Shown here one piece after another: positions 1-64,000 of a stretch of 64,000 nucleotides of DNA. A program made the translations under genes and the position numbers. Positions within the stretch are counted from its first letter, which is position 1, and every line of letters begins with the position of its first letter. A model generated the notes under the pieces. That model searched no databases. It was not told the DNA's origin and saw nothing but the letters and a program-made list of their open reading frames with translations. Source of the DNA: Primorskyibacter flagellatus (GTDB taxonomy: Bacteria; Pseudomonadota; Alphaproteobacteria; Rhodobacterales; Rhodobacteraceae); contig NZ_FWYD01000001.1 in NCBI RefSeq assembly GCF_900176485.1, positions 1-64,000 of the forward strand, in the 5' to 3' direction.

Positions 1-106
1 CGGCGGAATTCGTCAGTTCGTTTCAGTCCCATAGTTCATCTCCTTTGGTGCAGTAAATGCTATCAAAGGAGCGGCATCAAACCGTGACAGGTCCATCATC
101 TGGCGC

Positions 107-595
107 ATGCTGGAGGGTACTGGGTGCCGTGGTGCTGAGGTAGTGGGACTGAGGGTGGAGGATGTCCAAGTCACCGGACCATATCCTCACATCCGCGTTA
201 TGTGGCATGAAAACAGGCGGGTTAAGACCAAGGTGTCTATCCGCTCAGTGCCGCTTGTCGGTGACGCTCTGACAGCAGCGAAAGAAGCTCTGGAGTTGGT
301 CAAGGGTGAGCGCATGCTCTTCCCACGATATGCTTATGAGGGAGGCCCTGACACCGTTTCGCAAGCCCTGATGAAGCATCTGCGCGGATTCACGACGAAC
401 AAGCGCCATGTGGTCTATTCCCTCCGCCACAACATGAAAGACCTTTTGGTATCCGCAGGTGTCCCCGAGCGGGATGAGCATCGCATCCTAGGCCACTCGC
501 TCGGCGGAGTAGGTAACCGGGTGTACGGCGGCGATATCGCAAAGCTAAAGGCTGCCGCTGAAGCAATGAATTTGGCGCACGCGCTGATGCCATAA
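107..595 (+). CDS. Tyrosine recombinase (phage-type integrase), truncated to catalytic domain
   Basis: The 162-aa product is the C-terminal catalytic domain of a tyrosine site-specific recombinase. Visible motifs are the first catalytic Arg (GCRGAE, R8), the box II pattern YSLRH (Y104, R107, H108), LGH (H130) and the nucleophile Y140 in NRVYGG. The usual H of HxxR is Y here, which phage integrases tolerate. Homology-like sequence (NRDRSIIWRMLEG) continues in frame upstream of the first ATG to about position 77, but an in-frame stop lies at 32-34. The core-binding and arm-binding domains are therefore missing from this frame. This looks like a decayed or frameshifted integrase marking the edge of mobile DNA; activity is doubtful. 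Family call is firm, gene integrity is not. Confidence 0.7.
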   Translation: MLEGTGCRGAEVVGLRVEDVQVTGPYPHIRVMWHENRRVKTKVSIRSVPLVGDALTAAKEALELVKGERMLFPRYAYEGGPDTVSQALMKHLRGFTTNKRHVVYSLRHNMKDLLVSAGVPERDEHRILGHSLGGVGNRVYGGDIAKLKAAAEAMNLAHALMP

Positions 596-1273
596 CTGGG
601 CTTGTGGAGCTACTAGACCCATTTGAGGTCTCGGCAGGCCACCGATCAGGAAGACCCCAACATCGCCCATTCGAGGCACCCGAGCATCATCCGTGAGGAA
701 CTCAAAAGGCCACGAAGGGAGGCGCTGGGCAGGCCGTGAGTGACCCGCTGGACACCTCAAAGGCTGTTCTTGTATTACGCGTTTGATAACGCACAACAAA
801 ATCGATTAACCCACCCTAGACAGGTCAATAAAACCACCCCATAGGATAGATGATAGGAAAGGTTATAGTGATAGAGAGTATGTGAAGGTGTATGGATGAT
901 GGAGGGAAGGTGTCCCTCTTCTATCTCATACATCCTCACCTACCCTTTAAGGTTACCCTTAAGGTGCCCGCTGCGGTTTAACGTAAGGTTCACCACCATC
1001 ATCATCTCTCACACAGCACCCGTCATTACAGTTGCATGTTAGAGGTGGATAGGAGGTAACACTCTCGTGTGGCATATCAGGCACCTGCAGGTGTCCCGCG
1101 TGATCTCCCCTCACTCCCCCTTTACAGGTTCCTTAGCGAGCTTGTGGAGGGGGTCTCGTTACCGATCTTGGGGCCCTGAATGTGGCCCAGACAAGTTCGA
1201 AACAAAAATACCACAAAAATCTGAGTGGTAGAGATCATATAATGGGCCGCGCAAATTTCCCCCGGCGGGAGGG
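596..1273. other. Gene-poor stretch after the integrase remnant
   Basis: I see no convincing gene in these 678 bases. The stretch is AT-richer than the rest of the window. It holds a perfect inverted repeat TTAAGG-TTAC-CCTTAA at 947-962 and a 12-base palindrome CACCTGCAGGTG at 1082-1093. No ribosome binding site with a plausible ORF and no tRNA was found. It is best read as non-coding island DNA. Confidence 0.5.
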
Positions 1274-1450
1274 CTAATCACCATACATGTGAGGCTCTTT
1301 TGCCCTTCCAACCAAGTAGCCAGAAAATAGGACGGCAACAGCTGCCACCAGAGAGCCAACTGGAATGGATAGCCACAGCGACCAGTTAACCGACTGAGTG
1401 AACAAGTAGACAATGGCAATACCGAATGCGTTCCAAAAAAGCCCCTTCAT
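1274..1450 (-). CDS. Small two-helix membrane protein, unknown function
   Basis: A 58-aa protein starting at the internal ATG at 1450, chosen because GGAG sits about 9 bases upstream; the longer in-frame start would add a non-hydrophobic 43-residue tail. The sequence has two hydrophobic segments (about residues 3-18 and 26-49) joined by a short loop with Asn/Trp and ends in a charged tail (GRAKEPHMYGD). No family was recognised. It sits in the mobile region between the integrase remnant and the resolvase and could be phage- or plasmid-derived. Confidence reflects the good RBS and hydrophobic pattern only. Confidence 0.45.
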   Translation of the reverse strand: MKGLFWNAFGIAIVYLFTQSVNWSLWLSIPVGSLVAAVAVLFSGYLVGRAKEPHMYGD

Positions 1451-1544
1451 TTCAATAACTCCGTATTGTTTTGGGCACTGTAGGAAGTGTCCTCGCCGAG
1501 GTCCAGAGGCCCTTGCTGTCCCACTAAGGCAAGGTCTATTGAGT

Positions 1545-1649
1545 CGTCTCACGCCGCCTCTACCGACCGTCTCACACAAGTTATCTGGACATTATGGGAC
1601 AACAGCCCTACATCGTTCTAGACTTCATTGAGACAGAAGGATGAGACAG
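1545..1649. other. Repeats upstream of resolvase, possible res-like site
   Basis: CGTCTCAC occurs as a direct repeat at 1545-1552 and 1568-1575, and GAGACAG occurs twice at 1630-1636 and 1643-1649. The GAGAC elements are inverted relative to GTCTC. Serine resolvases commonly bind sub-sites just upstream of their own gene, so this cluster is a candidate recombination or autoregulatory site. No crossover dinucleotide can be assigned by eye. Confidence 0.3.
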
Positions 1650-2213
1650 ATGATCGTTGGATATGCTCGCACTTCCACCCTCGACCAGACCGCAGGTCTT
1701 GAAGCTCAACAGCGTGATCTGGCTGACGCAGGCTGTGAGAAGGTGTTTGTTGAACAGGTCTCTTCGGTGGACGTAACGGCCCGAGAACAACTCGCTCAGG
1801 CTCTCGATTACATCCGCGAAGGCGACGCCCTTGTAGTGACCAAGCTCGACCGTCTGGCACGCTCTGTGGCGCATCTGCTGGAGGTGCTGGAGAAGATTGA
1901 GGCCAAAGGGGCGACCCTCCGCATTCTCTCCATGGGCATTGACACAGGCACCGCTACGGGCAAGCTGATGCTGACCCTCTTGGGGGGTGTGGCCGAATTT
2001 GAGCGGTCGATCATGCTGGAACGCCAACGCGAAGGCATTGCCAAGGCCAAGGCAGCGGGCAAGTACAAGGGCAGGAAGCCCACAGCGAAGGCCAAGGCGA
2101 ACGAGGTGTTATGTCTGCGCGCCGAAGGGGTGGGGGCGACCGAGATCGCCAAGCGGCTGGGTATTGGCAGAGCAAGCGTTTACCGCATACTAGAGGAGGA
2201 GAGAAAGACGTAA
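1650..2213 (+). CDS. Serine recombinase, Tn3-resolvase / DNA-invertase family
   Basis: The 187-aa protein has the classic small serine recombinase layout. The N-terminal catalytic domain carries YARTS with nucleophile Ser9, followed by LDRLARS and the long E-helix segment (LGGVAEFERSIMLERQREGI). The C-terminal region (about residues 140-187) is a helix-turn-helix (GATEIAKRLGIGRASVYRIL). Length matches stand-alone resolvases. I start at ATG 1650 because AAGG lies 9 bases upstream; an ATG at 1641 directly abuts that sequence. No transposase or terminal inverted repeats are visible next to it, so it may be the survivor of a Tn3-like element, a plasmid resolution system or an invertase. Confidence 0.9.
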   Translation: MIVGYARTSTLDQTAGLEAQQRDLADAGCEKVFVEQVSSVDVTAREQLAQALDYIREGDALVVTKLDRLARSVAHLLEVLEKIEAKGATLRILSMGIDTGTATGKLMLTLLGGVAEFERSIMLERQREGIAKAKAAGKYKGRKPTAKAKANEVLCLRAEGVGATEIAKRLGIGRASVYRILEEERKT

Positions 2214-2359
2214 CTTTTAGTAAGGGTGTGCCTCATGATTTACACGAGCGAGTGCGTAGGGGTAACAAATCAGTCTTTACCGAGTTTGTTCGCGGCCTCC
2301 CGCCGCCCTTTAGGCGATAAGAATTCAGTGCAAAAGTTGCACAGAAGGAGTTTGTATTA

Positions 2360-3037
2360 ATGGATTGGTCGATTGATCGTTTGGAAGCCATTGGAGCGGC
2401 GGTCGCGACGTTTGAGTATTGGTTGGGGATAGCAACATCGGTGGTGATTGTTTTTGTTCACCATCGTTTGAAACTTCCAAAGTTAAAAGTGACAGGCGGT
2501 AGCGGCGGAAGCAAAAAAACGGACGATGGAAAACCATTTGAATATAGGCGTTTAAGTATCACTAACACTCCATATTTTTTTGGGTATCCTGTAAGCCGTG
2601 ACGATTTTCAGGTCCAATCGGCGCGGATTTACGACCCAGAGAAACGTGTCTACCAAGGACATTTAATGCGCTGGCAGGGTGAGCCTGAGAACAAACCATT
2701 TAAGACAAAAATCCCAGTCGGCGAAACTGCAATTCTCTACGTATATGGATTGTATGAAGGGCGCGTTCACCTTTACAGTGGAACGTCTCAAAACAACATT
2801 GACCACGGCGAAACACTTGTCGAAGTGGGCCAGTCACGGAAACTGGAAATCCACATAACAGACATTTTCCGGAGACGTCATAGGATAGCGTTTAGCATTT
2901 CCGCTGAAGAAAGAAGAAACGCGATGCAGACGGTGCAAGTTCATTTTCGGGTAAAAACAACTCTCTCTGATCGCCTGCAGCAGGTGAGGGGGGGCGTGCG
3001 AGAAGTTGTGTCGGCGTTAACGCGGCCGAGTTATTGA
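2360..3037 (+). CDS. Unknown membrane-anchored protein in island DNA
   Basis: A 225-aa protein with an AGGAG ribosome binding site 9 bases before the ATG. One transmembrane helix (about residues 10-37, ending in HHRLK) is followed by a Gly/Ser/Lys-rich linker. The remaining roughly 170-residue domain is rich in aromatic and charged residues (ITNTPYFFGYPVSRDDFQVQ, GETAILYVYGLYEG) and may be a beta-rich soluble domain. I recognise no family. Its codons are much more AT-rich than the catabolic and housekeeping genes to the right, consistent with recent horizontal acquisition alongside the resolvase. It could be an abortive-infection-like or phage accessory protein, but nothing in the sequence proves that. 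Confidence 0.6.
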   Translation: MDWSIDRLEAIGAAVATFEYWLGIATSVVIVFVHHRLKLPKLKVTGGSGGSKKTDDGKPFEYRRLSITNTPYFFGYPVSRDDFQVQSARIYDPEKRVYQGHLMRWQGEPENKPFKTKIPVGETAILYVYGLYEGRVHLYSGTSQNNIDHGETLVEVGQSRKLEIHITDIFRRRHRIAFSISAEERRNAMQTVQVHFRVKTTLSDRLQQVRGGVREVVSALTRPSY

Positions 3038-3562
3038 ACGTACGTCGGGCATAACGGATATCCCAATCAGGGATTGCTTCATACTTACAATCGTGGGACA
3101 CAAATAGGAGTCCCTATGGGACACAGAGGGGAGCTGCTGTCTATTAAAATAGTTTGAATACAAGATGTTAGGTGTTCTTTGGTTGCTGAGTTAAGGCGTC
3201 TCGACCGCACCATCACCACCCAGGTAAGGTGGTGCCTTCCAGCAAGATCATTCTGGTCCGACGTGGTTGGGCGAAGATCGAACGACAAGCCCCAATGAAA
3301 ATGTGTAATATACGCTTTATCGCGTGTGACTTGAGCGTAAGGAATGATCGCGAAGTTACAAACGGATCAGACGTATGAAATTTTCGGCCAATCTGGGATT
3401 TCTCTGGCGACGCCCAATAATTGGAAAAAGTGATTTTGTATCCCGAGCGGGACGTGCGGGGTGGCGCGGCAGCGATTTTCTATCGGGGCCAGGTCCGGGA
3501 CGAGGCTGCCATCTTAACCAATGATGCGACCGGGAAGCGCCGACAAACAGTCCCGTCTCGCG
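3038..3562. other. Intergenic stretch at the island/chromosome junction
   Basis: About 525 bases without a supported gene. Composition changes from AT-rich on the left to GC-rich after about 3420, so the right boundary of the inserted DNA probably lies here. I looked for a tRNA or an attachment repeat and found none that I can support. The 3' end abuts the stop of the leftward sulfatase gene. Confidence 0.45.
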
Positions 3563-4813
3563 TCACGCCGCCATTTCCAGAATCGCGAAGCCTTCCGCAT
3601 CGTCGATGCGCTGCGCAAATTCCCGCGCGTCCCGCAGCATCGTTTCAATCACGGGTCGATAAGACGGATAATGGGTGTAGCGGTCGAAACCTGGATCGGA
3701 ACGCGGCGTGATGAAAAGGTTCAGCTCTTCCTCGGGGTCGGCATGTCGGTTGTAAAGCTCGTGGTTGCCATCATCCGATGCGATGAGTTTCCATCCCTCG
3801 GATAGCCACGCGCGTTGGTGCAATGCGCTGACATGGGTGATGTTCTGAACGTAAAAGCCGCGCCGCCAGTCCGGGGCAGGTATGCCATCGAGCAAGGGTT
3901 TGAGACTGTGCCCGTGGCATTGGTCCAGCGGTGGCGCGCCGGCAAAATCCAGTAAGGTTGGCGTCAGATCCTGCAACCCCACCAGATCCGACCGCACGGC
4001 ACCGGCGGCAATCGTGCCTGGCCATGAAATCAGCATCGGGATGCGGATTGAATCGTCGGTGCAGACGAATTTATGCTCGCCCTCGGCCCGGTATCGGAAG
4101 GTCTCGCCGTGGTCGGAGTAATACAGGACAACGGTGTTCTCGCGCAGTCCGGTGGATTCCAGCGTGGCCAGAATACGTCCGATCTCATGGTCGAGTGCGG
4201 TGACGGCGGCATAATAGCCCGCGAAGGGCACGCCCTTATGGCGATAGGGTTCGTAGAAACGCGCGGGCGCAGTGAATGGGTCATGGGGCGGGTAGTAGCT
4301 TTGGACCATGACGAAGGGTTGGTCACTGTCCGCCTGTGCCTGATCTCGCAGAAAACCGATACAGGCATCGGTCTGCAAGGTGGGCCGGTATTGTCCGTCC
4401 AGCCGTCCGCCAACCCAATGTCCGACACGGCTGTTAAAGCTTTCTTCCCAGATGTCGAAGAACGGCGGGTGGCCTTCGCCCAGATGCCATTTGCCGAAAT
4501 GCGCGGTCAGGTAGCCCGCATCCTGTAGCTGGTCAAACACGGTGCGTTTGACCGCGCCGACGCTCTGAAACGCGTTGTCGATGCCGTAGACATTGTCGAT
4601 GATCTGATGCGCATGCGGGTAGACGCCGGTCCACATGGTGGCGCGGGCGGGCGTGCAAACCGGCCAAGGCGTGTAGGCGTTCTGGAACCGCACACCCTCT
4701 GCCGCCAGCCGGTCCAGGTTGGGTGTCTGAACGAAGGCGCTGCCTGCGCAGCCCATCGCATCGGCGCGGTGCTGGTCCGAGAAGATCACGACGATATTGG
4801 GCGGTTTGGTCAT
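3563..4813 (-). CDS. Sulfatase (formylglycine-dependent, type I), cytoplasmic
   Basis: A 416-aa alkaline-phosphatase-superfamily sulfatase. The metal/active-site start NIVVIFSDQHRAD is followed by the maturation motif C-T-P-A-R (C53), the cysteine converted to formylglycine in type I sulfatases, and downstream YYSDHGE. It begins directly with MTKPPN and shows no signal peptide, so it should act in the cytoplasm. The ATG at 4813 overlaps the stop of the upstream ABC ATPase as ATGA, which indicates translational coupling and ties desulfation to import. An upstream in-frame start at 4915 would lie wholly inside the ATPase gene. Substrate is unknown; the fold also covers phosphonate and phosphodiester hydrolases, but CxPxR favours sulfate esters. 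Confidence 0.9.
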   Translation of the reverse strand: MTKPPNIVVIFSDQHRADAMGCAGSAFVQTPNLDRLAAEGVRFQNAYTPWPVCTPARATMWTGVYPHAHQIIDNVYGIDNAFQSVGAVKRTVFDQLQDAGYLTAHFGKWHLGEGHPPFFDIWEESFNSRVGHWVGGRLDGQYRPTLQTDACIGFLRDQAQADSDQPFVMVQSYYPPHDPFTAPARFYEPYRHKGVPFAGYYAAVTALDHEIGRILATLESTGLRENTVVLYYSDHGETFRYRAEGEHKFVCTDDSIRIPMLISWPGTIAAGAVRSDLVGLQDLTPTLLDFAGAPPLDQCHGHSLKPLLDGIPAPDWRRGFYVQNITHVSALHQRAWLSEGWKLIASDDGNHELYNRHADPEEELNLFITPRSDPGFDRYTHYPSYRPVIETMLRDAREFAQRIDDAEGFAILEMAA

Positions 4814-5820
4814 GCGGTCTGTCCTTTTGCGGCGGGCAGGGCTTGGGCCAGCAGGTGGCAGTTGGCGCTGTGGTCCGGGCCAACAGTCGTTCGCGCGGGG
4901 GGCGTGCTTCGGCATATCCCCATCACATGCGGGCAGCGGGTGTGAAACCGGCAGCCCGACGGAGGGTCGATGGGGCTGGGAATGTCGCCCTTGATGGCAA
5001 GTTCGGGGCGTTCATGGACACGGGCGCGCGGTACGGATTTCAGCAAAGCCTGCGTGTAGGGATGGGCGGGGTGTGCGAAAAGTTGCGCCTTGGGTGCGAT
5101 CTCGACGATCTCGCCCAGATACATCACGGCAACATGGTCGGCGATGTGGCGGACGATGGCCATATCATGGCTGATGAACAGGTAAGTCAGTTGGCGCTCG
5201 TGCTTGAGCTTTTGCAACAGGTTGACGATTTGCGCCTGCACGCTGACATCAAGCGCCGAGACCGCCTCGTCGCAGATCAGCAGATCGGTTTCCAAGGCAA
5301 GTGCGCGGGCAATGCCAACGCGCTGGCGCTGACCGCCCGATAGCTGGTGGGGGAAGCGCGCGGCGAAACTCTGGGGCAGGCCGACAAGGTCAAGCAGTTC
5401 GGCAAGACGCGCCCGCCGCGCTTTGGCGGTGCCGACAGAATGAATGTCCAGCGGTTCCATGATCGCCTGTCCGATCAGCATACGCGGGTTGAGCGAGCCG
5501 AAGGGATCCTGAATGACGATCTGCACGCGGCGGCGGAATTCTTGCATGGCTCGATGATCCAGGCCGCGAATCTCGGTTCCCGCAATCTCTATCTGTCCGG
5601 AGTCAGCCTCGATCAGGCGCAGCACCAGACGGCCGAGGGTGGTCTTGCCGCAGCCGGATTCCCCGACCACGGCCAGCGTCTCGCCGCGCGCTATTGAAAA
5701 AGATACGTTATCCACCGCCCGCACCACAGAGCGGTTACGGCCAAGCAGCCCGCCACGCCCGACCTGAAAGTGCTTCGTCAGGTTGCTGACACGCAGAAAT
5801 GGTATGGCGCGATCATCCAT
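4810..5820 (-). CDS. Peptide-type ABC importer ATP-binding protein (DppF/OppF-like)
   Basis: A 336-aa ATPase with Walker A GESGCGKTT, signature LSGGQRQR, Walker B LLICDEAVSALD and the H-loop SHD. The C-terminal oligopeptide-transporter extension carries the conserved Cys pattern GCRFHTRCP, typical of DppD/DppF-class subunits. The ATG at 5820 overlaps the stop of the partner ATPase by 8 bases, and its own stop overlaps the sulfatase start. It should pair with the DppD-like ATPase and with the binding protein and permeases encoded rightward at 10.5-14.0 kb, because each half of the transporter is otherwise incomplete. Confidence 0.92.
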   Translation of the reverse strand: MDDRAIPFLRVSNLTKHFQVGRGGLLGRNRSVVRAVDNVSFSIARGETLAVVGESGCGKTTLGRLVLRLIEADSGQIEIAGTEIRGLDHRAMQEFRRRVQIVIQDPFGSLNPRMLIGQAIMEPLDIHSVGTAKARRARLAELLDLVGLPQSFAARFPHQLSGGQRQRVGIARALALETDLLICDEAVSALDVSVQAQIVNLLQKLKHERQLTYLFISHDMAIVRHIADHVAVMYLGEIVEIAPKAQLFAHPAHPYTQALLKSVPRARVHERPELAIKGDIPSPIDPPSGCRFHTRCPHVMGICRSTPPARTTVGPDHSANCHLLAQALPAAKGQTA

Positions 5821-6811
5821 CACTAACCTCCAGCGGACCGTCAAAGAGGTAGCCTTTGGGCCGTATGCAGGCGGCGCGATGGCGAGCCTCAAAACCCATC
5901 AGCCGCGGATCAGTCCGGTCGCAGATCTGACGAAAATGCGCGCAACGCGGACCAAAGCGGCAGCCATTGGGCCGTTCATGTGGTTGCGGTACGGTGCCGG
6001 GGATGGTTGGCAATTCGTTCACATCACGATCCACCGGCGGATGGCTGCGCAAGAGGCCTTGTGTATAAGGGTGCAGCGCGTGTTCGAAGATCTGTGACGT
6101 TGTCCCGGACTCGATGATCCGGCCAGCATACATCACCGAGACATTATCGGCATAGCCTGCAACCACGCCCAGATCATGTGTGATCAGCAGGATGCCCATG
6201 CCCAACTCGCGTTGCAACTCGTGCAGCAATTCAAGGATCTGCGCCTGGATGGTCACATCCAGTGCCGTCGTCGGCTCATCCGCGATCAACAGTTTGGGCT
6301 GGCAGGCGATGGCGATGGCGATCATCACACGCTGCCGCATCCCACCGGATAGCTGATGAGGGTATTCGTCGATCCGCCTGTCTGCGGCGGGGATGCGGAC
6401 CCATTCCAGCATTTCCAGTGCTCGTTTCCGGGCCGTGGCGCGATCCAGCTTCTGATGCACGCGCAAGGTTTCCACGATTTGTTCGCCCACCGGCAGCACC
6501 GGGTTCAGCGCGGTCATGGGCTCCTGAAAGATCATCGAGATTTCTGCTCCGCGCACGCGGCGCATCTCATGTGTGCCAAGTGAGGGCAACTCGCGCCCGT
6601 CAAAGGTGATGCGCTGTGCCTCTACGCGGAATTGCTTGGGCTCAAGCAGGCGCATGATCGCCATTGCCGAGACTGATTTTCCACTGCCTGACTCTCCGAC
6701 CAGCCCGTGGGTCTTGCCCATCATCAGGTCCAGTTCGACTCCCTCAACCAGCGCCGCGCCGCCATAGCTGACACTTAGTCCGCGGACCGAAAGCAAAGGC
6801 GCGACCGCCAT
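5813..6811 (-). CDS. Peptide-type ABC importer ATP-binding protein (DppD/OppD-like)
   Basis: A 332-aa ATPase with Walker A GESGSGKS, signature LSGGMRQR, Walker [16 protein letters not shown]-type H-loop (ITHD) and the C-terminal [11 protein letters not shown] cysteine motif of the oligopeptide/nickel importer subfamily. I start at ATG 6811 because GGAGA lies 6 bases upstream; three earlier in-frame ATGs at 6850-6832 lack a ribosome binding site. It is the first gene of a leftward operon (DppD - DppF - sulfatase). Its promoter region is shared with the divergent dehydratase gene and carries a candidate GntR operator at 6896-6909. Confidence 0.92.
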
Positions 6812-6895
6812 GTCGGATCTCCGAATCTGCATGTCGGCCATTATGCACATAGCCGCAAGAAAAGACGCGTTACAAAATAGCAGCTTGCGATCTTC

Positions 6896-6909
6896 GTATA
6901 CGTTTATAC
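6896..6909 (+). promoter_or_regulatory. Candidate GntR operator, site A
   Basis: GTATACGTTTATAC lies in the divergent region between the dppD-like and dehydratase genes. It matches sites B (10402) and C (18589) with consensus GTATAC-RWTN-ATAC and identical spacing. The core CGTATACG is itself palindromic. GTATAC-like operators are common for FCD-type GntR regulators, and such a gene lies at 9556-10281. The assignment is inference from position and repetition. Confidence 0.55.
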
Positions 6910-7039
6910 AATCCGAAAAATGCGAGTCAACGTGCGCGGTATCTGCACAAGCGGCGGCGTTTTTCGGTCATTGACCCGGAACGCTGCCGACATGGCGCGG
7001 ATGGGCCTGCTGGGGTAAACAAAGATATTGGAGCCAGGA

Positions 7040-8158
7040 ATGAAAATTATTGACGTTACCGCGATTTACCTCCGGCTCCCAGAGATCGAGGCGCGCACCG
7101 ACAGTTCACAAGATGCGTTGCTGGTGCGGATTGACACCGATGCGGGTGTGACGGGTTGGGGGGAAGTGGACGGCTGCCCATGGGTGGTGAAGGCGATCAT
7201 CGACGCACCGATGTCCCACACCATCGTGACCGGCTTGCGCAACCTGCTGATCGGTGAGGACCCGATGGATGTCGCCCGGTTGTGGACAAAGATGTATGAG
7301 GGCACGCTGTATTACGGGCGCGAGGGCGCGGTCATTCAGGCGATGGCAGGCTGTGATCTGGCACTGTGGGACATCAAGGGCAAAGCGCTGGACCAACCGG
7401 TATGGAAGCTTTTGGGTGGGCGCTACCGTGACAAGCTGCGGGTCTATTCGTCGAACATGTTCCAGTTCACGCCCGAGGACACGGCAGACCGGCTGCGGGC
7501 GGCCAAGGATGAAGGGTTCAGCGCCGCCAAATTCGGATGGGAGCCGTTCGGCAAGGACCCGGCCACCGATTGCGCCTATCTTGATGCACTGCGCAAGGCG
7601 GCGGGCGACGATTTTGACATCATGCTGGATGTCGGTCTGATCTGGGACGCGACCACCACGATCCAGCGCGCCAAGCTGTTCGAGCCGTATAACCTCGCAT
7701 GGATCGAAGAGCCGGTGCATCCCGACGATCTGAACGGCTATCGGCGGATTTCCGAGAATATCACCCAGCGTCTGGCGGCGGGCGAAGAAGAATGTACCCT
7801 GCGCGGGTTCCAGCGGCTGATCGATGAAGGCGGTATCGGACTTGCGCAGATTGATCTGACGCGCTGTGGTCTGACGCAGGCGATGAAGATCGCGCAATAT
7901 GCCGCCGACAAAGGAGTGCTGGTCGCCAACCACAATTTCACCACGGATCTGAACACCGCCGCGTCGCTGACTTTTCTGGCGGCCGTGCCCAACGCCTATG
8001 TTCTGGAATACTGTGTGGAGCCGTCCGAGATTTCCCGCAACCTGGCCCGCGAGCCGTTCAAGCAGAAAGACGGATTCATGGATGTGCCGGATGCACCGGG
8101 GCTTGGCTTTGAGCCCAACTACGAGGTGATAGAGAAATTTGCCGTCAGCAGCCTCTGA
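7040..8158 (+). CDS. Mandelate racemase/muconate lactonizing enzyme family dehydratase
   Basis: A 372-aa enolase-superfamily enzyme. The N-terminal capping domain is followed by a TIM barrel with metal ligands in LDVGLIWD (Asp), WIEEPV (Glu) and AAGEEE (Glu), and a likely catalytic His in VANHNF. AAKFGWE replaces the usual KxK of the racemases. These features suggest dehydration of an acid sugar or a related alpha-hydroxy acid rather than racemisation; the exact substrate cannot be read. ATG 7040 has GGAG 6 bases upstream and is preferred to TTG 7028. The next gene, a sulfatase, starts one base after its stop, so the two are co-translated. Confidence 0.85.
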   Translation: MKIIDVTAIYLRLPEIEARTDSSQDALLVRIDTDAGVTGWGEVDGCPWVVKAIIDAPMSHTIVTGLRNLLIGEDPMDVARLWTKMYEGTLYYGREGAVIQAMAGCDLALWDIKGKALDQPVWKLLGGRYRDKLRVYSSNMFQFTPEDTADRLRAAKDEGFSAAKFGWEPFGKDPATDCAYLDALRKAAGDDFDIMLDVGLIWDATTTIQRAKLFEPYNLAWIEEPVHPDDLNGYRRISENITQRLAAGEEECTLRGFQRLIDEGGIGLAQIDLTRCGLTQAMKIAQYAADKGVLVANHNFTTDLNTAASLTFLAAVPNAYVLEYCVEPSEISRNLAREPFKQKDGFMDVPDAPGLGFEPNYEVIEKFAVSSL

Positions 8159-8159
8159 C

Positions 8160-9575
8160 ATGAGCGGGCCTGCGCCGAATATCGTGGTGGTGCTGGTGGA
8201 TCAGCTTCGCCGCGACGCGCTGGGCTTTTACGGCGACACGAATCTACGCACGCCCGCGATTGACCGCATGGCCGCAGAGGGGCTGGTGTTTGATGCCATG
8301 TCCTCGACCTTTCCGGCCTGTGTGCCGTTTCGGTTTTCGTTTCTGACCGGCGAATATGCGCATAGCCGGATGGTCCCCGCGCTGGGCTACCGCATGTCAC
8401 CGGCAGAACGCACGCTGGGCGAGGCCATGCAGGAATGCGGCTATCACACCGGCTATCTTGGCAAATGGCATCTGTATTCGCTTTACGGCATTGCCGGCGG
8501 GCAATCCCTGCAAGAGGCCAACCGGACGCCAATCCCGGCCAGCCACCGGCGCGGTTTTGCCGATTGGCAGGGGTTCGAGCTGCGCAACGATTTCTACGAC
8601 ACCCATCTGTTCGAAGGAGAGGCGGCTCAGTCTGTCCCGTTGGAGGGCTACCAGACCGACGCGCTGTTTCAGCGGGCGCGTGACTGGCTGTCCGTGCCGC
8701 GTGGTGATCCGTCTTTTCTGATCCTTTCCGTGGAGGCACCGCACCCGCCCTTCACGGCACCAGAGGAGGCCATCCGGAGGGTGGCCTCCCGCGGGGGGTA
8801 TGCCAGACGACCGAATGTCGATGTGCAGGCGATCCGCACCTTCCCGCCGGAATGGCAAAAAATGGCGAAGGATGGATCCACGATCGATGCGGTCCGGGGC
8901 GCGGAACGCGATGCGATCTTTGTCGCAAACATGCAGATCTATTACGCGATGATCGAGGAGATTGACCGTAACATGAACGCGCTGCTGGAGACCGTGCAGG
9001 CGATGCCATCGGACCGGGAAACCATCGTCGTTTTCCTGTCCGATCACGGCGAGTTGGGCGGCAGTCATGGCATGCTGGGCAAGGGAGAGCCGTTCGAGGA
9101 ATCCATCGGTGTGCCGCTTATCCTGTGGTCCACGGATGCAGGTCTGGTCGCGTCTGGACGCCGCAGCGACCTACCGCTGTGTACCGAGGATCTTTTTCCG
9201 ACCTTGGTGGGCCTTGGCGGCGGGGCGTCGCCAAACCTGCCGGGGCTGGATGTCTCTGGCTTTGTGACCGGGCAGGGGGCGTTACCGGATCGCGATGGCG
9301 TTCTGTTGGAATTCACCGCAGAACTGCGCCCGAACCGGCGCTACCATGACGAGACGTGGCGCGGCATTCGCACGCGGGATACAAAATACACCGTGTTGGG
9401 TAACGCCACAAATGGGGTCCGGCCCTGGATGCTGCATGATCTTGCTACCGATCCGTTCGAGCAGCGCAACCTGATCGAGCAAGACCCCGAACGCGTCCGC
9501 GATATGCACCAAAAGCTGATCCGACTTCTGGCCGAGGCCGGGGATGATTACCCGATCACGGATCTTGCTTTTTGA
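8160..9575 (+). CDS. Sulfatase (formylglycine-dependent, type I), cytoplasmic
   Basis: A 471-aa sulfatase starting one base after the dehydratase stop codon. It shows NIVVVLVDQLRRD, the maturation motif C-V-P-F-R (C54) followed by FSFLTG, and the distal metal motif FLSDHGELGG. No signal peptide precedes the catalytic fold, so it should be cytosolic. It differs substantially from the other two sulfatases in the window (insertions around residues 115-250), arguing against a recent tandem duplication and for a different sulfate position or substrate. Its 3' end overlaps the convergent gntR gene by 20 bases. Confidence 0.9.
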   Translation: MSGPAPNIVVVLVDQLRRDALGFYGDTNLRTPAIDRMAAEGLVFDAMSSTFPACVPFRFSFLTGEYAHSRMVPALGYRMSPAERTLGEAMQECGYHTGYLGKWHLYSLYGIAGGQSLQEANRTPIPASHRRGFADWQGFELRNDFYDTHLFEGEAAQSVPLEGYQTDALFQRARDWLSVPRGDPSFLILSVEAPHPPFTAPEEAIRRVASRGGYARRPNVDVQAIRTFPPEWQKMAKDGSTIDAVRGAERDAIFVANMQIYYAMIEEIDRNMNALLETVQAMPSDRETIVVFLSDHGELGGSHGMLGKGEPFEESIGVPLILWSTDAGLVASGRRSDLPLCTEDLFPTLVGLGGGASPNLPGLDVSGFVTGQGALPDRDGVLLEFTAELRPNRRYHDETWRGIRTRDTKYTVLGNATNGVRPWMLHDLATDPFEQRNLIEQDPERVRDMHQKLIRLLAEAGDDYPITDLAF

Positions 9576-10281
9576 CGTTGTCGCGATTGGCGCGAAGTCG
9601 TTCGTAATTTACCGCATCGGGCACTTCGAGGATATGGGTTTGCATATTGCGTTCCAGCTCTTCGGGGGTGCCACTCTGTAGAATCCCCAGCAATTCTTCA
9701 TGTTCCTCGACGATATTGACCAGTGTGGGTTGAAGAAAAGTCGAAAGCCCGATCACGATGGTCAGTTGTTGCGCCAGCGGTTCCCATGCCTGCATCAACG
9801 CGCGATTGCCCGGCACCTGACAGAGACGGCGATGAAATTCTATGTCGTGGATGGCGACGCGGTAATAATCCTTGGCACGGGAGGCATCGCGAAGCGATTG
9901 CACGCATTCGGCCAGTGGATTCAGAAGTTCGGGTTCCTTTTCTGCACGGTTCTGAATCTCGGTCGCAGCCAGCATTTCCAGCGTCAGGCGAACCTTGCGC
10001 AGGCTGCGCATGCTGTCTTTGGAAACTTCCATGAGACGCATGCCACGATAGGGCGTGTTTTCCACCACGCCGCGGCTTTCCAACAGGCGCAGCGCCTCGC
10101 GCACCGGCACCCGGCTGACATTCAACTGGCGGGCAAGATCGGCTTCGATGATGCGGTCGCCGGGCAGGAATTGACCCTTGGCCGCAGCCTCGACAATCGC
10201 ATCGACAATGGTTTCTGCAAGCATCCTGGGCGCGATCGGAGCAAGCTGAGTCTTTATTATCGGCCGTGATGGCGGTTTCAT
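9556..10281 (-). CDS. GntR-family transcriptional regulator, FCD/FadR subfamily
   Basis: A 241-aa regulator. The N-terminal winged helix includes GDRIIEADLARQLNVSRVPVREALRLLESRGVV, the GntR signature, and is followed by an all-helical FCD ligand domain with a candidate metal/ligand set (RVAIHDIEFHRRL and later EEHEELL, QTHI). ATG 10281 is chosen from a GAGGA/AGAG stretch upstream; longer in-frame starts exist. FCD domains commonly bind organic acids. It is divergent from the transporter gene for the binding protein, with candidate operator site B between them. It is the obvious candidate regulator of the whole sulfatase island and probably autoregulates. Confidence 0.9.
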   Translation of the reverse strand: MKPPSRPIIKTQLAPIAPRMLAETIVDAIVEAAAKGQFLPGDRIIEADLARQLNVSRVPVREALRLLESRGVVENTPYRGMRLMEVSKDSMRSLRKVRLTLEMLAATEIQNRAEKEPELLNPLAECVQSLRDASRAKDYYRVAIHDIEFHRRLCQVPGNRALMQAWEPLAQQLTIVIGLSTFLQPTLVNIVEEHEELLGILQSGTPEELERNMQTHILEVPDAVNYERLRANRDNVKKQDP

Positions 10282-10401
10282 TTTCTCTTGATCCTCGTCG
10301 GTCTGCACATGGCCCGGGGCCAGCCTCGGGCCGGGTCTTGCCATGACATGCGCGCAATTGGAATCTATTCTCAAATATGGATTGCATCAAGCCCTCTATC
10401 G

Positions 10402-10415
10402 TATACGATAATACG
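10402..10415 (+). promoter_or_regulatory. Candidate GntR operator, site B
   Basis: GTATACGATAATAC sits between the divergent gntR and binding-protein genes. The overlapping TATCGTATACGATA at 10398-10411 is a perfect 14-base palindrome. It shares motif and spacing with sites A and C. Location in the regulator's own promoter region makes it the best of the three for autoregulation. Confidence 0.6.
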
Positions 10416-10504
10416 AAAAATAAGGGCCGCTGCACTTTAAGGCCGCTGCACCTTTACGTTGCATGCTGATCGGGCTGAGCCGTGTTCAATCAGGGGAGAA
10501 AGCT

Positions 10505-12076
10505 ATGCGTAAAAAGAAATGGATCACCAACAAGGCCAAGCTGCGCAAAGCGCTGGCGATTCCCGCTTTGGTGTTGGGCATTGCGGCCTCTCCGGTCGTG
10601 GGTCAGGTTGAGGGCGGCGAGCTTGTCTTGGCGCAAAGCGCAAACCCGCCCAGCCTTGACGCCATGACCTCTTCTTCGGAAACGGCGCGCAACATCAACA
10701 TGAACATTTACGAGCCGCTGGTCGCCATAGATGAAAACGTCAATCCGATCCCGATGCTGGCCAAGAGCATCGAGCCATCCGAGGATCTGCTGACCTATGT
10801 CTTTCCGCTGCGACAGGGGGTTCTGTTCCATAACGGCAAGGAAATGACGGCCGAGGATGTCAAAGCCTCGCTTGAACGCTACCGCGAGGTCGGGGCGACG
10901 CGCGGCATGCTGGACAAGGTCAAAGAGATCGAGATCACCGGCGATTACGAAGTGACCTTCCATATGTCAGAGGCGACGCCCACCTTTATCGAAGGGTTCT
11001 CCTCGCCTCGGGCGCCTGCCGTCATCATCCCCGCCGAAGAGGCCGCGAAACCCGCCAACGAGATTGAGATCATCGGAACCGGTCCCTTCAAATTCGTTGA
11101 ATTTGTCCCCGACGATCATGTGACGTTGGAAAAGTTTGCCGATTATGTCCCGAACGAGGATTTCGACGGCCCCACTGGCTTTGGCGGCAAGAAAACCGCC
11201 TATCTGGACAGCGCCGTTTACCGGATTATCCCCGAGGCCGGCGCGCGTATCGCGGCGCTTGAGGCCGGAGAGGTGCAATGGGCCGACCAGATCCCGGTGC
11301 CCGCTGCCAAGCGGATGAGCGCAGATGAAAATCTGAACGTCTACGAGGCGCGGCAATGGGCCTTCATGACCTTCATCATGAACTGGAACCTGCCGCCGAC
11401 CGATGACGTGAATTTCCGCCGCGCCGTTCTCTATGCGATAGAGCCGGAAGAGGTGATGGCGATCGCCACCGAAGGTTTCTACGACCTCAATCATGGCTGG
11501 CAATATCCGGGCCGGACCTACAACGCGGGCGACATCGGCAAGGAGATCTACGAGAGCGCGCATATCGACAAGGCCAAGGAGTTTCTGGCGATGTCAGATT
11601 ATGACGGCGAAGAATTCCTGATCCTCACCGATCCAAACTATGCCGAACACAGCCGCGCCGCGGTTGTGCTGGCAGAGCAGCTGAAACCCATCGGCATCAA
11701 TGCGGTGGTCAAACAACTGGACTGGGCGACTGTGCTGAAGATCCGCCTGACAGACGAGGGCTGGAATGGCTGGACGCTGATGCAGGGGCTGGAGCCGTTC
11801 CTGGGACCATATGGCATTGCCGCCAAGATGCGGGGCGACCAGACCCATATGCGCGGCACGGCGGATGTGTTCGAAGAAAGCTATAACCGCCTGATTACCG
11901 GCAAGACGGTAGAGGACCGGCAGAAAGCCTTTGCCGAAATCCAGACCGCGATTTACGATCTGGTCCCGCAGATCAAGATCGGCGATGTTGGCCGGATGCA
12001 GGCAGGCTCGGCTCGGCTGAAAGGGTTCAAGCCGTTCCGTGCGCCGCGTCTGAACGACATCTGGCTGGAGGACTAG
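10505..12076 (+). CDS. ABC importer periplasmic substrate-binding protein, family 5
   Basis: A 523-aa extracytoplasmic binding protein of the peptide/nickel SBP_bac_5 class. ATG 10505 has AGGGGAG upstream. A basic N-terminus (MRKKKWITNKAKLRK) leads into a hydrophobic segment and a probable signal-peptidase site near VVGQVEGGE. Family features include NIYEPLV, the FPLRQGVLFHNGKEMTAEDV block and TGPFKFVEF. It should capture the substrate for the DppBC permeases downstream and the DppDF ATPases at 4.8-6.8 kb. A hairpin at 12094-12114 after the stop may protect its mRNA and set binding protein above permease level. Confidence 0.92.
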   Translation: MRKKKWITNKAKLRKALAIPALVLGIAASPVVGQVEGGELVLAQSANPPSLDAMTSSSETARNINMNIYEPLVAIDENVNPIPMLAKSIEPSEDLLTYVFPLRQGVLFHNGKEMTAEDVKASLERYREVGATRGMLDKVKEIEITGDYEVTFHMSEATPTFIEGFSSPRAPAVIIPAEEAAKPANEIEIIGTGPFKFVEFVPDDHVTLEKFADYVPNEDFDGPTGFGGKKTAYLDSAVYRIIPEAGARIAALEAGEVQWADQIPVPAAKRMSADENLNVYEARQWAFMTFIMNWNLPPTDDVNFRRAVLYAIEPEEVMAIATEGFYDLNHGWQYPGRTYNAGDIGKEIYESAHIDKAKEFLAMSDYDGEEFLILTDPNYAEHSRAAVVLAEQLKPIGINAVVKQLDWATVLKIRLTDEGWNGWTLMQGLEPFLGPYGIAAKMRGDQTHMRGTADVFEESYNRLITGKTVEDRQKAFAEIQTAIYDLVPQIKIGDVGRMQAGSARLKGFKPFRAPRLNDIWLED

Positions 12077-12093
12077 ACCAGCATGATCATGCG

Positions 12094-12114
12094 CCCGCCG
12101 GAACCTCTGGCGGG
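12094..12114 (+). terminator. Stem-loop after the binding-protein gene
   Basis: CCCGCC and GGCGGG form a 6-bp GC stem with a 9-base loop in the 107-base gap between the binding protein and the first permease. There is no long T run, so it is more likely an attenuating or mRNA-stabilising hairpin than a full terminator. Confidence 0.45.
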
Positions 12115-12183
12115 TCTTGAAACGCCCGGACCGACAAGCGCGCGGCTGGCCGGGAAAGGAAACGGGCCCAGGAGACGCCTTTA

Positions 12184-13131
12184 GTGACGAGATACATTCT
12201 CTCCCGCGTGCTGTCAGCGGTCCCGGTGCTTTTCGTGGTGTCGCTTGTGACCTTTCTTCTGATGTGGCTTGTGCCCGGTGATGTCGCCTCCCAGATCGCC
12301 GGTCCGGATGCCACGGCAGCCGAGCTGGAGGCGATACGCCAACGTCTCCAGCTCGATCAACCTATCCATATTCAGGCTTTCCGCTGGTACGGGAACCTGT
12401 TGCAGGGCGATCTGGGCCAAAGTTATCTGTTGCACCGCTCGGTTGTGGACGCGGTGTTCGAGCGCCTGCCGGTCACGCTGTCGCTGGCCTTCATGTCGCT
12501 TGTGCTGGCCGTCATTTTCGGGGTTCTGCTGGGCGTGCTGGCGGCGACAAACCACAACAACTGGATTGATCAGGTCACCATGGCCGGGGCGCTGCTGGGC
12601 CTGTCGCTGCCGGATTTCTGGTTCGGTCTGGTGCTGATCTTCTTTTTCGCGGTCGGCATGGGGTGGTTCCCGACCGGTGGCTACACGCCGTTCACCGAAA
12701 GCCCGCTTGGCTGGCTGCGCAGCATGACCCTGCCGGCCTGCACGCTGGCCTTCACCCAGATGGGGGTGATCGCACGCATGGTCCGATCCAGCATGCTGGA
12801 GCAAATGGGCCAGGACTATATCCGCACCGCCAAGGCAAAGGGGTTGCCGCGCGGACTGGTGCTGTTCAAGCATGCGCTGCGCAATGCGCTGATCCCTGTG
12901 ATCACGCTGGTGGGGATCATGACGGGGTTGCTGCTTGGCGGCACTGTGGTGATCGAGGTGGTCTATTCGCTGCCCGGCGTCGGGCGGTTGATCATCGGCG
13001 CGATCCAGAACCGTGATTACCCCATCGTGCAGGGAGGGTTGCTGATGACGGCGGGCATTTTTGTCTTCGTCAATATCGCGGTGGATATTCTGTACACAAT
13101 CGTCGATCCGCGGGTGCGCAATGACCGCTGA
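12184..13131 (+). CDS. Peptide-type ABC importer permease (DppB-like)
   Basis: A 315-aa inner-membrane permease. It starts at GTG 12184 with AGGAG upstream. The first helix MTRYILSRVLSAVPVLFVV and the following loop are typical of DppB-class permeases, and the cytoplasmic coupling motif appears in RTAKAKGLPRGLVLFKHALRNALIPV. About six transmembrane helices are visible. Its last 11 bases overlap the start of the DppC-like permease, the usual coupled arrangement. Confidence 0.92.
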   Translation: MTRYILSRVLSAVPVLFVVSLVTFLLMWLVPGDVASQIAGPDATAAELEAIRQRLQLDQPIHIQAFRWYGNLLQGDLGQSYLLHRSVVDAVFERLPVTLSLAFMSLVLAVIFGVLLGVLAATNHNNWIDQVTMAGALLGLSLPDFWFGLVLIFFFAVGMGWFPTGGYTPFTESPLGWLRSMTLPACTLAFTQMGVIARMVRSSMLEQMGQDYIRTAKAKGLPRGLVLFKHALRNALIPVITLVGIMTGLLLGGTVVIEVVYSLPGVGRLIIGAIQNRDYPIVQGGLLMTAGIFVFVNIAVDILYTIVDPRVRNDR

Positions 13132-14008
13132 AGCGGGGGTTCCCGACATAAGCGCAACGCGTGCCTGGGTGGCGCGTCTGAAGCTGGGCCTTGGAACAGC
13201 CGCGCGCCACCGGTCCATCCAGGTAGGCGGTGTGCTTTTCGGCTTCATCGTGCTGCTGGCGATCTTCGCCGACCTGATTGCCCCGTTCGATCCCAACAAG
13301 AACAACTTTCGCGCCTTGCTGAGCGCGCCTGATGCCGTGAATATCTTTGGCACCGACGCTTTCGGGCGCGACATCCTCAGCCGGGTGATTCATGGCACGC
13401 GCCTGTCGCTGCTGGTCGGGCTGCTTGTGGTTGTCGCCACGGGTATTCTGGGCGTCATCGTCGGGACATTTACCGGCTATGTCAGGTGGCTTGATGGCCC
13501 GGTCATGCGGGTGATGGACGGGTTGATGGCCTTTCCAGGTATCCTTCTGGCGATTGCCTTGGCGGCGGTTCTGGGGCCGTCGGTGAGCAACGCGGCGCTT
13601 GCGCTGACCATCACATTCACGCCGCGCACCGCCCGTATCGTGCGTGGGTCCGTGCTGGTCCTGCGCGAAATGCCCTATGTCGAGGCGGCAAAGGCCTGCG
13701 GTGCCAGCCATGCCCGCATCGTGCTGAAACACATATTGCCCAACGCACTGCCGCCGCTGATCGTGCAACTGACCTTCGTGTTCTCGGTCTCGATCCTGGC
13801 CGAGGCGGTGCTGAGTTTCATGGGCGTCGGTCCGCCGCCGCCGACGCCGAGCCTTGGCAATATCATCGCCGAGGGACGGTCCTATATTCAGGAAGCGCCC
13901 TGGGTCGCGTTGATGCCCGGCATTGCCATCGCGATGACCGTGCTGGGGTTGAATATCATTGGCGACGGGCTGCGCGATACGCTCGACCCGCGCTTGCGCA
14001 ACCTTTGA
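13121..14008 (+). CDS. Peptide-type ABC importer permease (DppC-like)
   Basis: A 295-aa permease starting at ATG 13121 inside the end of the DppB-like gene. It has the DppC-type N-terminal helix and periplasmic FGTDAFGRDILSRVIHGTRLSL block, then the EAA coupling loop (EAAKACGASHARIVLKHILPNALPPL). No ATPase genes follow on this strand, so the transporter must use the ATPases encoded leftward 7 kb away. The next gene is a DUF1801 protein after a 96-base gap. Confidence 0.92.
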   Translation: MTAEAGVPDISATRAWVARLKLGLGTAARHRSIQVGGVLFGFIVLLAIFADLIAPFDPNKNNFRALLSAPDAVNIFGTDAFGRDILSRVIHGTRLSLLVGLLVVVATGILGVIVGTFTGYVRWLDGPVMRVMDGLMAFPGILLAIALAAVLGPSVSNAALALTITFTPRTARIVRGSVLVLREMPYVEAAKACGASHARIVLKHILPNALPPLIVQLTFVFSVSILAEAVLSFMGVGPPPPTPSLGNIIAEGRSYIQEAPWVALMPGIAIAMTVLGLNIIGDGLRDTLDPRLRNL

Positions 14009-14104
14009 TATAGCCACGATGGCGATGGATATGTGCGCGGGCCGCCGGACGACGAGAACTGATGCGGCTTTGACAGGCCGCCCCGTGCCCCATAGCCTTG
14101 TCGC

Positions 14105-14548
14105 ATGACAAATGCCGATCCCGCCTTTCAGACGCCGTCAGTCGCAGCCGCATTTGCTGCGTTTCCCGACGCGGCGCGCCCACATCTGCTGGATTTGCGT
14201 CGGCTGATATTGGAAACGGCGGCCCAGACGCCGGGCGTGGGGGCGTTGCAGGAAGTGCTGAAATGGGGCCAGCCTGCCTATCTGACAGCACAGAGCAAGT
14301 CCGGCTCCACCATCCGGCTTGGGGTGCCGAAAACGGGCGGGGTGGCGATTTATACCCATTGCCAAACGACACTGATTTCGGATTTCCGCGCCATTCTGCC
14401 CGATGCGTTCCGGTATGAGGGCAATCGCGCCATTCTTCTCGACACAGGCGAAGCTCTGCAAGAGGACCGTTTGTGCATGTTCATCGCCAGTGCGCTGACC
14501 TATCACCTGCGCAAACGGGTCAGCGGAAAATCTCTATCTGAGGTGTGA
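14105..14548 (+). CDS. DUF1801 domain protein (YdhG-like)
   Basis: A 147-aa soluble protein resembling the DUF1801/YdhG fold, which is structurally close to frataxin-like or phage-derived small proteins of unknown role. Characteristic features are LRRLILETA near the start, EVLKWGQPAYL and the C-terminal YHLRKRV. No catalytic residues can be named. It follows the permease genes on the same strand but need not belong to the pathway. Its 3' end overlaps the convergent M81 gene by 29 bases. Confidence 0.75.
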   Translation: MTNADPAFQTPSVAAAFAAFPDAARPHLLDLRRLILETAAQTPGVGALQEVLKWGQPAYLTAQSKSGSTIRLGVPKTGGVAIYTHCQTTLISDFRAILPDAFRYEGNRAILLDTGEALQEDRLCMFIASALTYHLRKRVSGKSLSEV

Positions 14549-16007
14549 ATGTGTCGATGGGATCAAGCGGATAGATCGGCCGCTGACACAGCTTGTGCCC
14601 CAGCGTCTCGACCCGAGCAGAGGTCGCGCCTTGCGCATCCACGGACACAACCGTATCGGCCCAGGCATCGAAATAGCGGTGTTGGCAATGCGGGGACTTG
14701 ACCACCGTGATGTCAAAATCGCGGGGGTCTTCGCCATGGCCGAAAAACAGCGACCGGTCGAAGAGCTGCACAGGGCGGGTCGAGGCGATCACGGTCAGAT
14801 TGCCGCTGCGCAGCTTGGCACAGGGGCCGGCACTGTCCCACGTCCCCCAAGTCTCCATTCGGTAGTGACCGTCCGACAGCATCGCGACCTTGGCCTTCAC
14901 CCTGACCGGCGCGAAGCGTCTGTCGCAGCTTCCGCCGAGATGGAAACAGGCGGTGACACCGACGCCCAGCTCGAATGCGCGCGCGACGGTGGGAGCGTCG
15001 ACAATGGGGGCGAGGATCGTAGCGGTCACATCGGCGTCCAGAAGCGCGTGGATCAGTTCTGCGCTGTCGCCCGATGCCCCGGAACTGGGTGCGTCGGCGG
15101 CGTCTTTCAGTATCAGCGGAAATCGCCCATCTCGGGCCAGCGCCACCGCGTCATTTAGCGAGACAAGATCGGCCTGCATGGTTGCACGGTGATCGAAGAA
15201 TCCATCGGCAATGTCGCGCACCGCAGCGTCGGCTTTCTCCGCATCGCCATCGCTGATGGCCAACACCTGACAGCACAGTTCCGGCACATCGGTGAAAGGA
15301 TTGCCGATCATCACCGTGGCTGCAAGCAGCCCGTCGGAGGCGGCGCGCGCCACCGCGCGGGCCATGTATTGACCGTATATGCCGGTCTCGGTGATGCACG
15401 CGTCGCCGCGCACCAGCATCGGAATGCGCAGCCGTGCCACGACAGGCGACAGGTCCTCGCGCAGCAGACGCAGCATCATCCGTGCCGCCCGCGCGCCTGT
15501 ATCGGCAAAGTCCACATGCGGATAGGTGCGCAACGTCTCGAATGCAGGGCAGGCGGCGATCATCCGGGCGGTCAGAATGCCGTGCAGATCGAGCGACATG
15601 GCAAAGGCGGGCTTCGGGCCGACAAGCGCCCGCACGGCTTCCAGAATATCGCCCTCTGGGTCGGTCTCTGCCGTTGTGGCCATCGCGCCGTGCAGCAGGA
15701 ACAGAATACCGTCGATGCCGTCAGCCAGTTGTGCGCGAACGGCGTCAAGCAGGGCCGTCTTCAGGGCAAGAAAATCCTCATGCTGCAATGTCCCGGCACT
15801 GCACGCGGTGGCGGAGTAGACGCAGATAGGTGTAACGTCCTCAGCACCGTCCAGCACCTTCAGCGCGCCCCCCGCATAGGTGTCTGTGCCTGCAAAAGTC
15901 TGCCGCATGTTCTGGGCCAGATGCTCTTCGAAATCGGCGCGGGTGCTGCGCACCGGGTTGAAGCTGGAAACCTCCTGTTGCAGCGCGACGATCAGAATGC
16001 GTTTCAT
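14520..16007 (-). CDS. M81 family metallopeptidase (microcystinase C / MlrC-like)
   Basis: A 495-aa protein of the MlrC family: two-domain layout (DUF1485 plus MlrC C-terminal), with candidate zinc ligands in LQQEVSSFNP, SLDLHG and RTYPHVDFADTG. ATG 16007 is preferred over TTG 16013 because AAAGGG lies 8-9 bases upstream. The founding member MlrC hydrolyses linear peptides during microcystin breakdown; most family members are uncharacterised hydrolases in catabolic operons. It is the last gene of a leftward deacylase - sulfatase - M81 operon, so it probably cleaves an amide or peptide bond in the desulfated substrate. No signal peptide is seen. Confidence 0.85.
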   Translation of the reverse strand: MKRILIVALQQEVSSFNPVRSTRADFEEHLAQNMRQTFAGTDTYAGGALKVLDGAEDVTPICVYSATACSAGTLQHEDFLALKTALLDAVRAQLADGIDGILFLLHGAMATTAETDPEGDILEAVRALVGPKPAFAMSLDLHGILTARMIAACPAFETLRTYPHVDFADTGARAARMMLRLLREDLSPVVARLRIPMLVRGDACITETGIYGQYMARAVARAASDGLLAATVMIGNPFTDVPELCCQVLAISDGDAEKADAAVRDIADGFFDHRATMQADLVSLNDAVALARDGRFPLILKDAADAPSSGASGDSAELIHALLDADVTATILAPIVDAPTVARAFELGVGVTACFHLGGSCDRRFAPVRVKAKVAMLSDGHYRMETWGTWDSAGPCAKLRSGNLTVIASTRPVQLFDRSLFFGHGEDPRDFDITVVKSPHCQHRYFDAWADTVVSVDAQGATSARVETLGHKLCQRPIYPLDPIDTFTPQIEIFR

Positions 16008-16025
16008 CGGCAACCCTTTCGGCAG

Positions 16026-17546
16026 TTATTTCACGACCGGCGGTTCCAGCCAGCTTTCGGCGGGATCAAGGCGCCGGACATGACGTTGGTCCGGCCGGGT
16101 CTGGCTGGCCCATTCATGCAGGATCGCTTTCTCGCGTTCACGGTTGCGGACCTCTTGCGCGATCTTGACGGGATCCCAGTCCTCCAGCACTTCGGCAGTC
16201 AGATGTGAGCGGATATCGGCAAGCTCTGGCACACCCGCCAAATCGTTGGCCTCTTCGGGGTCGGTTTCCAGATCGAACAGCATCGGTTCATAGCCATCAA
16301 TGAAGATCAGCTTGTAACGCCCTTTGCGGATCATTCGCTGGCGCGTCGGTTCGGACCCGCACCAGTTGGCGGTTGCATCGGTGACATATTCCGAGAAGGT
16401 GACGTTGTCCCACCTTGGCGCGGGTGTCTTGCATATGCGCAGCAGGCTGCGCCCGTGCGAGGCGGGCAGGGCGGGCGCGCCAGCCGCGTCGATCAGCGTC
16501 GCGCCGATATCCATCAGGTTCGTGACCTGGCCACGCGCGGCACCTTCCGGCACCCTACCGGGCCAGGACAGGATCAACGGGACGGCGACCGAGTCTTCGT
16601 AGAAGGTGTTCTTCCACCAATGGCCGTGTTCGCCGATCTGTTCGCCGTGATCGGAGCAATAGACAATCAATGTGTTGTCATCGAGTCCTGCTTTTGCAAG
16701 CGCATCCAGAACCTGCCCGATCAGCCGATCCATCCGCATGACCAGCGCGTAATAAGCCGTGCGGGCGCGGGCCATATCCTCGACAGTGGTCTTTTCAAGG
16801 CCGCAATCCTTGCGCCATCTGGCCAGCCAGGGATGTTCCGGATCGGGGGCAGGCTGCGACGGTGGTGGCACCTTGCCGTCAAAGAGCGCGTAATCCTTGG
16901 GGTCGGCGACGAAGGGGCAATGCGGCAATAAAAAACCGACCATCAGGCAGAACGGGTTGCGGGTCTCGACACCCTCATCCCCCTTGGCGGCAAGCCAGTC
17001 ACAGGCAAGCGCCGCCGTTTCCTCGTCAACCGTCTGATAGCCAGACCGGCCGGCACCCGACCGCTGCAAGGATGTGGGCCCCGGCCCCTGCGCCCATGCC
17101 AGCGGGCCTAGGCTTTGCGTCGGAGCGCCGGGCCAATTCGGTCCTGCGTCGCCGCCCAGTCGTTCGCAAAACCCGTGCATCTGGTCTGGACCGACAGAGT
17201 GCATGCGGCCGATCAGGGTGGGTCGGTATCCCGCTGCCCCAAGCGCATGCATCCATGTCGGGCGATCACTGCCGAGGTGGTCCTGAAGCGTCCAGCAGCG
17301 CTGCTCATACGGGTACTGCCCGGTAAAAGCCGACATTCGGCTGGGGACGCAGATCGGGGACGGGCTGTAGGCGTTGTCGAAGCGCACACCGCGCGCGGCC
17401 AGCCGGTCCAGATTGGGCGTCCGGGCGACGGGGTCGCCATAGCATCCGGCCACACGGCGGGAATGTTGGTCGGACATGATATACAGGATATTCGGTCGCT
17501 CGGACGCGGCACTGCCAAGTTTGGTGGCCATGTTACGGCCAGTCAT
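16026..17546 (-). CDS. Sulfatase (formylglycine-dependent, type I), cytoplasmic
   Basis: A 506-aa sulfatase with RPNILYIMSDQHSRR, the maturation motif C-V-P-S-R (C66 from this start), RMHSVGPDQMHGF and the distal metal motif YCSDHGEQIGEHG. Two starts compete: ATG 17546, with GGAAGA about 8 bases upstream and a 14-base overlap with the upstream gene, and ATG 17531, one base after that gene's stop but without a ribosome binding site. I prefer 17546. No signal peptide is present, as for the other two sulfatases. The choline-sulfatase-like C-terminal block with REKAILHEW is a resemblance only. Confidence 0.88.
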   Translation of the reverse strand: MTGRNMATKLGSAASERPNILYIMSDQHSRRVAGCYGDPVARTPNLDRLAARGVRFDNAYSPSPICVPSRMSAFTGQYPYEQRCWTLQDHLGSDRPTWMHALGAAGYRPTLIGRMHSVGPDQMHGFCERLGGDAGPNWPGAPTQSLGPLAWAQGPGPTSLQRSGAGRSGYQTVDEETAALACDWLAAKGDEGVETRNPFCLMVGFLLPHCPFVADPKDYALFDGKVPPPSQPAPDPEHPWLARWRKDCGLEKTTVEDMARARTAYYALVMRMDRLIGQVLDALAKAGLDDNTLIVYCSDHGEQIGEHGHWWKNTFYEDSVAVPLILSWPGRVPEGAARGQVTNLMDIGATLIDAAGAPALPASHGRSLLRICKTPAPRWDNVTFSEYVTDATANWCGSEPTRQRMIRKGRYKLIFIDGYEPMLFDLETDPEEANDLAGVPELADIRSHLTAEVLEDWDPVKIAQEVRNREREKAILHEWASQTRPDQRHVRRLDPAESWLEPPVVK

Positions 17547-18564
17547 CGCGGAAATCTTCCATGAGGACCGCAACCGGATCACCGCGCGTCACGCGCCCCG
17601 GACCCGCCCCCATCCAGATCACGCCCGAGCTTGGGTAATGCAGGACTTGTGCGGGCGTGTCGATATCTTCGGGGAAATGCAGATATCCCGCAATATGCCC
17701 CGCAAACACAGTGGCACCGTGATAATGTGAGGGTTCGAATATGCCGTTGCGTGGCGCGGTCAGATACGCATCGGTGCCGCGCACCATCATGTGGCGCGTG
17801 ACCGGGGTGCCGTCTTTATGCGTTACATTCGGAGTGCCCTCCAGAACGTTGAAGTGTTTCAGGATATTCCGGATGCCGCAGGAGCCGACCCGCACGCCGT
17901 CGATACTGACCCGGCCCCAGCCGCCCAGTTCCGTTCCCAACGACACCAGCCCGCGTGCCTCCACGCAGGAGGTGAAGGTCGCGCCCTCGTCAACGCCCGC
18001 GAAGACCACGTTGTATGGCGCGCCAAAGGCTTCGGCCGCCCTCAGGGTCTTGCGCAGCATTTCCGCGTCTTTCGAGTGATGCATGTTGGTCGATAAGGCG
18101 GAATCGCAGCTGTGGCCAGCAGTGTGCATATCAATGGACACATCGGCGTAGGGGAGCACGACGCTGTCCAGAAAATGCGCCAGCATCGGGCTGAATGTGC
18201 CGCGTGGATCGCCTGGAAAACACCGGTTGATGTCAAACCCGTCTATCGGAGAAAGCCGTGTGTCCGCCAATGCCGCAGGAACGTTTACGCAAGGCAGCAT
18301 GATGACACGGCCCTGAACCTCGCCGGGGTCCAATGTCTGCGCGAGACGGGAAATCGCGATCTGGCCCTCATATTCGTCGCCATGCACGCCGCCGGTCAAC
18401 AGAATTGTTGGTCCCGTGCCATTCTTGATGCTGATTATCGGTATCTCGATCACGCCCCAACCTGCTGTGTTGCGTGACAGCGGGGCGCGCGCATATCCTG
18501 CCTGCCGTCCATCCTTGTCAAAGTCGATCGGACAGCTAATTCGGCTGATGGTCGGTACGGCCAA
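17533..18564 (-). CDS. Succinylglutamate desuccinylase/aspartoacylase family deacylase, DoeB-like
   Basis: A 343-aa zinc-dependent M14-type deacylase. The zinc site is visible as GGVHGDEYEG (His and Glu) and DMHTAGHS (His), and the overall layout including SPIDGFDINRCFPG resembles DoeB, the N-acetyl-diaminobutyrate deacetylase of ectoine breakdown. No other doe/eut ectoine genes are nearby, so ectoine is not supported as the substrate. It starts at TTG 18564 behind a strong AGAGGA, with no alternative ATG. It heads the leftward operon deacylase - sulfatase - M81, and operator site C lies 25-38 bases upstream. Likely role is removing an N-acyl group from the imported compound. Confidence 0.85.
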   Translation of the reverse strand: MAVPTISRISCPIDFDKDGRQAGYARAPLSRNTAGWGVIEIPIISIKNGTGPTILLTGGVHGDEYEGQIAISRLAQTLDPGEVQGRVIMLPCVNVPAALADTRLSPIDGFDINRCFPGDPRGTFSPMLAHFLDSVVLPYADVSIDMHTAGHSCDSALSTNMHHSKDAEMLRKTLRAAEAFGAPYNVVFAGVDEGATFTSCVEARGLVSLGTELGGWGRVSIDGVRVGSCGIRNILKHFNVLEGTPNVTHKDGTPVTRHMMVRGTDAYLTAPRNGIFEPSHYHGATVFAGHIAGYLHFPEDIDTPAQVLHYPSSGVIWMGAGPGRVTRGDPVAVLMEDFRDDWP

Positions 18565-18588
18565 TCGAATGATCCTCTTATTAATTTC

Positions 18589-18602
18589 GTATGATTGTAT
18601 AC
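18589..18602 (-). promoter_or_regulatory. Candidate GntR operator, site C
   Basis: Read on the minus strand this is GTATACAATCATAC, followed by GAAAT as sites A and B are followed at short distance by GAAAAAT. It lies just upstream of the TTG start of the deacylase operon, where a bound repressor would block transcription. It is the third copy of the GTATAC-RWTN-ATAC motif. Confidence 0.55.
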
Positions 18603-18735
18603 TATCTTTTCCGAGTCAATCGTGACGCATTACGGATGTCCATGAACGCGCGCTGTTAGGACGCGGGAACAATTGCATAAATCGCGCGTTTTATCCGCTT
18701 CATTCGAATGTTACTTTCAAATACGGGATTTGTCC

Positions 18736-18754
18736 GCATGTCCATTGGACATGC
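18736..18754. promoter_or_regulatory. Perfect inverted repeat upstream of CDF exporter
   Basis: GCATGTCC-ATT-GGACATGC is an 8-bp perfect inverted repeat with a 3-base centre, ending 29 bases before the CDF start codon. It could be an operator for a metal-responsive repressor or an RNA hairpin near the ribosome binding site. No regulator gene is adjacent. Confidence 0.4.
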
Positions 18755-18783
18755 TGCCGGTGCGACCGTCTCAGAGAGCAAGT

Positions 18784-19716
18784 ATGCCAAACGATCACAA
18801 TCACGATCATTCCTCAGGTGACCACCATCATGCACCCAAGGTGCGTTCGGAAAACGAAAAGGTGGTGCTGGTCGCATTTCTGCTGACCTTCAGTTTCATG
18901 CTGGCGGAACTGATTGGTGGGCTGCTGTCCGGCTCGCTGGCGCTGATCGCCGATGCCGGGCACATGCTGACCGATGCGGGGGCGCTGGCTTTGGCCTGGG
19001 CAGGGTTTCGCTTTGGTCGCCGCAAGAGCGATGATCGCCGGACGTTCGGCTATATGCGGTTTGAGATTCTGGCCGGCTTCGTCAACGCGGTGACGTTGAT
19101 TTTGCTCGTCGGCTGGATCGCGTGGGAGGCGGTGATGCGCCTGATAGCCCCCAGTCCGGTACTGGCCGGGCCAATGCTGGTGATTGCGGTGCTGGGCCTG
19201 GTGGTCAATATCGGCGTCTATTGGATGCTCCGCCGCGGCGACCGCGATCATGTCAATATCCGCGGCGCGATGGTGCATGTCCTGGGCGACCTTCTGGGCT
19301 CGGTTGCGGCAATTGTGGCGGCGATCACGATCTGGCTGACGGGTTGGACGCCGATTGACCCTATCCTGTCGGTGCTGCTGTCGGTGATTGTGCTGCGCAG
19401 CGCGTGGATGTTGCTCAAGGCGTCGATGAATGTGCTGATGGAGGGCGCGCCGAACAATATCGTCGTGTCGGACATGCAGCAGACGCTGGTGGCCGACGTG
19501 CCGGGTGTCGAAGATGTTCAGCATGTGCATGTGTGGTCGATCACCTCCGGGCAGCCCGTCGCCACGATGGAGGTGCGCCTAAGCGACAGCGCTGATCCGG
19601 CCGCTACCACAGCCGCGATCAAGCACTGCCTGTCCACCACGTTCGGCATTGCGCATGCCACGGTGGAAATTGATTGGGAACATCGCGAAGATGATTGCGT
19701 GCTGATCCCGGATTGA
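18784..19716 (+). CDS. Cation diffusion facilitator exporter (CzcD/ZitB-like)
   Basis: A 310-aa CDF protein that exports divalent metal, probably Zn2+, in exchange for protons. It starts at ATG 18784 with a His-rich tail (NDHNHDHSSGDHHH). Six transmembrane segments follow, with the intramembrane zinc-site motifs DAGHMLTD in helix 2 and HVLGD in helix 5, and then a C-terminal cytoplasmic domain with HVHVWSITSG. The HxxxD pairs favour Zn/Co/Cd over Mn. It is monocistronic; a perfect inverted repeat precedes it. Confidence 0.93.
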   Translation: MPNDHNHDHSSGDHHHAPKVRSENEKVVLVAFLLTFSFMLAELIGGLLSGSLALIADAGHMLTDAGALALAWAGFRFGRRKSDDRRTFGYMRFEILAGFVNAVTLILLVGWIAWEAVMRLIAPSPVLAGPMLVIAVLGLVVNIGVYWMLRRGDRDHVNIRGAMVHVLGDLLGSVAAIVAAITIWLTGWTPIDPILSVLLSVIVLRSAWMLLKASMNVLMEGAPNNIVVSDMQQTLVADVPGVEDVQHVHVWSITSGQPVATMEVRLSDSADPAATTAAIKHCLSTTFGIAHATVEIDWEHREDDCVLIPD

Positions 19717-19916
19717 AGCTACAGAGAAGGTCACAAGGCTGATTGCTGATCTTCGAAAGGGTCGCGACCGCGTTCACCGCACCCGAAAGATGTTTCTTAA
19801 CCGTATCTTCAATATTTACAATCGGGTCGTTGCCCTGAATAAGCGGGCACTCGTGCGGCGCTTGCGTTAGCAAGCACAGGTCGCGTTGAGGTTGCAAAAT
19901 TCGCTGGGGTGGATCT

Positions 19917-21101
19917 TTGTCAAAACTTAGCTCATTTGGTCCAGCAGTCGCGGGCACATCTCCACTTGAAGCTGCGCGGGCGGGTCTTGGTGCCTTTGTC
20001 GGACTTGCGATCTGTGGCCTGTTGGTCCTGTCGTCCTCGGTTGATTTCAATTTGGGTCTGTTCCTCGTGGCGCCGTTCGGGGCAAGCTCTGTCCTTCTGT
20101 TTGCCGTTCCGAACAGCCCCTTGGCACAGCCCTGGTCGGCGATTGTCGGCAATTCGGTTGCCGCCGTCGTGGCTGTCGCTGTGTGTCTGATCGTCGCGGA
20201 ACCGATGCTTCGTATCGCATTGTCCGTAGGGCTTGCCATCGCCGCCACGATTCTGTGCCGGGCGTTGCATCCCCCGGCGGGTGCAGTCGCGATGACCGTC
20301 GCAATGAGCCCCGACGCGGTTGATGAACTGGGCTTCATGTTCGCATTGACGCCGATTGCCCTGGGCACGGTTCTGCTTGTTCTGATTGCAATCGCATATG
20401 GAAGACTGACCGGTCGGCATTACCCGTTCCGGCAATTCGACGATCCGAACACGCACGGCACCTCTGACCCCGAACCGATGGAACGTCTGGGATTGTCCGA
20501 AGAAGAACTGACCAACCTTCTCAACCGGTATCGGCAGTCGTTCAACCTCGGCGTCGAGGATCTGGCCCGGTTGATCGGGGCCGCGGAAATTCAGGCGGCC
20601 ACGCATCGGACGAACCCGATGGCAGCGGCCGACATCATGTCCCGCAATCTGGTGACGGTCCGCAGTAATACAAAATTGGCGGAGATCGCGGAGTTGTTCC
20701 GGCAGCACAGATTTACCTGTTTGCCGGTCATCGGCGCGGGCGATTATTATCTGGGTGTCATTTTCCAGATGCATCTGATCGACCGCGCCAGCCGGGAAAC
20801 GAACCTGAGCCGACGCACCTTTCGGTCTGCCATGCGACGTTTGATGGACAGAACCGGAGATGCGCCGCTGACAGCATCCGACATCATGGCGGCTGACGGT
20901 CCCTGCGCGCGCCCATCGACATCTCTGGCGGCGCTTCTGCCGTTGATGGCGGATGGCGAGGTAGATGCCGTGCCGGTGCTGGAAGCTGACCGCATCATCG
21001 GGATCGTGACCCGCACGGACTTGATCAGCGCCCTCGCGCGAAGCACATTGAACGCACCGGCACCGTCGGACCAAAAAACCGTGGCTGCACAAGAGGGGTG
21101 A
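19917..21101 (+). CDS. HPP family membrane protein with two CBS domains
   Basis: A 394-aa protein. The N-terminal HPP domain has about four to five helices with the diagnostic ALHPPAGAVA; a linker (about residues 165-230) leads to a CBS pair (from ADIMSRNLVTVRSNTKLAEIAELF and again ASDIMAADGPCARPSTSLAAL). HPP proteins are thought to be transporters, with nitrite uptake shown for some relatives; CBS domains usually sense adenine nucleotides. It starts at TTG 19917 with GGGGTGG just upstream, and no closer ATG fits. Its stop is 2 bases before the next gene, suggesting coupling. Confidence 0.88.
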   Translation: MSKLSSFGPAVAGTSPLEAARAGLGAFVGLAICGLLVLSSSVDFNLGLFLVAPFGASSVLLFAVPNSPLAQPWSAIVGNSVAAVVAVAVCLIVAEPMLRIALSVGLAIAATILCRALHPPAGAVAMTVAMSPDAVDELGFMFALTPIALGTVLLVLIAIAYGRLTGRHYPFRQFDDPNTHGTSDPEPMERLGLSEEELTNLLNRYRQSFNLGVEDLARLIGAAEIQAATHRTNPMAAADIMSRNLVTVRSNTKLAEIAELFRQHRFTCLPVIGAGDYYLGVIFQMHLIDRASRETNLSRRTFRSAMRRLMDRTGDAPLTASDIMAADGPCARPSTSLAALLPLMADGEVDAVPVLEADRIIGIVTRTDLISALARSTLNAPAPSDQKTVAAQEG

Positions 21102-21103
21102 AC

Positions 21104-21760
21104 ATGGAAGATGACGGCGACAGCGGTGGGTCGGACCCATGCATGGCGCATCTTCTGGTTGATGGAAACCCCGTGGACCCGGCGACGATGCGGGATGTGG
21201 CCCGCTTTCGCAGCGCAGAGCGCGCTCGGCTGATGGACGCCCGGCGGAGCATTTCGACGCAGCAGCGCGCGGCGATGACCACAAAACTATCCCAGACGCT
21301 TGAGACCATTGTCGCGCCGGAACCAGGCATGCGCATCGCAGCCTATTGGCCCATTCGGGGCGAACCGGATCTTCGTGACTGGATGGGGCGGGCGCATGAT
21401 GCCGGTGCCAATGTGCTTCTTCCGGTCGTGGTCAAAAAGAATGCACCGCTGATCTTCCGTGACTGGTCGCCGGGCTGTGCAATGGAACGCGGTGTGTGGA
21501 ACATCCCGGTGCCTGCCAAAGGCGAGGCCATGAGGCCGGATGTCGTGATTTCACCATTGCTGGGCGCGGATGAGGCATGTTTTCGGCTTGGCAATGGTGG
21601 CGGTTATTACGACCGCACCTTGGCGCGGATCGACCCGATGCCAAAGGTGATCGGTGTCGGATTTGCCGATTGCATCCTTTCGACGATTTTTCCGATGCCG
21701 TGGGATGTTCCAATGGATACTGTCGTTCTTGCTGACGGTTCCGTTTGTCACCGTTCCTGA
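21104..21760 (+). CDS. 5-formyltetrahydrofolate cyclo-ligase
   Basis: A 218-aa enzyme converting 5-formyl-THF plus ATP to 5,10-methenyl-THF. Diagnostic blocks are FRSAERARLMDARRSIS near the N-terminus, AAYWPIRGEPDL, and the ATP/folate motif RLGNGGGYYDRTL. ATG 21104 is preferred to GTG 21098 since GAGGGG lies at good distance. An N-terminal extension of about 30 residues precedes the usual family start; MRDVARF could be an alternative internal start. It is coupled to the HPP-CBS gene, though no functional link between the two is known to me. Confidence 0.9.
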   Translation: MEDDGDSGGSDPCMAHLLVDGNPVDPATMRDVARFRSAERARLMDARRSISTQQRAAMTTKLSQTLETIVAPEPGMRIAAYWPIRGEPDLRDWMGRAHDAGANVLLPVVVKKNAPLIFRDWSPGCAMERGVWNIPVPAKGEAMRPDVVISPLLGADEACFRLGNGGGYYDRTLARIDPMPKVIGVGFADCILSTIFPMPWDVPMDTVVLADGSVCHRS

Positions 21761-21942
21761 CATGACGCGGCCCAAGGCGGCAACAACAGATGCGCCAAAC
21801 GCAATGACGGGCTGGCAGCTTTTCAGCGAGCGTGCCCGCAGCGCAGCGTCTCGATGTCTCGTCGGCCGGTTGAGACAGGTCGTGATTGGAACCTGAACCC
21901 TGCTGACGCCGTTCTTCAATCAGACAATAAAGGAGAACGGAC

Positions 21943-22293
21943 ATGACTCAAATCTGGTTGAGACGCGCCTATGACGAGGTCGGTGACGCAGACGGACAGC
22001 GGATTCTTGTGGATCGGATCTGGCCGCGCGGCGTTTCCAAGGAGGACTTGGAACTGGACGACTGGATGAAAGAGATCGCCCCAAGCGACGACCTGCGCGA
22101 CTGGTTCGATCACGACCCGAACAAATGGGACGGGTTCAAGACGAAATATGCAAAGGAACTGGACGCCAACAAAGAGGACGTCGACGCCCTGCGCAAACGT
22201 GTTGATGCCGGGCGCGTCACGCTGATCTTCGCCGCGAAGGACGAAGAACACAACAATGCCGTTGCCTTGAAAGCGTATCTGGAAGCTGACTAG
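21943..22293 (+). CDS. DUF488 family protein (YeaO-like)
   Basis: A 116-aa protein with the DUF488/YeaO hallmarks RILVDRIWPRGVSKEDL and RVTLIFAAKDEEHNNAVALKAYL. Family function is unknown. A near-perfect AAAGGAG precedes the ATG. It is a single-gene unit and is followed by a strong bidirectional terminator at 22401-22451. Confidence 0.9.
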   Translation: MTQIWLRRAYDEVGDADGQRILVDRIWPRGVSKEDLELDDWMKEIAPSDDLRDWFDHDPNKWDGFKTKYAKELDANKEDVDALRKRVDAGRVTLIFAAKDEEHNNAVALKAYLEAD

Positions 22294-22400
22294 AGCGCAC
22301 TTCAATTGCAGTTCCAAAGTATCACTCGCCCATTGCAGACTGTTATAATCAGCTGCGGGCAGGGTGGGCACACATGATGAAACGGACATCCACGGACCTT

Positions 22401-22451
22401 CAGGAAACACTCGGCAGCGTCTATTGCATATAAAGCTGCCGAGTTTTCCTG
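22401..22451. terminator. Bidirectional terminator between DUF488 and GMC genes
   Basis: CAGGAAACACTCGGCAGC and GCTGCCGAGTTTTCCTG form an almost perfect 17-18 bp inverted repeat around a 16-base loop. The A/T-rich outer arms give a T stretch in either direction. It sits between convergent genes. Confidence 0.8.
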
Positions 22452-22563
22452 TTATTCAGGTCTGCAAAGCGGAATGGACCTGTTCGCCTGCGCTTTGGTT
22501 CAGAGCAACCGGACATTTGTGTCAACCTTGCTGAAATGCACAGACTGGTCCGCCCATTTCGCT

Positions 22564-24180
22564 TTATGTGACGCTTGCTGCGATCACATCTACTGCGCGC
22601 AGCGATAGGGCAGCAATCGTAAGGCTTGGGTTGGCGGTGGCAGACGTGGGAAACGTGCCTGACCCCAACACGAACAGGTTGCGATGGTCAAAGCTGCGCA
22701 AATCCGCATCCACCACCGCAGTTTTGGCGTCCGTGCCCATGCGTACCGTTCCGATGATGTGCCCCGATCCCTGAGCATCCGGGGAATGATTGATATTGGT
22801 CGCGCCCATTGCCGCAAACACTTCGTCATGCGCCTTTTGCGCGGCGTCCAGACCAGCACGGGTGTAATCGGAATAGTCATAGTTGATACGGGGCAGCGGC
22901 ATCCCGTTGGCATCGCGTTTTTCAGGGTCGAGCGTCACCCGGTTCTCTGCGTCGGGCGATTGCTCGACCAGGGATGCCAGACGGACCTGGCGCGAAGTCT
23001 TGTCCTTGATTGCCGCGTCCAGTTCGGCACCGCGCAGGCCGGATTTTGCCAGATCGTCAGCCGTCGACTGTGGCGCACCGGTGGGCCAGGCGTGGCCGTC
23101 ATTGCCAAGCTCTATGCGGAAAGCCGCATAATCCTTCCGGAACTCTCCGTCGCGCAGATTTTCGATACCGGATGTTGAGAGAGGCCCGCGATATGGCCAG
23201 ACCGGCTCTGGGGTTTCTGCCCAGCTGAGTTTGCTGGGATGGTCCATCAGGTTGCGGCCAACCTGGTCAGAACTGTTTGCAACCCCGTTTTCTGCACCTT
23301 CCTGAGCCGAATTCAACAAGAGGCGCGGGGTCTCGATCCCATGTGCCGCAACCACCACCACCTTGCCGGTGGCCGTTCCTTCGCTGCCATCGGCACGTTT
23401 GAAATCAACCGAAGTGATCACGCCATCAGCGCCCAGATTTAGCCGTGTGGCCGTCGTCTCGTCGTAGACGACAGCACCGGCCTCTTCAGCCTGGAGCACA
23501 TGAACCGTCGCATCATACTTTGCCTGAATCGGGCAGATCGGGATGCACGACGCGTTACCGCAGCATTCCGGACGGTCTGCGTGAAAGGTCGAATTTCGTC
23601 CCTGAGGTGTGGCGCGCAGTTGAAATTTTGTGCCTTCAAGTGCTTTGCCAACCTGCTTGTCCAGATATGTTACCGGGATCATCTCCATTGGGAAATCGCC
23701 GGACCGTGGAGATCCCAGATCTTCGCTGCTGTCACCAGAGACACCGATTTCCTGCTCGGCTGCCAAATAGAACGGCTCCAGCGCGTCATAGTCGAACGGC
23801 CAATCGACTCCGTGTCCGTAAAGCGAGTTGAGTTTGAAATCACCGGGCACGTTGCGCAGCGTCGTTCCCAGCCAATGCCACGTCGTGCCGCCGACGACCT
23901 TGATGTAGGTCGACTTGAAATCTTCCGGTCCCATCTGCTGGTAATAATCGCTGATGCGGTGGGTCAAAGGATGCGGCGCGGTGGGATCATTGGGGTAAGC
24001 CGATTCCGGCACCTTGATCTTCGCATTCCAGAAGGTCTCTACCGCATCATATCTGTCAATACGCTTGCCACTTTCCAGAAAAGCGACCTTCAGCCCCTTT
24101 TGCGCCAGTTTCGCACCAGCAATCGCGCCAGCGATGCCAGTGCCGATAATCAGAATATCTGCCGTGATGTCGTTTGCCAT
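22564..24180 (-). CDS. GMC oxidoreductase, large FAD subunit of a sugar/alcohol dehydrogenase
   Basis: A 538-aa flavoprotein. The Rossmann FAD motif ADILIIGTGIAGAIAGAKLA starts at residue 7, the middle carries the Cys-rich CCGNASCIPICP typical of large subunits with a [3Fe-4S] cluster (fructose, glucose and sorbitol dehydrogenases, gluconate 2-dehydrogenase), and the C-terminus has the GMC block SGTFPTSATANPSLTIAALSLRA with the catalytic His region (NINHSPDAQGSGHIIGT). It lies 57 bases downstream of its Tat-targeted small subunit and is probably co-exported with it. The multihaem cytochrome c subunit usual in such complexes is absent. The substrate is not determined. Confidence 0.88.
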   Translation of the reverse strand: MANDITADILIIGTGIAGAIAGAKLAQKGLKVAFLESGKRIDRYDAVETFWNAKIKVPESAYPNDPTAPHPLTHRISDYYQQMGPEDFKSTYIKVVGGTTWHWLGTTLRNVPGDFKLNSLYGHGVDWPFDYDALEPFYLAAEQEIGVSGDSSEDLGSPRSGDFPMEMIPVTYLDKQVGKALEGTKFQLRATPQGRNSTFHADRPECCGNASCIPICPIQAKYDATVHVLQAEEAGAVVYDETTATRLNLGADGVITSVDFKRADGSEGTATGKVVVVAAHGIETPRLLLNSAQEGAENGVANSSDQVGRNLMDHPSKLSWAETPEPVWPYRGPLSTSGIENLRDGEFRKDYAAFRIELGNDGHAWPTGAPQSTADDLAKSGLRGAELDAAIKDKTSRQVRLASLVEQSPDAENRVTLDPEKRDANGMPLPRINYDYSDYTRAGLDAAQKAHDEVFAAMGATNINHSPDAQGSGHIIGTVRMGTDAKTAVVDADLRSFDHRNLFVLGSGTFPTSATANPSLTIAALSLRAVDVIAASVT

Positions 24181-24237
24181 TTCTGGAATTCCTCGGGTCG
24201 TGAATTGGATCTAGGAGACAAGCGTTAGGGAAAAGCG

Positions 24238-24681
24238 TTACGCGCTGGGTGGATCGGCCCAATAGCCCACTTCGCCGCCGCAATAGGCCATGGGTTTGGT
24301 GTAATCCATCGCCTGCCAGATCAACGCATCGGTATAGGTCACCACCTGAAAATCGTCCTGATCGGGCGAAACTCCAGTATACCAGGATGCCACGACTGCA
24401 TTTGCCAATGCTTCATCGTTTTCATCCTCGGCCAAAACGGCAAGATCTTCTGCTTGACCGGTTGCGGAAAATGCCGCCAGCATGTCGGCTGCAATATCGG
24501 CGGACAGATCGTCCTGCTGTGTCAATTTTTGGGATAGCGCAAGAAAGGCATCAACATCCAGATCCGCAGCGAATGCGCGACCGGGCCATTGAGAAAGAGA
24601 CAGGACCGACATGGCAGAAACAGCAGACAAAAGCGTTCTGCGGGTAACGGTATTCGATGCTTTAGGATTGGCGGGGGGCAT
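24238..24681 (-). CDS. Tat-exported small subunit of FAD-dependent sugar dehydrogenase
   Basis: A 147-aa protein with a twin-arginine signal (TVTRRTLLSAVSAMSVLSL, cleavage near AFA-AD) and the compact helical domain of sorbitol/fructose/glucose dehydrogenase small subunits, ending in a conserved-looking DALIWQAMDYTKPMAYCGGEVGYWADPP. The small subunit provides the Tat signal for the large flavin subunit. ATG 24681 has AAAGGAG 9 bases upstream, so the longer upstream frame is discarded. Confidence 0.85.
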   Translation of the reverse strand: MPPANPKASNTVTRRTLLSAVSAMSVLSLSQWPGRAFAADLDVDAFLALSQKLTQQDDLSADIAADMLAAFSATGQAEDLAVLAEDENDEALANAVVASWYTGVSPDQDDFQVVTYTDALIWQAMDYTKPMAYCGGEVGYWADPPSA

Positions 24682-24965
24682 CAGGTTCTCTCCTTTGCGG
24701 TGTGTCTGTTTCTTCTCGGAAAGGGCCGATTGTGAATGACCAACGCGCGACGTCGAGCAAGGGTTCCATGAGCGTTCCCGAAAATGGCCCAAGGTTTATA
24801 CTGCCCTGCAACCAACAAGGCTGCCAGGGCGTTGTCCTGAACGCATGTCACTAGGCACCGCGACGGTAACGTGAACGCGGTTGATGACCGGGCAAGCGAG
24901 AAGGCTGCCTATCCGGCACAGGAGAGATACGGCCAGCCGGGCCCTCGCACAGCGGCTTATGGGGG

Positions 24966-26624
24966 TCAGTCAGAGTTCCTGCACCCAAGCTTGAAGCCGC
25001 CATTGCAATGGGCGGCCAGTCTTGCGCTGTCAGCCTCGGACCAATTCTCGGGATTGGTGACGGCGACCCATGGGCGCACATAATCCGGCCCATAATAACT
25101 GTGTCCGTGTCCAGCAGGAGCGGTTGTCGCCAGCGCCATATCGACGGCCAACTGAAATTGCGTGACCACAGGCATGAATGTCATATGCGACGACACATCT
25201 TCGGCCGCAGGCTCGCGCATCCATTCAGGGCGACGAAACAACGAAGCAGGTTCGTAAAACACGATCGGGTCGCTTGAATATTGCAGATAGACAATCCGTA
25301 TCGTACCCCAGCCATCGGGACCGCCCGCATCCTCTGTGTGAGAGGCGAAACGCACGATGCGCCCGTCTCCGATGGTTGGCCGCACATAGGGGCTGTCGGG
25401 ATCCCTGTCGGCATAGACCCTGATCCACCGGTCCGACGGAAATGGCGGCCCGGCCCACAACGCGCCGTTGATCGGATCGTCCAGCAGGGCGAACAAGCCC
25501 GTTCCGTGCATCGACGACCATGCACCGAGGCTGAGACCATGTATATATAGCTTCGGGCGCGCGTCCTCGGGCAGGGTTTTCCAGTAGCTGTGCACGGCTG
25601 AAATCAGCGCGACCGCCTGATCCAGACCAGAGCGCGTTTCAAGGATAAGCGCCAGCGGCGATTGCAGATAGGAATATTGTACGGCAATCGTGGCGATGTC
25701 GCCGCCATGCATATATTCCACGGTATCGACCGCGCCGGGATCGAGCCATCCGGTGCCCGTCGGCAATGCGACGATCAGCACCTTCCGATCAAACCCACCA
25801 AGCCGCTTGAGTTCCCCCAACGCGATGTCCGCGCGCAACTGCGGCGTATCGGCTTGGGCCAGGCCCGCATAGACGCGGATTGGTTGCAAGGCATCCCGGC
25901 CCGTGAACCGTGCGATGTCAGCTGCGCTGGGGCCTCGTGTCACATAATCACGGCCGGGCTTGCCCATCGCATCCCAGTCTATCAGTGACGCTTTTCCTCC
26001 GACTGCTTCTTCATCGGTGGGGGCGGGCGGGGCGGTGTCGAACAGATCCTGCGCAATGGTTACCGATTCATCAAGATTGGCAATGACCCTGTCCAATATG
26101 CCGTCACGGGTGACGATTACCACAAGGATCGCCATCAGCGCGAGGCCAATGATATTGGCGGTGCGTGCGGGCATGAACAGATACAATCGACGTTGCAAAA
26201 CGTTAAACGTGATGCGCATCAAAAAACCAAGCAGGAAGAGTGCGCCAAATACGGTCGCTGCGACCAATACCATCTGGACGGTTTGACTGCTGTCGGCCAG
26301 TTCCATACCCATGCGCGACCGAATGTCGTTCTGCCAAATATTGGATTGCCTCAGGCAGATGAACAGAAGGATCAGCACGGGAAGGGTGAGCACTGCATGG
26401 AAGATCGTCGCGGCTCGCCCTTTGAGCGTTGGCAATTCCATCACCCACCAGGCACCCATGATGATCCGCCCGATCAGATAGCCCAGTGCCGTGACCAAGC
26501 CACCAAGCACGCCCTGCACAACCCATTCGCGTGGGATAAGGGACGGGGTCAGCGATGCCGCGAAAAATAGCAGACCCAGCAGGAAAGGCAGTATTTTCAG
26601 GCCGGATCTCTCGAAAATGCGCAT
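24966..26624 (-). CDS. Membrane-anchored alpha/beta hydrolase family protein
   Basis: A 552-aa protein. The N-terminal half has about five transmembrane helices (through residue 175); the C-terminal half is an alpha/beta-hydrolase-like catalytic domain with nucleophile elbow G-L-S-L-G in LYIHGLSLGAWSS. This matches the two-domain DUF2319-type proteins (alpha/beta-hydrolase N- and C-terminal families). Substrate and localisation of the catalytic site are unknown; roles in lipid or peptide hydrolysis are speculation. It is monocistronic. The end residue region is rich in Asn/Gly and unremarkable. Confidence 0.8.
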   Translation of the reverse strand: MRIFERSGLKILPFLLGLLFFAASLTPSLIPREWVVQGVLGGLVTALGYLIGRIIMGAWWVMELPTLKGRAATIFHAVLTLPVLILLFICLRQSNIWQNDIRSRMGMELADSSQTVQMVLVAATVFGALFLLGFLMRITFNVLQRRLYLFMPARTANIIGLALMAILVVIVTRDGILDRVIANLDESVTIAQDLFDTAPPAPTDEEAVGGKASLIDWDAMGKPGRDYVTRGPSAADIARFTGRDALQPIRVYAGLAQADTPQLRADIALGELKRLGGFDRKVLIVALPTGTGWLDPGAVDTVEYMHGGDIATIAVQYSYLQSPLALILETRSGLDQAVALISAVHSYWKTLPEDARPKLYIHGLSLGAWSSMHGTGLFALLDDPINGALWAGPPFPSDRWIRVYADRDPDSPYVRPTIGDGRIVRFASHTEDAGGPDGWGTIRIVYLQYSSDPIVFYEPASLFRRPEWMREPAAEDVSSHMTFMPVVTQFQLAVDMALATTAPAGHGHSYYGPDYVRPWVAVTNPENWSEADSARLAAHCNGGFKLGCRNSD

Positions 26625-26767
26625 CTCTTGCTTTCTGCTATTCTTGCGGTGCCGGCTCTCGCAAGGCAGGCAGCCTACTATCTTGCTTTTCCGCCGTCCT
26701 GTTTTCTGTGACGCACCATGCCAACCGGCAAACTAAACGGGTCTTGGCTCAAGACAAAACAAACGGT

Positions 26768-27178
26768 TCAGATATGCGCTTCGTTGACGTCGCGGATTCT
26801 TTCGACCATTGCGCGCAAACCGTTCGAACGCTGTGCGGACAGATGATCGTTAAGCCCCAATCGGCCCAGTTCTGCGCGAGCGTCGACCTTCAGAACCTCT
26901 GCCGGTGACAGGCCGTTGTAGAGCGTACGCAATACCGCGATCAGGCCACGCACAATCATCGCGTCGCTGTCGCCGTCAAAGTGAAAGGTCTTTCCCTGCC
27001 AGTTGGGGAACAGCCAGACTTGGCTGGCACAGCCCTCGACCTTTGTGGCGGGGACTTTCAGTTCCTCGGCCAGCGGATCCATATCGCGGCCAAGTTCGAT
27101 CACCATGCGATAGCGATCTTCCCAATCGTCGAGAAACTCGAAGTCTTCGGCGATATCCTCAAATGCGGTTTGCGCCAT
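26768..27178 (-). CDS. sufE: SufE family Fe-S cluster assembly sulfur acceptor
   Basis: A 136-aa SufE protein that accepts persulfide sulfur from the cysteine desulfurase SufS. The reactive cysteine is in KVEGCASQVWL, and the fold-typical LRTLYNGLSPAEVL and SAQRSNGLRAMVERIR are present. ATG 27178 has AAAGGG about 9 bases upstream; a GTG at 27187 is the alternative. The suf operon itself is not in the window. Confidence 0.93.
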   Translation of the reverse strand: MAQTAFEDIAEDFEFLDDWEDRYRMVIELGRDMDPLAEELKVPATKVEGCASQVWLFPNWQGKTFHFDGDSDAMIVRGLIAVLRTLYNGLSPAEVLKVDARAELGRLGLNDHLSAQRSNGLRAMVERIRDVNEAHI

Positions 27179-27311
27179 GGCGGACACCCTTTTTGCCTGT
27201 CTGTTTGTGACCTAAGTCGCGCATAGCCAAAGGTCCAGCCCGCCTTCACGCTTTTCAAGCGCTGCGCAATGCGGTAACCGGGTTGAGGACGGTAACAAAG
27301 GCAGGCAGCGC

Positions 27312-27818
27312 ATGCAAAAGGCACTTTCGGCTCTGGTGGTTTCGGCTTTGGTTCTGGCAAGCTGCGGCACGATCCGCGAGTCTCGTCTCAACCCGTTCAA
27401 TTGGTTCGGGCGCAGTCAAGCCACGGTGGTGACGGATGGCACCGGTGCGGTCAATCCGCTGATCCCGCGCCGGCGCGCCTCTATCTTTCGGCCGGAGGCG
27501 GCGGCCTATTCCGGTCAGTTGATCGGCGAGGTCTCGGAACTGTTGATTGAACGACGTCCCGGCGGCGCCGTGATCCGGGCCACGGGCGTGTCTGATCGGT
27601 TGGGGCCGTTCGAGGCGAAGCTGGTCAAGAATGACGATGAGACGGACGCAGATACCCTGACCTATGATATGCGCGCCTATCAGCCTGCAAATCCCACCAC
27701 TCAAAGCGATTGGCCCCGGACCGTCACTGTCGCTGTTTACCTCACTGATCAGGAACTGCGCGACATTCGCGAGATCCGGGTGAAATCTGCCCGCAAAATT
27801 CAGACCAGCCGCCGATAG
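27312..27818 (+). CDS. Conserved outer-membrane-type lipoprotein, unknown function
   Basis: A 168-aa lipoprotein. The signal sequence MQKALSALVVSALVLASC has a clear lipobox (L-A-S-C, Cys18). The mature part carries SRLNPFNWFGRS and ends in a beta-rich domain (GAVIRATGVSDRLGPFEAKLV). I recall such small lipoproteins as conserved in Rhodobacteraceae, but no function is known to me. It is convergent with the SDR gene and divergent from sufE. Confidence 0.8.
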   Translation: MQKALSALVVSALVLASCGTIRESRLNPFNWFGRSQATVVTDGTGAVNPLIPRRRASIFRPEAAAYSGQLIGEVSELLIERRPGGAVIRATGVSDRLGPFEAKLVKNDDETDADTLTYDMRAYQPANPTTQSDWPRTVTVAVYLTDQELRDIREIRVKSARKIQTSRR

Positions 27819-27929
27819 CGGGGCAGGTCTTTCCAAAGCCTGATCGCTTTTGACCTGGAATGGCTCGCATGTGTTGCAGGCAGTGTTGTCTTGCGACCGC
27901 CTGCGCAAGCGGGGTCCGAAACCCACGTC

Positions 27930-28718
27930 TCAGCTGCTGGCGTTGGGGGTTGCCGCACTGCCTGCCAGCAGGCCGCCGTCGATGTTCAATTCGGCACCTG
28001 TCATGTAGGCAGCCTCGTCAGATGCAAGCAGGACCGCGAGTGCAGCCACCTCCGCCGGATCGCCGAAACGGCGCAGCGGCGTGTCGGCGACAAAGGCGGC
28101 CATGCGCGCTTCGCGGTCCGGGCCGTCACCTAGCATCGGCTCCCACATCGGAGTCAGGACCGCCGCAGGATGGATCGAGTTGCAGCGGATGTTCAGCCCC
28201 TGTTCGGCGCAGTACAGCGCCACGGATTTCGTATGATTGCGCACCGCCGCCTTGGAAGAGGCATAAGCAGCGGCTGCTGGAATGCCCACCAGACCAGACC
28301 GTGACGAGATATTGACGATCGATCCTGCGCCCTTGTCGCGCATCGCGCCAATCGCGTAGCGGCACCCAAGAAAGGTGCCATCCAGGTTCACCGCATGAAC
28401 GGCGCGCCAGTCTTCAAGGGTGGCGTTTTCTGGATCATGCGGGCGCATTGCATCCTCGAACCCGGTGACGCCCGCGTTATTGACCAGAACATCGCAATGC
28501 GGAAACCCCGCCTTCAGCGCGTCCCAATCGGCCTCTGACGACACGTCGAGCCGCAGGAAGTCGCAGCCCAGTTCAGACGCGACGGCTTTGGCGCTTTCGG
28601 CATGTCTGTCGGTGACAACCACCTTTGCGCCCTCGTTTGCGAAGGCGCGCGCGATGGCTGCACCAATGCCGCGGCCACTGCCGGTGACGATGCAGATCTT
28701 TCCTGTCAGTCGGTTCAT
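27930..28718 (-). CDS. SDR family NAD(P)-dependent oxidoreductase
   Basis: A 262-aa classical short-chain dehydrogenase: cofactor motif [10 protein letters not shown], structural NNAG, catalytic Ser in NISSRSG and YASSK (YxxxK), and the C-terminal [28 protein letters not shown] block. An Asp after strand 2 (VVTDRHA) favours NAD+. ATG 28718 has CGGAA just upstream. It lies 181 bases downstream of the aldolase gene on the same strand and probably oxidises a polyol or sugar of the inositol-type locus, though a separate transcript is possible. Confidence 0.88.
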
Positions 28719-28899
28719 GTCAGTTCCGTTTCGAAAATAGAGAGAGTATTCAATCTGTGGCGAAAGATGCGCGGCGCGCCCCACTGACCTGTTTCCAAGC
28801 TGTATTGACCAGATTGTAGACCATCGGGCATCGACAAAACAGCGTTGATCGCTGACGCAAACGCTCGCTGTGCACCGGGTGCATCATGACCACGAATGG

Positions 28900-29739
28900 T
28901 TATGACGACTTTGGTTTCAACATACGCAACACCTGTCGGGTGGCCGCAACCACGGGGGTGTGGGTCTCCGCCAGTATCGCATTTCTGTCAAAGCGGGACG
29001 GGTCTGCATTCACGGCCGACCTCAACGCGTCGCCGAAGGCCATGCGCAGCTCGGTGCCAATGTTGAACTTGCAAATCGCGGACCCACGCGCCAGTGCCTT
29101 CCGTTGCGCGACCGGCACGCCAGAGCCGCCATGGATCACCAAAGGTACCTGCGTGACAGCCTCGATCGCGCGGATGCGCGCTTCGTCCAGTCCGGCACCG
29201 GATCTGTCCTGTTGCAAATGCACGTTGCCGACCGAGATTGCCAGCGCGTCCACACCGGTTTCGCGGGCAAAACGTTCCGCTTCTTCCGGGTCCGTTCCAG
29301 CAGAAGCTTCGCCATCCGCATAGCCGACAAATCCGATCTCGCCCTCGCAGGAAATTCCCGCCGCATGGGCCATCTGTGCAATCGCGGCGGTCTCGTCGAT
29401 ATTCTGCTGAAGTGGCTTGCGCGACCCGTCGAACATGACCGAGGTAAAGCCGCATTCCAGCGCCTGTCTGCACTCCTCCAGCGTATATCCGTGATCCAGA
29501 TGCGCGACGACCGGCACCGACGCGCCTTCGGCCAGATGACGGAACATTGCGGCCAGAACGGGCAGGGGGGTGTGCGCGCGGCATCCCGGACCGGCCTGAA
29601 GGATCACCGGCAGGCACTCGGCCTCGGCCGCCGCCACGAAAGCGCGCATGTCCTCCCAGCCCAATGTCACCAGCCCAGCCACGGCATAGCCACCTTTGAG
29701 TGCGGGCTGAAGAACATCGGCGAGCGTCACGAGTGTCAT
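28900..29739 (-). CDS. Class II fructose-bisphosphate-type aldolase (IolJ-like)
   Basis: A 279-aa zinc-dependent class II aldolase. HLDHG supplies the catalytic Asp and zinc His; further zinc ligands lie in GEIGFVG (Glu) and VIHGGSG (His); and the phosphate-binding segment is CKFNIGTELRMAF. In inositol catabolism the IolJ enzyme splits 2-deoxy-5-keto-D-gluconate 6-phosphate to DHAP and malonate semialdehyde, and the direct ATGA overlap with iolB supports that role over glycolysis. Tagatose- or fructose-bisphosphate activity cannot be excluded. Confidence 0.85.
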   Translation of the reverse strand: MTLVTLADVLQPALKGGYAVAGLVTLGWEDMRAFVAAAEAECLPVILQAGPGCRAHTPLPVLAAMFRHLAEGASVPVVAHLDHGYTLEECRQALECGFTSVMFDGSRKPLQQNIDETAAIAQMAHAAGISCEGEIGFVGYADGEASAGTDPEEAERFARETGVDALAISVGNVHLQQDRSGAGLDEARIRAIEAVTQVPLVIHGGSGVPVAQRKALARGSAICKFNIGTELRMAFGDALRSAVNADPSRFDRNAILAETHTPVVAATRQVLRMLKPKSS

Positions 29740-30578
29740 TTGAACTTCGCTATCATGTCCTTGATGCCGGGGATGGTTTCCAGCTGTGCCGCATGGGTCG
29801 GCTGAAAATACTGCACCAGCGACCGCTGGCTCAGCCCGCCAAGGATGGTGAAATAATACATTTCATAGCCTGGCAGAACCGCGCAAGGGTGATAGCCCTT
29901 GTCGATGCAGACCGTCGATCCGTCCATGATATGGTAGGCGTCGCCGGGAGTGTTGTCCTCGCGCTGGAGCATTTGCAAACCTGACCCGTAATTGGGCCGG
30001 AAACGGAAATTATAGGTCTCGTCATGCCGGGTCTCGGTGGGCAGGCGGTCCGTGTCATGCTTGTGGCTGGGGAAGCCCGACCAACCGCCCTGACCGACGG
30101 TATAAAGCTCGCTGACCAAAAGACGGCCCACCTTGTCATGCTGGTTGGCACCAAGGATATGCTTGATCTTGCGATGCGTCTTGGTGTCGTCCGATCCGTA
30201 TTGCACAAGGTCGATTCCGCCGACGCGCACATCGAACGGGTCGAGTACCTTGTCGTATTTCGCGCCCGCGACAAACACCTCTGTCTCGTTCGAAACGCAG
30301 TTGAACATCACCTTTGCGCCGGACGGAACATAGACACCCTCTGGCTCGCCGTCCCAAACATCCACGCCGCGTCTGCCAAGGCTGGGGAATTTGACGCCTT
30401 CGACTTCCACATCCACGGTGCCGGTCGCGGGCACGATGCAGGTCTCGTACCCCGGAACCCGATATTCAAAAGCCTCGCCCTTCTTTAGTTTAACGATGTT
30501 GAAATAGTTCAGTGGGACCAGCGCGTTGTCCACATCGACGATGGGCACATTCCGGTTGTCATGGGGGGCGATATGCAT
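29736..30578 (-). CDS. iolB: 5-deoxy-glucuronate isomerase
   Basis: A 280-aa bicupin isomerase converting 5-deoxy-D-glucuronate to 2-deoxy-5-keto-D-gluconate. Diagnostic blocks are GWSGFPSHKHDTDRLPTETRHDETYNFRF and YHPCAVLPGYEMYYF, carrying the metal His/Glu set. ATG 30578 (MHIAPHD) gives the usual family length; the open frame extends 136 codons further upstream only by chance, opposite iolC coding. It lies 14 bases after iolC and overlaps the aldolase start. Confidence 0.93.
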   Translation of the reverse strand: MHIAPHDNRNVPIVDVDNALVPLNYFNIVKLKKGEAFEYRVPGYETCIVPATGTVDVEVEGVKFPSLGRRGVDVWDGEPEGVYVPSGAKVMFNCVSNETEVFVAGAKYDKVLDPFDVRVGGIDLVQYGSDDTKTHRKIKHILGANQHDKVGRLLVSELYTVGQGGWSGFPSHKHDTDRLPTETRHDETYNFRFRPNYGSGLQMLQREDNTPGDAYHIMDGSTVCIDKGYHPCAVLPGYEMYYFTILGGLSQRSLVQYFQPTHAAQLETIPGIKDMIAKFK

Positions 30579-30592
30579 GTCTGTGATCCTAT

Positions 30593-31573
30593 TCAGGGTG
30601 TTGTCGGGCCGGGATGCGAAGACAGGAACGCCTCCAGCTCGGCAGGGGTGGGCATGGCAGGCGCGCAGCCGACGCGGCCAACCACGATGGCGGCGCAGGC
30701 AGAGCCGCGCAGCACCGCGTCGCGCAGCGGCAGGCCGGCGGCAAGTGCGGCAATGAAACCGCCCATGAAGCTGTCGCCGGCCCCGGTGGGTTTGAGCGCC
30801 TGAACGGGGTAGATTCCGGTTCGGAATTCGTCGTCGCGGGTGATGGTGACCGCGCCTTCTTCGCCCATCTTGTAGACGACGATCCGCGCGGTCGTGGCCG
30901 CAAGTTCGCGCGCCTTGTCCAGACCCTTGTCGTAATCCCCGGCCATGAAGCCGAATTCCACATCGTTGCCGATGATGATGTCGCACATGGCCGCAGCGCG
31001 AGAATATGTTTCAGCGGCTATCTTGGCTGAGGGCCAGGAATAGGGACGGTAATCGACATCGAAGATCAGCGGCAGACCGGCGGCACGGGCGAGGTCAAAC
31101 GCGTGGAATGTTGCACTACGCGACGGCTCTGCCGCAAAGACGGTGCCGGTGGTGATCAGCGCCGCGTATCGCGTGTAGTCAACGGCTGCGACATCCTCGG
31201 TCGTCATCGCGAAATCGGCGGCGCCGTTGCGGTAGATCACCGATTGCGTGTCCTCCAGCCGGGTTTCCACGACGGCCAGCGAATTGCGCGCCTCGCCGCC
31301 CACGGGCCGGACATGGCTGCGGTCGATCCCGTAGCGGTCAAGTTGGTTCAAAGCAAAACGGCCAATCGCATCATCGGACACACAAGTGACCAGCGCCGCT
31401 TTTCCGCCATGCCGCGTAAAGGCCACGCTGATATTGGCCGAAGAGCCGCCAAGTGCAGTCGTAAACTGCGCCGCATCTTCGACCTTTGCGCCGGGCGGAT
31501 CGGCATACATGTCCATCCCGGCACGGCCGAGAACGACAAAGCTGTTACCGTCGATGCGCTCAAGATCAGCCAT
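30593..31573 (-). CDS. iolC: 5-dehydro-2-deoxygluconokinase
   Basis: A 326-aa PfkB-family sugar kinase. The first signature region is GRAGMDMYADPPG and GGSSANISVAFTRHG, and the catalytic anion-hole motif is KPTGAGDSFMGGF near the C-terminus. IolC phosphorylates 2-deoxy-5-keto-D-gluconate. ATG 31573 has AAGGA 6 bases upstream. In many proteobacteria iolC is fused to a C-terminal DUF2090 aldolase-like domain; this one is the short form with a separate aldolase two genes later. The operator at 31665-31682 precedes it. Confidence 0.92.
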   Translation of the reverse strand: MADLERIDGNSFVVLGRAGMDMYADPPGAKVEDAAQFTTALGGSSANISVAFTRHGGKAALVTCVSDDAIGRFALNQLDRYGIDRSHVRPVGGEARNSLAVVETRLEDTQSVIYRNGAADFAMTTEDVAAVDYTRYAALITTGTVFAAEPSRSATFHAFDLARAAGLPLIFDVDYRPYSWPSAKIAAETYSRAAAMCDIIIGNDVEFGFMAGDYDKGLDKARELAATTARIVVYKMGEEGAVTITRDDEFRTGIYPVQALKPTGAGDSFMGGFIAALAAGLPLRDAVLRGSACAAIVVGRVGCAPAMPTPAELEAFLSSHPGPTTP

Positions 31574-31664
31574 CTTTCGTCCTTCATCCTTGGGTGGCAC
31601 GGCTCGGAAAATCATGCAGCGAACCGATTGCCGCTTGCAGTGCGTCAACGTCCACGATACCGTT

Positions 31665-31682
31665 TTTGCAACCGGTTGCAAA
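31665..31682. promoter_or_regulatory. LacI-family operator in the divergent iolC / oxidoreductase promoter
   Basis: TTTGCAACCGGTTGCAAA is a perfect 18-base palindrome with the CG-centred structure typical of LacI-family operators. It lies 24 bases before the rightward start codon and 92 bases before iolC. A matching site precedes the lacI-type gene at 35998-36015. Confidence 0.75.
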
Positions 31683-31705
31683 TGGAAAGCGGTGGGAGAG
31701 GGCGG

Positions 31706-32809
31706 ATGCGGGACATCGGGATAGGGATTATCGGCGGTGGCTACATGGGCAAGGCACATGCGGTGGCGATGTCCTGCGTCGGGGCGGTGTTCGCAACGGC
31801 CCTGCGTCCGCGGCTTGATATGATTTGCGCGACCAGTGAGACAAGCGCCGAACGCTACAGGCAAGCCTATGGATTTGCGCGGGCGACCGCTGACTGGCGG
31901 GTATTGGTCGCCGATCCGAAGGTCGAGGCCATTATCATCGCCTCGCCGCAGGGCACTCATCGGGTGGCGGCTGAGGCTGCGTTCGAACTGGGCAAGCCGG
32001 TGTTTTGCGAAAAACCACTTGGCGCGACGCTGGACGACAGCCGGACGATGGTGGCCGCGGCAGAGGCCAGTGGCGCGGTCAATATGGTGGGATTCAACTA
32101 TATCCGCACCCCCGCCAGCCAATTTGCGCGCCAGTTGATCGCCGAAGGTGCCATCGGCGAGATCACCTGGTTCCGAGGGGAACATACCGAGGATTTCTAC
32201 GCCGATCCGCAGATGCCCGCGACGTGGCGCGCACAGGGAATGTCGAACGGTACAATGGGGGATCTTGCCCCGCATATGATCAACGGCGCGCTGGCGCTTG
32301 TCGGGCCAATCACACGACTGATCGCCGAAGTCGAGACCGTGCATGCCGAACGCCCCGGCGGACGCGTCACCAATGACGATCACGGCCAGATGATGTGCCG
32401 GTTTGAAAACGGTGCCATGGGGCAGATGTATTTCAGCCGCGTCGCGACCGGGCGCAAGATGGGCTACGCGTATGAGATCTCGGGAACGAAAGGCGCGATC
32501 CGCTTCGATCAGGAGGATCAGAACGCGCTTTGGCTCTACCGGATGGAGGGGCCCGAGGCGACGCGTGGCTTTACAAAGATCCTGACCGGACCGACACATC
32601 CCGATTATGAACCCTTCTGTCAGGGACCGGGACATGGCACCGGCTATCAGGATCAGATCATCATCGAGGCCAAGGATTTTCTGACCGCCATCGACACGGG
32701 CAAGGCGATCTGGCCGACATTTCGCGACGGTATGGAGGTCAACCGTGTCATCGCCACGGCGCTTGCGTCGTCGGAGTTGAAAACCTGGCAGGACGTCTCG
32801 GCGTTCTGA
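31706..32809 (+). CDS. Gfo/Idh/MocA family NAD-dependent oxidoreductase
   Basis: A 367-aa dehydrogenase: N-terminal Rossmann fold (GIIGGGYMGKAHA) with the conserved CEKPLG lysine motif, then the alpha/beta substrate domain with GDLAPHMING carrying the catalytic Asp/His pair. ATG 31706 has GGGAGAGG upstream; earlier in-frame starts fall within the opposite iolC gene. It probably oxidises an inositol or related polyol. It is the first gene of a rightward operon with iolE and a second family member. Exact substrate (myo-, scyllo- or another inositol) cannot be told. Confidence 0.88.
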   Translation: MRDIGIGIIGGGYMGKAHAVAMSCVGAVFATALRPRLDMICATSETSAERYRQAYGFARATADWRVLVADPKVEAIIIASPQGTHRVAAEAAFELGKPVFCEKPLGATLDDSRTMVAAAEASGAVNMVGFNYIRTPASQFARQLIAEGAIGEITWFRGEHTEDFYADPQMPATWRAQGMSNGTMGDLAPHMINGALALVGPITRLIAEVETVHAERPGGRVTNDDHGQMMCRFENGAMGQMYFSRVATGRKMGYAYEISGTKGAIRFDQEDQNALWLYRMEGPEATRGFTKILTGPTHPDYEPFCQGPGHGTGYQDQIIIEAKDFLTAIDTGKAIWPTFRDGMEVNRVIATALASSELKTWQDVSAF

Positions 32810-32830
32810 ACCTGTAAAGGGCTTGTTCAC

Positions 32831-33721
32831 ATGACCATTCGTATCGGCAATGCGCCCTGTTCCTGGGGTATCGAGTTTCCCAGCGATCCGTCCTATCCCA
32901 GCTGGCCGTCGGTCTTGGATCAATGCGCAGGCGCGGGCTATAGGGGGATAGAGCTTGGCCCCATCGGCTATATGCCCGAGGACCCCGCGATCCTTGCGCC
33001 GGCATTGGCAGAGCGTGATCTGGAAATCATCGGTGGCGTTGTCTTTCAGCCATTCCATGATTCGGCAAAATGGGACGCCGTGCAGGATGCCAGCCAGCGC
33101 ACCTGCAAGGCGCTGGTCGCACATGGCGCGGAACATCTGGTGCTGATCGACAGCATCTCGCCGCGCCGTGCGCCCACGGCTGGCCGCGCGAATGAAGCGG
33201 AACAGATGGGCGCGACAGAGTGGGTCGCGTTCCGCGATCGCATCGCCTCAATCGCGAAACTGGGCACCGAGGAATACGGCCTGACCGTTGCCATCCACGC
33301 CCACGCGGCCGGTTTCATGGATTTCGAACCAGAATTGGAGCGTCTGCTGGACGAGGTTGATGAAGGCATCCTGAAGATCTGTTTTGACACGGGCCATCAT
33401 TCCTATGCGGGGTTCGATCCCATTGCCTTTATGGACCGCCATATGGACCGTATTTCCTACATGCATTTCAAGGATATAGATCCGGTTGTGAAGGCAGATG
33501 TTGTCGCCAGAAGCACTGATTTCTACACCGCCTGCGGGCAGGGGATCTTTTGCAATCTTGGGCACGGCGATGTGGATTTCCCAGCCGTCCGGCAGCGCCT
33601 TCTGGACGCCGGTTTCAGCGGCTGGTGCACGGTCGAGCAGGACTGCGACCCGTCGCTGCCGGGTACGCCACTTGAAGATGCGCGCGCCAATCGAGAATAT
33701 CTGCAATCCATCGGATTTTAG
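32831..33721 (+). CDS. iolE: Inosose dehydratase-like sugar isomerase/epimerase
   Basis: A 296-aa TIM-barrel protein of the xylose-isomerase-like AP-endonuclease family 2. Its start GNAPCSWGIEFPSD is typical of IolE; metal ligands are visible in LVLIDS..., CFDTGHHSYAG and the final WCTVEQDCDP. IolE dehydrates 2-keto-myo-inositol to 3D-trihydroxycyclohexane-1,2-dione. It sits 21 bases after the oxidoreductase gene. The symbol rests on family resemblance and context with iolB and iolC. Confidence 0.82.
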   Translation: MTIRIGNAPCSWGIEFPSDPSYPSWPSVLDQCAGAGYRGIELGPIGYMPEDPAILAPALAERDLEIIGGVVFQPFHDSAKWDAVQDASQRTCKALVAHGAEHLVLIDSISPRRAPTAGRANEAEQMGATEWVAFRDRIASIAKLGTEEYGLTVAIHAHAAGFMDFEPELERLLDEVDEGILKICFDTGHHSYAGFDPIAFMDRHMDRISYMHFKDIDPVVKADVVARSTDFYTACGQGIFCNLGHGDVDFPAVRQRLLDAGFSGWCTVEQDCDPSLPGTPLEDARANREYLQSIGF

Positions 33722-33772
33722 CCGCAATGCCGGGGCATAAGGCCTTGGCAATGTGCGAGGAAAGGCAAAGAC

Positions 33773-34906
33773 ATGGCAAAACTGAAATGGGGCATGATCG
33801 GCGGTGGCGAAGGCAGCCAGATCGGACCAGCGCATCGCTTGGGTGCACAGGCGGATGGATTGTTCGAGTTCACGGCCGGCGCGCTGGATCACCGTGCGGA
33901 TGTCGGCAGGGAATACGCTCGGCGGTTGGGTGTGCCGGCGGATCGCGCCTATGGAGATTGGCAGGAAATGCTGGCCGGTGAACGGACCCGTGATGATCGG
34001 GTGGATCTGGTCACGGTCGCGACGCCAAACTCCACACATTTCGAGATCACCAAGGCGTTTCTTGAGGCCGGGTTCAACGTGCTGTGCGAAAAGCCGATGA
34101 CGATGCAGGTCGACGAGGGCGAGGAGATTGTCCGTATCGCCGAAGCGACCGGCAAGATCTGTGCCGTGAACTATTGCTATTCGGCCTATCCGATGGTGCG
34201 GCAGGCGCGCGCCATGGTCGCGGCGGGCGAAATTGGCAAAGTGCGTCTGGTTGTGACCAACTTCAGCCACGGTCATCACGGCGACGCCACGGATGCCGAT
34301 AACCCTCGGGTGCGCTGGCGCTATGATCCGGCGATGGCGGGTGTCTCGGGCCAGTTTGCCGATTGCGGCATTCACGCGCTGCATATGGCAAGCTTCATAT
34401 GCGGCGACGCGGTGGAAAAACTCTCGGCCGATTTCGCATCGACCATTGCCAGCCGGGAACTGGAAGACGATGCGATGGTCAACTTCCGCATGGCGCGCGG
34501 CACGGTCGGGCGGCTTTGGACGTCATCGGTTGCCATCGGGCGTCAGCACGGGTTCGACATTCAGGTCTTTGGCGAGACGGGCGGGCTGCGCTGGCATTCC
34601 GAACAGCCCAACCAGTTGATCTACACGCCGGTTGGCGGGCGCACCCAGATCATCGAAAAGGGTGAAGGCGGTTTGCACGAGGATGCGCAGCGTATGTCGC
34701 GCGTGTCGATCGCGCATCCCGAGGGCTTTCCGCTGGCGGTGGCAAACATCTATTGCGATCTTGCCGATGCGATCCGGGGGCAGGTGCGCGACGGGCTGCC
34801 CGATGCGTCCGACGGGCTGCGATCCATGGCGGCAGTACACGCCGCCGTTGCCTCTGCCAAAGCGGACGGTGCCTGGGTCGACGCCCGCCCGCCTATGTTT
34901 CGCTGA
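33773..34906 (+). CDS. Gfo/Idh/MocA family NAD-dependent oxidoreductase
   Basis: A 377-aa second Gfo/Idh/MocA dehydrogenase: GMIGGGEGSQIGPAHR, then CEKPMT with the catalytic Lys, then the GQFADCGIHALHMASF region with Asp/His. It is of the subgroup with a long insertion after the first strand (DHRADVGREYARRLG). Only about family-level similarity exists with the member two genes upstream. Paired inositol dehydrogenases acting on different isomers or on inosose epimers are plausible. A strong hairpin follows. Confidence 0.88.
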   Translation: MAKLKWGMIGGGEGSQIGPAHRLGAQADGLFEFTAGALDHRADVGREYARRLGVPADRAYGDWQEMLAGERTRDDRVDLVTVATPNSTHFEITKAFLEAGFNVLCEKPMTMQVDEGEEIVRIAEATGKICAVNYCYSAYPMVRQARAMVAAGEIGKVRLVVTNFSHGHHGDATDADNPRVRWRYDPAMAGVSGQFADCGIHALHMASFICGDAVEKLSADFASTIASRELEDDAMVNFRMARGTVGRLWTSSVAIGRQHGFDIQVFGETGGLRWHSEQPNQLIYTPVGGRTQIIEKGEGGLHEDAQRMSRVSIAHPEGFPLAVANIYCDLADAIRGQVRDGLPDASDGLRSMAAVHAAVASAKADGAWVDARPPMFR

Positions 34907-34919
34907 AGGCAGCCGCAAG

Positions 34920-34941
34920 AAACCGGGTCTTCGCCCGGTTT
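34920..34941. terminator. Bidirectional terminator between oxidoreductase and lacI-type genes
   Basis: AAACCGGG-TCTTCG-CCCGGTTT is a perfect 8-bp stem with a UUCG-containing stable loop, flanked by A or T runs in either direction. It lies between convergent genes; its right arm overlaps the lacI-type stop codon. Confidence 0.8.
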
Positions 34942-35941
34942 AGGCAGGCATAGCGCGCAATGTTCCGCGCTCGATGATGTCGCAGGCAAAGATCCGGGCC
35001 TCTGGTGTCAGATCCGGATCCGTCAACATGCCCATGATCAGCTCTATCGACGACGCCACGATTTTTTCAACGGGCATGTGGATTGTCGTCAGGTCGATGT
35101 TCTGCCAGCCGGCCATCGCCATGTCGTTCAATCCGATGATGCCAATATCACCGGGCACGGACAGCCCGCTTCCGCTGATCGCTGACAAGGCACCGATGGA
35201 CAGCACATCGTCACCGCAGAAATAGGCCTGTGCGGCAGGACCCTTCAACAGGTGCAGCATCTCGTCGCGGCCTGCGGCAAATGAATAGGCCGCTGCAAAG
35301 GAATGGCTGGCGCTGATCCGGGGGTGCCGGGCGATTTCGGACATGAAGCCTTCGAGCCGGTCCTGGGTCGAGGTCGCGCTTTCCGGCCCCCCGAGAAAGC
35401 CAACCTGAGCGTAGCCGCGCGCGATCAGCGTCTGCGCTGCCATGCGCCCGCAGGCGATATTGTCGATACCAACGACATGCACCGCTGGCGTGCCGGATGG
35501 GCGGCCAAAGGCATGCACCACAGGCACACCCGCATCCCGAAACGCCCTTGAAAAGGCCGGCGGCAAGGTTGAGGAGGCGACGACAACACCATCGACAGAG
35601 TATTGACGCAGCATCTTCACAGAGCTTTGCGGGTCGGTCTCGTCCGAGAGATTGACCAGAAGCGGACGTAGTCCCTGATCCTGAAGGGCGCGGGTGAAAA
35701 GGTCAAAAACCTCAAGGAAAATCGGGTTCTTGAAGTTGTTCGACACCAGTCCGATCAGCTTCGTGCGTCCGGTCGTCAGGCTGGAGGCCAGCGCGTTGGG
35801 GCTATAGCCGAGTTCCGTCGCGGCCTTTTCGACGCGGCTGCGCATCTTGGCGGAGACCGAGGCCCCATCGGTGAATGTCCGCGACACCGCCGAACGGGAC
35901 ACGCCCGCGCGTTCGGCAACGTCTTTGAGGGTCGCTGCCAT
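34940..35941 (-). CDS. LacI-family transcriptional regulator
   Basis: A 333-aa repressor. The N-terminal helix-turn-helix with hinge is TLKDVAERAGVSRSAVSRTF through LGYSPNALASSLTTGRT; the rest is a periplasmic-binding-protein-like ligand domain (GLVSNNFKNPIF..., GDIGIIGLNDMAMAGW). The operator-like repeat 57 bases upstream of its start suggests autoregulation, and the matching palindrome at 31665 suggests control of both inositol-locus transcripts. Inositol loci are more often controlled by IolR (DeoR) or RpiR proteins, so a LacI regulator is a variation. Confidence 0.92.
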   Translation of the reverse strand: MAATLKDVAERAGVSRSAVSRTFTDGASVSAKMRSRVEKAATELGYSPNALASSLTTGRTKLIGLVSNNFKNPIFLEVFDLFTRALQDQGLRPLLVNLSDETDPQSSVKMLRQYSVDGVVVASSTLPPAFSRAFRDAGVPVVHAFGRPSGTPAVHVVGIDNIACGRMAAQTLIARGYAQVGFLGGPESATSTQDRLEGFMSEIARHPRISASHSFAAAYSFAAGRDEMLHLLKGPAAQAYFCGDDVLSIGALSAISGSGLSVPGDIGIIGLNDMAMAGWQNIDLTTIHMPVEKIVASSIELIMGMLTDPDLTPEARIFACDIIERGTLRAMPA

Positions 35942-36278
35942 GGCTGGCGGTGCTCCGGAACAGTTTCGCGAAGGGTATATTAGAAGACGTGAAGCCTATT
36001 GCAACGTGTTGCAATGGCTCAAAAAGCGCGGACCCGATGTTGTGTTGGCTCGGAACGCATCGACGTATCGGGATCTGTAGCGTAGCAGATCAAGGAAAGC
36101 CGACGTCGAAGCATCGGGCCTGCCGCACGGCAATGGGGCGTAGCCATTCACACATGCGGCGGCTGAAAGATGGGAATGTCCTGATCGAACACTGGTCGCG
36201 TTTCAGTGGGGCTGATACCAGACAGGACGCAGTCCGATAATCGACGGGCTTGTCCGGCCAGATGACAGGGGTTTACGC
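35942..36278. other. Intergenic region upstream of lacI-type and LysE-type genes
   Basis: This 337-base gap separates divergent genes. Besides the operator at 35998-36015 I see no gene, terminator or RNA. The right part should hold the promoter of the LysE-type gene; no clear -35/-10 pair could be assigned. Confidence 0.4.
35998..36015. promoter_or_regulatory. LacI-family operator upstream of the lacI-type gene
   Basis: ATTGCAAC-GT-GTTGCAAT has perfectly complementary 8-base arms around a 2-base centre. It shares TTGCAAC-NN-GTTGCAA with the operator at 31665-31682. Position indicates autoregulation. Confidence 0.7.
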
Positions 36279-36905
36279 ATGGACGCAACGACAGCGCTTC
36301 TGGGGTTTTCAGCCGCCGCGGCATTGATCACCATCACGCCGGGGCTGGATACGGCGCTGGTCTTGCGGACCGCAGCGGTAGACGGTCAGCGACGCGCCTT
36401 GTCGGCCAGTGCCGGAATTGTCACCGGGTTGCTGATCTGGGGGCTGGTCGTGGCGCTTGGGTTGGGTGCGCTGATCGCGGTTTCCGAATTGGGATACCGT
36501 TTGGTACAGATACTGGGCGCGGTCTACCTGATCTGGCTTGGCGGACAGATGCTATGGGCGGCACGCAAACCGGCGGCGCGCAAAGCCGGGCGGATTGACC
36601 GTGTTCCGAACTGGTTTTTGCGCGGTCTGCTGACCAATCTGCTCAACCCCAAGATCGGTGTCTTCTACGTCAGTTTCCTGCCACAATTTGTGCCCGCAAG
36701 TGCACCGGTCGCGGGCTTCACCATGTTGTTGGCGTGCCTGCATGTCGCCATGAGTCTTCTCTGGTTTGGCGCGCTGACCTTGGCGACGCGCCCCTTCGCG
36801 CGGGCGCTGCAAGGGCCGGTCGTGCCGCGTGTCCTGGATGCTGTGACCGGTCTTGTGCTGATCGGGCTGGCGATAAAGCTGCTACTGGAAAAGCGCGCGT
36901 TTTAA
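36279..36905 (+). CDS. LysE/RhtB family amino-acid exporter
   Basis: A 208-aa membrane protein with about six helices. Diagnostic are TPGLDTALVLRTA near the N-terminus, AVYLIWLGGQMLW and the NLLNPKIGVFYVSFLPQFV block. RhtB-type exporters release amino acids such as homoserine, threonine or lysine; substrate is unknown. It is a single-gene unit. Confidence 0.9.
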   Translation: MDATTALLGFSAAAALITITPGLDTALVLRTAAVDGQRRALSASAGIVTGLLIWGLVVALGLGALIAVSELGYRLVQILGAVYLIWLGGQMLWAARKPAARKAGRIDRVPNWFLRGLLTNLLNPKIGVFYVSFLPQFVPASAPVAGFTMLLACLHVAMSLLWFGALTLATRPFARALQGPVVPRVLDAVTGLVLIGLAIKLLLEKRAF

Positions 36906-36947
36906 GTTTAAAATCAAACTCCTGGACGTCATATCTAACGTAAAACA

Positions 36948-37730
36948 TTAGATGGTGTAATCGTATCCCAGCCCGCTTTCCATCACGGTATCGAGACAGG
37001 ACAGCATGAATGCGCGATCCCCCGCGCTCATCCGGTTTGGCAGATCGGGGCGCGACGGGACCGCAGGTTTGAAGCGCGAACCCAGACGCTTGTTGACCGG
37101 TCGGAAGGGCGCGTCAGGCACGGGCAGGTGCAGCCCTGCGCACAGATCCGACAGGAACACTTCGGGTGCGGCTTGCGCAGATTCCAGCCGCACGAAAACC
37201 ACGCAACACTCGCGCTCTGCAAGCCCCATTAGCCCCTCAAGTTTATGCCGCCGCAGGTCGAAAATATTGGCGAACCTGCGTCCGGTCAGCGGGTGCCGGT
37301 CCAGTTGCAGCGGAGCGCCCGCGCCGCCAAGCGCCTGGACCTGCGGGAAATAGCGCGGACGGTCGGCAATTGTGTCCCATTCAGCGCGGATGAATGCGTC
37401 AAAGGGCAGGGATTGCATCGCGGGCGTACAGTGCCAGGGTTTGGTGAACATCGACCGCGCCCAATCCACCGCGTTGCGCGCCACACAGATCACCGCCACG
37501 TCGCGCGGGATGGCCGTCATATGCGGAAATCCATGCTTCCAGCCAAGGTCCTCGATCGGTGTCAGGCCGGTATTGCGCCCGATCAGCCGTTTGACAAAGT
37601 TCGTGCCGGAGGATCGTTCTCCGAACACCTGGAACCGGGTGATCGGGGCGTCGAACCCGCGGATTTGCCATCCGGTCTGTGGAAATGCGTCGTCGATCAC
37701 TGCCGTTTGCCTTGTTTCACGCGCCGTCAA
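36948..37730 (-). CDS. Sulfotransferase-like protein
   Basis: A 260-aa soluble protein. FGERSSGTNFVKRLI resembles the PAPS 5'-phosphosulfate loop of sulfotransferases, and VAVICVARNAVDWARSMF resembles the 3'-phosphate-binding RxxxxWxxS region. The start is uncertain: TTG 37730 is the longest option, with later GTG alternatives. It is divergent from a glycosyltransferase gene, so it may modify a surface glycan or lipid. Alternative: a P-loop protein of another family. Confidence 0.65.
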   Translation of the reverse strand: MTARETRQTAVIDDAFPQTGWQIRGFDAPITRFQVFGERSSGTNFVKRLIGRNTGLTPIEDLGWKHGFPHMTAIPRDVAVICVARNAVDWARSMFTKPWHCTPAMQSLPFDAFIRAEWDTIADRPRYFPQVQALGGAGAPLQLDRHPLTGRRFANIFDLRRHKLEGLMGLAERECCVVFVRLESAQAAPEVFLSDLCAGLHLPVPDAPFRPVNKRLGSRFKPAVPSRPDLPNRMSAGDRAFMLSCLDTVMESGLGYDYTI

Positions 37731-37847
37731 GCCTTTGGTGTCACGATAGCCGCATGGGCAGCAATTTGCGATTCTCTTATAGAGCGTAATCCGTTAGGTT
37801 CTTGCAAAACGTCGCCTCAGCGGGCGGGCAGCGGAAGGCAGGGCAAC

Positions 37848-38723
37848 ATGCAGACAGTGGCGGCCGCCGTGACGATGGTGCGGGACGACGCGTTCTTCCT
37901 GAAGGCGTGGCTGCGCCATTACGGCGAGGCGCTGGGGCGCGAGAATTGCTATATCGTCAACCATGGTCGCGGGGCAGAGGTGTCAGAGCTTGCCCAAGGC
38001 TGCAATCTGATCGGCATCCCCGGCGACGCGCACAAGAACTTTGACATGAAACGCTGGCGGCTGCTGAACAATCTCGTGCACGGGCTGCGCAGCTATTACG
38101 ATCATGTCATCGTTGGCGATGTCGACGAATTGGTGGTGGTCGATCCACAAACCGGGCAGGGGCTGCTGGACTATCTGCGCGATCAGCCGATCCGGCGCGT
38201 ATTGACGCCGGTCGGGCTGGAAGTCATCCACCGCATAGATAAAGAGGATGCGCCCGTCACCGACCATATCCTTGGCCCGCGTCGGCATGTCCGGCTAGCA
38301 CCGCATTATTCAAAGCCCTGTATCGTCAGCACCGGCACGAAGATAGCGCGCGGCGGGCATTTTACCCAAGCCAGCAAATTGTTCGCGCCGGATCCGCTGT
38401 ATCTTTTGCATCTGAAATTCTGCGATTTCGGCAATTACGTGACGACGATGAATGCCCGGAATGCCGTCACGGCGCAGACCGGGGCGAGTGTGCAGGACGC
38501 CTCTATCGGCAGGCATTGGTTTGCCGAGGCGCGCGGCGAGGATCGCGCGGTGTTCGAGGCGTTCGCCGATCTGTCGATGGAGAAGGGGTTCGACCTTGGC
38601 TGGGTCCGCAAGCGCATGCACCGGACATGGAAAGAGCGCGGTGAGACGGGCTATTGGCAGTTCGACCGGCCGGATATTGCCAGACAATACGTGCTGCCGG
38701 AGCGGTTCAACGGTCTGATCTGA
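37848..38723 (+). CDS. Glycosyltransferase family 2-like (GT92/DUF4422-like) protein
   Basis: A 291-aa protein whose N-terminal half matches the glycosyl-transferase-2-like fold of small roseobacter proteins: VTMVRDDAFFLKAWLRHYGEALG, then the DxD motif in VIVGDVDELVVVD. The rest includes HLKFCDFGNY and a basic C-terminus. ATG 37848 has GGAAGG/AGGG upstream; long upstream frames run through the opposite gene and lack support. Probably cytosolic transferase of a surface polysaccharide; donor and acceptor unknown. Confidence 0.75.
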   Translation: MQTVAAAVTMVRDDAFFLKAWLRHYGEALGRENCYIVNHGRGAEVSELAQGCNLIGIPGDAHKNFDMKRWRLLNNLVHGLRSYYDHVIVGDVDELVVVDPQTGQGLLDYLRDQPIRRVLTPVGLEVIHRIDKEDAPVTDHILGPRRHVRLAPHYSKPCIVSTGTKIARGGHFTQASKLFAPDPLYLLHLKFCDFGNYVTTMNARNAVTAQTGASVQDASIGRHWFAEARGEDRAVFEAFADLSMEKGFDLGWVRKRMHRTWKERGETGYWQFDRPDIARQYVLPERFNGLI

Positions 38724-38753
38724 GCATTGGCCGCGATCCCCGGCAAGAACGTC

Positions 38754-38781
38754 CGGCAGGGGCCCTGATGTGCCCCTGCCG
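38754..38781. terminator. Bidirectional terminator-like hairpin
   Basis: CGGCAGGGGC and GCCCCTGCCG form a perfect 10-bp GC-rich stem around an 8-base loop between convergent genes. No long T tract follows, so termination strength is uncertain. Confidence 0.6.
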
Positions 38782-38788
38782 CATTGGT

Positions 38789-40168
38789 TCAGGCCTTTTT
38801 GGCCAGCGCATCCAGGATGCGTGCCCAACTGCGCGTGCCTTTGTGAAAGCTCTCAAGGTCATATTTCTCATTGGGTGAATGGATCTGGTCATTGTCCTTG
38901 GCAAAGCCGATCAGCATCGCATCCGTCCCGAGGATCTGCTTGAAATACCCCGCAATCGGGATCGACCCACCGCAGCCGGTATAGGCCGCGTCCTCTGGCC
39001 ATTCATCGGACAACGCGCCGCGCGCGGCCTCGAATGCGGGATGGTCCGTCGACATTTGCGAGGCGGGTGAGGCACCGTGTCCGTGGAAATCAGCCGTGCA
39101 ATCGGGCGGAAGCATCGACTGCACATAGGCGCGGAAACTCTCGCGGATGGCATGCGGATCCTGGGTGCCGACCAGACGAAAGCTGATCTTGGCGGAGGCT
39201 TGCGACGGCAGGACCGTCTTGAAACCCTCGCCGGTATAGCCGCCGATGATGCCGTTGACCTCGCAGGTGGGGCGCGACCAGATCATCTCAAGCGCGCTGC
39301 GGTCCTGCTCGCCCGCGGGCTGGGAAAGGCCGACATCGCCCAGAAAGCCCGCATGGTCGAAATTCAGTCCGCGCCATTGTTCCATTATCTCGTCGGGCAG
39401 TTCCGGTACACCGTCATAGAAGCCCGGCACGGTCACGCGCCCCTGATCGTCGTGCAAGCCCGCAATGATGCGCGACAGCACGCGGATCGGGTTGATCGAC
39501 GCCCCGCCATACATGCCGGAATGCAGGTCCTTGTCGGGGCCGGTGATCGTCAACTGCTCGCCCAGAAGCCCGCGCAGCATGGTCACGATTGACGGCGTTT
39601 TGGACTGAAACAGCCCGGTGTCGCAGATCAGCGCCACGTCGGATTTCAGCTCTTCGGCATTCTCTTTCATAAACGGCACAAGGCTGGGGGAACCCGATTC
39701 CTCTTCGCCTTCAAAGAAGAAGGTGATGCGGCAGGGCAATTTGCCTGTGACTTCATGATAGGCGCGGCAGGCCTCGACAAATGTCATCAACTGGCCCTTG
39801 TCATCGGAGGAACCGCGTCCACGGATGACCTTGCCTGCGGGTGTTTCTTCGATCGCGGGATCAAACGGGTCACGATCCCACAGATTCAGCGGATCGACGG
39901 GCTGCACATCATAATGGCCGTAGAACAGCACATGCGGGCCGTCGCCCTCGACATGGCCCACGACCATCGGATGGCCAGGGGTGGGGCGCTTTTCCGCCTT
40001 TACGCCGATCGAGGCGAGATCGGCCACCAGCCAGTCCGCCGCGCGATCACACTCGGCCTTGTAAGCAGGATCGGTCGAGATCGAAGGGATTCGCAACAAT
40101 TCAAGCAGGCGGTCTGTAGCGCCGTCGAGATCGGCGTCGATACGGGCCAGGACATCATCAAGTGACAT
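38789..40168 (-). CDS. M20 family dipeptidase/carboxypeptidase
   Basis: A 459-aa zinc peptidase of the M20 CNDP-like class. Visible are VLFYGHYDVQPVD (metal His and catalytic Asp), GRGSSDDKGQ (bridging Asp) and FFEGEEESGS (catalytic Glu and metal Glu), the dimerisation domain near residues 200-320 and a late metal His (GCGGSIPIAGYF region). ATG 40168 has GGAG 8 bases upstream; TTG 40186 is discarded. No signal peptide, so it should be cytosolic. Likely dipeptide turnover. Confidence 0.92.
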   Translation of the reverse strand: MSLDDVLARIDADLDGATDRLLELLRIPSISTDPAYKAECDRAADWLVADLASIGVKAEKRPTPGHPMVVGHVEGDGPHVLFYGHYDVQPVDPLNLWDRDPFDPAIEETPAGKVIRGRGSSDDKGQLMTFVEACRAYHEVTGKLPCRITFFFEGEEESGSPSLVPFMKENAEELKSDVALICDTGLFQSKTPSIVTMLRGLLGEQLTITGPDKDLHSGMYGGASINPIRVLSRIIAGLHDDQGRVTVPGFYDGVPELPDEIMEQWRGLNFDHAGFLGDVGLSQPAGEQDRSALEMIWSRPTCEVNGIIGGYTGEGFKTVLPSQASAKISFRLVGTQDPHAIRESFRAYVQSMLPPDCTADFHGHGASPASQMSTDHPAFEAARGALSDEWPEDAAYTGCGGSIPIAGYFKQILGTDAMLIGFAKDNDQIHSPNEKYDLESFHKGTRSWARILDALAKKA

Positions 40169-40234
40169 GGGGGACGCTCCGTTCAAGTGAGGTTTCGCCG
40201 CAACGTATCAGCGACATACCCACTGTCCAGTGCA

Positions 40235-40567
40235 TCAAAGCGAAATCGCCACCAATCCGCCCAGCACCATCGTTGCGCCAAACGCTTGCCGAAGGTTCAG
40301 CCCTTCGCCAATCCATGACGCATAAGCGAGGATCAGCAGCGTCTCGGCCGCTACGATGATGATATAGATCACCGACAGGTCGGCCCGGCGAAGCAGCACA
40401 ATCTCGGCCAGGAACGCTATGGAAAACCCGATGATTCCCAAGCTGATACCGACCGGGGTAAACCCGTCTGATGCGGCTTTCATGCCGACCGTCGCGACCG
40501 CGTATCCGACAGCGGCCCCAACCACCAGAAGCGTCGCCGTCAGCGGGTGGATAAGGATCTGGGACAT
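40235..40567 (-). CDS. Small multidrug resistance / DMT-type four-helix membrane protein
   Basis: A 110-aa protein with four predicted transmembrane helices, of the EmrE/SMR-like half-size transporter class. Residues such as GYAVATVGMKAASDGFTP in helix 1 and ETLLILAYASWIGEGLNLRQAFGATMVLGG in helices 3-4 fit, but the catalytic Glu14 of EmrE is not evident, so it may be an SMR-like protein of another role or a DMT half-transporter. Nothing else in the locus suggests its substrate. Confidence 0.75.
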   Translation of the reverse strand: MSQILIHPLTATLLVVGAAVGYAVATVGMKAASDGFTPVGISLGIIGFSIAFLAEIVLLRRADLSVIYIIIVAAETLLILAYASWIGEGLNLRQAFGATMVLGGLVAISL

Positions 40568-40708
40568 TGTAAAGTCCTTATGGATTTACCGAAAAGTCTT
40601 GGTGGTCAAATGGTGTTAGAGTTCGCAGAATAGGGTTTCAGTATATCTTGATGGGAGAAGCCCGGAAAGTAATGGATACCTTGCCTTTGACGGCGATTCC
40701 GGCGGCGC

Positions 40709-40722
40709 TTGATCTAAATCAA
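40709..40722. promoter_or_regulatory. FNR/FnrL box upstream of hemA
   Basis: TTGAT-CTAA-ATCAA is a perfect match to the FNR/FnrL consensus TTGATNNNNATCAA and is palindromic over 16 bases. It lies 136 bases before the hemA start. FnrL control of hemA is known in Rhodobacter, so oxygen-dependent haem/bacteriochlorophyll precursor control is the likely role here. Confidence 0.85.
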
Positions 40723-40857
40723 GGCTGCGACACCGGGTCATGGGTGAAAAGGTTGTCAGATGGACGCGCGCCCTATATCCATTCACTAACTTGAATGCGG
40801 AGCCTCTCTGCAAGCTATGCCGCTGACCGCGCCAGCGACCGAATGATGGAGGAGCCG

Positions 40858-42081
40858 GTGGACTACACCGCGAAGCTAGACGAAGCCCTGAATCACCTGC
40901 ATGCCGAGGGCCGTTATCGTACCTTCATTGATATCGAGCGTAAGAACGGTCAGTTCCCGCACGCGACTTGGCGCAGGCCGGATGGGTCAGAGACCCCCGT
41001 GACGGTGTGGTGCGGCAACGATTATCTGGGGATGGGCCAGCATCCGGTTGTTCTGGCAGCGATGCATGAAGCGCTGGACGCGACGGGTGCCGGATCGGGT
41101 GGCACACGCAACATTTCCGGCACGACGGTTTACCACAAGGCGCTGGAGGCCGAACTGGCCGATCTGCATGGCAAGGAATCGGCGCTGCTGTTCACCTCTG
41201 CCTATATTGCGAACGACGCGACGCTTTCGACGCTGCCAAAACTGTTCCCCGGCCTGATCATCTATTCCGATGCGCTTAACCACGCCTCGATGATCGAAGG
41301 CGTGCGCCGCAACGGCGGTGCCAAGCGTATTTTCCGCCACAACGATGTGGAGCATCTGCGCGAGCTTATGGCGGCGGACGACCCGGATGCGCCAAAGCTG
41401 GTCGCGTTCGAGTCGATCTACTCGATGGACGGCGATTTCGGCCCGATTGAGGCGATTTGCGACGCGGCCGACGAATTCGGTGCGTTGACCTATATCGACG
41501 AGGTGCATGCGGTGGGCATGTACGGACCGCGCGGGGCAGGCGTTGCAGAGCGCGACCGTCTCATGCACCGGCTCGACATCATCAATGGCACGCTGGCCAA
41601 GGCCTATGGCGTGATGGGCGGGTATATCGCCGCGTCGCATAAAATGTGTGACGCCATAAGGTCTTACGCGCCGGGCTTCATCTTCACCACGTCGCTGCCG
41701 CCTGCGGTTGCTGCGGGGGCCGCAGCCTCTGTCGCGCATTTGAAGCGTGATCACGGGCTGCGTGAGCAACAGCAGACACAAGCGAAAATCCTCAAGACAC
41801 GGCTGAAGGCGATGGGACTTCCGATCATCGACCACGGTAGCCATATTGTGCCGGTGATCGTCGGTGATCCGGTTCATACAAAGAAATTATCGGATCTTCT
41901 GCTGGAAGGTTACGGCATCTATGTGCAGCCGATCAATTTTCCGACAGTTCCCCGTGGCACAGAACGTCTGCGCTTTACGCCGTCGCCGGTTCATGGGCCG
42001 CGCGAAATGGACGCGCTGGTTTCCGCGATGGACGCCCTGTGGTCGCATTGTGCGCTGAATCGTGCCGAACTCAGCGCCTGA
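40858..42081 (+). CDS. hemA: 5-aminolevulinate synthase
   Basis: A 407-aa PLP enzyme condensing glycine and succinyl-CoA to 5-aminolevulinate, the first step of the Shemin pathway. The PLP lysine is K248 in [21 protein letters not shown] and [13 protein letters not shown] are family-typical. GTG 40858 is chosen: GGAGGAG sits 4-5 bases upstream and the result ([10 protein letters not shown] read as MDY) has the same length and N-terminus as Rhodobacter HemA. The open frame extends upstream to 40795 without support. An FNR box precedes it. Confidence 0.97.
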
Positions 42082-42208
42082 ATCGTTCATCGGTGTAAAT
42101 TTACTTGTGATATGCTATCTTGCCTCAAATAAAGTGCGCGAGACGAATCGAGTTTTGACGCGCTAAGATATGACAAGAACCACGAACCGTGGATTGGGGC
42201 AGCTGGGC

Positions 42209-43432
42209 ATGATCGGAAGGAAATCACCTCCGGAACCAAAGCCGTTAGTAAGCGGCCCACGCAGTTTCGATGATTTCGATCTGCGTCTTGGCGATCTCAT
42301 GCGTGGTGAACGCGCGACTCTCGGCAAATCACTTTTGGATGTGCAGCGCGAATTGCGTATCAAGGCCAGCTACATCGCCGCCATCGAAAACTGCGATCCT
42401 TCCGCGTTTGATACGCCCGGTTTCATTGCGGGTTATGTGCGTTCTTACGCGCGTTATCTGAACATGGACCCCGACGATACCTTTGTGGCTTTCTGTCAGG
42501 AAAGCGGGTTCGAGACCGCACATGGCATGTCCGACCGCGCTTCCAGCATCAAGAAGCAGGAAAAACCATCGCGTATCGGCAAGGACCCGTTTACCGAACC
42601 GGCGATGCCCTTTGCGCCGGTCGGTGCATCCGTGCTGTCACAGATTGAGCCGCGCGCGATCGGCTCGACCTTTGTGTTATTGGCGCTGGTCGGCGGTATC
42701 GGTTACGGCGCATGGAGCGTTCTGCAAGAAGTACAGCGCGTGCAGCTTGCCCCGGTTGACCAGACACCCGTTGTCTTGTCCGATCTCGATCCGATCAGTG
42801 TGGCTGCGGCCCCCACATCTGACGATCCCGCCGTGGCGGGCGTTTTTGATCCGCCTCGCAACGATGCGCTTGACCGTCTTTACCGGCCCGAGGCACTGGA
42901 TGTGCCGGTGCTGGTTGCCCGTGACGCACCCATCTCGACACTTGATCCTTCGACCGTGGGGGCCTATGCGCACCGGCTCCGGAAAGACGAGGTCGAGATC
43001 CGCGAGCAGGTCGATTTCGCAATGGCCGCACCGGATGTGGAATTGGCACCGAACGGCCCTAAAGTTCTTGAAGACGCGGTTCCAGGTGTGATGATGGTCG
43101 CCGTGCGTCCGGCATGGGTGCGGGTGCGTGCCGCTGACGGATCGGTGATTTTCGAAGGCATAATGAACGCGGGCGACACCTATGACGTGCCCAGCACGCA
43201 GAACCCCGCCTCGCTGCGCGTGGGCGATTCCGGCGCGGTCTATTTCGCCGTCAACGGGCAAACCTACGGTCCGGCAGGCCCGAATGGATCTGTTACGTCA
43301 AAGGTGGCGCTTTCGATTGACCACCTGACACAGACCTATGCCGTGGCAGTGCCAAATGCCGATTCAGATCTTGCGCGTGTCGTGGCAGAGCTTAACGCGG
43401 CTGAGGTCAATCCGCTGCAACCATCCCAGTGA
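42209..43432 (+). CDS. RodZ-like helix-turn-helix membrane protein
   Basis: A 407-aa bitopic protein. N-terminal HTH_25/Cro-like domain (LGDLMRGERATLGKSLLDVQRELRIKASYIAAIE), one transmembrane helix (about residues 155-175, FVLLALVGGIGYGAWSVL), then a periplasmic DUF4115-like C-terminus (VRPAWVRVRAADGSVIFEGIMNAGDTYDVP). This is the RodZ layout, linking MreB filaments to the elongation machinery. I start at ATG 42209 (MIGRKSPP), as I recall for relatives; ATG 42170 is possible. It follows hemA and precedes ispG, an order I recall from this family. Confidence 0.82.
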   Translation: MIGRKSPPEPKPLVSGPRSFDDFDLRLGDLMRGERATLGKSLLDVQRELRIKASYIAAIENCDPSAFDTPGFIAGYVRSYARYLNMDPDDTFVAFCQESGFETAHGMSDRASSIKKQEKPSRIGKDPFTEPAMPFAPVGASVLSQIEPRAIGSTFVLLALVGGIGYGAWSVLQEVQRVQLAPVDQTPVVLSDLDPISVAAAPTSDDPAVAGVFDPPRNDALDRLYRPEALDVPVLVARDAPISTLDPSTVGAYAHRLRKDEVEIREQVDFAMAAPDVELAPNGPKVLEDAVPGVMMVAVRPAWVRVRAADGSVIFEGIMNAGDTYDVPSTQNPASLRVGDSGAVYFAVNGQTYGPAGPNGSVTSKVALSIDHLTQTYAVAVPNADSDLARVVAELNAAEVNPLQPSQ

Positions 43433-43514
43433 CATCAGCCCGCAAGGGTGGCAAACCGCCTGGTGCCGGACTACATAGGCTCAAGGACCGTCCACAACCC
43501 GGAATCACAGTGAC

Positions 43515-44645
43515 ATGAGCCTCAACCACATCCGCCCGTGGCGTAATATCTATCGCCGCAAATCCCGTCAGATCATGGTTGGCAATGTGCCTGTCGGCGG
43601 CGACGCGCCGATCTCGGTGCAGACCATGACCAACACCGACACAACCGATGTGGCCGCCACGGTGGCGCAGGTGCAGGCTGCGGCAGAGGCGGGGGCGGAT
43701 ATTGTCCGCATCTCGGTCCCGGACGAGGCGTCGTCGAAAGCCTTGGCAGACATCACGCGCGAAAGCCCGGTGCCGATCGTGGCCGACATCCATTTCCACT
43801 ATAAGCGTGGCATCGAATCTGCACTTGCAGGGGCTGCCTGCCTACGGATCAACCCCGGCAATATCGGCAGCGCCGATCGCGTTCGCGAAGTAATTGCCGC
43901 CGCGCGCGACAATGGCTGCTCCATACGGATCGGCGTCAATGCCGGTAGCCTTGAAAAACATCTGCTGGAAAAATACGGCGAACCCTGTCCCGATGCGATG
44001 GTGGAATCTGGCCTCGATCACATCCGTATCCTGGAAGACAACAATTTTCAGGACTACAAGATCAGCGTCAAGGCCAGCGATGTATTTATGGCCGCGGCCG
44101 CCTATCAGGGCATCGCCGAAGCCACCGACGCGCCGATCCACCTCGGCATCACCGAAGCGGGCGGGCTGGTGTCCGGCACGATCAAATCGGCCATCGGATT
44201 GGGCAACCTGTTGTGGATGGGCATCGGCGATACGATCCGTGTGTCGCTCTCGGCCGATCCGGTCGAAGAGGTCAAGGTCGGCTTCGAAATTCTCAAGTCG
44301 CTGGGCCTGCGCCACCGCGGCGTGAACATCATCTCCTGCCCCAGCTGCGCGCGCCAGGGCTTTGACGTCATTGCCACCGTGGCTGAGCTGGAAAAACGTC
44401 TCGAACATATCAAGACACCGATGAGCCTGTCGATCATCGGTTGTGTCGTCAATGGCCCGGGCGAGGCTTTGATGACCGATGTGGGCTTTACCGGCGGCGG
44501 GAACGGTGCAGGAATGGTTTATCTTGCAGGTAGGCAAAGTCACAAGCTCTCGAACGCTCAAATGATCGACCATATCGTCGAGCAGGTCGAAGCGCGTGCC
44601 GCCCAGCTCGACGCCGCCGAAGAAAACGCCCACGCCGCCGAATAA
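43515..44645 (+). CDS. ispG: 4-hydroxy-3-methylbut-2-en-1-yl diphosphate synthase
   Basis: A 376-aa [4Fe-4S] enzyme of the MEP isoprenoid pathway, converting MEcPP to HMBPP. It shows [29 protein letters not shown] at the start, the TIM-barrel middle, and the cluster cysteines in [11 protein letters not shown] and [10 protein letters not shown]. Length and layout are those of the single-domain bacterial form. A family-typical hairpin repeat follows it at 44686-44730. Confidence 0.97.
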
Positions 44646-44685
44646 AAAGACTGCGCTCTTACCCCAAACCGTCCATCTTCTTCTT

Positions 44686-44730
44686 GGCCAAAATACTCCG
44701 GGGAGCGCGAGGGGCTGGCCCCTCGCTCCG
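44686..44730. repeat. Rhodobacteraceae-type intergenic repeat with strong hairpin
   Basis: TTCTTGGCCAAAATACTCC is followed by GCGAGGGG-CTGG-CCCCTCGC (44707-44726), an 8-bp stem extended by GGAG/CTCC. I recall TTGGCCAAAATACTCC followed by a GC hairpin as a common intergenic repeat in this family. It separates convergent genes and probably serves as a terminator. Confidence 0.6.
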
Positions 44731-44768
44731 ACCCCAGCCAAGGTCGCAATATCCCGAAAGAATTCGCG

Positions 44769-45455
44769 CTATCTGTCGAAATAGCGTTCCAGAACGAAGA
44801 CCGGCATCTGCCCGCGGATCATCATATCGGGCAAGACATAGCTTGGCGTTTTGTCCAACCCCATGCGCTCAAACATTGCCAGATCGGCATCTGCCTCAGC
44901 ACTGTCCGGCTTCACTTCAATCGCAAGACCGCCAACAATCTCCGCAGCCGTGATCTCTGGTCGCTCCATGATTGTGTTCAGCGCGAGCAGAGCGGACCCA
45001 TCCTGACGACGGGCAAGCGCGTGCAAAAGTCCTGGTCGTGTGTCTTCTGGTCCCGCCGACAAAAGCAACAGATTGATCCGCAGATCGCGCCTTTCGACAA
45101 GCGCCTTCAGATCCGCCAGCACATCCGTGCAGCTTTCACAGCCCGGCTTCAGAAACACGGCCCAGACCGTACCAGCCTCCACCGAGCCCAAACCCGGCGC
45201 GTCGCGCGCAAACAGTTGCTGTGCGTAGCCGCCGATCATGGCAAGGTCGGCGGCTTTTTCAGCGGCATACGGATCAACCGGTGGCGGAGCGCTCAGGGCC
45301 GTCTCGACAATTTCAGGATGATCGGCGAGCACTGTCCGAAGCTCAGCGCCCAACGCTATTTGCGCGGCAGGCGTCTCGAACAAGCGCTCTGCTGCGCCGA
45401 CGGATCCGGGCAGGCTGGCCAGCAGTGCAATGACCGCCAGCGATGTCTCAGCCAT
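44769..45455 (-). CDS. Periplasmic thioredoxin-fold protein, CxxC (DsbC/DsbA-like)
   Basis: A 228-aa exported protein. The signal peptide is MAETSLAVIALLASLPGSVGAA; the thioredoxin-like active site is C-E-S-C in FLKPGCESCTDVL and a cis-proline appears in DKTPSYVLPD. ATG 45455 overlaps the upstream dsbA-like stop by 8 bases, so the two are translated together. The region between CxxC and cis-Pro is short for DsbA. It may be a reductase partner, isomerase or scavenging protein for its neighbour; specific role unknown. Confidence 0.75.
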   Translation of the reverse strand: MAETSLAVIALLASLPGSVGAAERLFETPAAQIALGAELRTVLADHPEIVETALSAPPPVDPYAAEKAADLAMIGGYAQQLFARDAPGLGSVEAGTVWAVFLKPGCESCTDVLADLKALVERRDLRINLLLLSAGPEDTRPGLLHALARRQDGSALLALNTIMERPEITAAEIVGGLAIEVKPDSAEADADLAMFERMGLDKTPSYVLPDMMIRGQMPVFVLERYFDR

Positions 45456-46203
45456 TTTCGCGAAGCGTCTCGACCACCTGTCGCATCCCGTCAATCGGTA
45501 CATAACCGCGCAGCATTTCGTCCTGCATGACGAAGGTCGGCGTGCCGTTGATTTGCAACCGCTGTGCCAGCGCGCGTGTCTCTTCGATCACCTCGCTTAC
45601 CTCGTCGGCCTGCATCTGCGCGATGATCGGGTCGGCCTCCAGGTCCAATGTATCGGCGATACGGCGCAGGGCGGTTTCCGTCACTTCGCCCTTGAAATTC
45701 ATCAGCGTGTCGTAGACCGCGGCATAGGCCTCGTCGCCGGCGATTTGCTTGGTCGCAATGGCAAAGCGCGACGACGTCACGGATTCTTCGCCAAGGATCG
45801 GGAGTTCCTTCACAATGTAGCGGATATTGCCGTCGCTGCTGACCAGTTCCTTGACCTCTTCATGCGCCTTGCGGCAGTAGCCGCAGCGGTAGTCCAGAAA
45901 CTCGACCAGCGTCACATCGCCTTCGGGATTGCCACCCTCCCACGAAAATCCGTCATTGAAGAGCGCTTCGGCATTGACCTCGACCATCGTGCGATCGTCC
46001 ATCGCGGCCTGTTCTGCCTGACGCGCTTCAAGCGTGTTGACCGCCTCGATGATGATTTCCGGGTTTTCCAGAAGATAGCTGCGCACTTCTTGGCGAAAGG
46101 TGTCGCGCTCGGCCTCGCTCATCGAGGTGATGTCAAAGGCCATCGCGGGGGCAGCCAGCGCAATCCCAAGGGCAAGGGTGGAAGCGGCGAGGGGTCGTTT
46201 CAT
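45448..46203 (-). CDS. DsbA family periplasmic thiol:disulfide oxidoreductase
   Basis: A 251-aa protein with signal peptide MKRPLAASTLALGIALAAPAMA, a helical N-terminal extension (about residues 25-85), then a thioredoxin fold with C-G-Y-C in LDYRCGYCRKAHEEV and cis-proline in NGTPTFVM. This is the DsbA/BdbD-Com1-like class with a long N-terminus. It probably forms or isomerises disulfides in exported proteins. It is followed by a second CxxC protein and sits 33 bases downstream of the M48 protease gene, suggesting an envelope quality-control operon. Confidence 0.88.
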   Translation of the reverse strand: MKRPLAASTLALGIALAAPAMAFDITSMSEAERDTFRQEVRSYLLENPEIIIEAVNTLEARQAEQAAMDDRTMVEVNAEALFNDGFSWEGGNPEGDVTLVEFLDYRCGYCRKAHEEVKELVSSDGNIRYIVKELPILGEESVTSSRFAIATKQIAGDEAYAAVYDTLMNFKGEVTETALRRIADTLDLEADPIIAQMQADEVSEVIEETRALAQRLQINGTPTFVMQDEMLRGYVPIDGMRQVVETLRENG

Positions 46204-46236
46204 GTCATTCTCCGATCGGTATGTCTGGGGTCGGGG

Positions 46237-47556
46237 CTACCGTTTCGTGGCGCGTTCCGCAGTCAATAGCACATCCTGTGCGCGTTGCCATGGGCCGGAA
46301 CCACGCGGCAACAGGTCTACGGCACGTTTGGCGTGTAGCCCTGCGTCTTTCATCCGGCCCTGAAGGGCATAGCGTTCCGCCGTAACCACCGAGGCCATGC
46401 CGGTCTGGCCGGTCTTGGCGTAGGCCACGGACAGGTCGCGCAACACCCGCGCGTCGCGCCAGTCGCGGTCGCGGGCCTTTTCCAGCGCCGACAGGGCATC
46501 GCGGGGACGATCAGCCGCCAGCAGGGCGCGGCCCAACCCGCCAAGGATCAACGCATTGCGCGGGGCAAGTTTCGAGGCCTGCGCATAGGTGTTGACGGCG
46601 GCACCCGCCTGCCGGCTTTCCAGCAGGATCTGGCCCTTGAGATCCATGTAGAACGGATCGCGCGGGCGCAGCTTCAACGCACCGTCGATGCTGGCCAGTG
46701 CGTTTTTCAGATCTGACTGGCGGTGATGGGCTGCGGCCTGACGCATAAGCGCGATGTCTTGCGTGGCGCTGTCCTTCGCGCGCCGCAGCGTCCATCCCGG
46801 CGCGCGGGTAAAGGCCGACAACTTGCCCTGCGCGCGGGCGAACCAATAAAGCGCGGCATTGCTGTCGGGCAGGTCCTTGCCATAAGCCGCAACAAATCCT
46901 TGCATGGCGCGCATCCGGTCGCGGTTCAACGGATGCGACCGCGTATAAGGATCCTGACGGCTGACGCTTAGCGCCTCTTGTCCCTTGAACATCTCGTGTA
47001 CTTCGACAGCGCCTTTCGGGTTCACTCCCGCGCGCACCATATAGCGGACAGAGCTTTGATCGGCAGAGGCTTCTTCGGCACGACTATGGCCCAGCAGAAC
47101 GCGGAGCGCCGAGGATTGCGTGCCTATGGCGACACCGGCTGCGGCCTGACCGCCACCTGCCGCAGCCGCAGCCGCGGCAAGGATCATGCCAAGGCCCGCA
47201 GCCGTCCGGGCGCTGGCGACGTTGCCGGCCCGGCGTGTCAGATGTCCGTTGGTGATATGGGCTGCCTCATGCGCGATGACTGCTTGCAGGGACCGTGCGT
47301 TGGGTAGCTTCAGTAGAAGGCCAGTGTGGATGAAAATATGCTGCGTGTCCGCCACAAAGGCATTCAGCGACGAATCATTGACCAATAACACCCGCACCTG
47401 CGCCGGGCTCAGCCCCGCTGCGCGTAGGATCGGATCGGCAAGTTGCGCCAAAGCGTATTCAATATCGGCATCGCGGATCAGCGACGCCGCCCGCGCAGGA
47501 ACTGCTGCCAGCGCCATGACACCGACCGCGAGGCAAAGAGTTTTTATCAGATGCAT
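46237..47556 (-). CDS. M48 family metalloprotease with TPR domain (BepA-like)
   Basis: A 439-aa exported protease. Signal peptide MHLIKTLCLAVGVMALAAVPARA, then zinc motif HEAAH (AVIAHEAAHITNGH) with the third ligand Glu in RAEEASADQSS, a Gly/Ala-rich membrane-like segment, and TPR-like repeats in the C-terminal half. This is the layout of BepA/YfgC, a periplasmic protease-chaperone for outer-membrane protein assembly. It heads the leftward M48 - dsbA - thioredoxin-like operon, fitting a role in envelope protein folding. Confidence 0.88.
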   Translation of the reverse strand: MHLIKTLCLAVGVMALAAVPARAASLIRDADIEYALAQLADPILRAAGLSPAQVRVLLVNDSSLNAFVADTQHIFIHTGLLLKLPNARSLQAVIAHEAAHITNGHLTRRAGNVASARTAAGLGMILAAAAAAAGGGQAAAGVAIGTQSSALRVLLGHSRAEEASADQSSVRYMVRAGVNPKGAVEVHEMFKGQEALSVSRQDPYTRSHPLNRDRMRAMQGFVAAYGKDLPDSNAALYWFARAQGKLSAFTRAPGWTLRRAKDSATQDIALMRQAAAHHRQSDLKNALASIDGALKLRPRDPFYMDLKGQILLESRQAGAAVNTYAQASKLAPRNALILGGLGRALLAADRPRDALSALEKARDRDWRDARVLRDLSVAYAKTGQTGMASVVTAERYALQGRMKDAGLHAKRAVDLLPRGSGPWQRAQDVLLTAERATKR

Positions 47557-47616
47557 TGACGCCCCGGTGTTTCGCTCGAATAAGAGCCTTTGGATGCACA
47601 GTTTAGGGAGGTTGCG

Positions 47617-48771
47617 ATGCAGAACTCAAGGCGTGGAGCGGTCGATCCCTTCATTGTGATGGACGTGATGGAGGCCGCGCGGGCCGCGGAGGCTGCCGGG
47701 CGCAGCGTGATCCACATGGAGGTCGGCCAGCCCGGAACGCCTGCGCCGGAAGGCGCGCGGCGCGCATTGGCGAAGGCACTGGAAGAGGATGCGTTGGGCT
47801 ACACGGTGGCTTTGGGGCTGCCAGCATTGCGCGCGCGGATCGCGAAGCTCTATGGCGAGTGGTACAATGTCGATCTTGATCCGGCGCGGGTCGTGGTGAC
47901 GCCGGGATCTTCAGGTGCCTTCCTTCTGGCGTTTACGGCGCTCTTCGATGCGGGCGACCGTGTGGCGCTTGGCAAGCCGGGATATCCGTCCTACCGGCAG
48001 ATCCTGCGCGCGCTGGAGCTGGAGCCGGTGGAGATCGAGACCAAGCCGGAAAATCGTTTGCAACCCGTGCCTGCCGAATTGCGCGACACGGCATTTGACG
48101 GGTTGCTGGTGGCCTCTCCGGCAAACCCGACCGGGACCATGCTGAACAAGGACGCAATGGAAGCGTTGATCGGGCTTTGCGCCGACAAGGGCGCGGCCTT
48201 CATCTCGGACGAGATTTACCACGGCGTCGAATATGAGGCGAAGGCGGTCACTGCGTTGGAAGTGTCCGATGATGTCGTCGTGATCAACTCTTTCTCGAAA
48301 TATTTCAGCATGACCGGATGGCGGGCGGGATGGATGGTCGTGCCCCCCGGCATGGTCCGGCAGATCGAAAGATTGGCGCAGAACCTGTTTATCTGCGCGC
48401 CGCATGCCTCGCAGGTGACAGCCTTGGCTGCGATGGATTGCGAGGAAGAGTTGCAGGGCAATCTTGCGGTCTATGCCGCCAATCGAAAGCTGATGCTTGA
48501 AGGGCTGCCAAAGGCCGGGTTTGACCGGATCGCACCGCCGGACGGAGCGTTCTATATCTATGCGGATGTCTCGCATCTGACCGATGACAGCCGTGCATTC
48601 GCGGCAGAAATACTGGACGGGGCAGGGGTTGCCGTGACGCCGGGGCTGGATTTCGACCCGACCAGAGGGGCGGGAACGCTGCGCTTTTCCTATGCCCGTT
48701 CGACCGCCGACATCACCGAAGGGCTGGCGCGGCTGCAAAACTACATGGCCACGCGTCAGCAGAAACCGTAG
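47617..48771 (+). CDS. Class I/II aminotransferase
   Basis: A 384-aa PLP aminotransferase of fold type I. PLP lysine is in NSFSKYFSMTGWRAGW; the ligand Asn is in SPANPTGTML and the Asp/Tyr in ISDEIYHGVEY; the final Arg lies in RFSYARS. ATG 47617 has GGGAGG 6 bases upstream; the earlier in-frame start at 47590 lacks one. Aspartate-, alanine- or aromatic-type specificity cannot be told. It is divergent from the M48 operon. Confidence 0.9.
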   Translation: MQNSRRGAVDPFIVMDVMEAARAAEAAGRSVIHMEVGQPGTPAPEGARRALAKALEEDALGYTVALGLPALRARIAKLYGEWYNVDLDPARVVVTPGSSGAFLLAFTALFDAGDRVALGKPGYPSYRQILRALELEPVEIETKPENRLQPVPAELRDTAFDGLLVASPANPTGTMLNKDAMEALIGLCADKGAAFISDEIYHGVEYEAKAVTALEVSDDVVVINSFSKYFSMTGWRAGWMVVPPGMVRQIERLAQNLFICAPHASQVTALAAMDCEEELQGNLAVYAANRKLMLEGLPKAGFDRIAPPDGAFYIYADVSHLTDDSRAFAAEILDGAGVAVTPGLDFDPTRGAGTLRFSYARSTADITEGLARLQNYMATRQQKP

Positions 48772-48902
48772 CGGCTCCCGCCAAAGGGCAGAAAATCTCG
48801 CTTCTGGCGGCGTGGAAACTGCAAAAATTATTGCTTCGGTGTAGTGGCCAAAGCAACCCAACCGGGCGTATGGGTGTGTTTCAACCGGACGGGAAGAGAC
48901 GG

Positions 48903-50129
48903 ATGAGCAGTTTGAGAACATGGACCGCGGCGCTGGTACTGGCGGTGCTGGCACAGGTGGGATTCGCTCAGGATCTGCCGGGCCCTGTCCGGCTGGATCC
49001 GCGCAACAGCGTGATACAGAATCGGCTATTTGGCGGGGCCAATGTTGACCTGACGCTCAGCAAGGGCGTGCCGTACCGGGTCTACACGCTGGGTCAGCCA
49101 AACCGATTGGTGATTGATTTCGAAGATGTCGATTTGGGCGGTGTCGATCCCGACGCATTGTTGGATTCCGGCAGGTTTTCAAACCTTCATTTGGGGGCAC
49201 CACGGCCGGGCTGGTCGCGCCTGACGGCCCGGATGGCGCGGCCGATGATTGTGGCGCAATCTGCCATGACAATCGACGCGGGCACCGGCAAGGCGCGGCT
49301 GCATGTTCGGTTGGACAATGCCGATCAGACGGATTTCGATGCGCGGGCAGGCGATGTGCAAGACCCGAACCGGGATCTGCCGGTCGCGAACGGCGCTCAA
49401 CCGTCACAAACCGGCAGCGGCACCCGTTTGCTTCGGGTAGTGCTTGATCCCGGCCATGGCGGGCTTGATCCGGGGGCCGAGGCGGATGGCACGACCGAGG
49501 CGCGACTGATGCTCACGCTTGCGCGCGAAGTGAAGGAAACGCTTCAGCGCGCGGGCGGATTCGAGGTGATCCTGACGCGCGATTCGGATGTTTTCATCTC
49601 GCTTGAGGCCCGCGTGGACATCGCGCATGACGAAGGCGCTGATGTTTTCATCTCGCTGCATGCCGACGCGCTGGAAGAGGGGGTGGCAACGGGTGCGTCG
49701 GTCTATACGCTGGCCGAGACAGCCTCGGACGCGGCCAGTGCCGCGCTGGCACAGCGTCACGACCGTGACAATCTTCTGTCCGGGCTGGACCTGACCGAGG
49801 CGGATGACCGGCTGACAAATGTCCTGATAGAGCTTGCTCGGCTGGACAATGCGCCGCGTTCTCGGGCGCTGTCGGGCCATCTGGTGACAGGCATCCGCAA
49901 CGCTGTGGGCGAGGTTTACAAACACCCGCAGCGGCAGGCCGGGTTTTCGGTGCTGAAGGCCGCCGATATTCCCTCTGTCCTGATCGAGGTGGCGTTCCTG
50001 TCCACCTCCGGAGAGCTACGGAAACTTCGCGATCCGATGTGGCGGGCCAACATGGCGGCGGGGATCCGCGACGGGCTAAGCGCCTGGGCGGCAGAAGATG
50101 CCGCAACGTCACAGCTGCGCCGTCGCTGA
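48903..50129 (+). CDS. N-acetylmuramoyl-L-alanine amidase, AmiC-type with AMIN domain
   Basis: A 408-aa periplasmic amidase. Signal peptide MSSLRTWTAALVLAVLAQVGFA, an AMIN septal-targeting domain (about residues 30-150: YRVYTLGQPNRLVIDFEDV), then Amidase_3 with zinc residues in VVLDPGHGGLDPGA (His), TEARLMLT (Glu) and SLHADA (His), and a late Glu in IEVAFLS. It cleaves the stem peptide from glycan strands during cell separation. PBP1A follows after 107 bases, a common pairing. Confidence 0.92.
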   Translation: MSSLRTWTAALVLAVLAQVGFAQDLPGPVRLDPRNSVIQNRLFGGANVDLTLSKGVPYRVYTLGQPNRLVIDFEDVDLGGVDPDALLDSGRFSNLHLGAPRPGWSRLTARMARPMIVAQSAMTIDAGTGKARLHVRLDNADQTDFDARAGDVQDPNRDLPVANGAQPSQTGSGTRLLRVVLDPGHGGLDPGAEADGTTEARLMLTLAREVKETLQRAGGFEVILTRDSDVFISLEARVDIAHDEGADVFISLHADALEEGVATGASVYTLAETASDAASAALAQRHDRDNLLSGLDLTEADDRLTNVLIELARLDNAPRSRALSGHLVTGIRNAVGEVYKHPQRQAGFSVLKAADIPSVLIEVAFLSTSGELRKLRDPMWRANMAAGIRDGLSAWAAEDAATSQLRRR

Positions 50130-50236
50130 CGCCCGCCGCATTTGGGGGAAAGGCGCGCATCTTCAGGTGGATGTGTTTTGACCCTTTGCAGGGCTATGTA
50201 TAGATAAGCACAACAATCAGACAGGGGGCCGCTCGC

Positions 50237-52759
50237 GTGCTCAGGTTCATCCTATCCTTTTTTGGCGGTATCTTCAGCGTTCTGACGCTGGGTGCGATGA
50301 TTATCGCGCTGAGCCTTGGTGCGATTTTCTGGATTTACGGCCGCGATTTGCCCAGCCACGAATCCCTCGCGCAATACCGCCCGCCGACGATCAGCCGGAT
50401 CTATTCAACCGAAGGCCGTATCATCGACGAATTTGCCAAGGAACGTCGCCTGTTTGCCCCCGCCGAAGAGATTCCGGACCTGGTCAAGCAGGCGTTCATC
50501 TCCGCCGAGGACAAGAATTTTTATGAACATCAGGGCTATGACCTGCGCGGCATCGCCTCGGCTGCCTATGATGCGGTGCGCAGCCGTGGCCGCGACGTGC
50601 GCGGTGCCTCGACCATCACCCAGCAGGTGATGAAGAACTTCCTTCTGTCCGGCGACCGCCAGCTGGAGCGCAAGATCAAGGAAATCATCCTTGCGACCCG
50701 GCTTGAGGCGACACTGACCAAGGAAGAGATTCTCGAACTCTACATGAACGAGATTTACCTCGGGCAAAACTCCTACGGTGTGGCCGCTGCCAGCCAGACA
50801 TATTTCAACAAGCCGCTCAGCGATCTTGCGCCGCACGAAGCGGCGTTTCTGGCGTCATTGCCCAAGGCGCCATCGGATTACCATCCGGTGCGCCGCAAGG
50901 AGCGGCTGACCCAGCGCCGCGATTTTGTGCTGAAAGAGATGTTCGAAAACGGTTACCTGACGGACGCTGTTTACAAGCAGGAAGTCGCGCAACCGTTGCG
51001 CTCTGTCCAGAATGGTGATTTCGAGAGCTTTCAGGCACAACTGCCGCCGCGCGACTATTTCACCGACGAGATCCGCCGCCAGTTGCAGGATGATTTCGGC
51101 GAGGGCGAGTTCTTTTCCGGTGGCCTGACCATTCGCGCCACGCTTGACCCGGAGATGCAGGTCGAAGCCGCCGAGGCGCTGCGACAGCAGTTGGAACAGT
51201 ATGACCGGGGGCTTGGACGCTGGCGCGGGTCTGGCAAGAAGATCGCTGCCGACAATCTGAACAGCGAAGAAGCGTGGCGTGCCGCACTTGCCGATGTGCG
51301 GGTCGCGCGCGACATTGATCTGGAATCGGTCTGGCATCCGGCGGTGGTTCTGGGGATCGAGGATCAACAACTGCGCCTTGGTATCGAGGGTGTCACGGAA
51401 ACGGCGGAAGAACCCTTTGTGGTGCCCCGCAACGACATCTCCTGGATCAAGGGCAACTTCTTCGACAATTTCGAAGTCGGCGATGTGGTGCATGTGCGCC
51501 GCATGGTCGAGGACGGCTCTGGTGCCTTCATCCGCTGGACGCTGCGGCAGGTGCCGCAAGTGCAGGGCGGGTTCATGGCGATGGACGTCAACACAGGCCG
51601 CGTTCTGGCGATGCAGGGGGGCTTCAGCTACCAGCATTCGGTGTTCAACCGCGCGACACAGGCCAAACGCCAACCGGGTTCGAGCTTCAAGCCCTTCGTC
51701 TATGCCTCGGCGCTGGATTCAGGTTATACGCCGGCCACGATCATCGTGGACGCGCCGATTGAGATCAACACGCCTCAGGGGGTCTGGCGGCCCAAGAACG
51801 CGTCGAACCAGTTTTACGGGCCGACACCCCTGCGCACTGGCATTGAACGCTCGCGGAACCTGATGACCGTTCGTCTGGCGCAAGAGGTCGGTATGAACGT
51901 GGTGGCAAGCTATGCCGAGCGGTTTGGCGTATACGATCATCTGCAACATGTTCTGGCCAATGCGTTGGGCAGTCAGGAAACGACGCTGTTCCAGATGGTC
52001 GCGGCCTATGCGATGTTCGCCAATGGCGGAGAGCGGGTCGAACCCACGCTGGTTGACCGGGTGCAGGACCGCTATGGCGAGACGCTCTACCGCCATGACC
52101 AGCGCGTCTGCGAGGATTGCGCCGATCCCTCCATTGCCGCAAATCGCAGCCCGCGCATCACCTCCAACCGCGAACGGGTCATGAATGCCGTGACGGCCTA
52201 TCAGCTGACCTCGATGATGGAAGGCGTGGTGCAGCGCGGGACGGCCTCCAGGGTGGTCAATCTATCCGTTCCCACGGCGGGCAAGACCGGGACCACCAAT
52301 GACGCTAAGGACGTTTGGTTCATTGGGTTTACCTCCAACATCGTCGCGGGCTGCTATATCGGATATGATCAGCCGCGCAGCTTGGGGCGCGGGGCGTCGG
52401 GCGGCGGCTTCTGCGGGCCGGTATTCCAGCGGTTCATGACAAAGGCCGTGGAAAAATACGGCGGTGCCGCGTTCAAGGTTCCCGATGCGTGTCAGTTCAT
52501 CAATATCGACCGCACTACCGGTGCGCGCCTGTCGGATAGCGCACGCGGCGAGAATGTGGTTTCGGAGTGTTTCCGCCAAGGCGAAGAGCCGATCTTCGGC
52601 ATCCAGTTCGACGGCGGCTTTGCGATGGGGTCAAACTTTGACCTGATCAGCCCGACTGGCGGCAGTGCGTCGCGTGAAGTTACCACCTCGACCGGCAAGA
52701 AGGCGATTGTCGGCCCGAAGGCGACCTTCGGCTCGATGAGCTCGGGCGGGCTGTATTAA
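50237..52759 (+). CDS. mrcA: Penicillin-binding protein 1A (bifunctional transglycosylase/transpeptidase)
   Basis: An 840-aa class A PBP anchored by one N-terminal helix. The GT51 transglycosylase domain (about residues 55-230) has AEDKNFYEHQGYD with the catalytic Glu, GASTITQQVMKNFLL and EILELYMNEIYLGQNSYG; an OB-like insert follows; the transpeptidase domain has the SxxK in QPGSSFKPF, SxN in ERSRNLMT and KTG in TAGKTGTTND. It starts at GTG 50237 with AGGGGG upstream; no ATG fits. It builds and crosslinks peptidoglycan. A hairpin follows at 52772-52800. Confidence 0.95.
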   Translation: MLRFILSFFGGIFSVLTLGAMIIALSLGAIFWIYGRDLPSHESLAQYRPPTISRIYSTEGRIIDEFAKERRLFAPAEEIPDLVKQAFISAEDKNFYEHQGYDLRGIASAAYDAVRSRGRDVRGASTITQQVMKNFLLSGDRQLERKIKEIILATRLEATLTKEEILELYMNEIYLGQNSYGVAAASQTYFNKPLSDLAPHEAAFLASLPKAPSDYHPVRRKERLTQRRDFVLKEMFENGYLTDAVYKQEVAQPLRSVQNGDFESFQAQLPPRDYFTDEIRRQLQDDFGEGEFFSGGLTIRATLDPEMQVEAAEALRQQLEQYDRGLGRWRGSGKKIAADNLNSEEAWRAALADVRVARDIDLESVWHPAVVLGIEDQQLRLGIEGVTETAEEPFVVPRNDISWIKGNFFDNFEVGDVVHVRRMVEDGSGAFIRWTLRQVPQVQGGFMAMDVNTGRVLAMQGGFSYQHSVFNRATQAKRQPGSSFKPFVYASALDSGYTPATIIVDAPIEINTPQGVWRPKNASNQFYGPTPLRTGIERSRNLMTVRLAQEVGMNVVASYAERFGVYDHLQHVLANALGSQETTLFQMVAAYAMFANGGERVEPTLVDRVQDRYGETLYRHDQRVCEDCADPSIAANRSPRITSNRERVMNAVTAYQLTSMMEGVVQRGTASRVVNLSVPTAGKTGTTNDAKDVWFIGFTSNIVAGCYIGYDQPRSLGRGASGGGFCGPVFQRFMTKAVEKYGGAAFKVPDACQFINIDRTTGARLSDSARGENVVSECFRQGEEPIFGIQFDGGFAMGSNFDLISPTGGSASREVTTSTGKKAIVGPKATFGSMSSGGLY

Positions 52760-52771
52760 GAGACAGATGTT

Positions 52772-52800
52772 GCGGGCGACGGGTGGTCCCGTTTGCCCGC
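52772..52800 (+). terminator. Nested stem-loop after mrcA
   Basis: GCGGGC ... GCCCGC encloses an inner ACGGG-TGGT-CCCGT stem, 12 bases after the stop codon. The structure is strong, but the T run is missing, so factor-dependent or partial termination before prfB is possible. Confidence 0.5.
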
Positions 52801-52904
52801 GGTGCCTGAGGCGCTGAACGGGCGGGCGCGTGTGCGGCCCGTCTTGTCCCGCCTCGCAACGCTTGCTATCACGCAGATCTGACACAGACAGGCAAGGGTC
52901 CCTC

Positions 52905-54029
52905 ATGCGCGCAGACGTTCAGAATTCCGTCGAGAAGATCGAGAAGTCGCTCGAACTTTTGCGGCAGCGAATGAATTGGGAAACCGCGCCGCACCGGTTG
53001 GAAGAATTCAACGCGCGCGTTGAAGACCCGGACTTGTGGAATGATCCCGATGCTGCACAAAAGCTGATGCGTGACCGTCAGATGCTGGTCGATGCCTTTG
53101 ACACCCACAATGCGATCCAGCAGGATATGCGCGACAATATCGAGATGATCGAACTGGGCGAGATGGAAGACGATCAGGAGGTCATCACCGACGCCGAGGA
53201 CGCGCTGCGCAGCCTTGAAAAGCGGGCTGCCCAGAAAGAGCTGGAGGCGCTTCTGGACGGCGAGGCCGACGGCAACGACACGTTTCTGGAGATCAACGCA
53301 GGGGCGGGTGGCACGGAATCCTGCGACTGGGCCTCGATGCTGGCGCGGATGTTTGTCCGCTGGGCCGAAAAGCATGGCTACAAGGTCGAGTTGCAATCGG
53401 AATCTTCTGGCGATGAAGCGGGGATCAAATCCGCGTCCTACAAGATTTCCGGCACCAATGCCTATGGCTGGCTGAAATCGGAATCCGGTGTGCACCGCTT
53501 GGTGCGGATCTCGCCATTTGATTCCGCTGCCAAACGGCATACCTCGTTCTGTTCGGTCTGGGTCTATCCGGTGGTCGATGACAATATTGATATCGAGGTC
53601 AACCCGGCTGACATTCGCGTCGATACCTACAGGTCGTCCGGCGCAGGCGGACAGCACGTCAACACCACCGATTCCGCGGTGCGGATCACACACACACCCA
53701 CGGGCATTGTGGTGACGAGTTCGGAAAAATCTCAACACCAGAACCGCGATATTGCGATGAAGGCCCTGAAATCACGGCTTTACCAGATGGAACTGGACCG
53801 CCGGAACGCCGCCATAAACGAGGCGCATGAGGCCAAGGGAGATGCTGGCTGGGGCAATCAGATCCGGTCATATGTGCTGCACCCCTACCAGATGGTGAAA
53901 GATCTGCGCACGCAGGTCGAAACTTCGGACACCAAGGGTGTGCTGGACGGCGATCTGGATCAGTTCATGGCGGCGACGCTTGCGCAGAAGGTATCGGGCA
54001 AGAGCCGGTCAGAGGCGCAGGGCGAATAA
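52905..54029 (+). CDS. prfB: Peptide chain release factor 2
   Basis: A 374-aa class I release factor recognising UGA/UAA. The anticodon-like tripeptide S-P-F is in [11 protein letters not shown] and the catalytic GGQ is in [16 protein letters not shown]. The start ATG 52905 has AAGGG 7 bases upstream. The gene reads through in one frame; the programmed +1 frameshift known from many prfB genes, including Escherichia coli, is absent. The upstream 75 bases in frame are not part of the protein. Confidence 0.96.
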
Positions 54030-54209
54030 ATTGCGAGAGTTGTCTGCGCGACCGACGTCGTGCAGTTGAGTATTTGGACCAAGAAGAAGCATAGGGCGTG
54101 CGGATGGGGCGATCCTGGGTGGGGCACAGCCGATGCCTCTTGATCCTCGCGTGATTTGACGCTCCAATAGATCTGGAAGCAGCGCGCGCACCTATTGGGG
54201 GATGGCCTT

Positions 54210-55022
54210 ATGCCAGAGACGCCACAATTGGGCCTGCCGCCCTTTGGTCCGATCGAATTTTCCATGTTGAGAGAGGCGCTGAGGCGCGGGTTTTCCGATA
54301 TACTTCGGGCACCGGCCTTTGCGCTGGTCTTCGCGGGGTTCTATGTGTTGGGCGGCTTGACAATGGCCTGGATCACCTGGACGACCGGCACCACGTTTTG
54401 GCTTGTGCTGGCAACGATCGCCTTTCCACTGCTTGGTCCTTTCGCGGCCGTTGCATTTTATGACGTCAGTCGCCGTTTGGAGCAGGGGCAACCGCTGGAC
54501 TGGATGCAGATCGTCAGCGTCATCTTGCGGCAGTCACGCCGTCAATTGCCGTCGATATGCGCCATCATCGTGATGGTTTTCCTGTTCTGGTTCTTTCTTG
54601 CGCATATGATCTTTGCGCTGTTTCTGGGACTGAGCACGATGACCAATGTCTCAAGTTCGGTTGAGGTGTTTCTGACGACTCGCGGGCTTGCGATGCTGGC
54701 CGTCGGCACGTTGGTGGGGGCCGGCTTTGCCTTGTTGCTTTACATGATCACCGTGATGGCGTTGCCATTGTTGCTGGACCGGGAAGTCGATTTTGTAACG
54801 GCAATGATCACGAGCTTTCAGGTGGTCGCCCAGAACCCGGTGCCGATGCTGTGCTGGGGCGGGTTCATCGCGGCACTGACCTTTGTCGCGATGTTGCCGG
54901 CGTTTCTGGGTCTGTTCTTGGTGCTGCCCTTGTTGGGACATGCCACCTGGCATCTATATCGGCTGATGGTCGAGCGCGGAATAGCGGCTGAGGAAGGGAC
55001 GGGCGCGCTAGTGTCTGCATGA
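54210..55022 (+). CDS. DUF2189 family membrane protein
   Basis: A 270-aa integral membrane protein with about six helices and the DUF2189 hallmarks [30 protein letters not shown] near the N-terminus and [30 protein letters not shown]. Function is unknown. ATG 54210 has GGGGGA 8 bases upstream; TTG 54195 is discarded. I recall such genes near cytochrome oxidase or envelope genes in other Rhodobacteraceae, but the neighbours here give no clear pathway. Confidence 0.85.
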
Positions 55023-55059
55023 CGCCGATTGCATCGTGGCCCGCCCTGCGCCCCTGACA

Positions 55060-55878
55060 TTACCTGAACGGATCGTTCACACGCAGATGGGTGCGGTGAT
55101 AGGTCAGCAGATCTTCAGCGCGCACGAAGCCCGAGCCTCGCGCGGCTTTCAATACGTCACGCAGATCCTGACCGAGATGTTCATAGACCTGACGCGCAAC
55201 GCGGCGGCCGGACATCGATTCGCGCACTGTTCGTGTTGCGTAACCGATCCAGAAATTATTCTCGAAGGAAGGTTCGCGCGCGAGGAAGTTGAACGAGAAG
55301 GTAAGCGAGTTGCGGCGACTGATCAGTGACGCGACGCCGCCTTCCTGTGGGACCATGAAGCCGCGGAATTCCCGCGTTCGTGCGTCGGTGCTGAGACCCT
55401 GCTGGCGCATTGCCTCTTTTGCTTCGTAGCCCCGGATAAACGTGTAATCGTCCTCGCGGTAGACATAGACCAAGCCTTGCACGAACATCTCGTCATCCGT
55501 GAAGCTGCGCCGGGTGAACCGATAGAAGCCCGGCGGAAACATGGCTTCGTCAACCCGTGTGCTGCCCGCGCCGACAAAATCTGCGATCTCGGGATGATGC
55601 AAAAGGTCATGCTTGACCGTGCTGATCTGGCAGACTGGTTCCAGCAGGATGCGCGCGTCGACCCTGAAGAAGCTGCAAATCCTGTGCAGGACATCCGGTC
55701 GGGGAAAGCTCTCGCCGGTGAGGTATCTGTTGAATTGTGTCCGGTTGATCCCCAGATCCCTGCAAAGGCCTGAAATCGACGCGGCTTCTTTGGTCAGCTG
55801 ACGCAGGTTGGCACCCAGCATGTTGCGTAAATCGGACGGACTTGGTGCTGGATGCCCATTTCTCTTTGGCCTCGCCAT
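55060..55878 (-). CDS. XRE-family helix-turn-helix regulator with extended C-terminal domain
   Basis: A 272-aa protein. The N-terminal Cro/CI-type HTH is LGANLRQLTKEAASISGLCRDLGINRTQFNRYLTGESFPRPDVLHRICSFF. The C-terminal 200 residues form an uncharacterised sensor-like domain (PPGFYRFTRRSFTDDEMFVQGLVYVYREDD) with strong charge alternation. No effector is suggested by the sequence. It is divergent from the small gene at 56105, with an inverted repeat between them; it may regulate itself and that gene. Confidence 0.82.
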   Translation of the reverse strand: MARPKRNGHPAPSPSDLRNMLGANLRQLTKEAASISGLCRDLGINRTQFNRYLTGESFPRPDVLHRICSFFRVDARILLEPVCQISTVKHDLLHHPEIADFVGAGSTRVDEAMFPPGFYRFTRRSFTDDEMFVQGLVYVYREDDYTFIRGYEAKEAMRQQGLSTDARTREFRGFMVPQEGGVASLISRRNSLTFSFNFLAREPSFENNFWIGYATRTVRESMSGRRVARQVYEHLGQDLRDVLKAARGSGFVRAEDLLTYHRTHLRVNDPFR

Positions 55879-55963
55879 CGGCTATTCACCCTCGGGTTGA
55901 TTTGATAGATCGTAATTTAACCAATAGTTCTAAACTAATCATTTATACAGTAATTATTGACGT

Positions 55964-55991
55964 CATATAGCATCACATCTGTTGCTATATG
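55964..55991. promoter_or_regulatory. Inverted repeat in the divergent XRE / small gene region
   Basis: CATATAGCA and TGCTATATG are perfect 9-base inverted arms separated by 10 bases, in a very AT-rich stretch between divergent genes. Geometry fits an operator for a dimeric HTH protein, possibly the adjacent XRE regulator. This is inference. Confidence 0.45.
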
Positions 55992-56104
55992 GCACCAACC
56001 TTGAAGCCAAACGACACAAAAAGCAAGACCGCGACGCTTGGAAAATCATGTGCAGCCGCATCGAATTGTTCGAAACTTAAGAAAAGTTCGAAGGTATAGT
56101 AACA

Positions 56105-56464
56105 ATGAGCTGTAAAAGCATGTTTGGAGTTGTTTTGTGGAGTGATGCGAAGGATCGCAAGGCAGTGATCTGGTGCGAGGATCACGGCGACTTGGCGTAT
56201 TACGTCGGTGCCGACCAAAGTGCGTTGGACGGTGTGTCACTTGATGCAGGGGATTTGATACAGTTCGATATGCGTCAGGATGCGCATCTGCGTCTGGCGC
56301 GTAATCCGCAACTGGTGGTGGAGCAGGAATATCCTGATCTGGCAAGCAAGCTGTCCGCGCCGGTGGCACCCAGATCCCGGCAGCGCAACATGGACAGATT
56401 TGTTGCGAAGGCGTCGAACGTTGTTTCGATCGACACCTTCCGTGGCAATGTGGCGATGGCCTGA
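56105..56464 (+). CDS. Small conserved protein, unknown function
   Basis: A 119-aa soluble protein. The N-terminal half (SMFGVVLWSDAKDRKAVIWCEDHGDLAYYV and GDLIQFDMRQDAHLRLARNPQLV) looks like a small beta-barrel such as an OB or cold-shock-like fold. The C-terminal part is basic and disordered (APRSRQRNMDRF), ending in SNVVSIDTFRGNVAMA. I recognise no named family. It ends one base before the stop of convergent ilvN. It may be a target of the divergent XRE regulator. Confidence 0.65.
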   Translation: MSCKSMFGVVLWSDAKDRKAVIWCEDHGDLAYYVGADQSALDGVSLDAGDLIQFDMRQDAHLRLARNPQLVVEQEYPDLASKLSAPVAPRSRQRNMDRFVAKASNVVSIDTFRGNVAMA

Positions 56465-56465
56465 C

Positions 56466-57026
56466 CTACAGGCCTCGCGACAGGGCAGCGACGCCCGTAC
56501 GTGCAATTTCCTGTAGACCCAAGGGGCGCATGAGATCCGCGAAAGCATCGATCTTGTCGGGCGCGCCTGTCAGCTGAAACACAAAGCTTTCCAACGTGCT
56601 GTCGACGACATGCGCACGGAAGATGTCTGCAAGGCGGAGCGCCTCGACGCGCTTTTCGCCACTGCCTTCGACCTTGAGAAGCGCCAATTCCCGTTCGACA
56701 AACGGTCCTTCGACGGTGAGGTCATGCACCTTGTGCACCGGAACGATCCGGCCAAGCTGTGCCTTGATCTGTTCAATTACCTGAGGCGTGCCAGTGGTTA
56801 CGATGGTGATCCGGCTGAGATGGCCGGTATGGTCCACCTCTGCCACGGTCAGGCTTTCGATGTTATAACCTCGTCCCGAGAACAAGCCGATGACGCGGGC
56901 CAGCACGCCCGCTTCGTTGTCGACCAGAATGGCGAGCGTATGTTTTTCGGTAACATCCGAAAAGTTGGGACGCAGGTTATAGGCCGAATGCTTGTTCGAA
57001 CCCTTCTTGATATGTAGCGCGGACAT
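56466..57026 (-). CDS. ilvN: Acetolactate synthase small (regulatory) subunit
   Basis: A 186-aa regulatory subunit giving valine feedback control of acetohydroxyacid synthase. The N-terminal ACT domain is TLAILVDNEAGVLARVIGLFSGRGYNIESLTV; the C-terminal domain includes ELALLKVEG and FVFQLTGAPDKIDAF. ATG 57026 has AAGGAAG 5 bases upstream; an earlier start at 57074 has no support. It lies 88 bases downstream of ilvB and shares its attenuator-controlled transcript. Confidence 0.96.
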   Translation of the reverse strand: MSALHIKKGSNKHSAYNLRPNFSDVTEKHTLAILVDNEAGVLARVIGLFSGRGYNIESLTVAEVDHTGHLSRITIVTTGTPQVIEQIKAQLGRIVPVHKVHDLTVEGPFVERELALLKVEGSGEKRVEALRLADIFRAHVVDSTLESFVFQLTGAPDKIDAFADLMRPLGLQEIARTGVAALSRGL

Positions 57027-57114
57027 ATGAACTTCCTTTCCGGCGGGGGCCGCTTCCAAGGCTTTTTGCAACAAGCCCTGGAATGGTTTTCCTGAAAACT
57101 AAAGCGGTGCTGGA

Positions 57115-58869
57115 TCAGACCAGCACGGCACCCTTGGTTCCGATGGCGTCCTTGAGTGAGACCTCACCCAGAAGCATCTTGTTATGCGGCTCGCCTGACG
57201 GGATCATCGGGAAGCAATTTTCGTGCTTCTCGACAAGGCAGTCAAAGATGACCGGGCCATCGTGGTCCAGCATTTCCATGATCGCGTCGTCCAGATCAGC
57301 CGGGTCCTTGCAGATGATGCCTTTCGCGCCAAACGCTTCGGCGAGCTTCACGAAATCGGGCAGGGCTTCCGACCAGCTTTGCGAATAGCGTTCGCCATGC
57401 AGCAACTCCTGCCACTGACGCACCATGCCAAGGCGTTCATTGTTGAGGATGAACTGCTTGACCGGCAAGCGGTATTGCACCGCAGTACCCATCTCTTGCA
57501 TGTTCATCAGCCACGAAGCCTCGCCCGCGACATTGATCACAAGCGCGTCCGGATGCGCGATCTGCACACCGATGGAGGCGGGAAAGCCGTAGCCCATCGT
57601 GCCCAGCCCGCCGGAGGTCATCCAACGATTTGGGTCCTCGAAATTGAGATACTGCGCAGCCCACATCTGGTGCTGGCCAACTTCGGTGCAGATATAGCGG
57701 TCACGATCCTTGGTCAGTGCCTCCAGCCGGGAAAGGGCGTATTGCGGCTTGATGGTCTTTTCGTCCGAGGCGAACTTGAGGCAGTTGACCTCTTTCCACG
57801 TCTCGATCTGACGCCACCATTTGGCCACGCCTTCCGAATTGACCTTGCGGCCACGGGCTTTCCAGACCTTCAGCACATCCTCAAGAACATGGCCGATATC
57901 GCCGACAATCGGCATGTCGACATGGATGACCTTGTTGATCGAGGATGGGTCGATGTCGATATGCGCCTTGCGCGATTTCGGGCTGAACGCGTCGAGCCTG
58001 CCGGTGATGCGGTCGTCAAACCGCGCGCCGACATTGATCATCAGGTCGCAGCCATGCATCGCGAGGTTTGCCTCGTAGAGCCCGTGCATGCCCAGCATCC
58101 CCAACCATCCCTTGCCGGAGGCAGGATAGGCACCCAGCCCCATCAGGGTGGAGGTGATCGGAAAGCCGGTCGCGTCCACCAACTCCCGCAAAAGCTGGCT
58201 GGCACCGGGACCGGAATTGATGACCCCGCCGCCGGTATAGAAAACCGGACGTTGGGCCGTTTCCAGCGCCGCAACCAGTTCCGTGATCGTTTCCATGTCG
58301 CCTTTGACTTGCGGCTGATAGTGGCCAACGGGCGTCTTGGAGGGCGAGACATAGGCCGCGCTGGCAAATTGTACATCCTTGGGGATGTCGACCAGAACCG
58401 GGCCGGGGCGGCCGGATGTCGCGACGTGAAACGCCTCGTGGATCTTTGCCGAAAGATCGGCGGTATCCTTCACCAGCCAGTTATGCTTGGTGCAGGGGCG
58501 GGTGATGCCAACGGTGTCGGCCTCCTGAAAGGCGTCTGAGCCGATCATGAAGGTGGGCACCTGGCCCGTCAGAACGATGATCGGGATCGAATCCATCAGC
58601 GCATCTGTCAGCCCGGTGACCGCGTTCGTGGCGCCGGGGCCGGACGTCACAAGAACAACACCGGGCTTGCCGGTGGACCGGGCATAGCCTTCGGCCGCAT
58701 GCACCGCACCTTGTTCGTGGCGCACCAAGATATGACGAATGGCATTTTGTTGGAACACCTCGTCGTAAATCGGTAGCACGGCGCCACCGGGATATCCGAA
58801 TACTGTATCCACACCCTGGTCGATCAGGGCCTGAACCACCATTTTCGCTCCGGTCATCTCACGTGTCAT
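57115..58869 (-). CDS. ilvB: Acetolactate synthase large (catalytic) subunit
   Basis: A 584-aa ThDP/FAD enzyme condensing pyruvate to acetolactate, or with 2-ketobutyrate, the first step of branched-chain amino acid synthesis. ThDP catalytic Glu is in VRHEQGAVHAAEGYARSTGKPG, with the FAD region in the middle (VGARFDDRITG) and ThDP/Mg binding in GEASWLMNMQEMGTAV and NNERLGMVRQWQ. Full length. A leader peptide and intrinsic terminator lie upstream at 58917-59019. Confidence 0.97.
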   Translation of the reverse strand: MTREMTGAKMVVQALIDQGVDTVFGYPGGAVLPIYDEVFQQNAIRHILVRHEQGAVHAAEGYARSTGKPGVVLVTSGPGATNAVTGLTDALMDSIPIIVLTGQVPTFMIGSDAFQEADTVGITRPCTKHNWLVKDTADLSAKIHEAFHVATSGRPGPVLVDIPKDVQFASAAYVSPSKTPVGHYQPQVKGDMETITELVAALETAQRPVFYTGGGVINSGPGASQLLRELVDATGFPITSTLMGLGAYPASGKGWLGMLGMHGLYEANLAMHGCDLMINVGARFDDRITGRLDAFSPKSRKAHIDIDPSSINKVIHVDMPIVGDIGHVLEDVLKVWKARGRKVNSEGVAKWWRQIETWKEVNCLKFASDEKTIKPQYALSRLEALTKDRDRYICTEVGQHQMWAAQYLNFEDPNRWMTSGGLGTMGYGFPASIGVQIAHPDALVINVAGEASWLMNMQEMGTAVQYRLPVKQFILNNERLGMVRQWQELLHGERYSQSWSEALPDFVKLAEAFGAKGIICKDPADLDDAIMEMLDHDGPVIFDCLVEKHENCFPMIPSGEPHNKMLLGEVSLKDAIGTKGAVLV

Positions 58870-58916
58870 TGCCTTGCTCCGTTTTGCAACGAGATCACTT
58901 CGTTTTCTTTACGCAC

Positions 58917-58946
58917 AAAAAAAGCCCCCGAGGGTCAACCGGGGGC
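58917..58946 (-). terminator. Attenuator terminator upstream of ilvB
   Basis: Read on the minus strand, GCCCCCG and CGGGGGC form a 7-bp GC stem with a 9-base loop, followed by seven T residues: a textbook intrinsic terminator. It lies between the leader peptide and ilvB, 47 bases before the ilvB start. The competing pairing is at 58944-58953 with 58979-58988. Confidence 0.88.
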
Positions 58947-58988
58947 GCATGGGGAACCAACAAGGTTGCCGTTACCGGCCCATGCGCC
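58944..58988 (-). promoter_or_regulatory. Antiterminator pairing of the ilvB attenuator
   Basis: On the minus strand GGCGCATGGG (58988-58979), inside the last codons of the leader, is perfectly complementary to CCCATGCGCC (58953-58944), which overlaps the 5' arm of the terminator. A ribosome stalled on the Leu/Val/Ile codons leaves the first segment free to form this helix and prevents termination; a ribosome at the leader stop masks it. Confidence 0.8.
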
Positions 58989-59019
58989 TTTCATCTAGAA
59001 TTACGACTAGCGATTCCAT
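58972..59019 (-). CDS. ilvBN leader peptide
   Basis: A 15-codon ORF encoding MESLVVILDERRMGR. Five consecutive branched-chain codons (Leu-Val-Val-Ile-Leu) sit at positions 4-8, the hallmark of an attenuation leader. AAGGG lies 8 bases before its ATG, and its stop lies just upstream of the attenuator. It is too short for routine gene finding. Expected to sense charged Leu/Val/Ile tRNA and set ilvBN expression. Confidence 0.85.
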   Translation of the reverse strand: MESLVVILDERRMGR

Positions 59020-59049
59020 CCTTGGGGCCCTTTTTTCCACGTGCGGAAC

Positions 59050-59078
59050 CTTATGCATTTGCAGCAAAGGGACGTCAA
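59050..59078 (-). promoter_or_regulatory. Candidate ilvBN promoter
   Basis: On the minus strand TTGACG (-35, 59078-59073), a 17-base spacer and CATAAG (-10, 59055-59050) precede the leader peptide. A start near 59043 would give a 5' end about 24 bases before the leader ATG. Sigma-70-type match by eye; -10 is 4 of 6. Confidence 0.6.
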
Positions 59079-59211
59079 CCTGCTGTGTGGATAAAATGTC
59101 GTCACGGCCGCTGGTTTCGCAACTTTATTTCCGCATTGGCAGAGATTATCCTATCTCATTGGAACCTAAGGGCGGGCGGCGCGTTCGTTTACCAACGGAG
59201 AGATTCAAGAC

Positions 59212-60192
59212 ATGGACAGAGGCCACGACGCGCAAACCCCTACGCAAATCCCATTGCGGGGCTGGTGGGACATTCTCAAGCGCGTCTACAATGGCATGCT
59301 GGAAGACAATCTGGGGCTAATCGCCGCCGGATGTGCTTTTTATGGATTGCTTGCATTATTTCCCGCGATCACGGCGATCATGGCGATTGCCGGGCTGGTG
59401 TCGCAGCCGGATATTGTCGTCGAGCAGTTAAGCGCCATTACCGAGGGTCTGCCGGAAAATGCGGCCAGTATCATGATCGATCAGGCCGCCGAGGTTGCGG
59501 GGGCAAGCTCGTCAGGGCTGACATTTGCTGCATGGATCGGTTTCGCGCTTGCTGTCTATTCCGCGTCACTCGCGGTTCAGGCGCTGATGCAGGGTCTGAA
59601 CGTCGCTTTCGGAGAGGCTGAGAAGCGGTCAATCGTGCGGATATATTTCATGCGTGTCGTGCTGACACTGGGCCTTATTTTCGGATTTCTGATGGCGGTG
59701 GCGGCGGTCGTCGCGTTGCCGGTGGCGCTCAGCTATCTTGCGGTTGGGCCGGTCACGGACTGGCTGGCGCAGGTGTTGCGCTGGCCCTTGCTGCTGGTCG
59801 CCGCGGGGCTTGGCATTGCGCTTCTGTTCCGTTGGGGGCCAAGCCGGACCCCGGCGCGGTGGCGCTGGATCACGCCGGGGGTCCTGCTCAGCTGCGTGTT
59901 GTGGGTCGCGGGCACTTTGGCGTTTTCCTACTACGCGCGCAACTTTGCCGGTTATAATGAAACTTTCGGGGCATTGTCGGGCGTCATTGTCCTGTTGATG
60001 TGGATGTGGGTTTCGGCCTTCATCATCCTTCTTGGTGCCGAACTGGACGCCGAGACCGAGGCGCAGACCGCGCAGGACACAACGGTGGGTCCGACTCGTC
60101 GGCTGGGACGTCGTGGCGCAAGGGCGGCAAATCGGGTGGGCGGTGTCGCTGTTGATAATGAGCCGCCGCCGGAACATATCGGGCAGGTGTGA
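59212..60192 (+). CDS. YihY/BrkB family membrane protein
   Basis: A 326-aa integral membrane protein with about six helices. Family features are NLGLIAAGCAFYGLLALFPAITAIMAIAGL near residues 33-62 and the C-terminal NETFGALSGVIVLLMWMWVSAFIILLGAELDAE. Early annotation as RNase BN was withdrawn for this family; function is unknown. The C-terminus is a charged tail rich in Arg/Gly. It is divergent from the ilvBN leader. Confidence 0.9.
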   Translation: MDRGHDAQTPTQIPLRGWWDILKRVYNGMLEDNLGLIAAGCAFYGLLALFPAITAIMAIAGLVSQPDIVVEQLSAITEGLPENAASIMIDQAAEVAGASSSGLTFAAWIGFALAVYSASLAVQALMQGLNVAFGEAEKRSIVRIYFMRVVLTLGLIFGFLMAVAAVVALPVALSYLAVGPVTDWLAQVLRWPLLLVAAGLGIALLFRWGPSRTPARWRWITPGVLLSCVLWVAGTLAFSYYARNFAGYNETFGALSGVIVLLMWMWVSAFIILLGAELDAETEAQTAQDTTVGPTRRLGRRGARAANRVGGVAVDNEPPPEHIGQV

Positions 60193-60255
60193 CCCGTCAG
60201 TCGGCGTCGGGGTTCGCCTAATGGCACCGGAGGCCGTGTAACATTGGCGGCAGAG

Positions 60256-60276
60256 GCCCCGGGTCAAGCCCGGGGC
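60256..60276. repeat. GC-rich inverted repeat in intergenic region
   Basis: GCCCCGGG-TCAAG-CCCGGGGC is a perfect 8-bp stem with a 5-base loop between convergent yihY-like and arginyltransferase genes. I recall CCCGGGTCAAGCCCGGG as a frequent alphaproteobacterial intergenic repeat. Without a T run its terminator role is uncertain. The other bases of this 248-base gap show nothing recognisable. Confidence 0.5.
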
Positions 60277-60440
60277 GGGTATCGCGAGCGGGGCAGCGCG
60301 CAGAGCATCCCAAAGCTCGGGCGGTTGTGCGGAGTTCTTGTTGTCTAGGCACCAAATTCGCGTTGGCTTTGCTATAGGTGGAAGCGCAGAGGCCGTCCTG
60401 AGCCGTGGCGGGCCGATGTTGTTGTGGCTCCGCCATGGGA

Positions 60441-61259
60441 TCAGCGTTTTGCGGGACGCACACCGGGCAAAGCAATATTGGCAACCTGCTCGGCAATCGG
60501 CTCGGTCGACAAGGGATGGCTGTCGGCCTCTATCTGTTCGGGGTCGGGCACTTGTTGCCAGCGATTTTCGCGAAACACTTCCAGCCCGGAAAACCGCGCC
60601 TTGTAGCCCATCTTGGCGCTGCCCGGCACCCAGTAACCAAGGTAGACATAGGGCAGACCGGCCTCGCGCGCGATTTCGATGTGATCGAGAATCATGAATG
60701 TGCCAAAGCTGCGCCAAGCTTGTTCGGGACGGTAGAAGGAATACACCATGCTGACCCCGTCATCCAGAACGTCCGTCAGGCAGACTGCGGTCAACGTGTC
60801 TTCTTCATCGGCATATTCGATGACCCGCGACCGGATCGGGGTTTCCTCGATCATTGCAGCGAATTCGAACACGTCCATATCGGCCATGCCGCCATCGGCA
60901 TGGCGTTCGTCCAGATAGGCCCGGAACAGGTCGTATTGCTGTTCCGTGGCCCAGGTTGAGGTTGCCCGACGTTTGAGGTCGGCATTGCGCTTCATTGCCC
61001 GGCGTTGACTTTTCGACGGACGGAAAGAGGCGACGTCGATCCGTGCCGAAAGACAGGCCGCGCAATCGGCACAGGATGGCCGGTACAGCACATTCTGAGA
61101 GCGCCGAAAGCCCTGTTTTGACAGGGCGTTGTTCAGCGTCTCGGCCGTCTCGCCCTGAAGGGCGGTGAACAGCTTTCTTTCCATCCGCCCCTCAAGATAG
61201 GGGCAGGGTTGAGGAGCCGTCACATAGAATTGCGGGGCGAGAGGAAGAGAGTGGCGCAT
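60441..61259 (-). CDS. bpt: Arginyl-/leucyl-tRNA-protein transferase (Bpt/Ate1 family)
   Basis: A 272-aa aminoacyl-tRNA-protein transferase of the N-end rule pathway. The N-terminal ATE domain has the conserved cysteines in QPCPYLEGR and [15 protein letters not shown]; the C-terminal domain carries [52 protein letters not shown]. Bacterial Bpt adds leucine to N-terminal Asp/Glu, making proteins substrates for ClpS/ClpAP. Symbol by family resemblance. Confidence 0.93.
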
Positions 61260-61345
61260 GTGTGAAACTTCATAAGCTTGTCACAAAGACTAACAACAGT
61301 CTTTTCTGTCGCCAACCCCCTAGCGCAGGGACCTTTGGCACCGGG

Positions 61346-61798
61346 TCAAAGCGCTCGACGATTGATCGCCACCGAGCCCATGAAGATGTCGGTCAGGCCC
61401 TGCGCGCGGTCTGTGGTCAGCATCAAGACCATCGACACCAGTTGTGCAGGGGCGAAGGCCCAGGACAGGCTGTAGCCCAGCGTGTGCAGAAAGGCCTGCC
61501 CAAAGTCGAACCGGGCACCTTGTTGGTCGCGCAGTTCCATCGCCATCATCCGCATTCCCCATGTGGCAGAACCGCCGGACAGGGTTGCGACCCGGTAGAC
61601 GAAGCCAACCACGAGGTAGAGGAAAGGCAGAAAAAACAAGCCGGTGAAGGCGGTCAATACCACGGCGGGCACCATCAACGCGAGCGTGATGGCGGTATCG
61701 ACAACCCAGGCCAATAGCCGTTTCGTCGGGATGCCGGCATAAAATTCCGGCTGCATCGCCGGATCGGGCAGGATGTATCGGGTTTGGGTCATCGTCAT
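61346..61798 (-). CDS. RDD family membrane protein
   Basis: A 150-aa protein with three to four helices and the RDD layout: KRLLAWVVDTAITLALMVP (Arg/Asp) in helix 1, GGSATWGMRMMAMELRD in the centre, and a C-terminal TDRAQGLTDIFMGSVAI. Function unknown; some members are Na+/H+ antiporter-like. Start may be either ATG 61798 or ATG 61792, with no ribosome binding site to decide. Confidence 0.88.
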   Translation of the reverse strand: MTMTQTRYILPDPAMQPEFYAGIPTKRLLAWVVDTAITLALMVPAVVLTAFTGLFFLPFLYLVVGFVYRVATLSGGSATWGMRMMAMELRDQQGARFDFGQAFLHTLGYSLSWAFAPAQLVSMVLMLTTDRAQGLTDIFMGSVAINRRAL

Positions 61799-61889
61799 CT
61801 GTGTTCAAAGCCTCTGGTTTCAATGTACAGAGCGGATCGGCATGGCCGCGCTGGCCATGCCGGAGGGACATTTCGCACCTGGAGGGAGA

Positions 61890-62327
61890 TCAGGCGTTTT
61901 CGTCCTCGGTCTTTTGGGTTTCCGCGACGCGACGCGAGCGGTCTTCCATGAACTGGTCGAACTCGGCCTTGTCCTTGGCTTCGCGCAGGCGTTCCAGGAA
62001 GCTTTCGAACTGTTCCTGTTCCTCTTCCAGACGGCGCAGCGTATCGGCCTTGTAGGCGTCAAAGACGGCGTTACCGGTTGTGCGCGAGGCCTTGAAGCCT
62101 TGGCTCAGCACGGTGCTGCGGGAATTGCGACAGGATTTTCCGAACATTCGTTTACTCCATATCAGATAGGCAAGAAGGGCGAGGCCGACAGGCCAGAAAA
62201 AGATAAAGCCGAGTACCATGACGGCAATCCAGGCACCCTTGCCCTTGCTGTCGAGCCACGCTTCGCTGCGCGACAACCAGCTCCGACCGGTGCTGGCATA
62301 GGGTTCATAAGCGGCGGCGGTGTTCAT
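61890..62327 (-). CDS. DUF2852 domain protein
   Basis: A 145-aa protein. One or two N-terminal helices (GAWIAVMVLGFIFFWPVGLALLAYLIWSK), then a charged coiled-coil-prone C-terminus (DTLRRLEEEQEQFESFLERLREAKDKAEFDQFMEDRS) typical of DUF2852 proteins of alphaproteobacteria. Function unknown. ATG 62327 has GGAGA 6 bases upstream; an earlier start at 62366 is discarded. Two copies of an inverted repeat precede it at 62349-62369 and 62407-62427. Confidence 0.88.
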   Translation of the reverse strand: MNTAAAYEPYASTGRSWLSRSEAWLDSKGKGAWIAVMVLGFIFFWPVGLALLAYLIWSKRMFGKSCRNSRSTVLSQGFKASRTTGNAVFDAYKADTLRRLEEEQEQFESFLERLREAKDKAEFDQFMEDRSRRVAETQKTEDENA

Positions 62328-62348
62328 GTGTCTCTCCGTTTGCGTGTC

Positions 62349-62369
62349 AATGTGAAGTGTTTTCACATT
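62349..62369. promoter_or_regulatory. Inverted repeat 1 upstream of DUF2852 gene
   Basis: AATGTGAA-GTGTT-TTCACATT is a perfect 8-5-8 inverted repeat 22 bases before the start codon. A related copy is at 62407-62427. Likely operator; regulator unknown. Confidence 0.55.
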
Positions 62370-62406
62370 ATCTAGATTGGCATTGCGGAGCGGCTTTGCA
62401 AGGGTT

Positions 62407-62427
62407 TATGTGAAGGTGATTTACATT
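62407..62427. promoter_or_regulatory. Inverted repeat 2 upstream of DUF2852 gene
   Basis: TATGTGAA-GGTGA-TTTACATT has the same 8-5-8 geometry as repeat 1 with imperfect arms. The two centres are 58 bases apart. The surrounding 62370-62520 is strikingly AT-rich and otherwise featureless. Confidence 0.45.
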
Positions 62428-62520
62428 ATAAAGTTAACGTATTGTTATAAATATAAAAAATGGTTAAAAAACTGAAAGGACAAGCAGTTTTTTCAGTCTG
62501 AAATACGTAAGAATATCTGC

Positions 62521-62991
62521 CTATTTCTGGGTAAATTGTGCAGTTTCAGCCCCTGTCAGGCGCATAATCTCTGTTGGGTCGATCTGGAAAATGTGGCGCG
62601 GCGTGCCGGCTGCTGCCCAAACCTGATCGAACGCCAGCAGGCGTGGGTCCATCCAGGACCGGATCGGGTTCAGATGACCTACCGGCGCGACGCCACCGAT
62701 CGCAAAGCCTGTTTGCGTCCGGATCAGCGCCGCATCCGCCTTGTCGAGCGCCTCGCCCGCGACCACACTTGCCTTGTCTGCGTCCACGCGATTGCCACCA
62801 GCGGTCAGGAACAACAGCACCTGACCGCTGTTTTGGCCGCGGAAAATGATGGATTTGACGATCTGGTCCACGGCGCAGCCAGCGGCATCTGCGGCTTCCT
62901 GCGCGGTTCGGGTCTGACCCATCTCCCGGATGTCCGGAGCGATGCCTGCGGCTTCCAGCGCGGCGCACACGCGTTTCAATGATTTGGACAT
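62521..62991 (-). CDS. YbaK/EbsC family aminoacyl-tRNA deacylase
   Basis: A 156-aa protein of the YbaK/ProX editing fold, hydrolysing mischarged tRNA (commonly Cys- or Ala-tRNAPro). Diagnostic is the catalytic Lys region DQIVKSIIFRG and the GFAIGGVAPVGHL loop. ATG 62991 has GGAGGG 5 bases upstream; the start at 63042 is discarded. It is divergent from glnE with only about 100 bases between. Confidence 0.92.
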   Translation of the reverse strand: MSKSLKRVCAALEAAGIAPDIREMGQTRTAQEAADAAGCAVDQIVKSIIFRGQNSGQVLLFLTAGGNRVDADKASVVAGEALDKADAALIRTQTGFAIGGVAPVGHLNPIRSWMDPRLLAFDQVWAAAGTPRHIFQIDPTEIMRLTGAETAQFTQK

Positions 62992-63092
62992 AGTCCCTCC
63001 GGTTATCGCTTGATTGGATGCAATCTGACCCAGGCCGCGCATGGCGGCAAGGCGGATTGACCTCTTTGCACGCGCGGCGCATCTTGCCCGCC

Positions 63093-64000
63093 ATGAGCTT
63101 TGCCAATCGGATCACCCGTTGTCCCATCCCGTTCGAGCCTGACCGCGGCACCGACGCCCTTGCATTGACCCCTTGGGCAAAGGGCGATGTCGGGCGGCTG
63201 ATCGAAGGCACGGCGGGTTGTTCGCCCTATCTGGCAGGGTTGATCGGCAAGGAAACCGACTGGTTGCAAGGCGCGCTGGATGATGCCGAAGGTGCCGCCG
63301 GGGCCGAGATCTCCCGGCTGGACGAAATTGCGCCCGATGTGCTGCCGGTTGAGCTGCGCCGCGCCAAGCGCCGCATCGCGCTATTGACGGCGCTGGCCGA
63401 TCTTGGTGGCGTCTGGCCGTTGGAGACCGTCACGGGCACCCTGACTGATCTGGCTGATACCGCCTGCGCCACAGCTTTGCGCGCGACCGTGGGCACCGAA
63501 ATCAGGCGCGGCAAACTGCCGGGGCAGGGCGAGGACGATATTGCCACCGCAGGCGGCATGACGGTGCTGGCGATGGGCAAGATGGGCGCGGGCGAGTTGA
63601 ACTATTCGTCCGATATCGACCTGATCTGCCTGTTCGATGAAACCCGTTATGAGCCGGATGATTTCCACGATGCCCGGTCCAGTCTGGTCCGCGCAACGCG
63701 TAAAATGGCGGCGATGCTGAACGATCTGACCGGCGACGGTTATGTCTTTCGCACCGATCTGCGGCTGCGTCCCGATCCGTCGGTCACCCCCGTCTGCATC
63801 GCGATGGAGGCCGCGGAACGCTACTATGAAAGCCTGGGCAGAACGTGGGAGCGTGCCGCCTATATCAAGGCGCGTCCCTGCGCGGGCGACATAGAAGCGG
63901 GCAACAGGTTTCTGGAGGTGCTGACCCCCTTTGTCTGGCGCAAACATCTGGATTTCGCGGCCATTCAGGACGCGCATGACATGCGGTTGCGCATCCGCGA
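63093..64000 (+). CDS. glnE: Glutamine synthetase adenylyltransferase/deadenylylase, 5' part
   Basis: An open frame from ATG 63093 to the window end (302 codons, no stop). Its product begins MSFANRITRCPIPFEP and includes the nucleotidyltransferase core VLAMGKMGAGELNYSSDIDLICLFDE with the D-x-D pair, then RTDLRLRPDPS and the region LGRTWERAAYIKARPCAGD. This is the N-terminal adenylyl-removing domain of bifunctional GlnE, which controls glutamine synthetase in response to PII. The C-terminal adenylylating domain lies beyond the window. No ribosome binding site is obvious, so the start is tentative. Confidence 0.93.
   Translation, partial: MSFANRITRCPIPFEPDRGTDALALTPWAKGDVGRLIEGTAGCSPYLAGLIGKETDWLQGALDDAEGAAGAEISRLDEIAPDVLPVELRRAKRRIALLTALADLGGVWPLETVTGTLTDLADTACATALRATVGTEIRRGKLPGQGEDDIATAGGMTVLAMGKMGAGELNYSSDIDLICLFDETRYEPDDFHDARSSLVRATRKMAAMLNDLTGDGYVFRTDLRLRPDPSVTPVCIAMEAAERYYESLGRTWERAAYIKARPCAGDIEAGNRFLEVLTPFVWRKHLDFAAIQDAHDMRLRIR

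Follow-up and report, generated by a model that had tools for sequence, protein, structure and literature searches.

Leader-peptide attenuators before acetolactate synthase operons have been described in several bacteria. Passages of PMC4117421, citing Tarleton, Malakooti and Ely 1994, report that the ilvBN operon of Caulobacter crescentus is attenuated by tandem Ile and Val codons. Attenuators before ilvIH in alphaproteobacteria are credited to Vitreschak et al. 2004 in passages of PMC2573895 and PMC6123439, and the ilvIH element of Sinorhizobium is catalogued as cis-regulatory, with Vitreschak et al. given as the source. The Escherichia coli ilvB, ilvG, and leu leaders also use ribosome-mediated attenuation by branched-chain codons, and their peptides have 28-32 residues (passages of PMC6123439). 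Our literature search for an ilvB attenuator in Rhodobacter, in which subscription journals were mostly uncovered, found no paper. Vitreschak et al. 2004 are said to have predicted a leader-peptide attenuator before the single acetolactate synthase operon.

Here we analyse an attenuator before ilvBN in Primorskyibacter flagellatus, using a 64,000-nt stretch of its genome (the window). Compared by description, it resembles the Caulobacter system in operon, taxonomic class, Ile/Val-codon leader, and rho-independent terminator, and the alphaproteobacterial ilvIH attenuators (known here from parts of the citing papers) in being a leader-peptide attenuator before an acetolactate synthase operon. 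It is likened on the same basis to the Escherichia coli leaders, whereas its own leader has only 15 residues. Of the class features of branched-chain leader-peptide attenuators, it has an ORF with I/L/V codons, an intrinsic terminator, and, judged by position, an antiterminator 5' arm that a ribosome at the stop codon would cover. Given the Caulobacter ilvBN and Sinorhizobium ilvIH precedents, the window attenuator belongs to an already known kind of switch: ilvBN attenuation is known from the Caulobacter report, and the window element would add another well-supported case.

Parts of the attenuator

A preliminary description of this DNA had placed a complete attenuator before ilvBN, and that observation is confirmed. 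All the parts it claimed are present on the minus strand, in the order described, between the YihY-family gene and ilvB (Table 1). The 15-codon leader reads as stated, with five consecutive Leu/Val/Ile codons (CTA GTC GTA ATT CTA, codons 4-8), the 10-base antiterminator pairing is indeed perfect, and the 7-bp terminator ends in the seven T residues claimed. The parts had also been said to overlap, which needs qualifying: between the two helices the overlap is no more than 3 nt (58946-58944). Because the YihY-family neighbour is divergent, the terminator serves no upstream gene. The ilvN/ilvH frame is listed from an upstream TTG, and its family match starts at residue 43.

Table 1. Positions of the attenuator parts and neighbouring genes in the window, with the loci of other genomes that match RF02502 above its cut-off
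Feature	Position	Strand	Detail
Promoter-like element	59050..59078	-	TTGACG 59078-59073, N17, CATAAG 59055-59050
Leader ORF MESLVVILDERRMGR	58972..59019	-	15 codons + TAA; ATG at 59019, TAA ends 58972
Antiterminator 5' arm GGCGCATGGG	58979..58988	-	overlaps leader codons 11-14
Antiterminator 3' arm CCCATGCGCC	58944..58953	-	perfect complement of GGCGCATGGG
Intrinsic terminator stem-loop GCCCCCGG-TTGACCC-TCGGGGGC	58924..58946	-	7 bp, 8 with a G-U
Terminator T7 tract	58917..58923	-	from sequence and terminator scan
ilvB, acetolactate synthase large subunit (regulated gene)	57115..58869	-	NCBIfam PRK09107, 1126.8 bits, over cut-off
ilvN/ilvH, acetolactate synthase small subunit	56466..57074	-	NCBIfam PRK11895, 226.9 bits, over cut-off
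YihY-family gene, divergent, upstream of ilvB	59212-60192	+	NCBIfam scan
RF02502 above-cut-off loci			L191, L199, L204, L206 (=L234), L208-L210, L213, L216, L217, L223, L224, L230-L233

The promoter-like element described with these parts, TTGACG-N17-CATAAG, is correct in letters and spacing, but the role of CATAAG as the -10 element is uncertain. TTGAC lies upstream in 29/29 ilvB loci examined, this one included (a thirtieth, L012, is N-masked there), and in 22 of the 29 a TA...T hexamer follows at N17, usually TAATGT, the last bases of CATAATGT. The window has no TA...T at N17; the counterpart of the relatives' hexamer is TAAGGT at N19, two bases downstream of CATAAG. The -10 register or spacing is therefore uncertain, and TAAGGT may be the -10 instead. 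A consensus promoter scan of the region did not have the TTGACG/CATAAG site among its listed sites.

When folded, the 129-nt leader region is more stable than 199 of 200 shuffles (z -3.26). The antiterminator region alone gives -26.3 kcal/mol, inner hairpins included, and the terminator alone -14.8 kcal/mol. In the untranslated fold, the leader 5' end AAAAAAGGGCCCCAAGG (59036-59020, minus strand) can pair with the terminator 3' arm and U tract (58931-58917, minus strand), and this pairing also adds to the low folding energy of the region. No classical pause hairpin was apparent in the leader folds, which were viewed rather than searched systematically.

Conservation among ilvB loci

An IlvB search of 60 genomes matched 51, from which 30 loci were taken automatically, the window's own included; the leader start was picked by eye for six (L013, L023-L025, L029, and L030). 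The preliminary description counted lost Leu/Val/Ile codons or lost alternative helices in relatives as grounds for rejection, and its reading passes this test. Runs of at least four consecutive I/L/V codons occur in 25/30 leaders, own included, and are shorter in L023, L024, L025, L029, and L030, with none longer than one in L025. Both antiterminator arms are found in 25/30 loci as well, their letters being absent from L016, L025, L028, L029, and L030, and a permissive scan without shuffles found a terminator-like hairpin in all 30. L025 (1376-1477, plus strand) keeps its terminator behind a leader, MSGRIAIMGRGRRTGM, with two isolated Ile codons only.

The geometry is also kept: leaders are 15 codons long in 21 of 27 loci, and in 19 of 30 loci the stop codon and the terminator are exactly 25 nt apart. 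The word GCGCATGGG is present in 25/30 loci and invariant across the 25 aligned. We set aside 'RMGR' as a conserved peptide signal, its letters doubling as the antiterminator arm. Six further ilvB loci of the same family comprise four with a run of at least four I/L/V codons and a terminator (L137-L140) and two without (L135 and L136). Genome G025 carries ilvB twice, and both copies (L006 and L140) are preceded by an attenuator of their own.

To compare the two helices, we used an alignment of the 25 loci that have both antiterminator arms (A1). In the terminator, 96.5% of cells are paired and 11 carry double changes, a number reached in 0/500 shuffles, with four pairs changed on both sides. 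In the antiterminator, 94.4% of cells are paired and none carries a double change, because the helix hardly varies: seven of its ten pairs never do, and the outermost pair is formed in 12/25 rows. The terminator thus covaries, and the antiterminator is conserved rather than covarying.

Codon use was counted in 27 leaders (the 30 less L028-L030) against 41 non-overlapping window ORFs of at least 200 codons, picked mechanically. GTA makes up 38 of the 66 leader Val codons, compared to 5.6% in the background, and CTA 10 of the 38 Leu codons, compared to 2.9%. CTG, at 49.3% of background Leu codons, accounts for only 6/38. The ilvB leaders therefore show a rare-codon bias, GTA and CTA being over-used; binomial values for it are indicative only, since the background is one genome's window and the leaders come from many genomes.

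Distribution

A covariance model built from A1 (R1) matched 171 of the 198 genomes of the family, each from another genus, at E values up to 0.01. The own genome gave one strong match, and its further matches were all weak, with E values of 0.18 and above. Across the class, R1 matched 29/289 genomes: eight at 2e-13 or better, four of them from the own family, and 21 at 1e-6 or worse. Four weak matches (L075, L077, L111, and L112) look like plain terminators and were rejected as attenuators.

In 13 genomes from other alphaproteobacterial families, we found no comparable leader-terminator pair ahead of ilvB. Two cases there are partial: an ORF of L128 contains a run of four (MTTQLVLIRQPLSGRD) but lacks a terminator, and L134 has an ORF that starts with TTG and contains a run of five, with an A/T-rich hairpin far downstream of it. 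Another genome from outside the family (G386, locus L225) has a leader, MSLLIVPCAPNEGLA, and a terminator before a gene that reads by eye like ilvB. A separate word, AAATCTTTTC, recurs upstream of ilvB in five of the 13 other-family genomes, about 146-219 nt before the gene (L122, L123, L126, L127, and L130), and AAATCTTTTCATTTATT recurs in four. AAATCTTTTC is possibly another regulatory site.

Relatives before a Bcr/CflA-type transporter

The strongest R1 matches outside the family (L070-L073, 61-73 bits) lie directly before an MFS transporter, not ilvB, as do the weaker L074 and L076 and, inside the family, L109. Of these seven transporter proteins, six score above the TIGR00710 cut-off (Bcr/CflA efflux, 200.9 bits), which L076 narrowly misses at 195.3; six of the seven are 47-68% identical to the first. 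A protein search found 257 transporter relatives, of which the best 80 were retained, all with record titles (L144-L223). Those titles are mostly of alphaproteobacteria, along with some Paraburkholderia, Burkholderia, and metagenome-assembled genomes labelled Gammaproteobacteria or just bacterium.

We built a second covariance model (R2) from the seven transporter elements, with no ilvB sequence. It matched 45 of these 80 loci (best 80 of 257) at E values up to 0.1, with 38 at 2.3e-5 or better. Three of the 80 (L144, L162, and L194) are the same elements as the R2 builders L070, L073, and L074. Of the seven weaker matches, the six other than L167 were scanned with the Rfam family RF02502, and all six are also above its cut-off. 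RF02502 adds five more loci (L191, L199, L206, L209, and L213), bringing the element to 50/80 (best 80 of 257). The remaining 30 of the best 80 match neither model within the sequence covered, which for L212 was 153 bases upstream.

In the 45 R2 loci, leaders start 91-172 nt before the transporter protein match, and Val is their commonest residue, at 130. With the initiator excluded, I/L/V runs of at least three occur in 35/45 leaders and of at least two in 42/45. Markov versions treated with the same choice rule gave runs of at least three in 1.2/45 on average, five in the highest of 50 sets; these loci were chosen by R2, which itself favours I/L/V-type letters.

In the transporter alignment (A5, 38 rows), 10 cells of the antiterminator carry double changes, a number reached in 2/500 shuffles, yet two of its middle pairs are unpaired in 18 and 15 of the 38 rows. 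The A5 terminator is paired in 94.1% of cells and has no covariation beyond shuffles (two double-change cells, reached in 150/500).

Scanned against the window, R2 finds the ilvB attenuator as its only match (80.7 bits, E 2.9e-19), although its seven members had been picked up with R1, so that the two models are not independent. The shared letters CGGTAACGG, CATGCGCC, and CGGGGGC argue for common descent of the ilvB and transporter elements. The own genome's relative of the MFS transporter (46% identity) has no comparable leader upstream.

RF02502 (Atu_C8)

At gathering scores, Rfam has no match in the whole window. In a permissive search, window positions 58909-59020 (minus strand) matched RF02502 over its full length with 32.8 bits and an E value of 7.3e-5. 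This score is below the gathering score of 50 bits that decides membership, so the window element is not an RF02502 member but appears to be related. Like the window element, RF02502 (Atu_C8, a Rhizobiales sRNA) has a consensus that encodes a leader, MIILVVGPRMGRAV, as well as a GCGCAUGGG/CCCAUGCGC pairing and a terminator; the lower-case letters of the printed consensus are less conserved. It differs in being labelled an sRNA, not an attenuator, and in that the above-cut-off matches found here precede an MFS transporter, not ilvB.

These matches were found in 11 of the 47 transporter loci scanned (out of the best 80 of 257) and in 6/36 genomes of another family, which are the same 36 genomes as the order-level sample of G305. 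L234 being the same locus as L206, they amount to 16 distinct elements, all before an MFS transporter. For 11 of the 16 that position follows from the construction of the search. For the other five, the downstream frame reads by eye like the same transporter, which TIGR00710 confirms for L224. An unbiased sample shows less: RF02502 was above cut-off in 1/289 class genomes (G305) and in 0/14 control genomes. The leader in its consensus and the positions of these matches suggest that Atu_C8 may be an attenuator RNA of the same family.

We searched the literature for leaders before MFS or Bcr/CflA transporters, and for Atu_C8 or an Agrobacterium small RNA with a leader peptide and valine. Neither search had anything relevant among the matches listed, with subscription journals mostly uncovered. 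The relation of the ilvB attenuator to the transporter elements and RF02502 looks new.

We consider it probable that a single alphaproteobacterial attenuator family has been exchanged between ilvBN and the Bcr/CflA-type MFS transporter, with the transporter leader tuned to valine (VVVG runs). The "multidrug efflux pump" would then probably either transport a branched-chain amino acid (or an analogue), with valine shortage turning it on, or be a pump whose inducer is ribosome stalling. Atu_C8 would be the RNA that such an attenuator yields on termination, and not, or not only, an sRNA acting in trans.

Mechanism and alternatives

We put the probability that ribosome-mediated transcription attenuation controls ilvBN at roughly 0.93. 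The preliminary description read the element as the classical form of this mechanism, and the codons, spacing, arms, terminator covariation, codon bias, and spread through the family support it. We infer the switch itself, in which stalling chooses between helices, along with promoter use, leader translation, and ribosome footprints.

In the proposed sequence of events, RNA polymerase would start just upstream of the leader ORF. If Leu-, Val-, or Ile-tRNA ran short, the ribosome would stall within codons 4-8. A stall at codons 4-6 would work best, leaving GGCGCATGGG wholly free to pair with CCCATGCGCC as that emerges. The antiterminator would thereby claim the basal GCC of the terminator stem, letting the polymerase read on into ilvBN. 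With plentiful amino acids, the ribosome would reach the stop codon and cover GGCGCATGGG, the terminator would form, and transcription would end at T7. The 5' arm is placed where a ribosome at the stop (codon 16) would cover it. Assuming a footprint whose edge lies 15 nt past the first base of the A-site codon, a stall at codons 4-6 leaves the whole arm exposed, one at 7-8 hides part of it, and a ribosome at the stop covers it. The two helices share 3 nt, and predicted folds hold a shortened antiterminator beside the full terminator, so they could exclude each other only through the order of synthesis and three G-C pairs. We infer that the switch depends on that order and on these pairs, at the terminator base beside the U tract.

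Coexistence of the helices is what would be expected of a leader that does not switch, in which ilvBN is held at a fixed low level, either by the translating of the leader ORF or by a terminator that acts constitutively. The arm-free minimum-energy fold combines a shortened antiterminator with the full terminator, and the RNAalifold consensus likewise draws both together. Such a leader is nevertheless very unlikely, as the conserved I/L/V run, the rare-codon bias, the 25-nt spacing, and the antiterminator arms would all be purposeless in it. Still further down the scale is the idea that a terminator and an ORF with hydrophobic codons came together by chance. Terminator-like sites on their own arise often, averaging 0.8 per shuffled 601-base region, but the combination does not: a strong terminator within 70 nt after an 8-21 codon ORF with at least four consecutive I/L/V codons, thresholds chosen with the element already in view, is present once in the window, exactly at the ilvB leader, and in 0/40 first-order Markov sequences of window length. 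Retention of the element across genera makes coincidence next to inconceivable.

A more serious competitor, though still improbable, is that the terminated leader RNA is itself the product, a stand-alone sRNA acting in trans, with or without a role for the peptide like that of peTrpL. Passages of PMC10117765 and PMC7298713 describe a trans role for Sinorhizobium rnTrpL/peTrpL, and both the full-length, sub-threshold RF02502 match and the near invariance of GCGCATGGG would suit such a product. The invariant letters are, however, those that pair with CCCATGCGC, and L016, which is without them, has a different peptide tail too. The regulatory codons are moreover conserved, and the element keeps its place immediately ahead of the gene. 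A second role may exist alongside attenuation.

Significance

The ilvBN attenuator of Primorskyibacter flagellatus is a well-supported, almost family-wide case of a known mechanism, with an unusually rigid geometry. The wider attenuator family to which it probably belongs would give the Rfam 'sRNA' Atu_C8 a function that can be tested. The transporter, known from this analysis simply as a Bcr/CflA efflux protein, would likewise gain a testable inducer, namely valine shortage or ribosome stalling.
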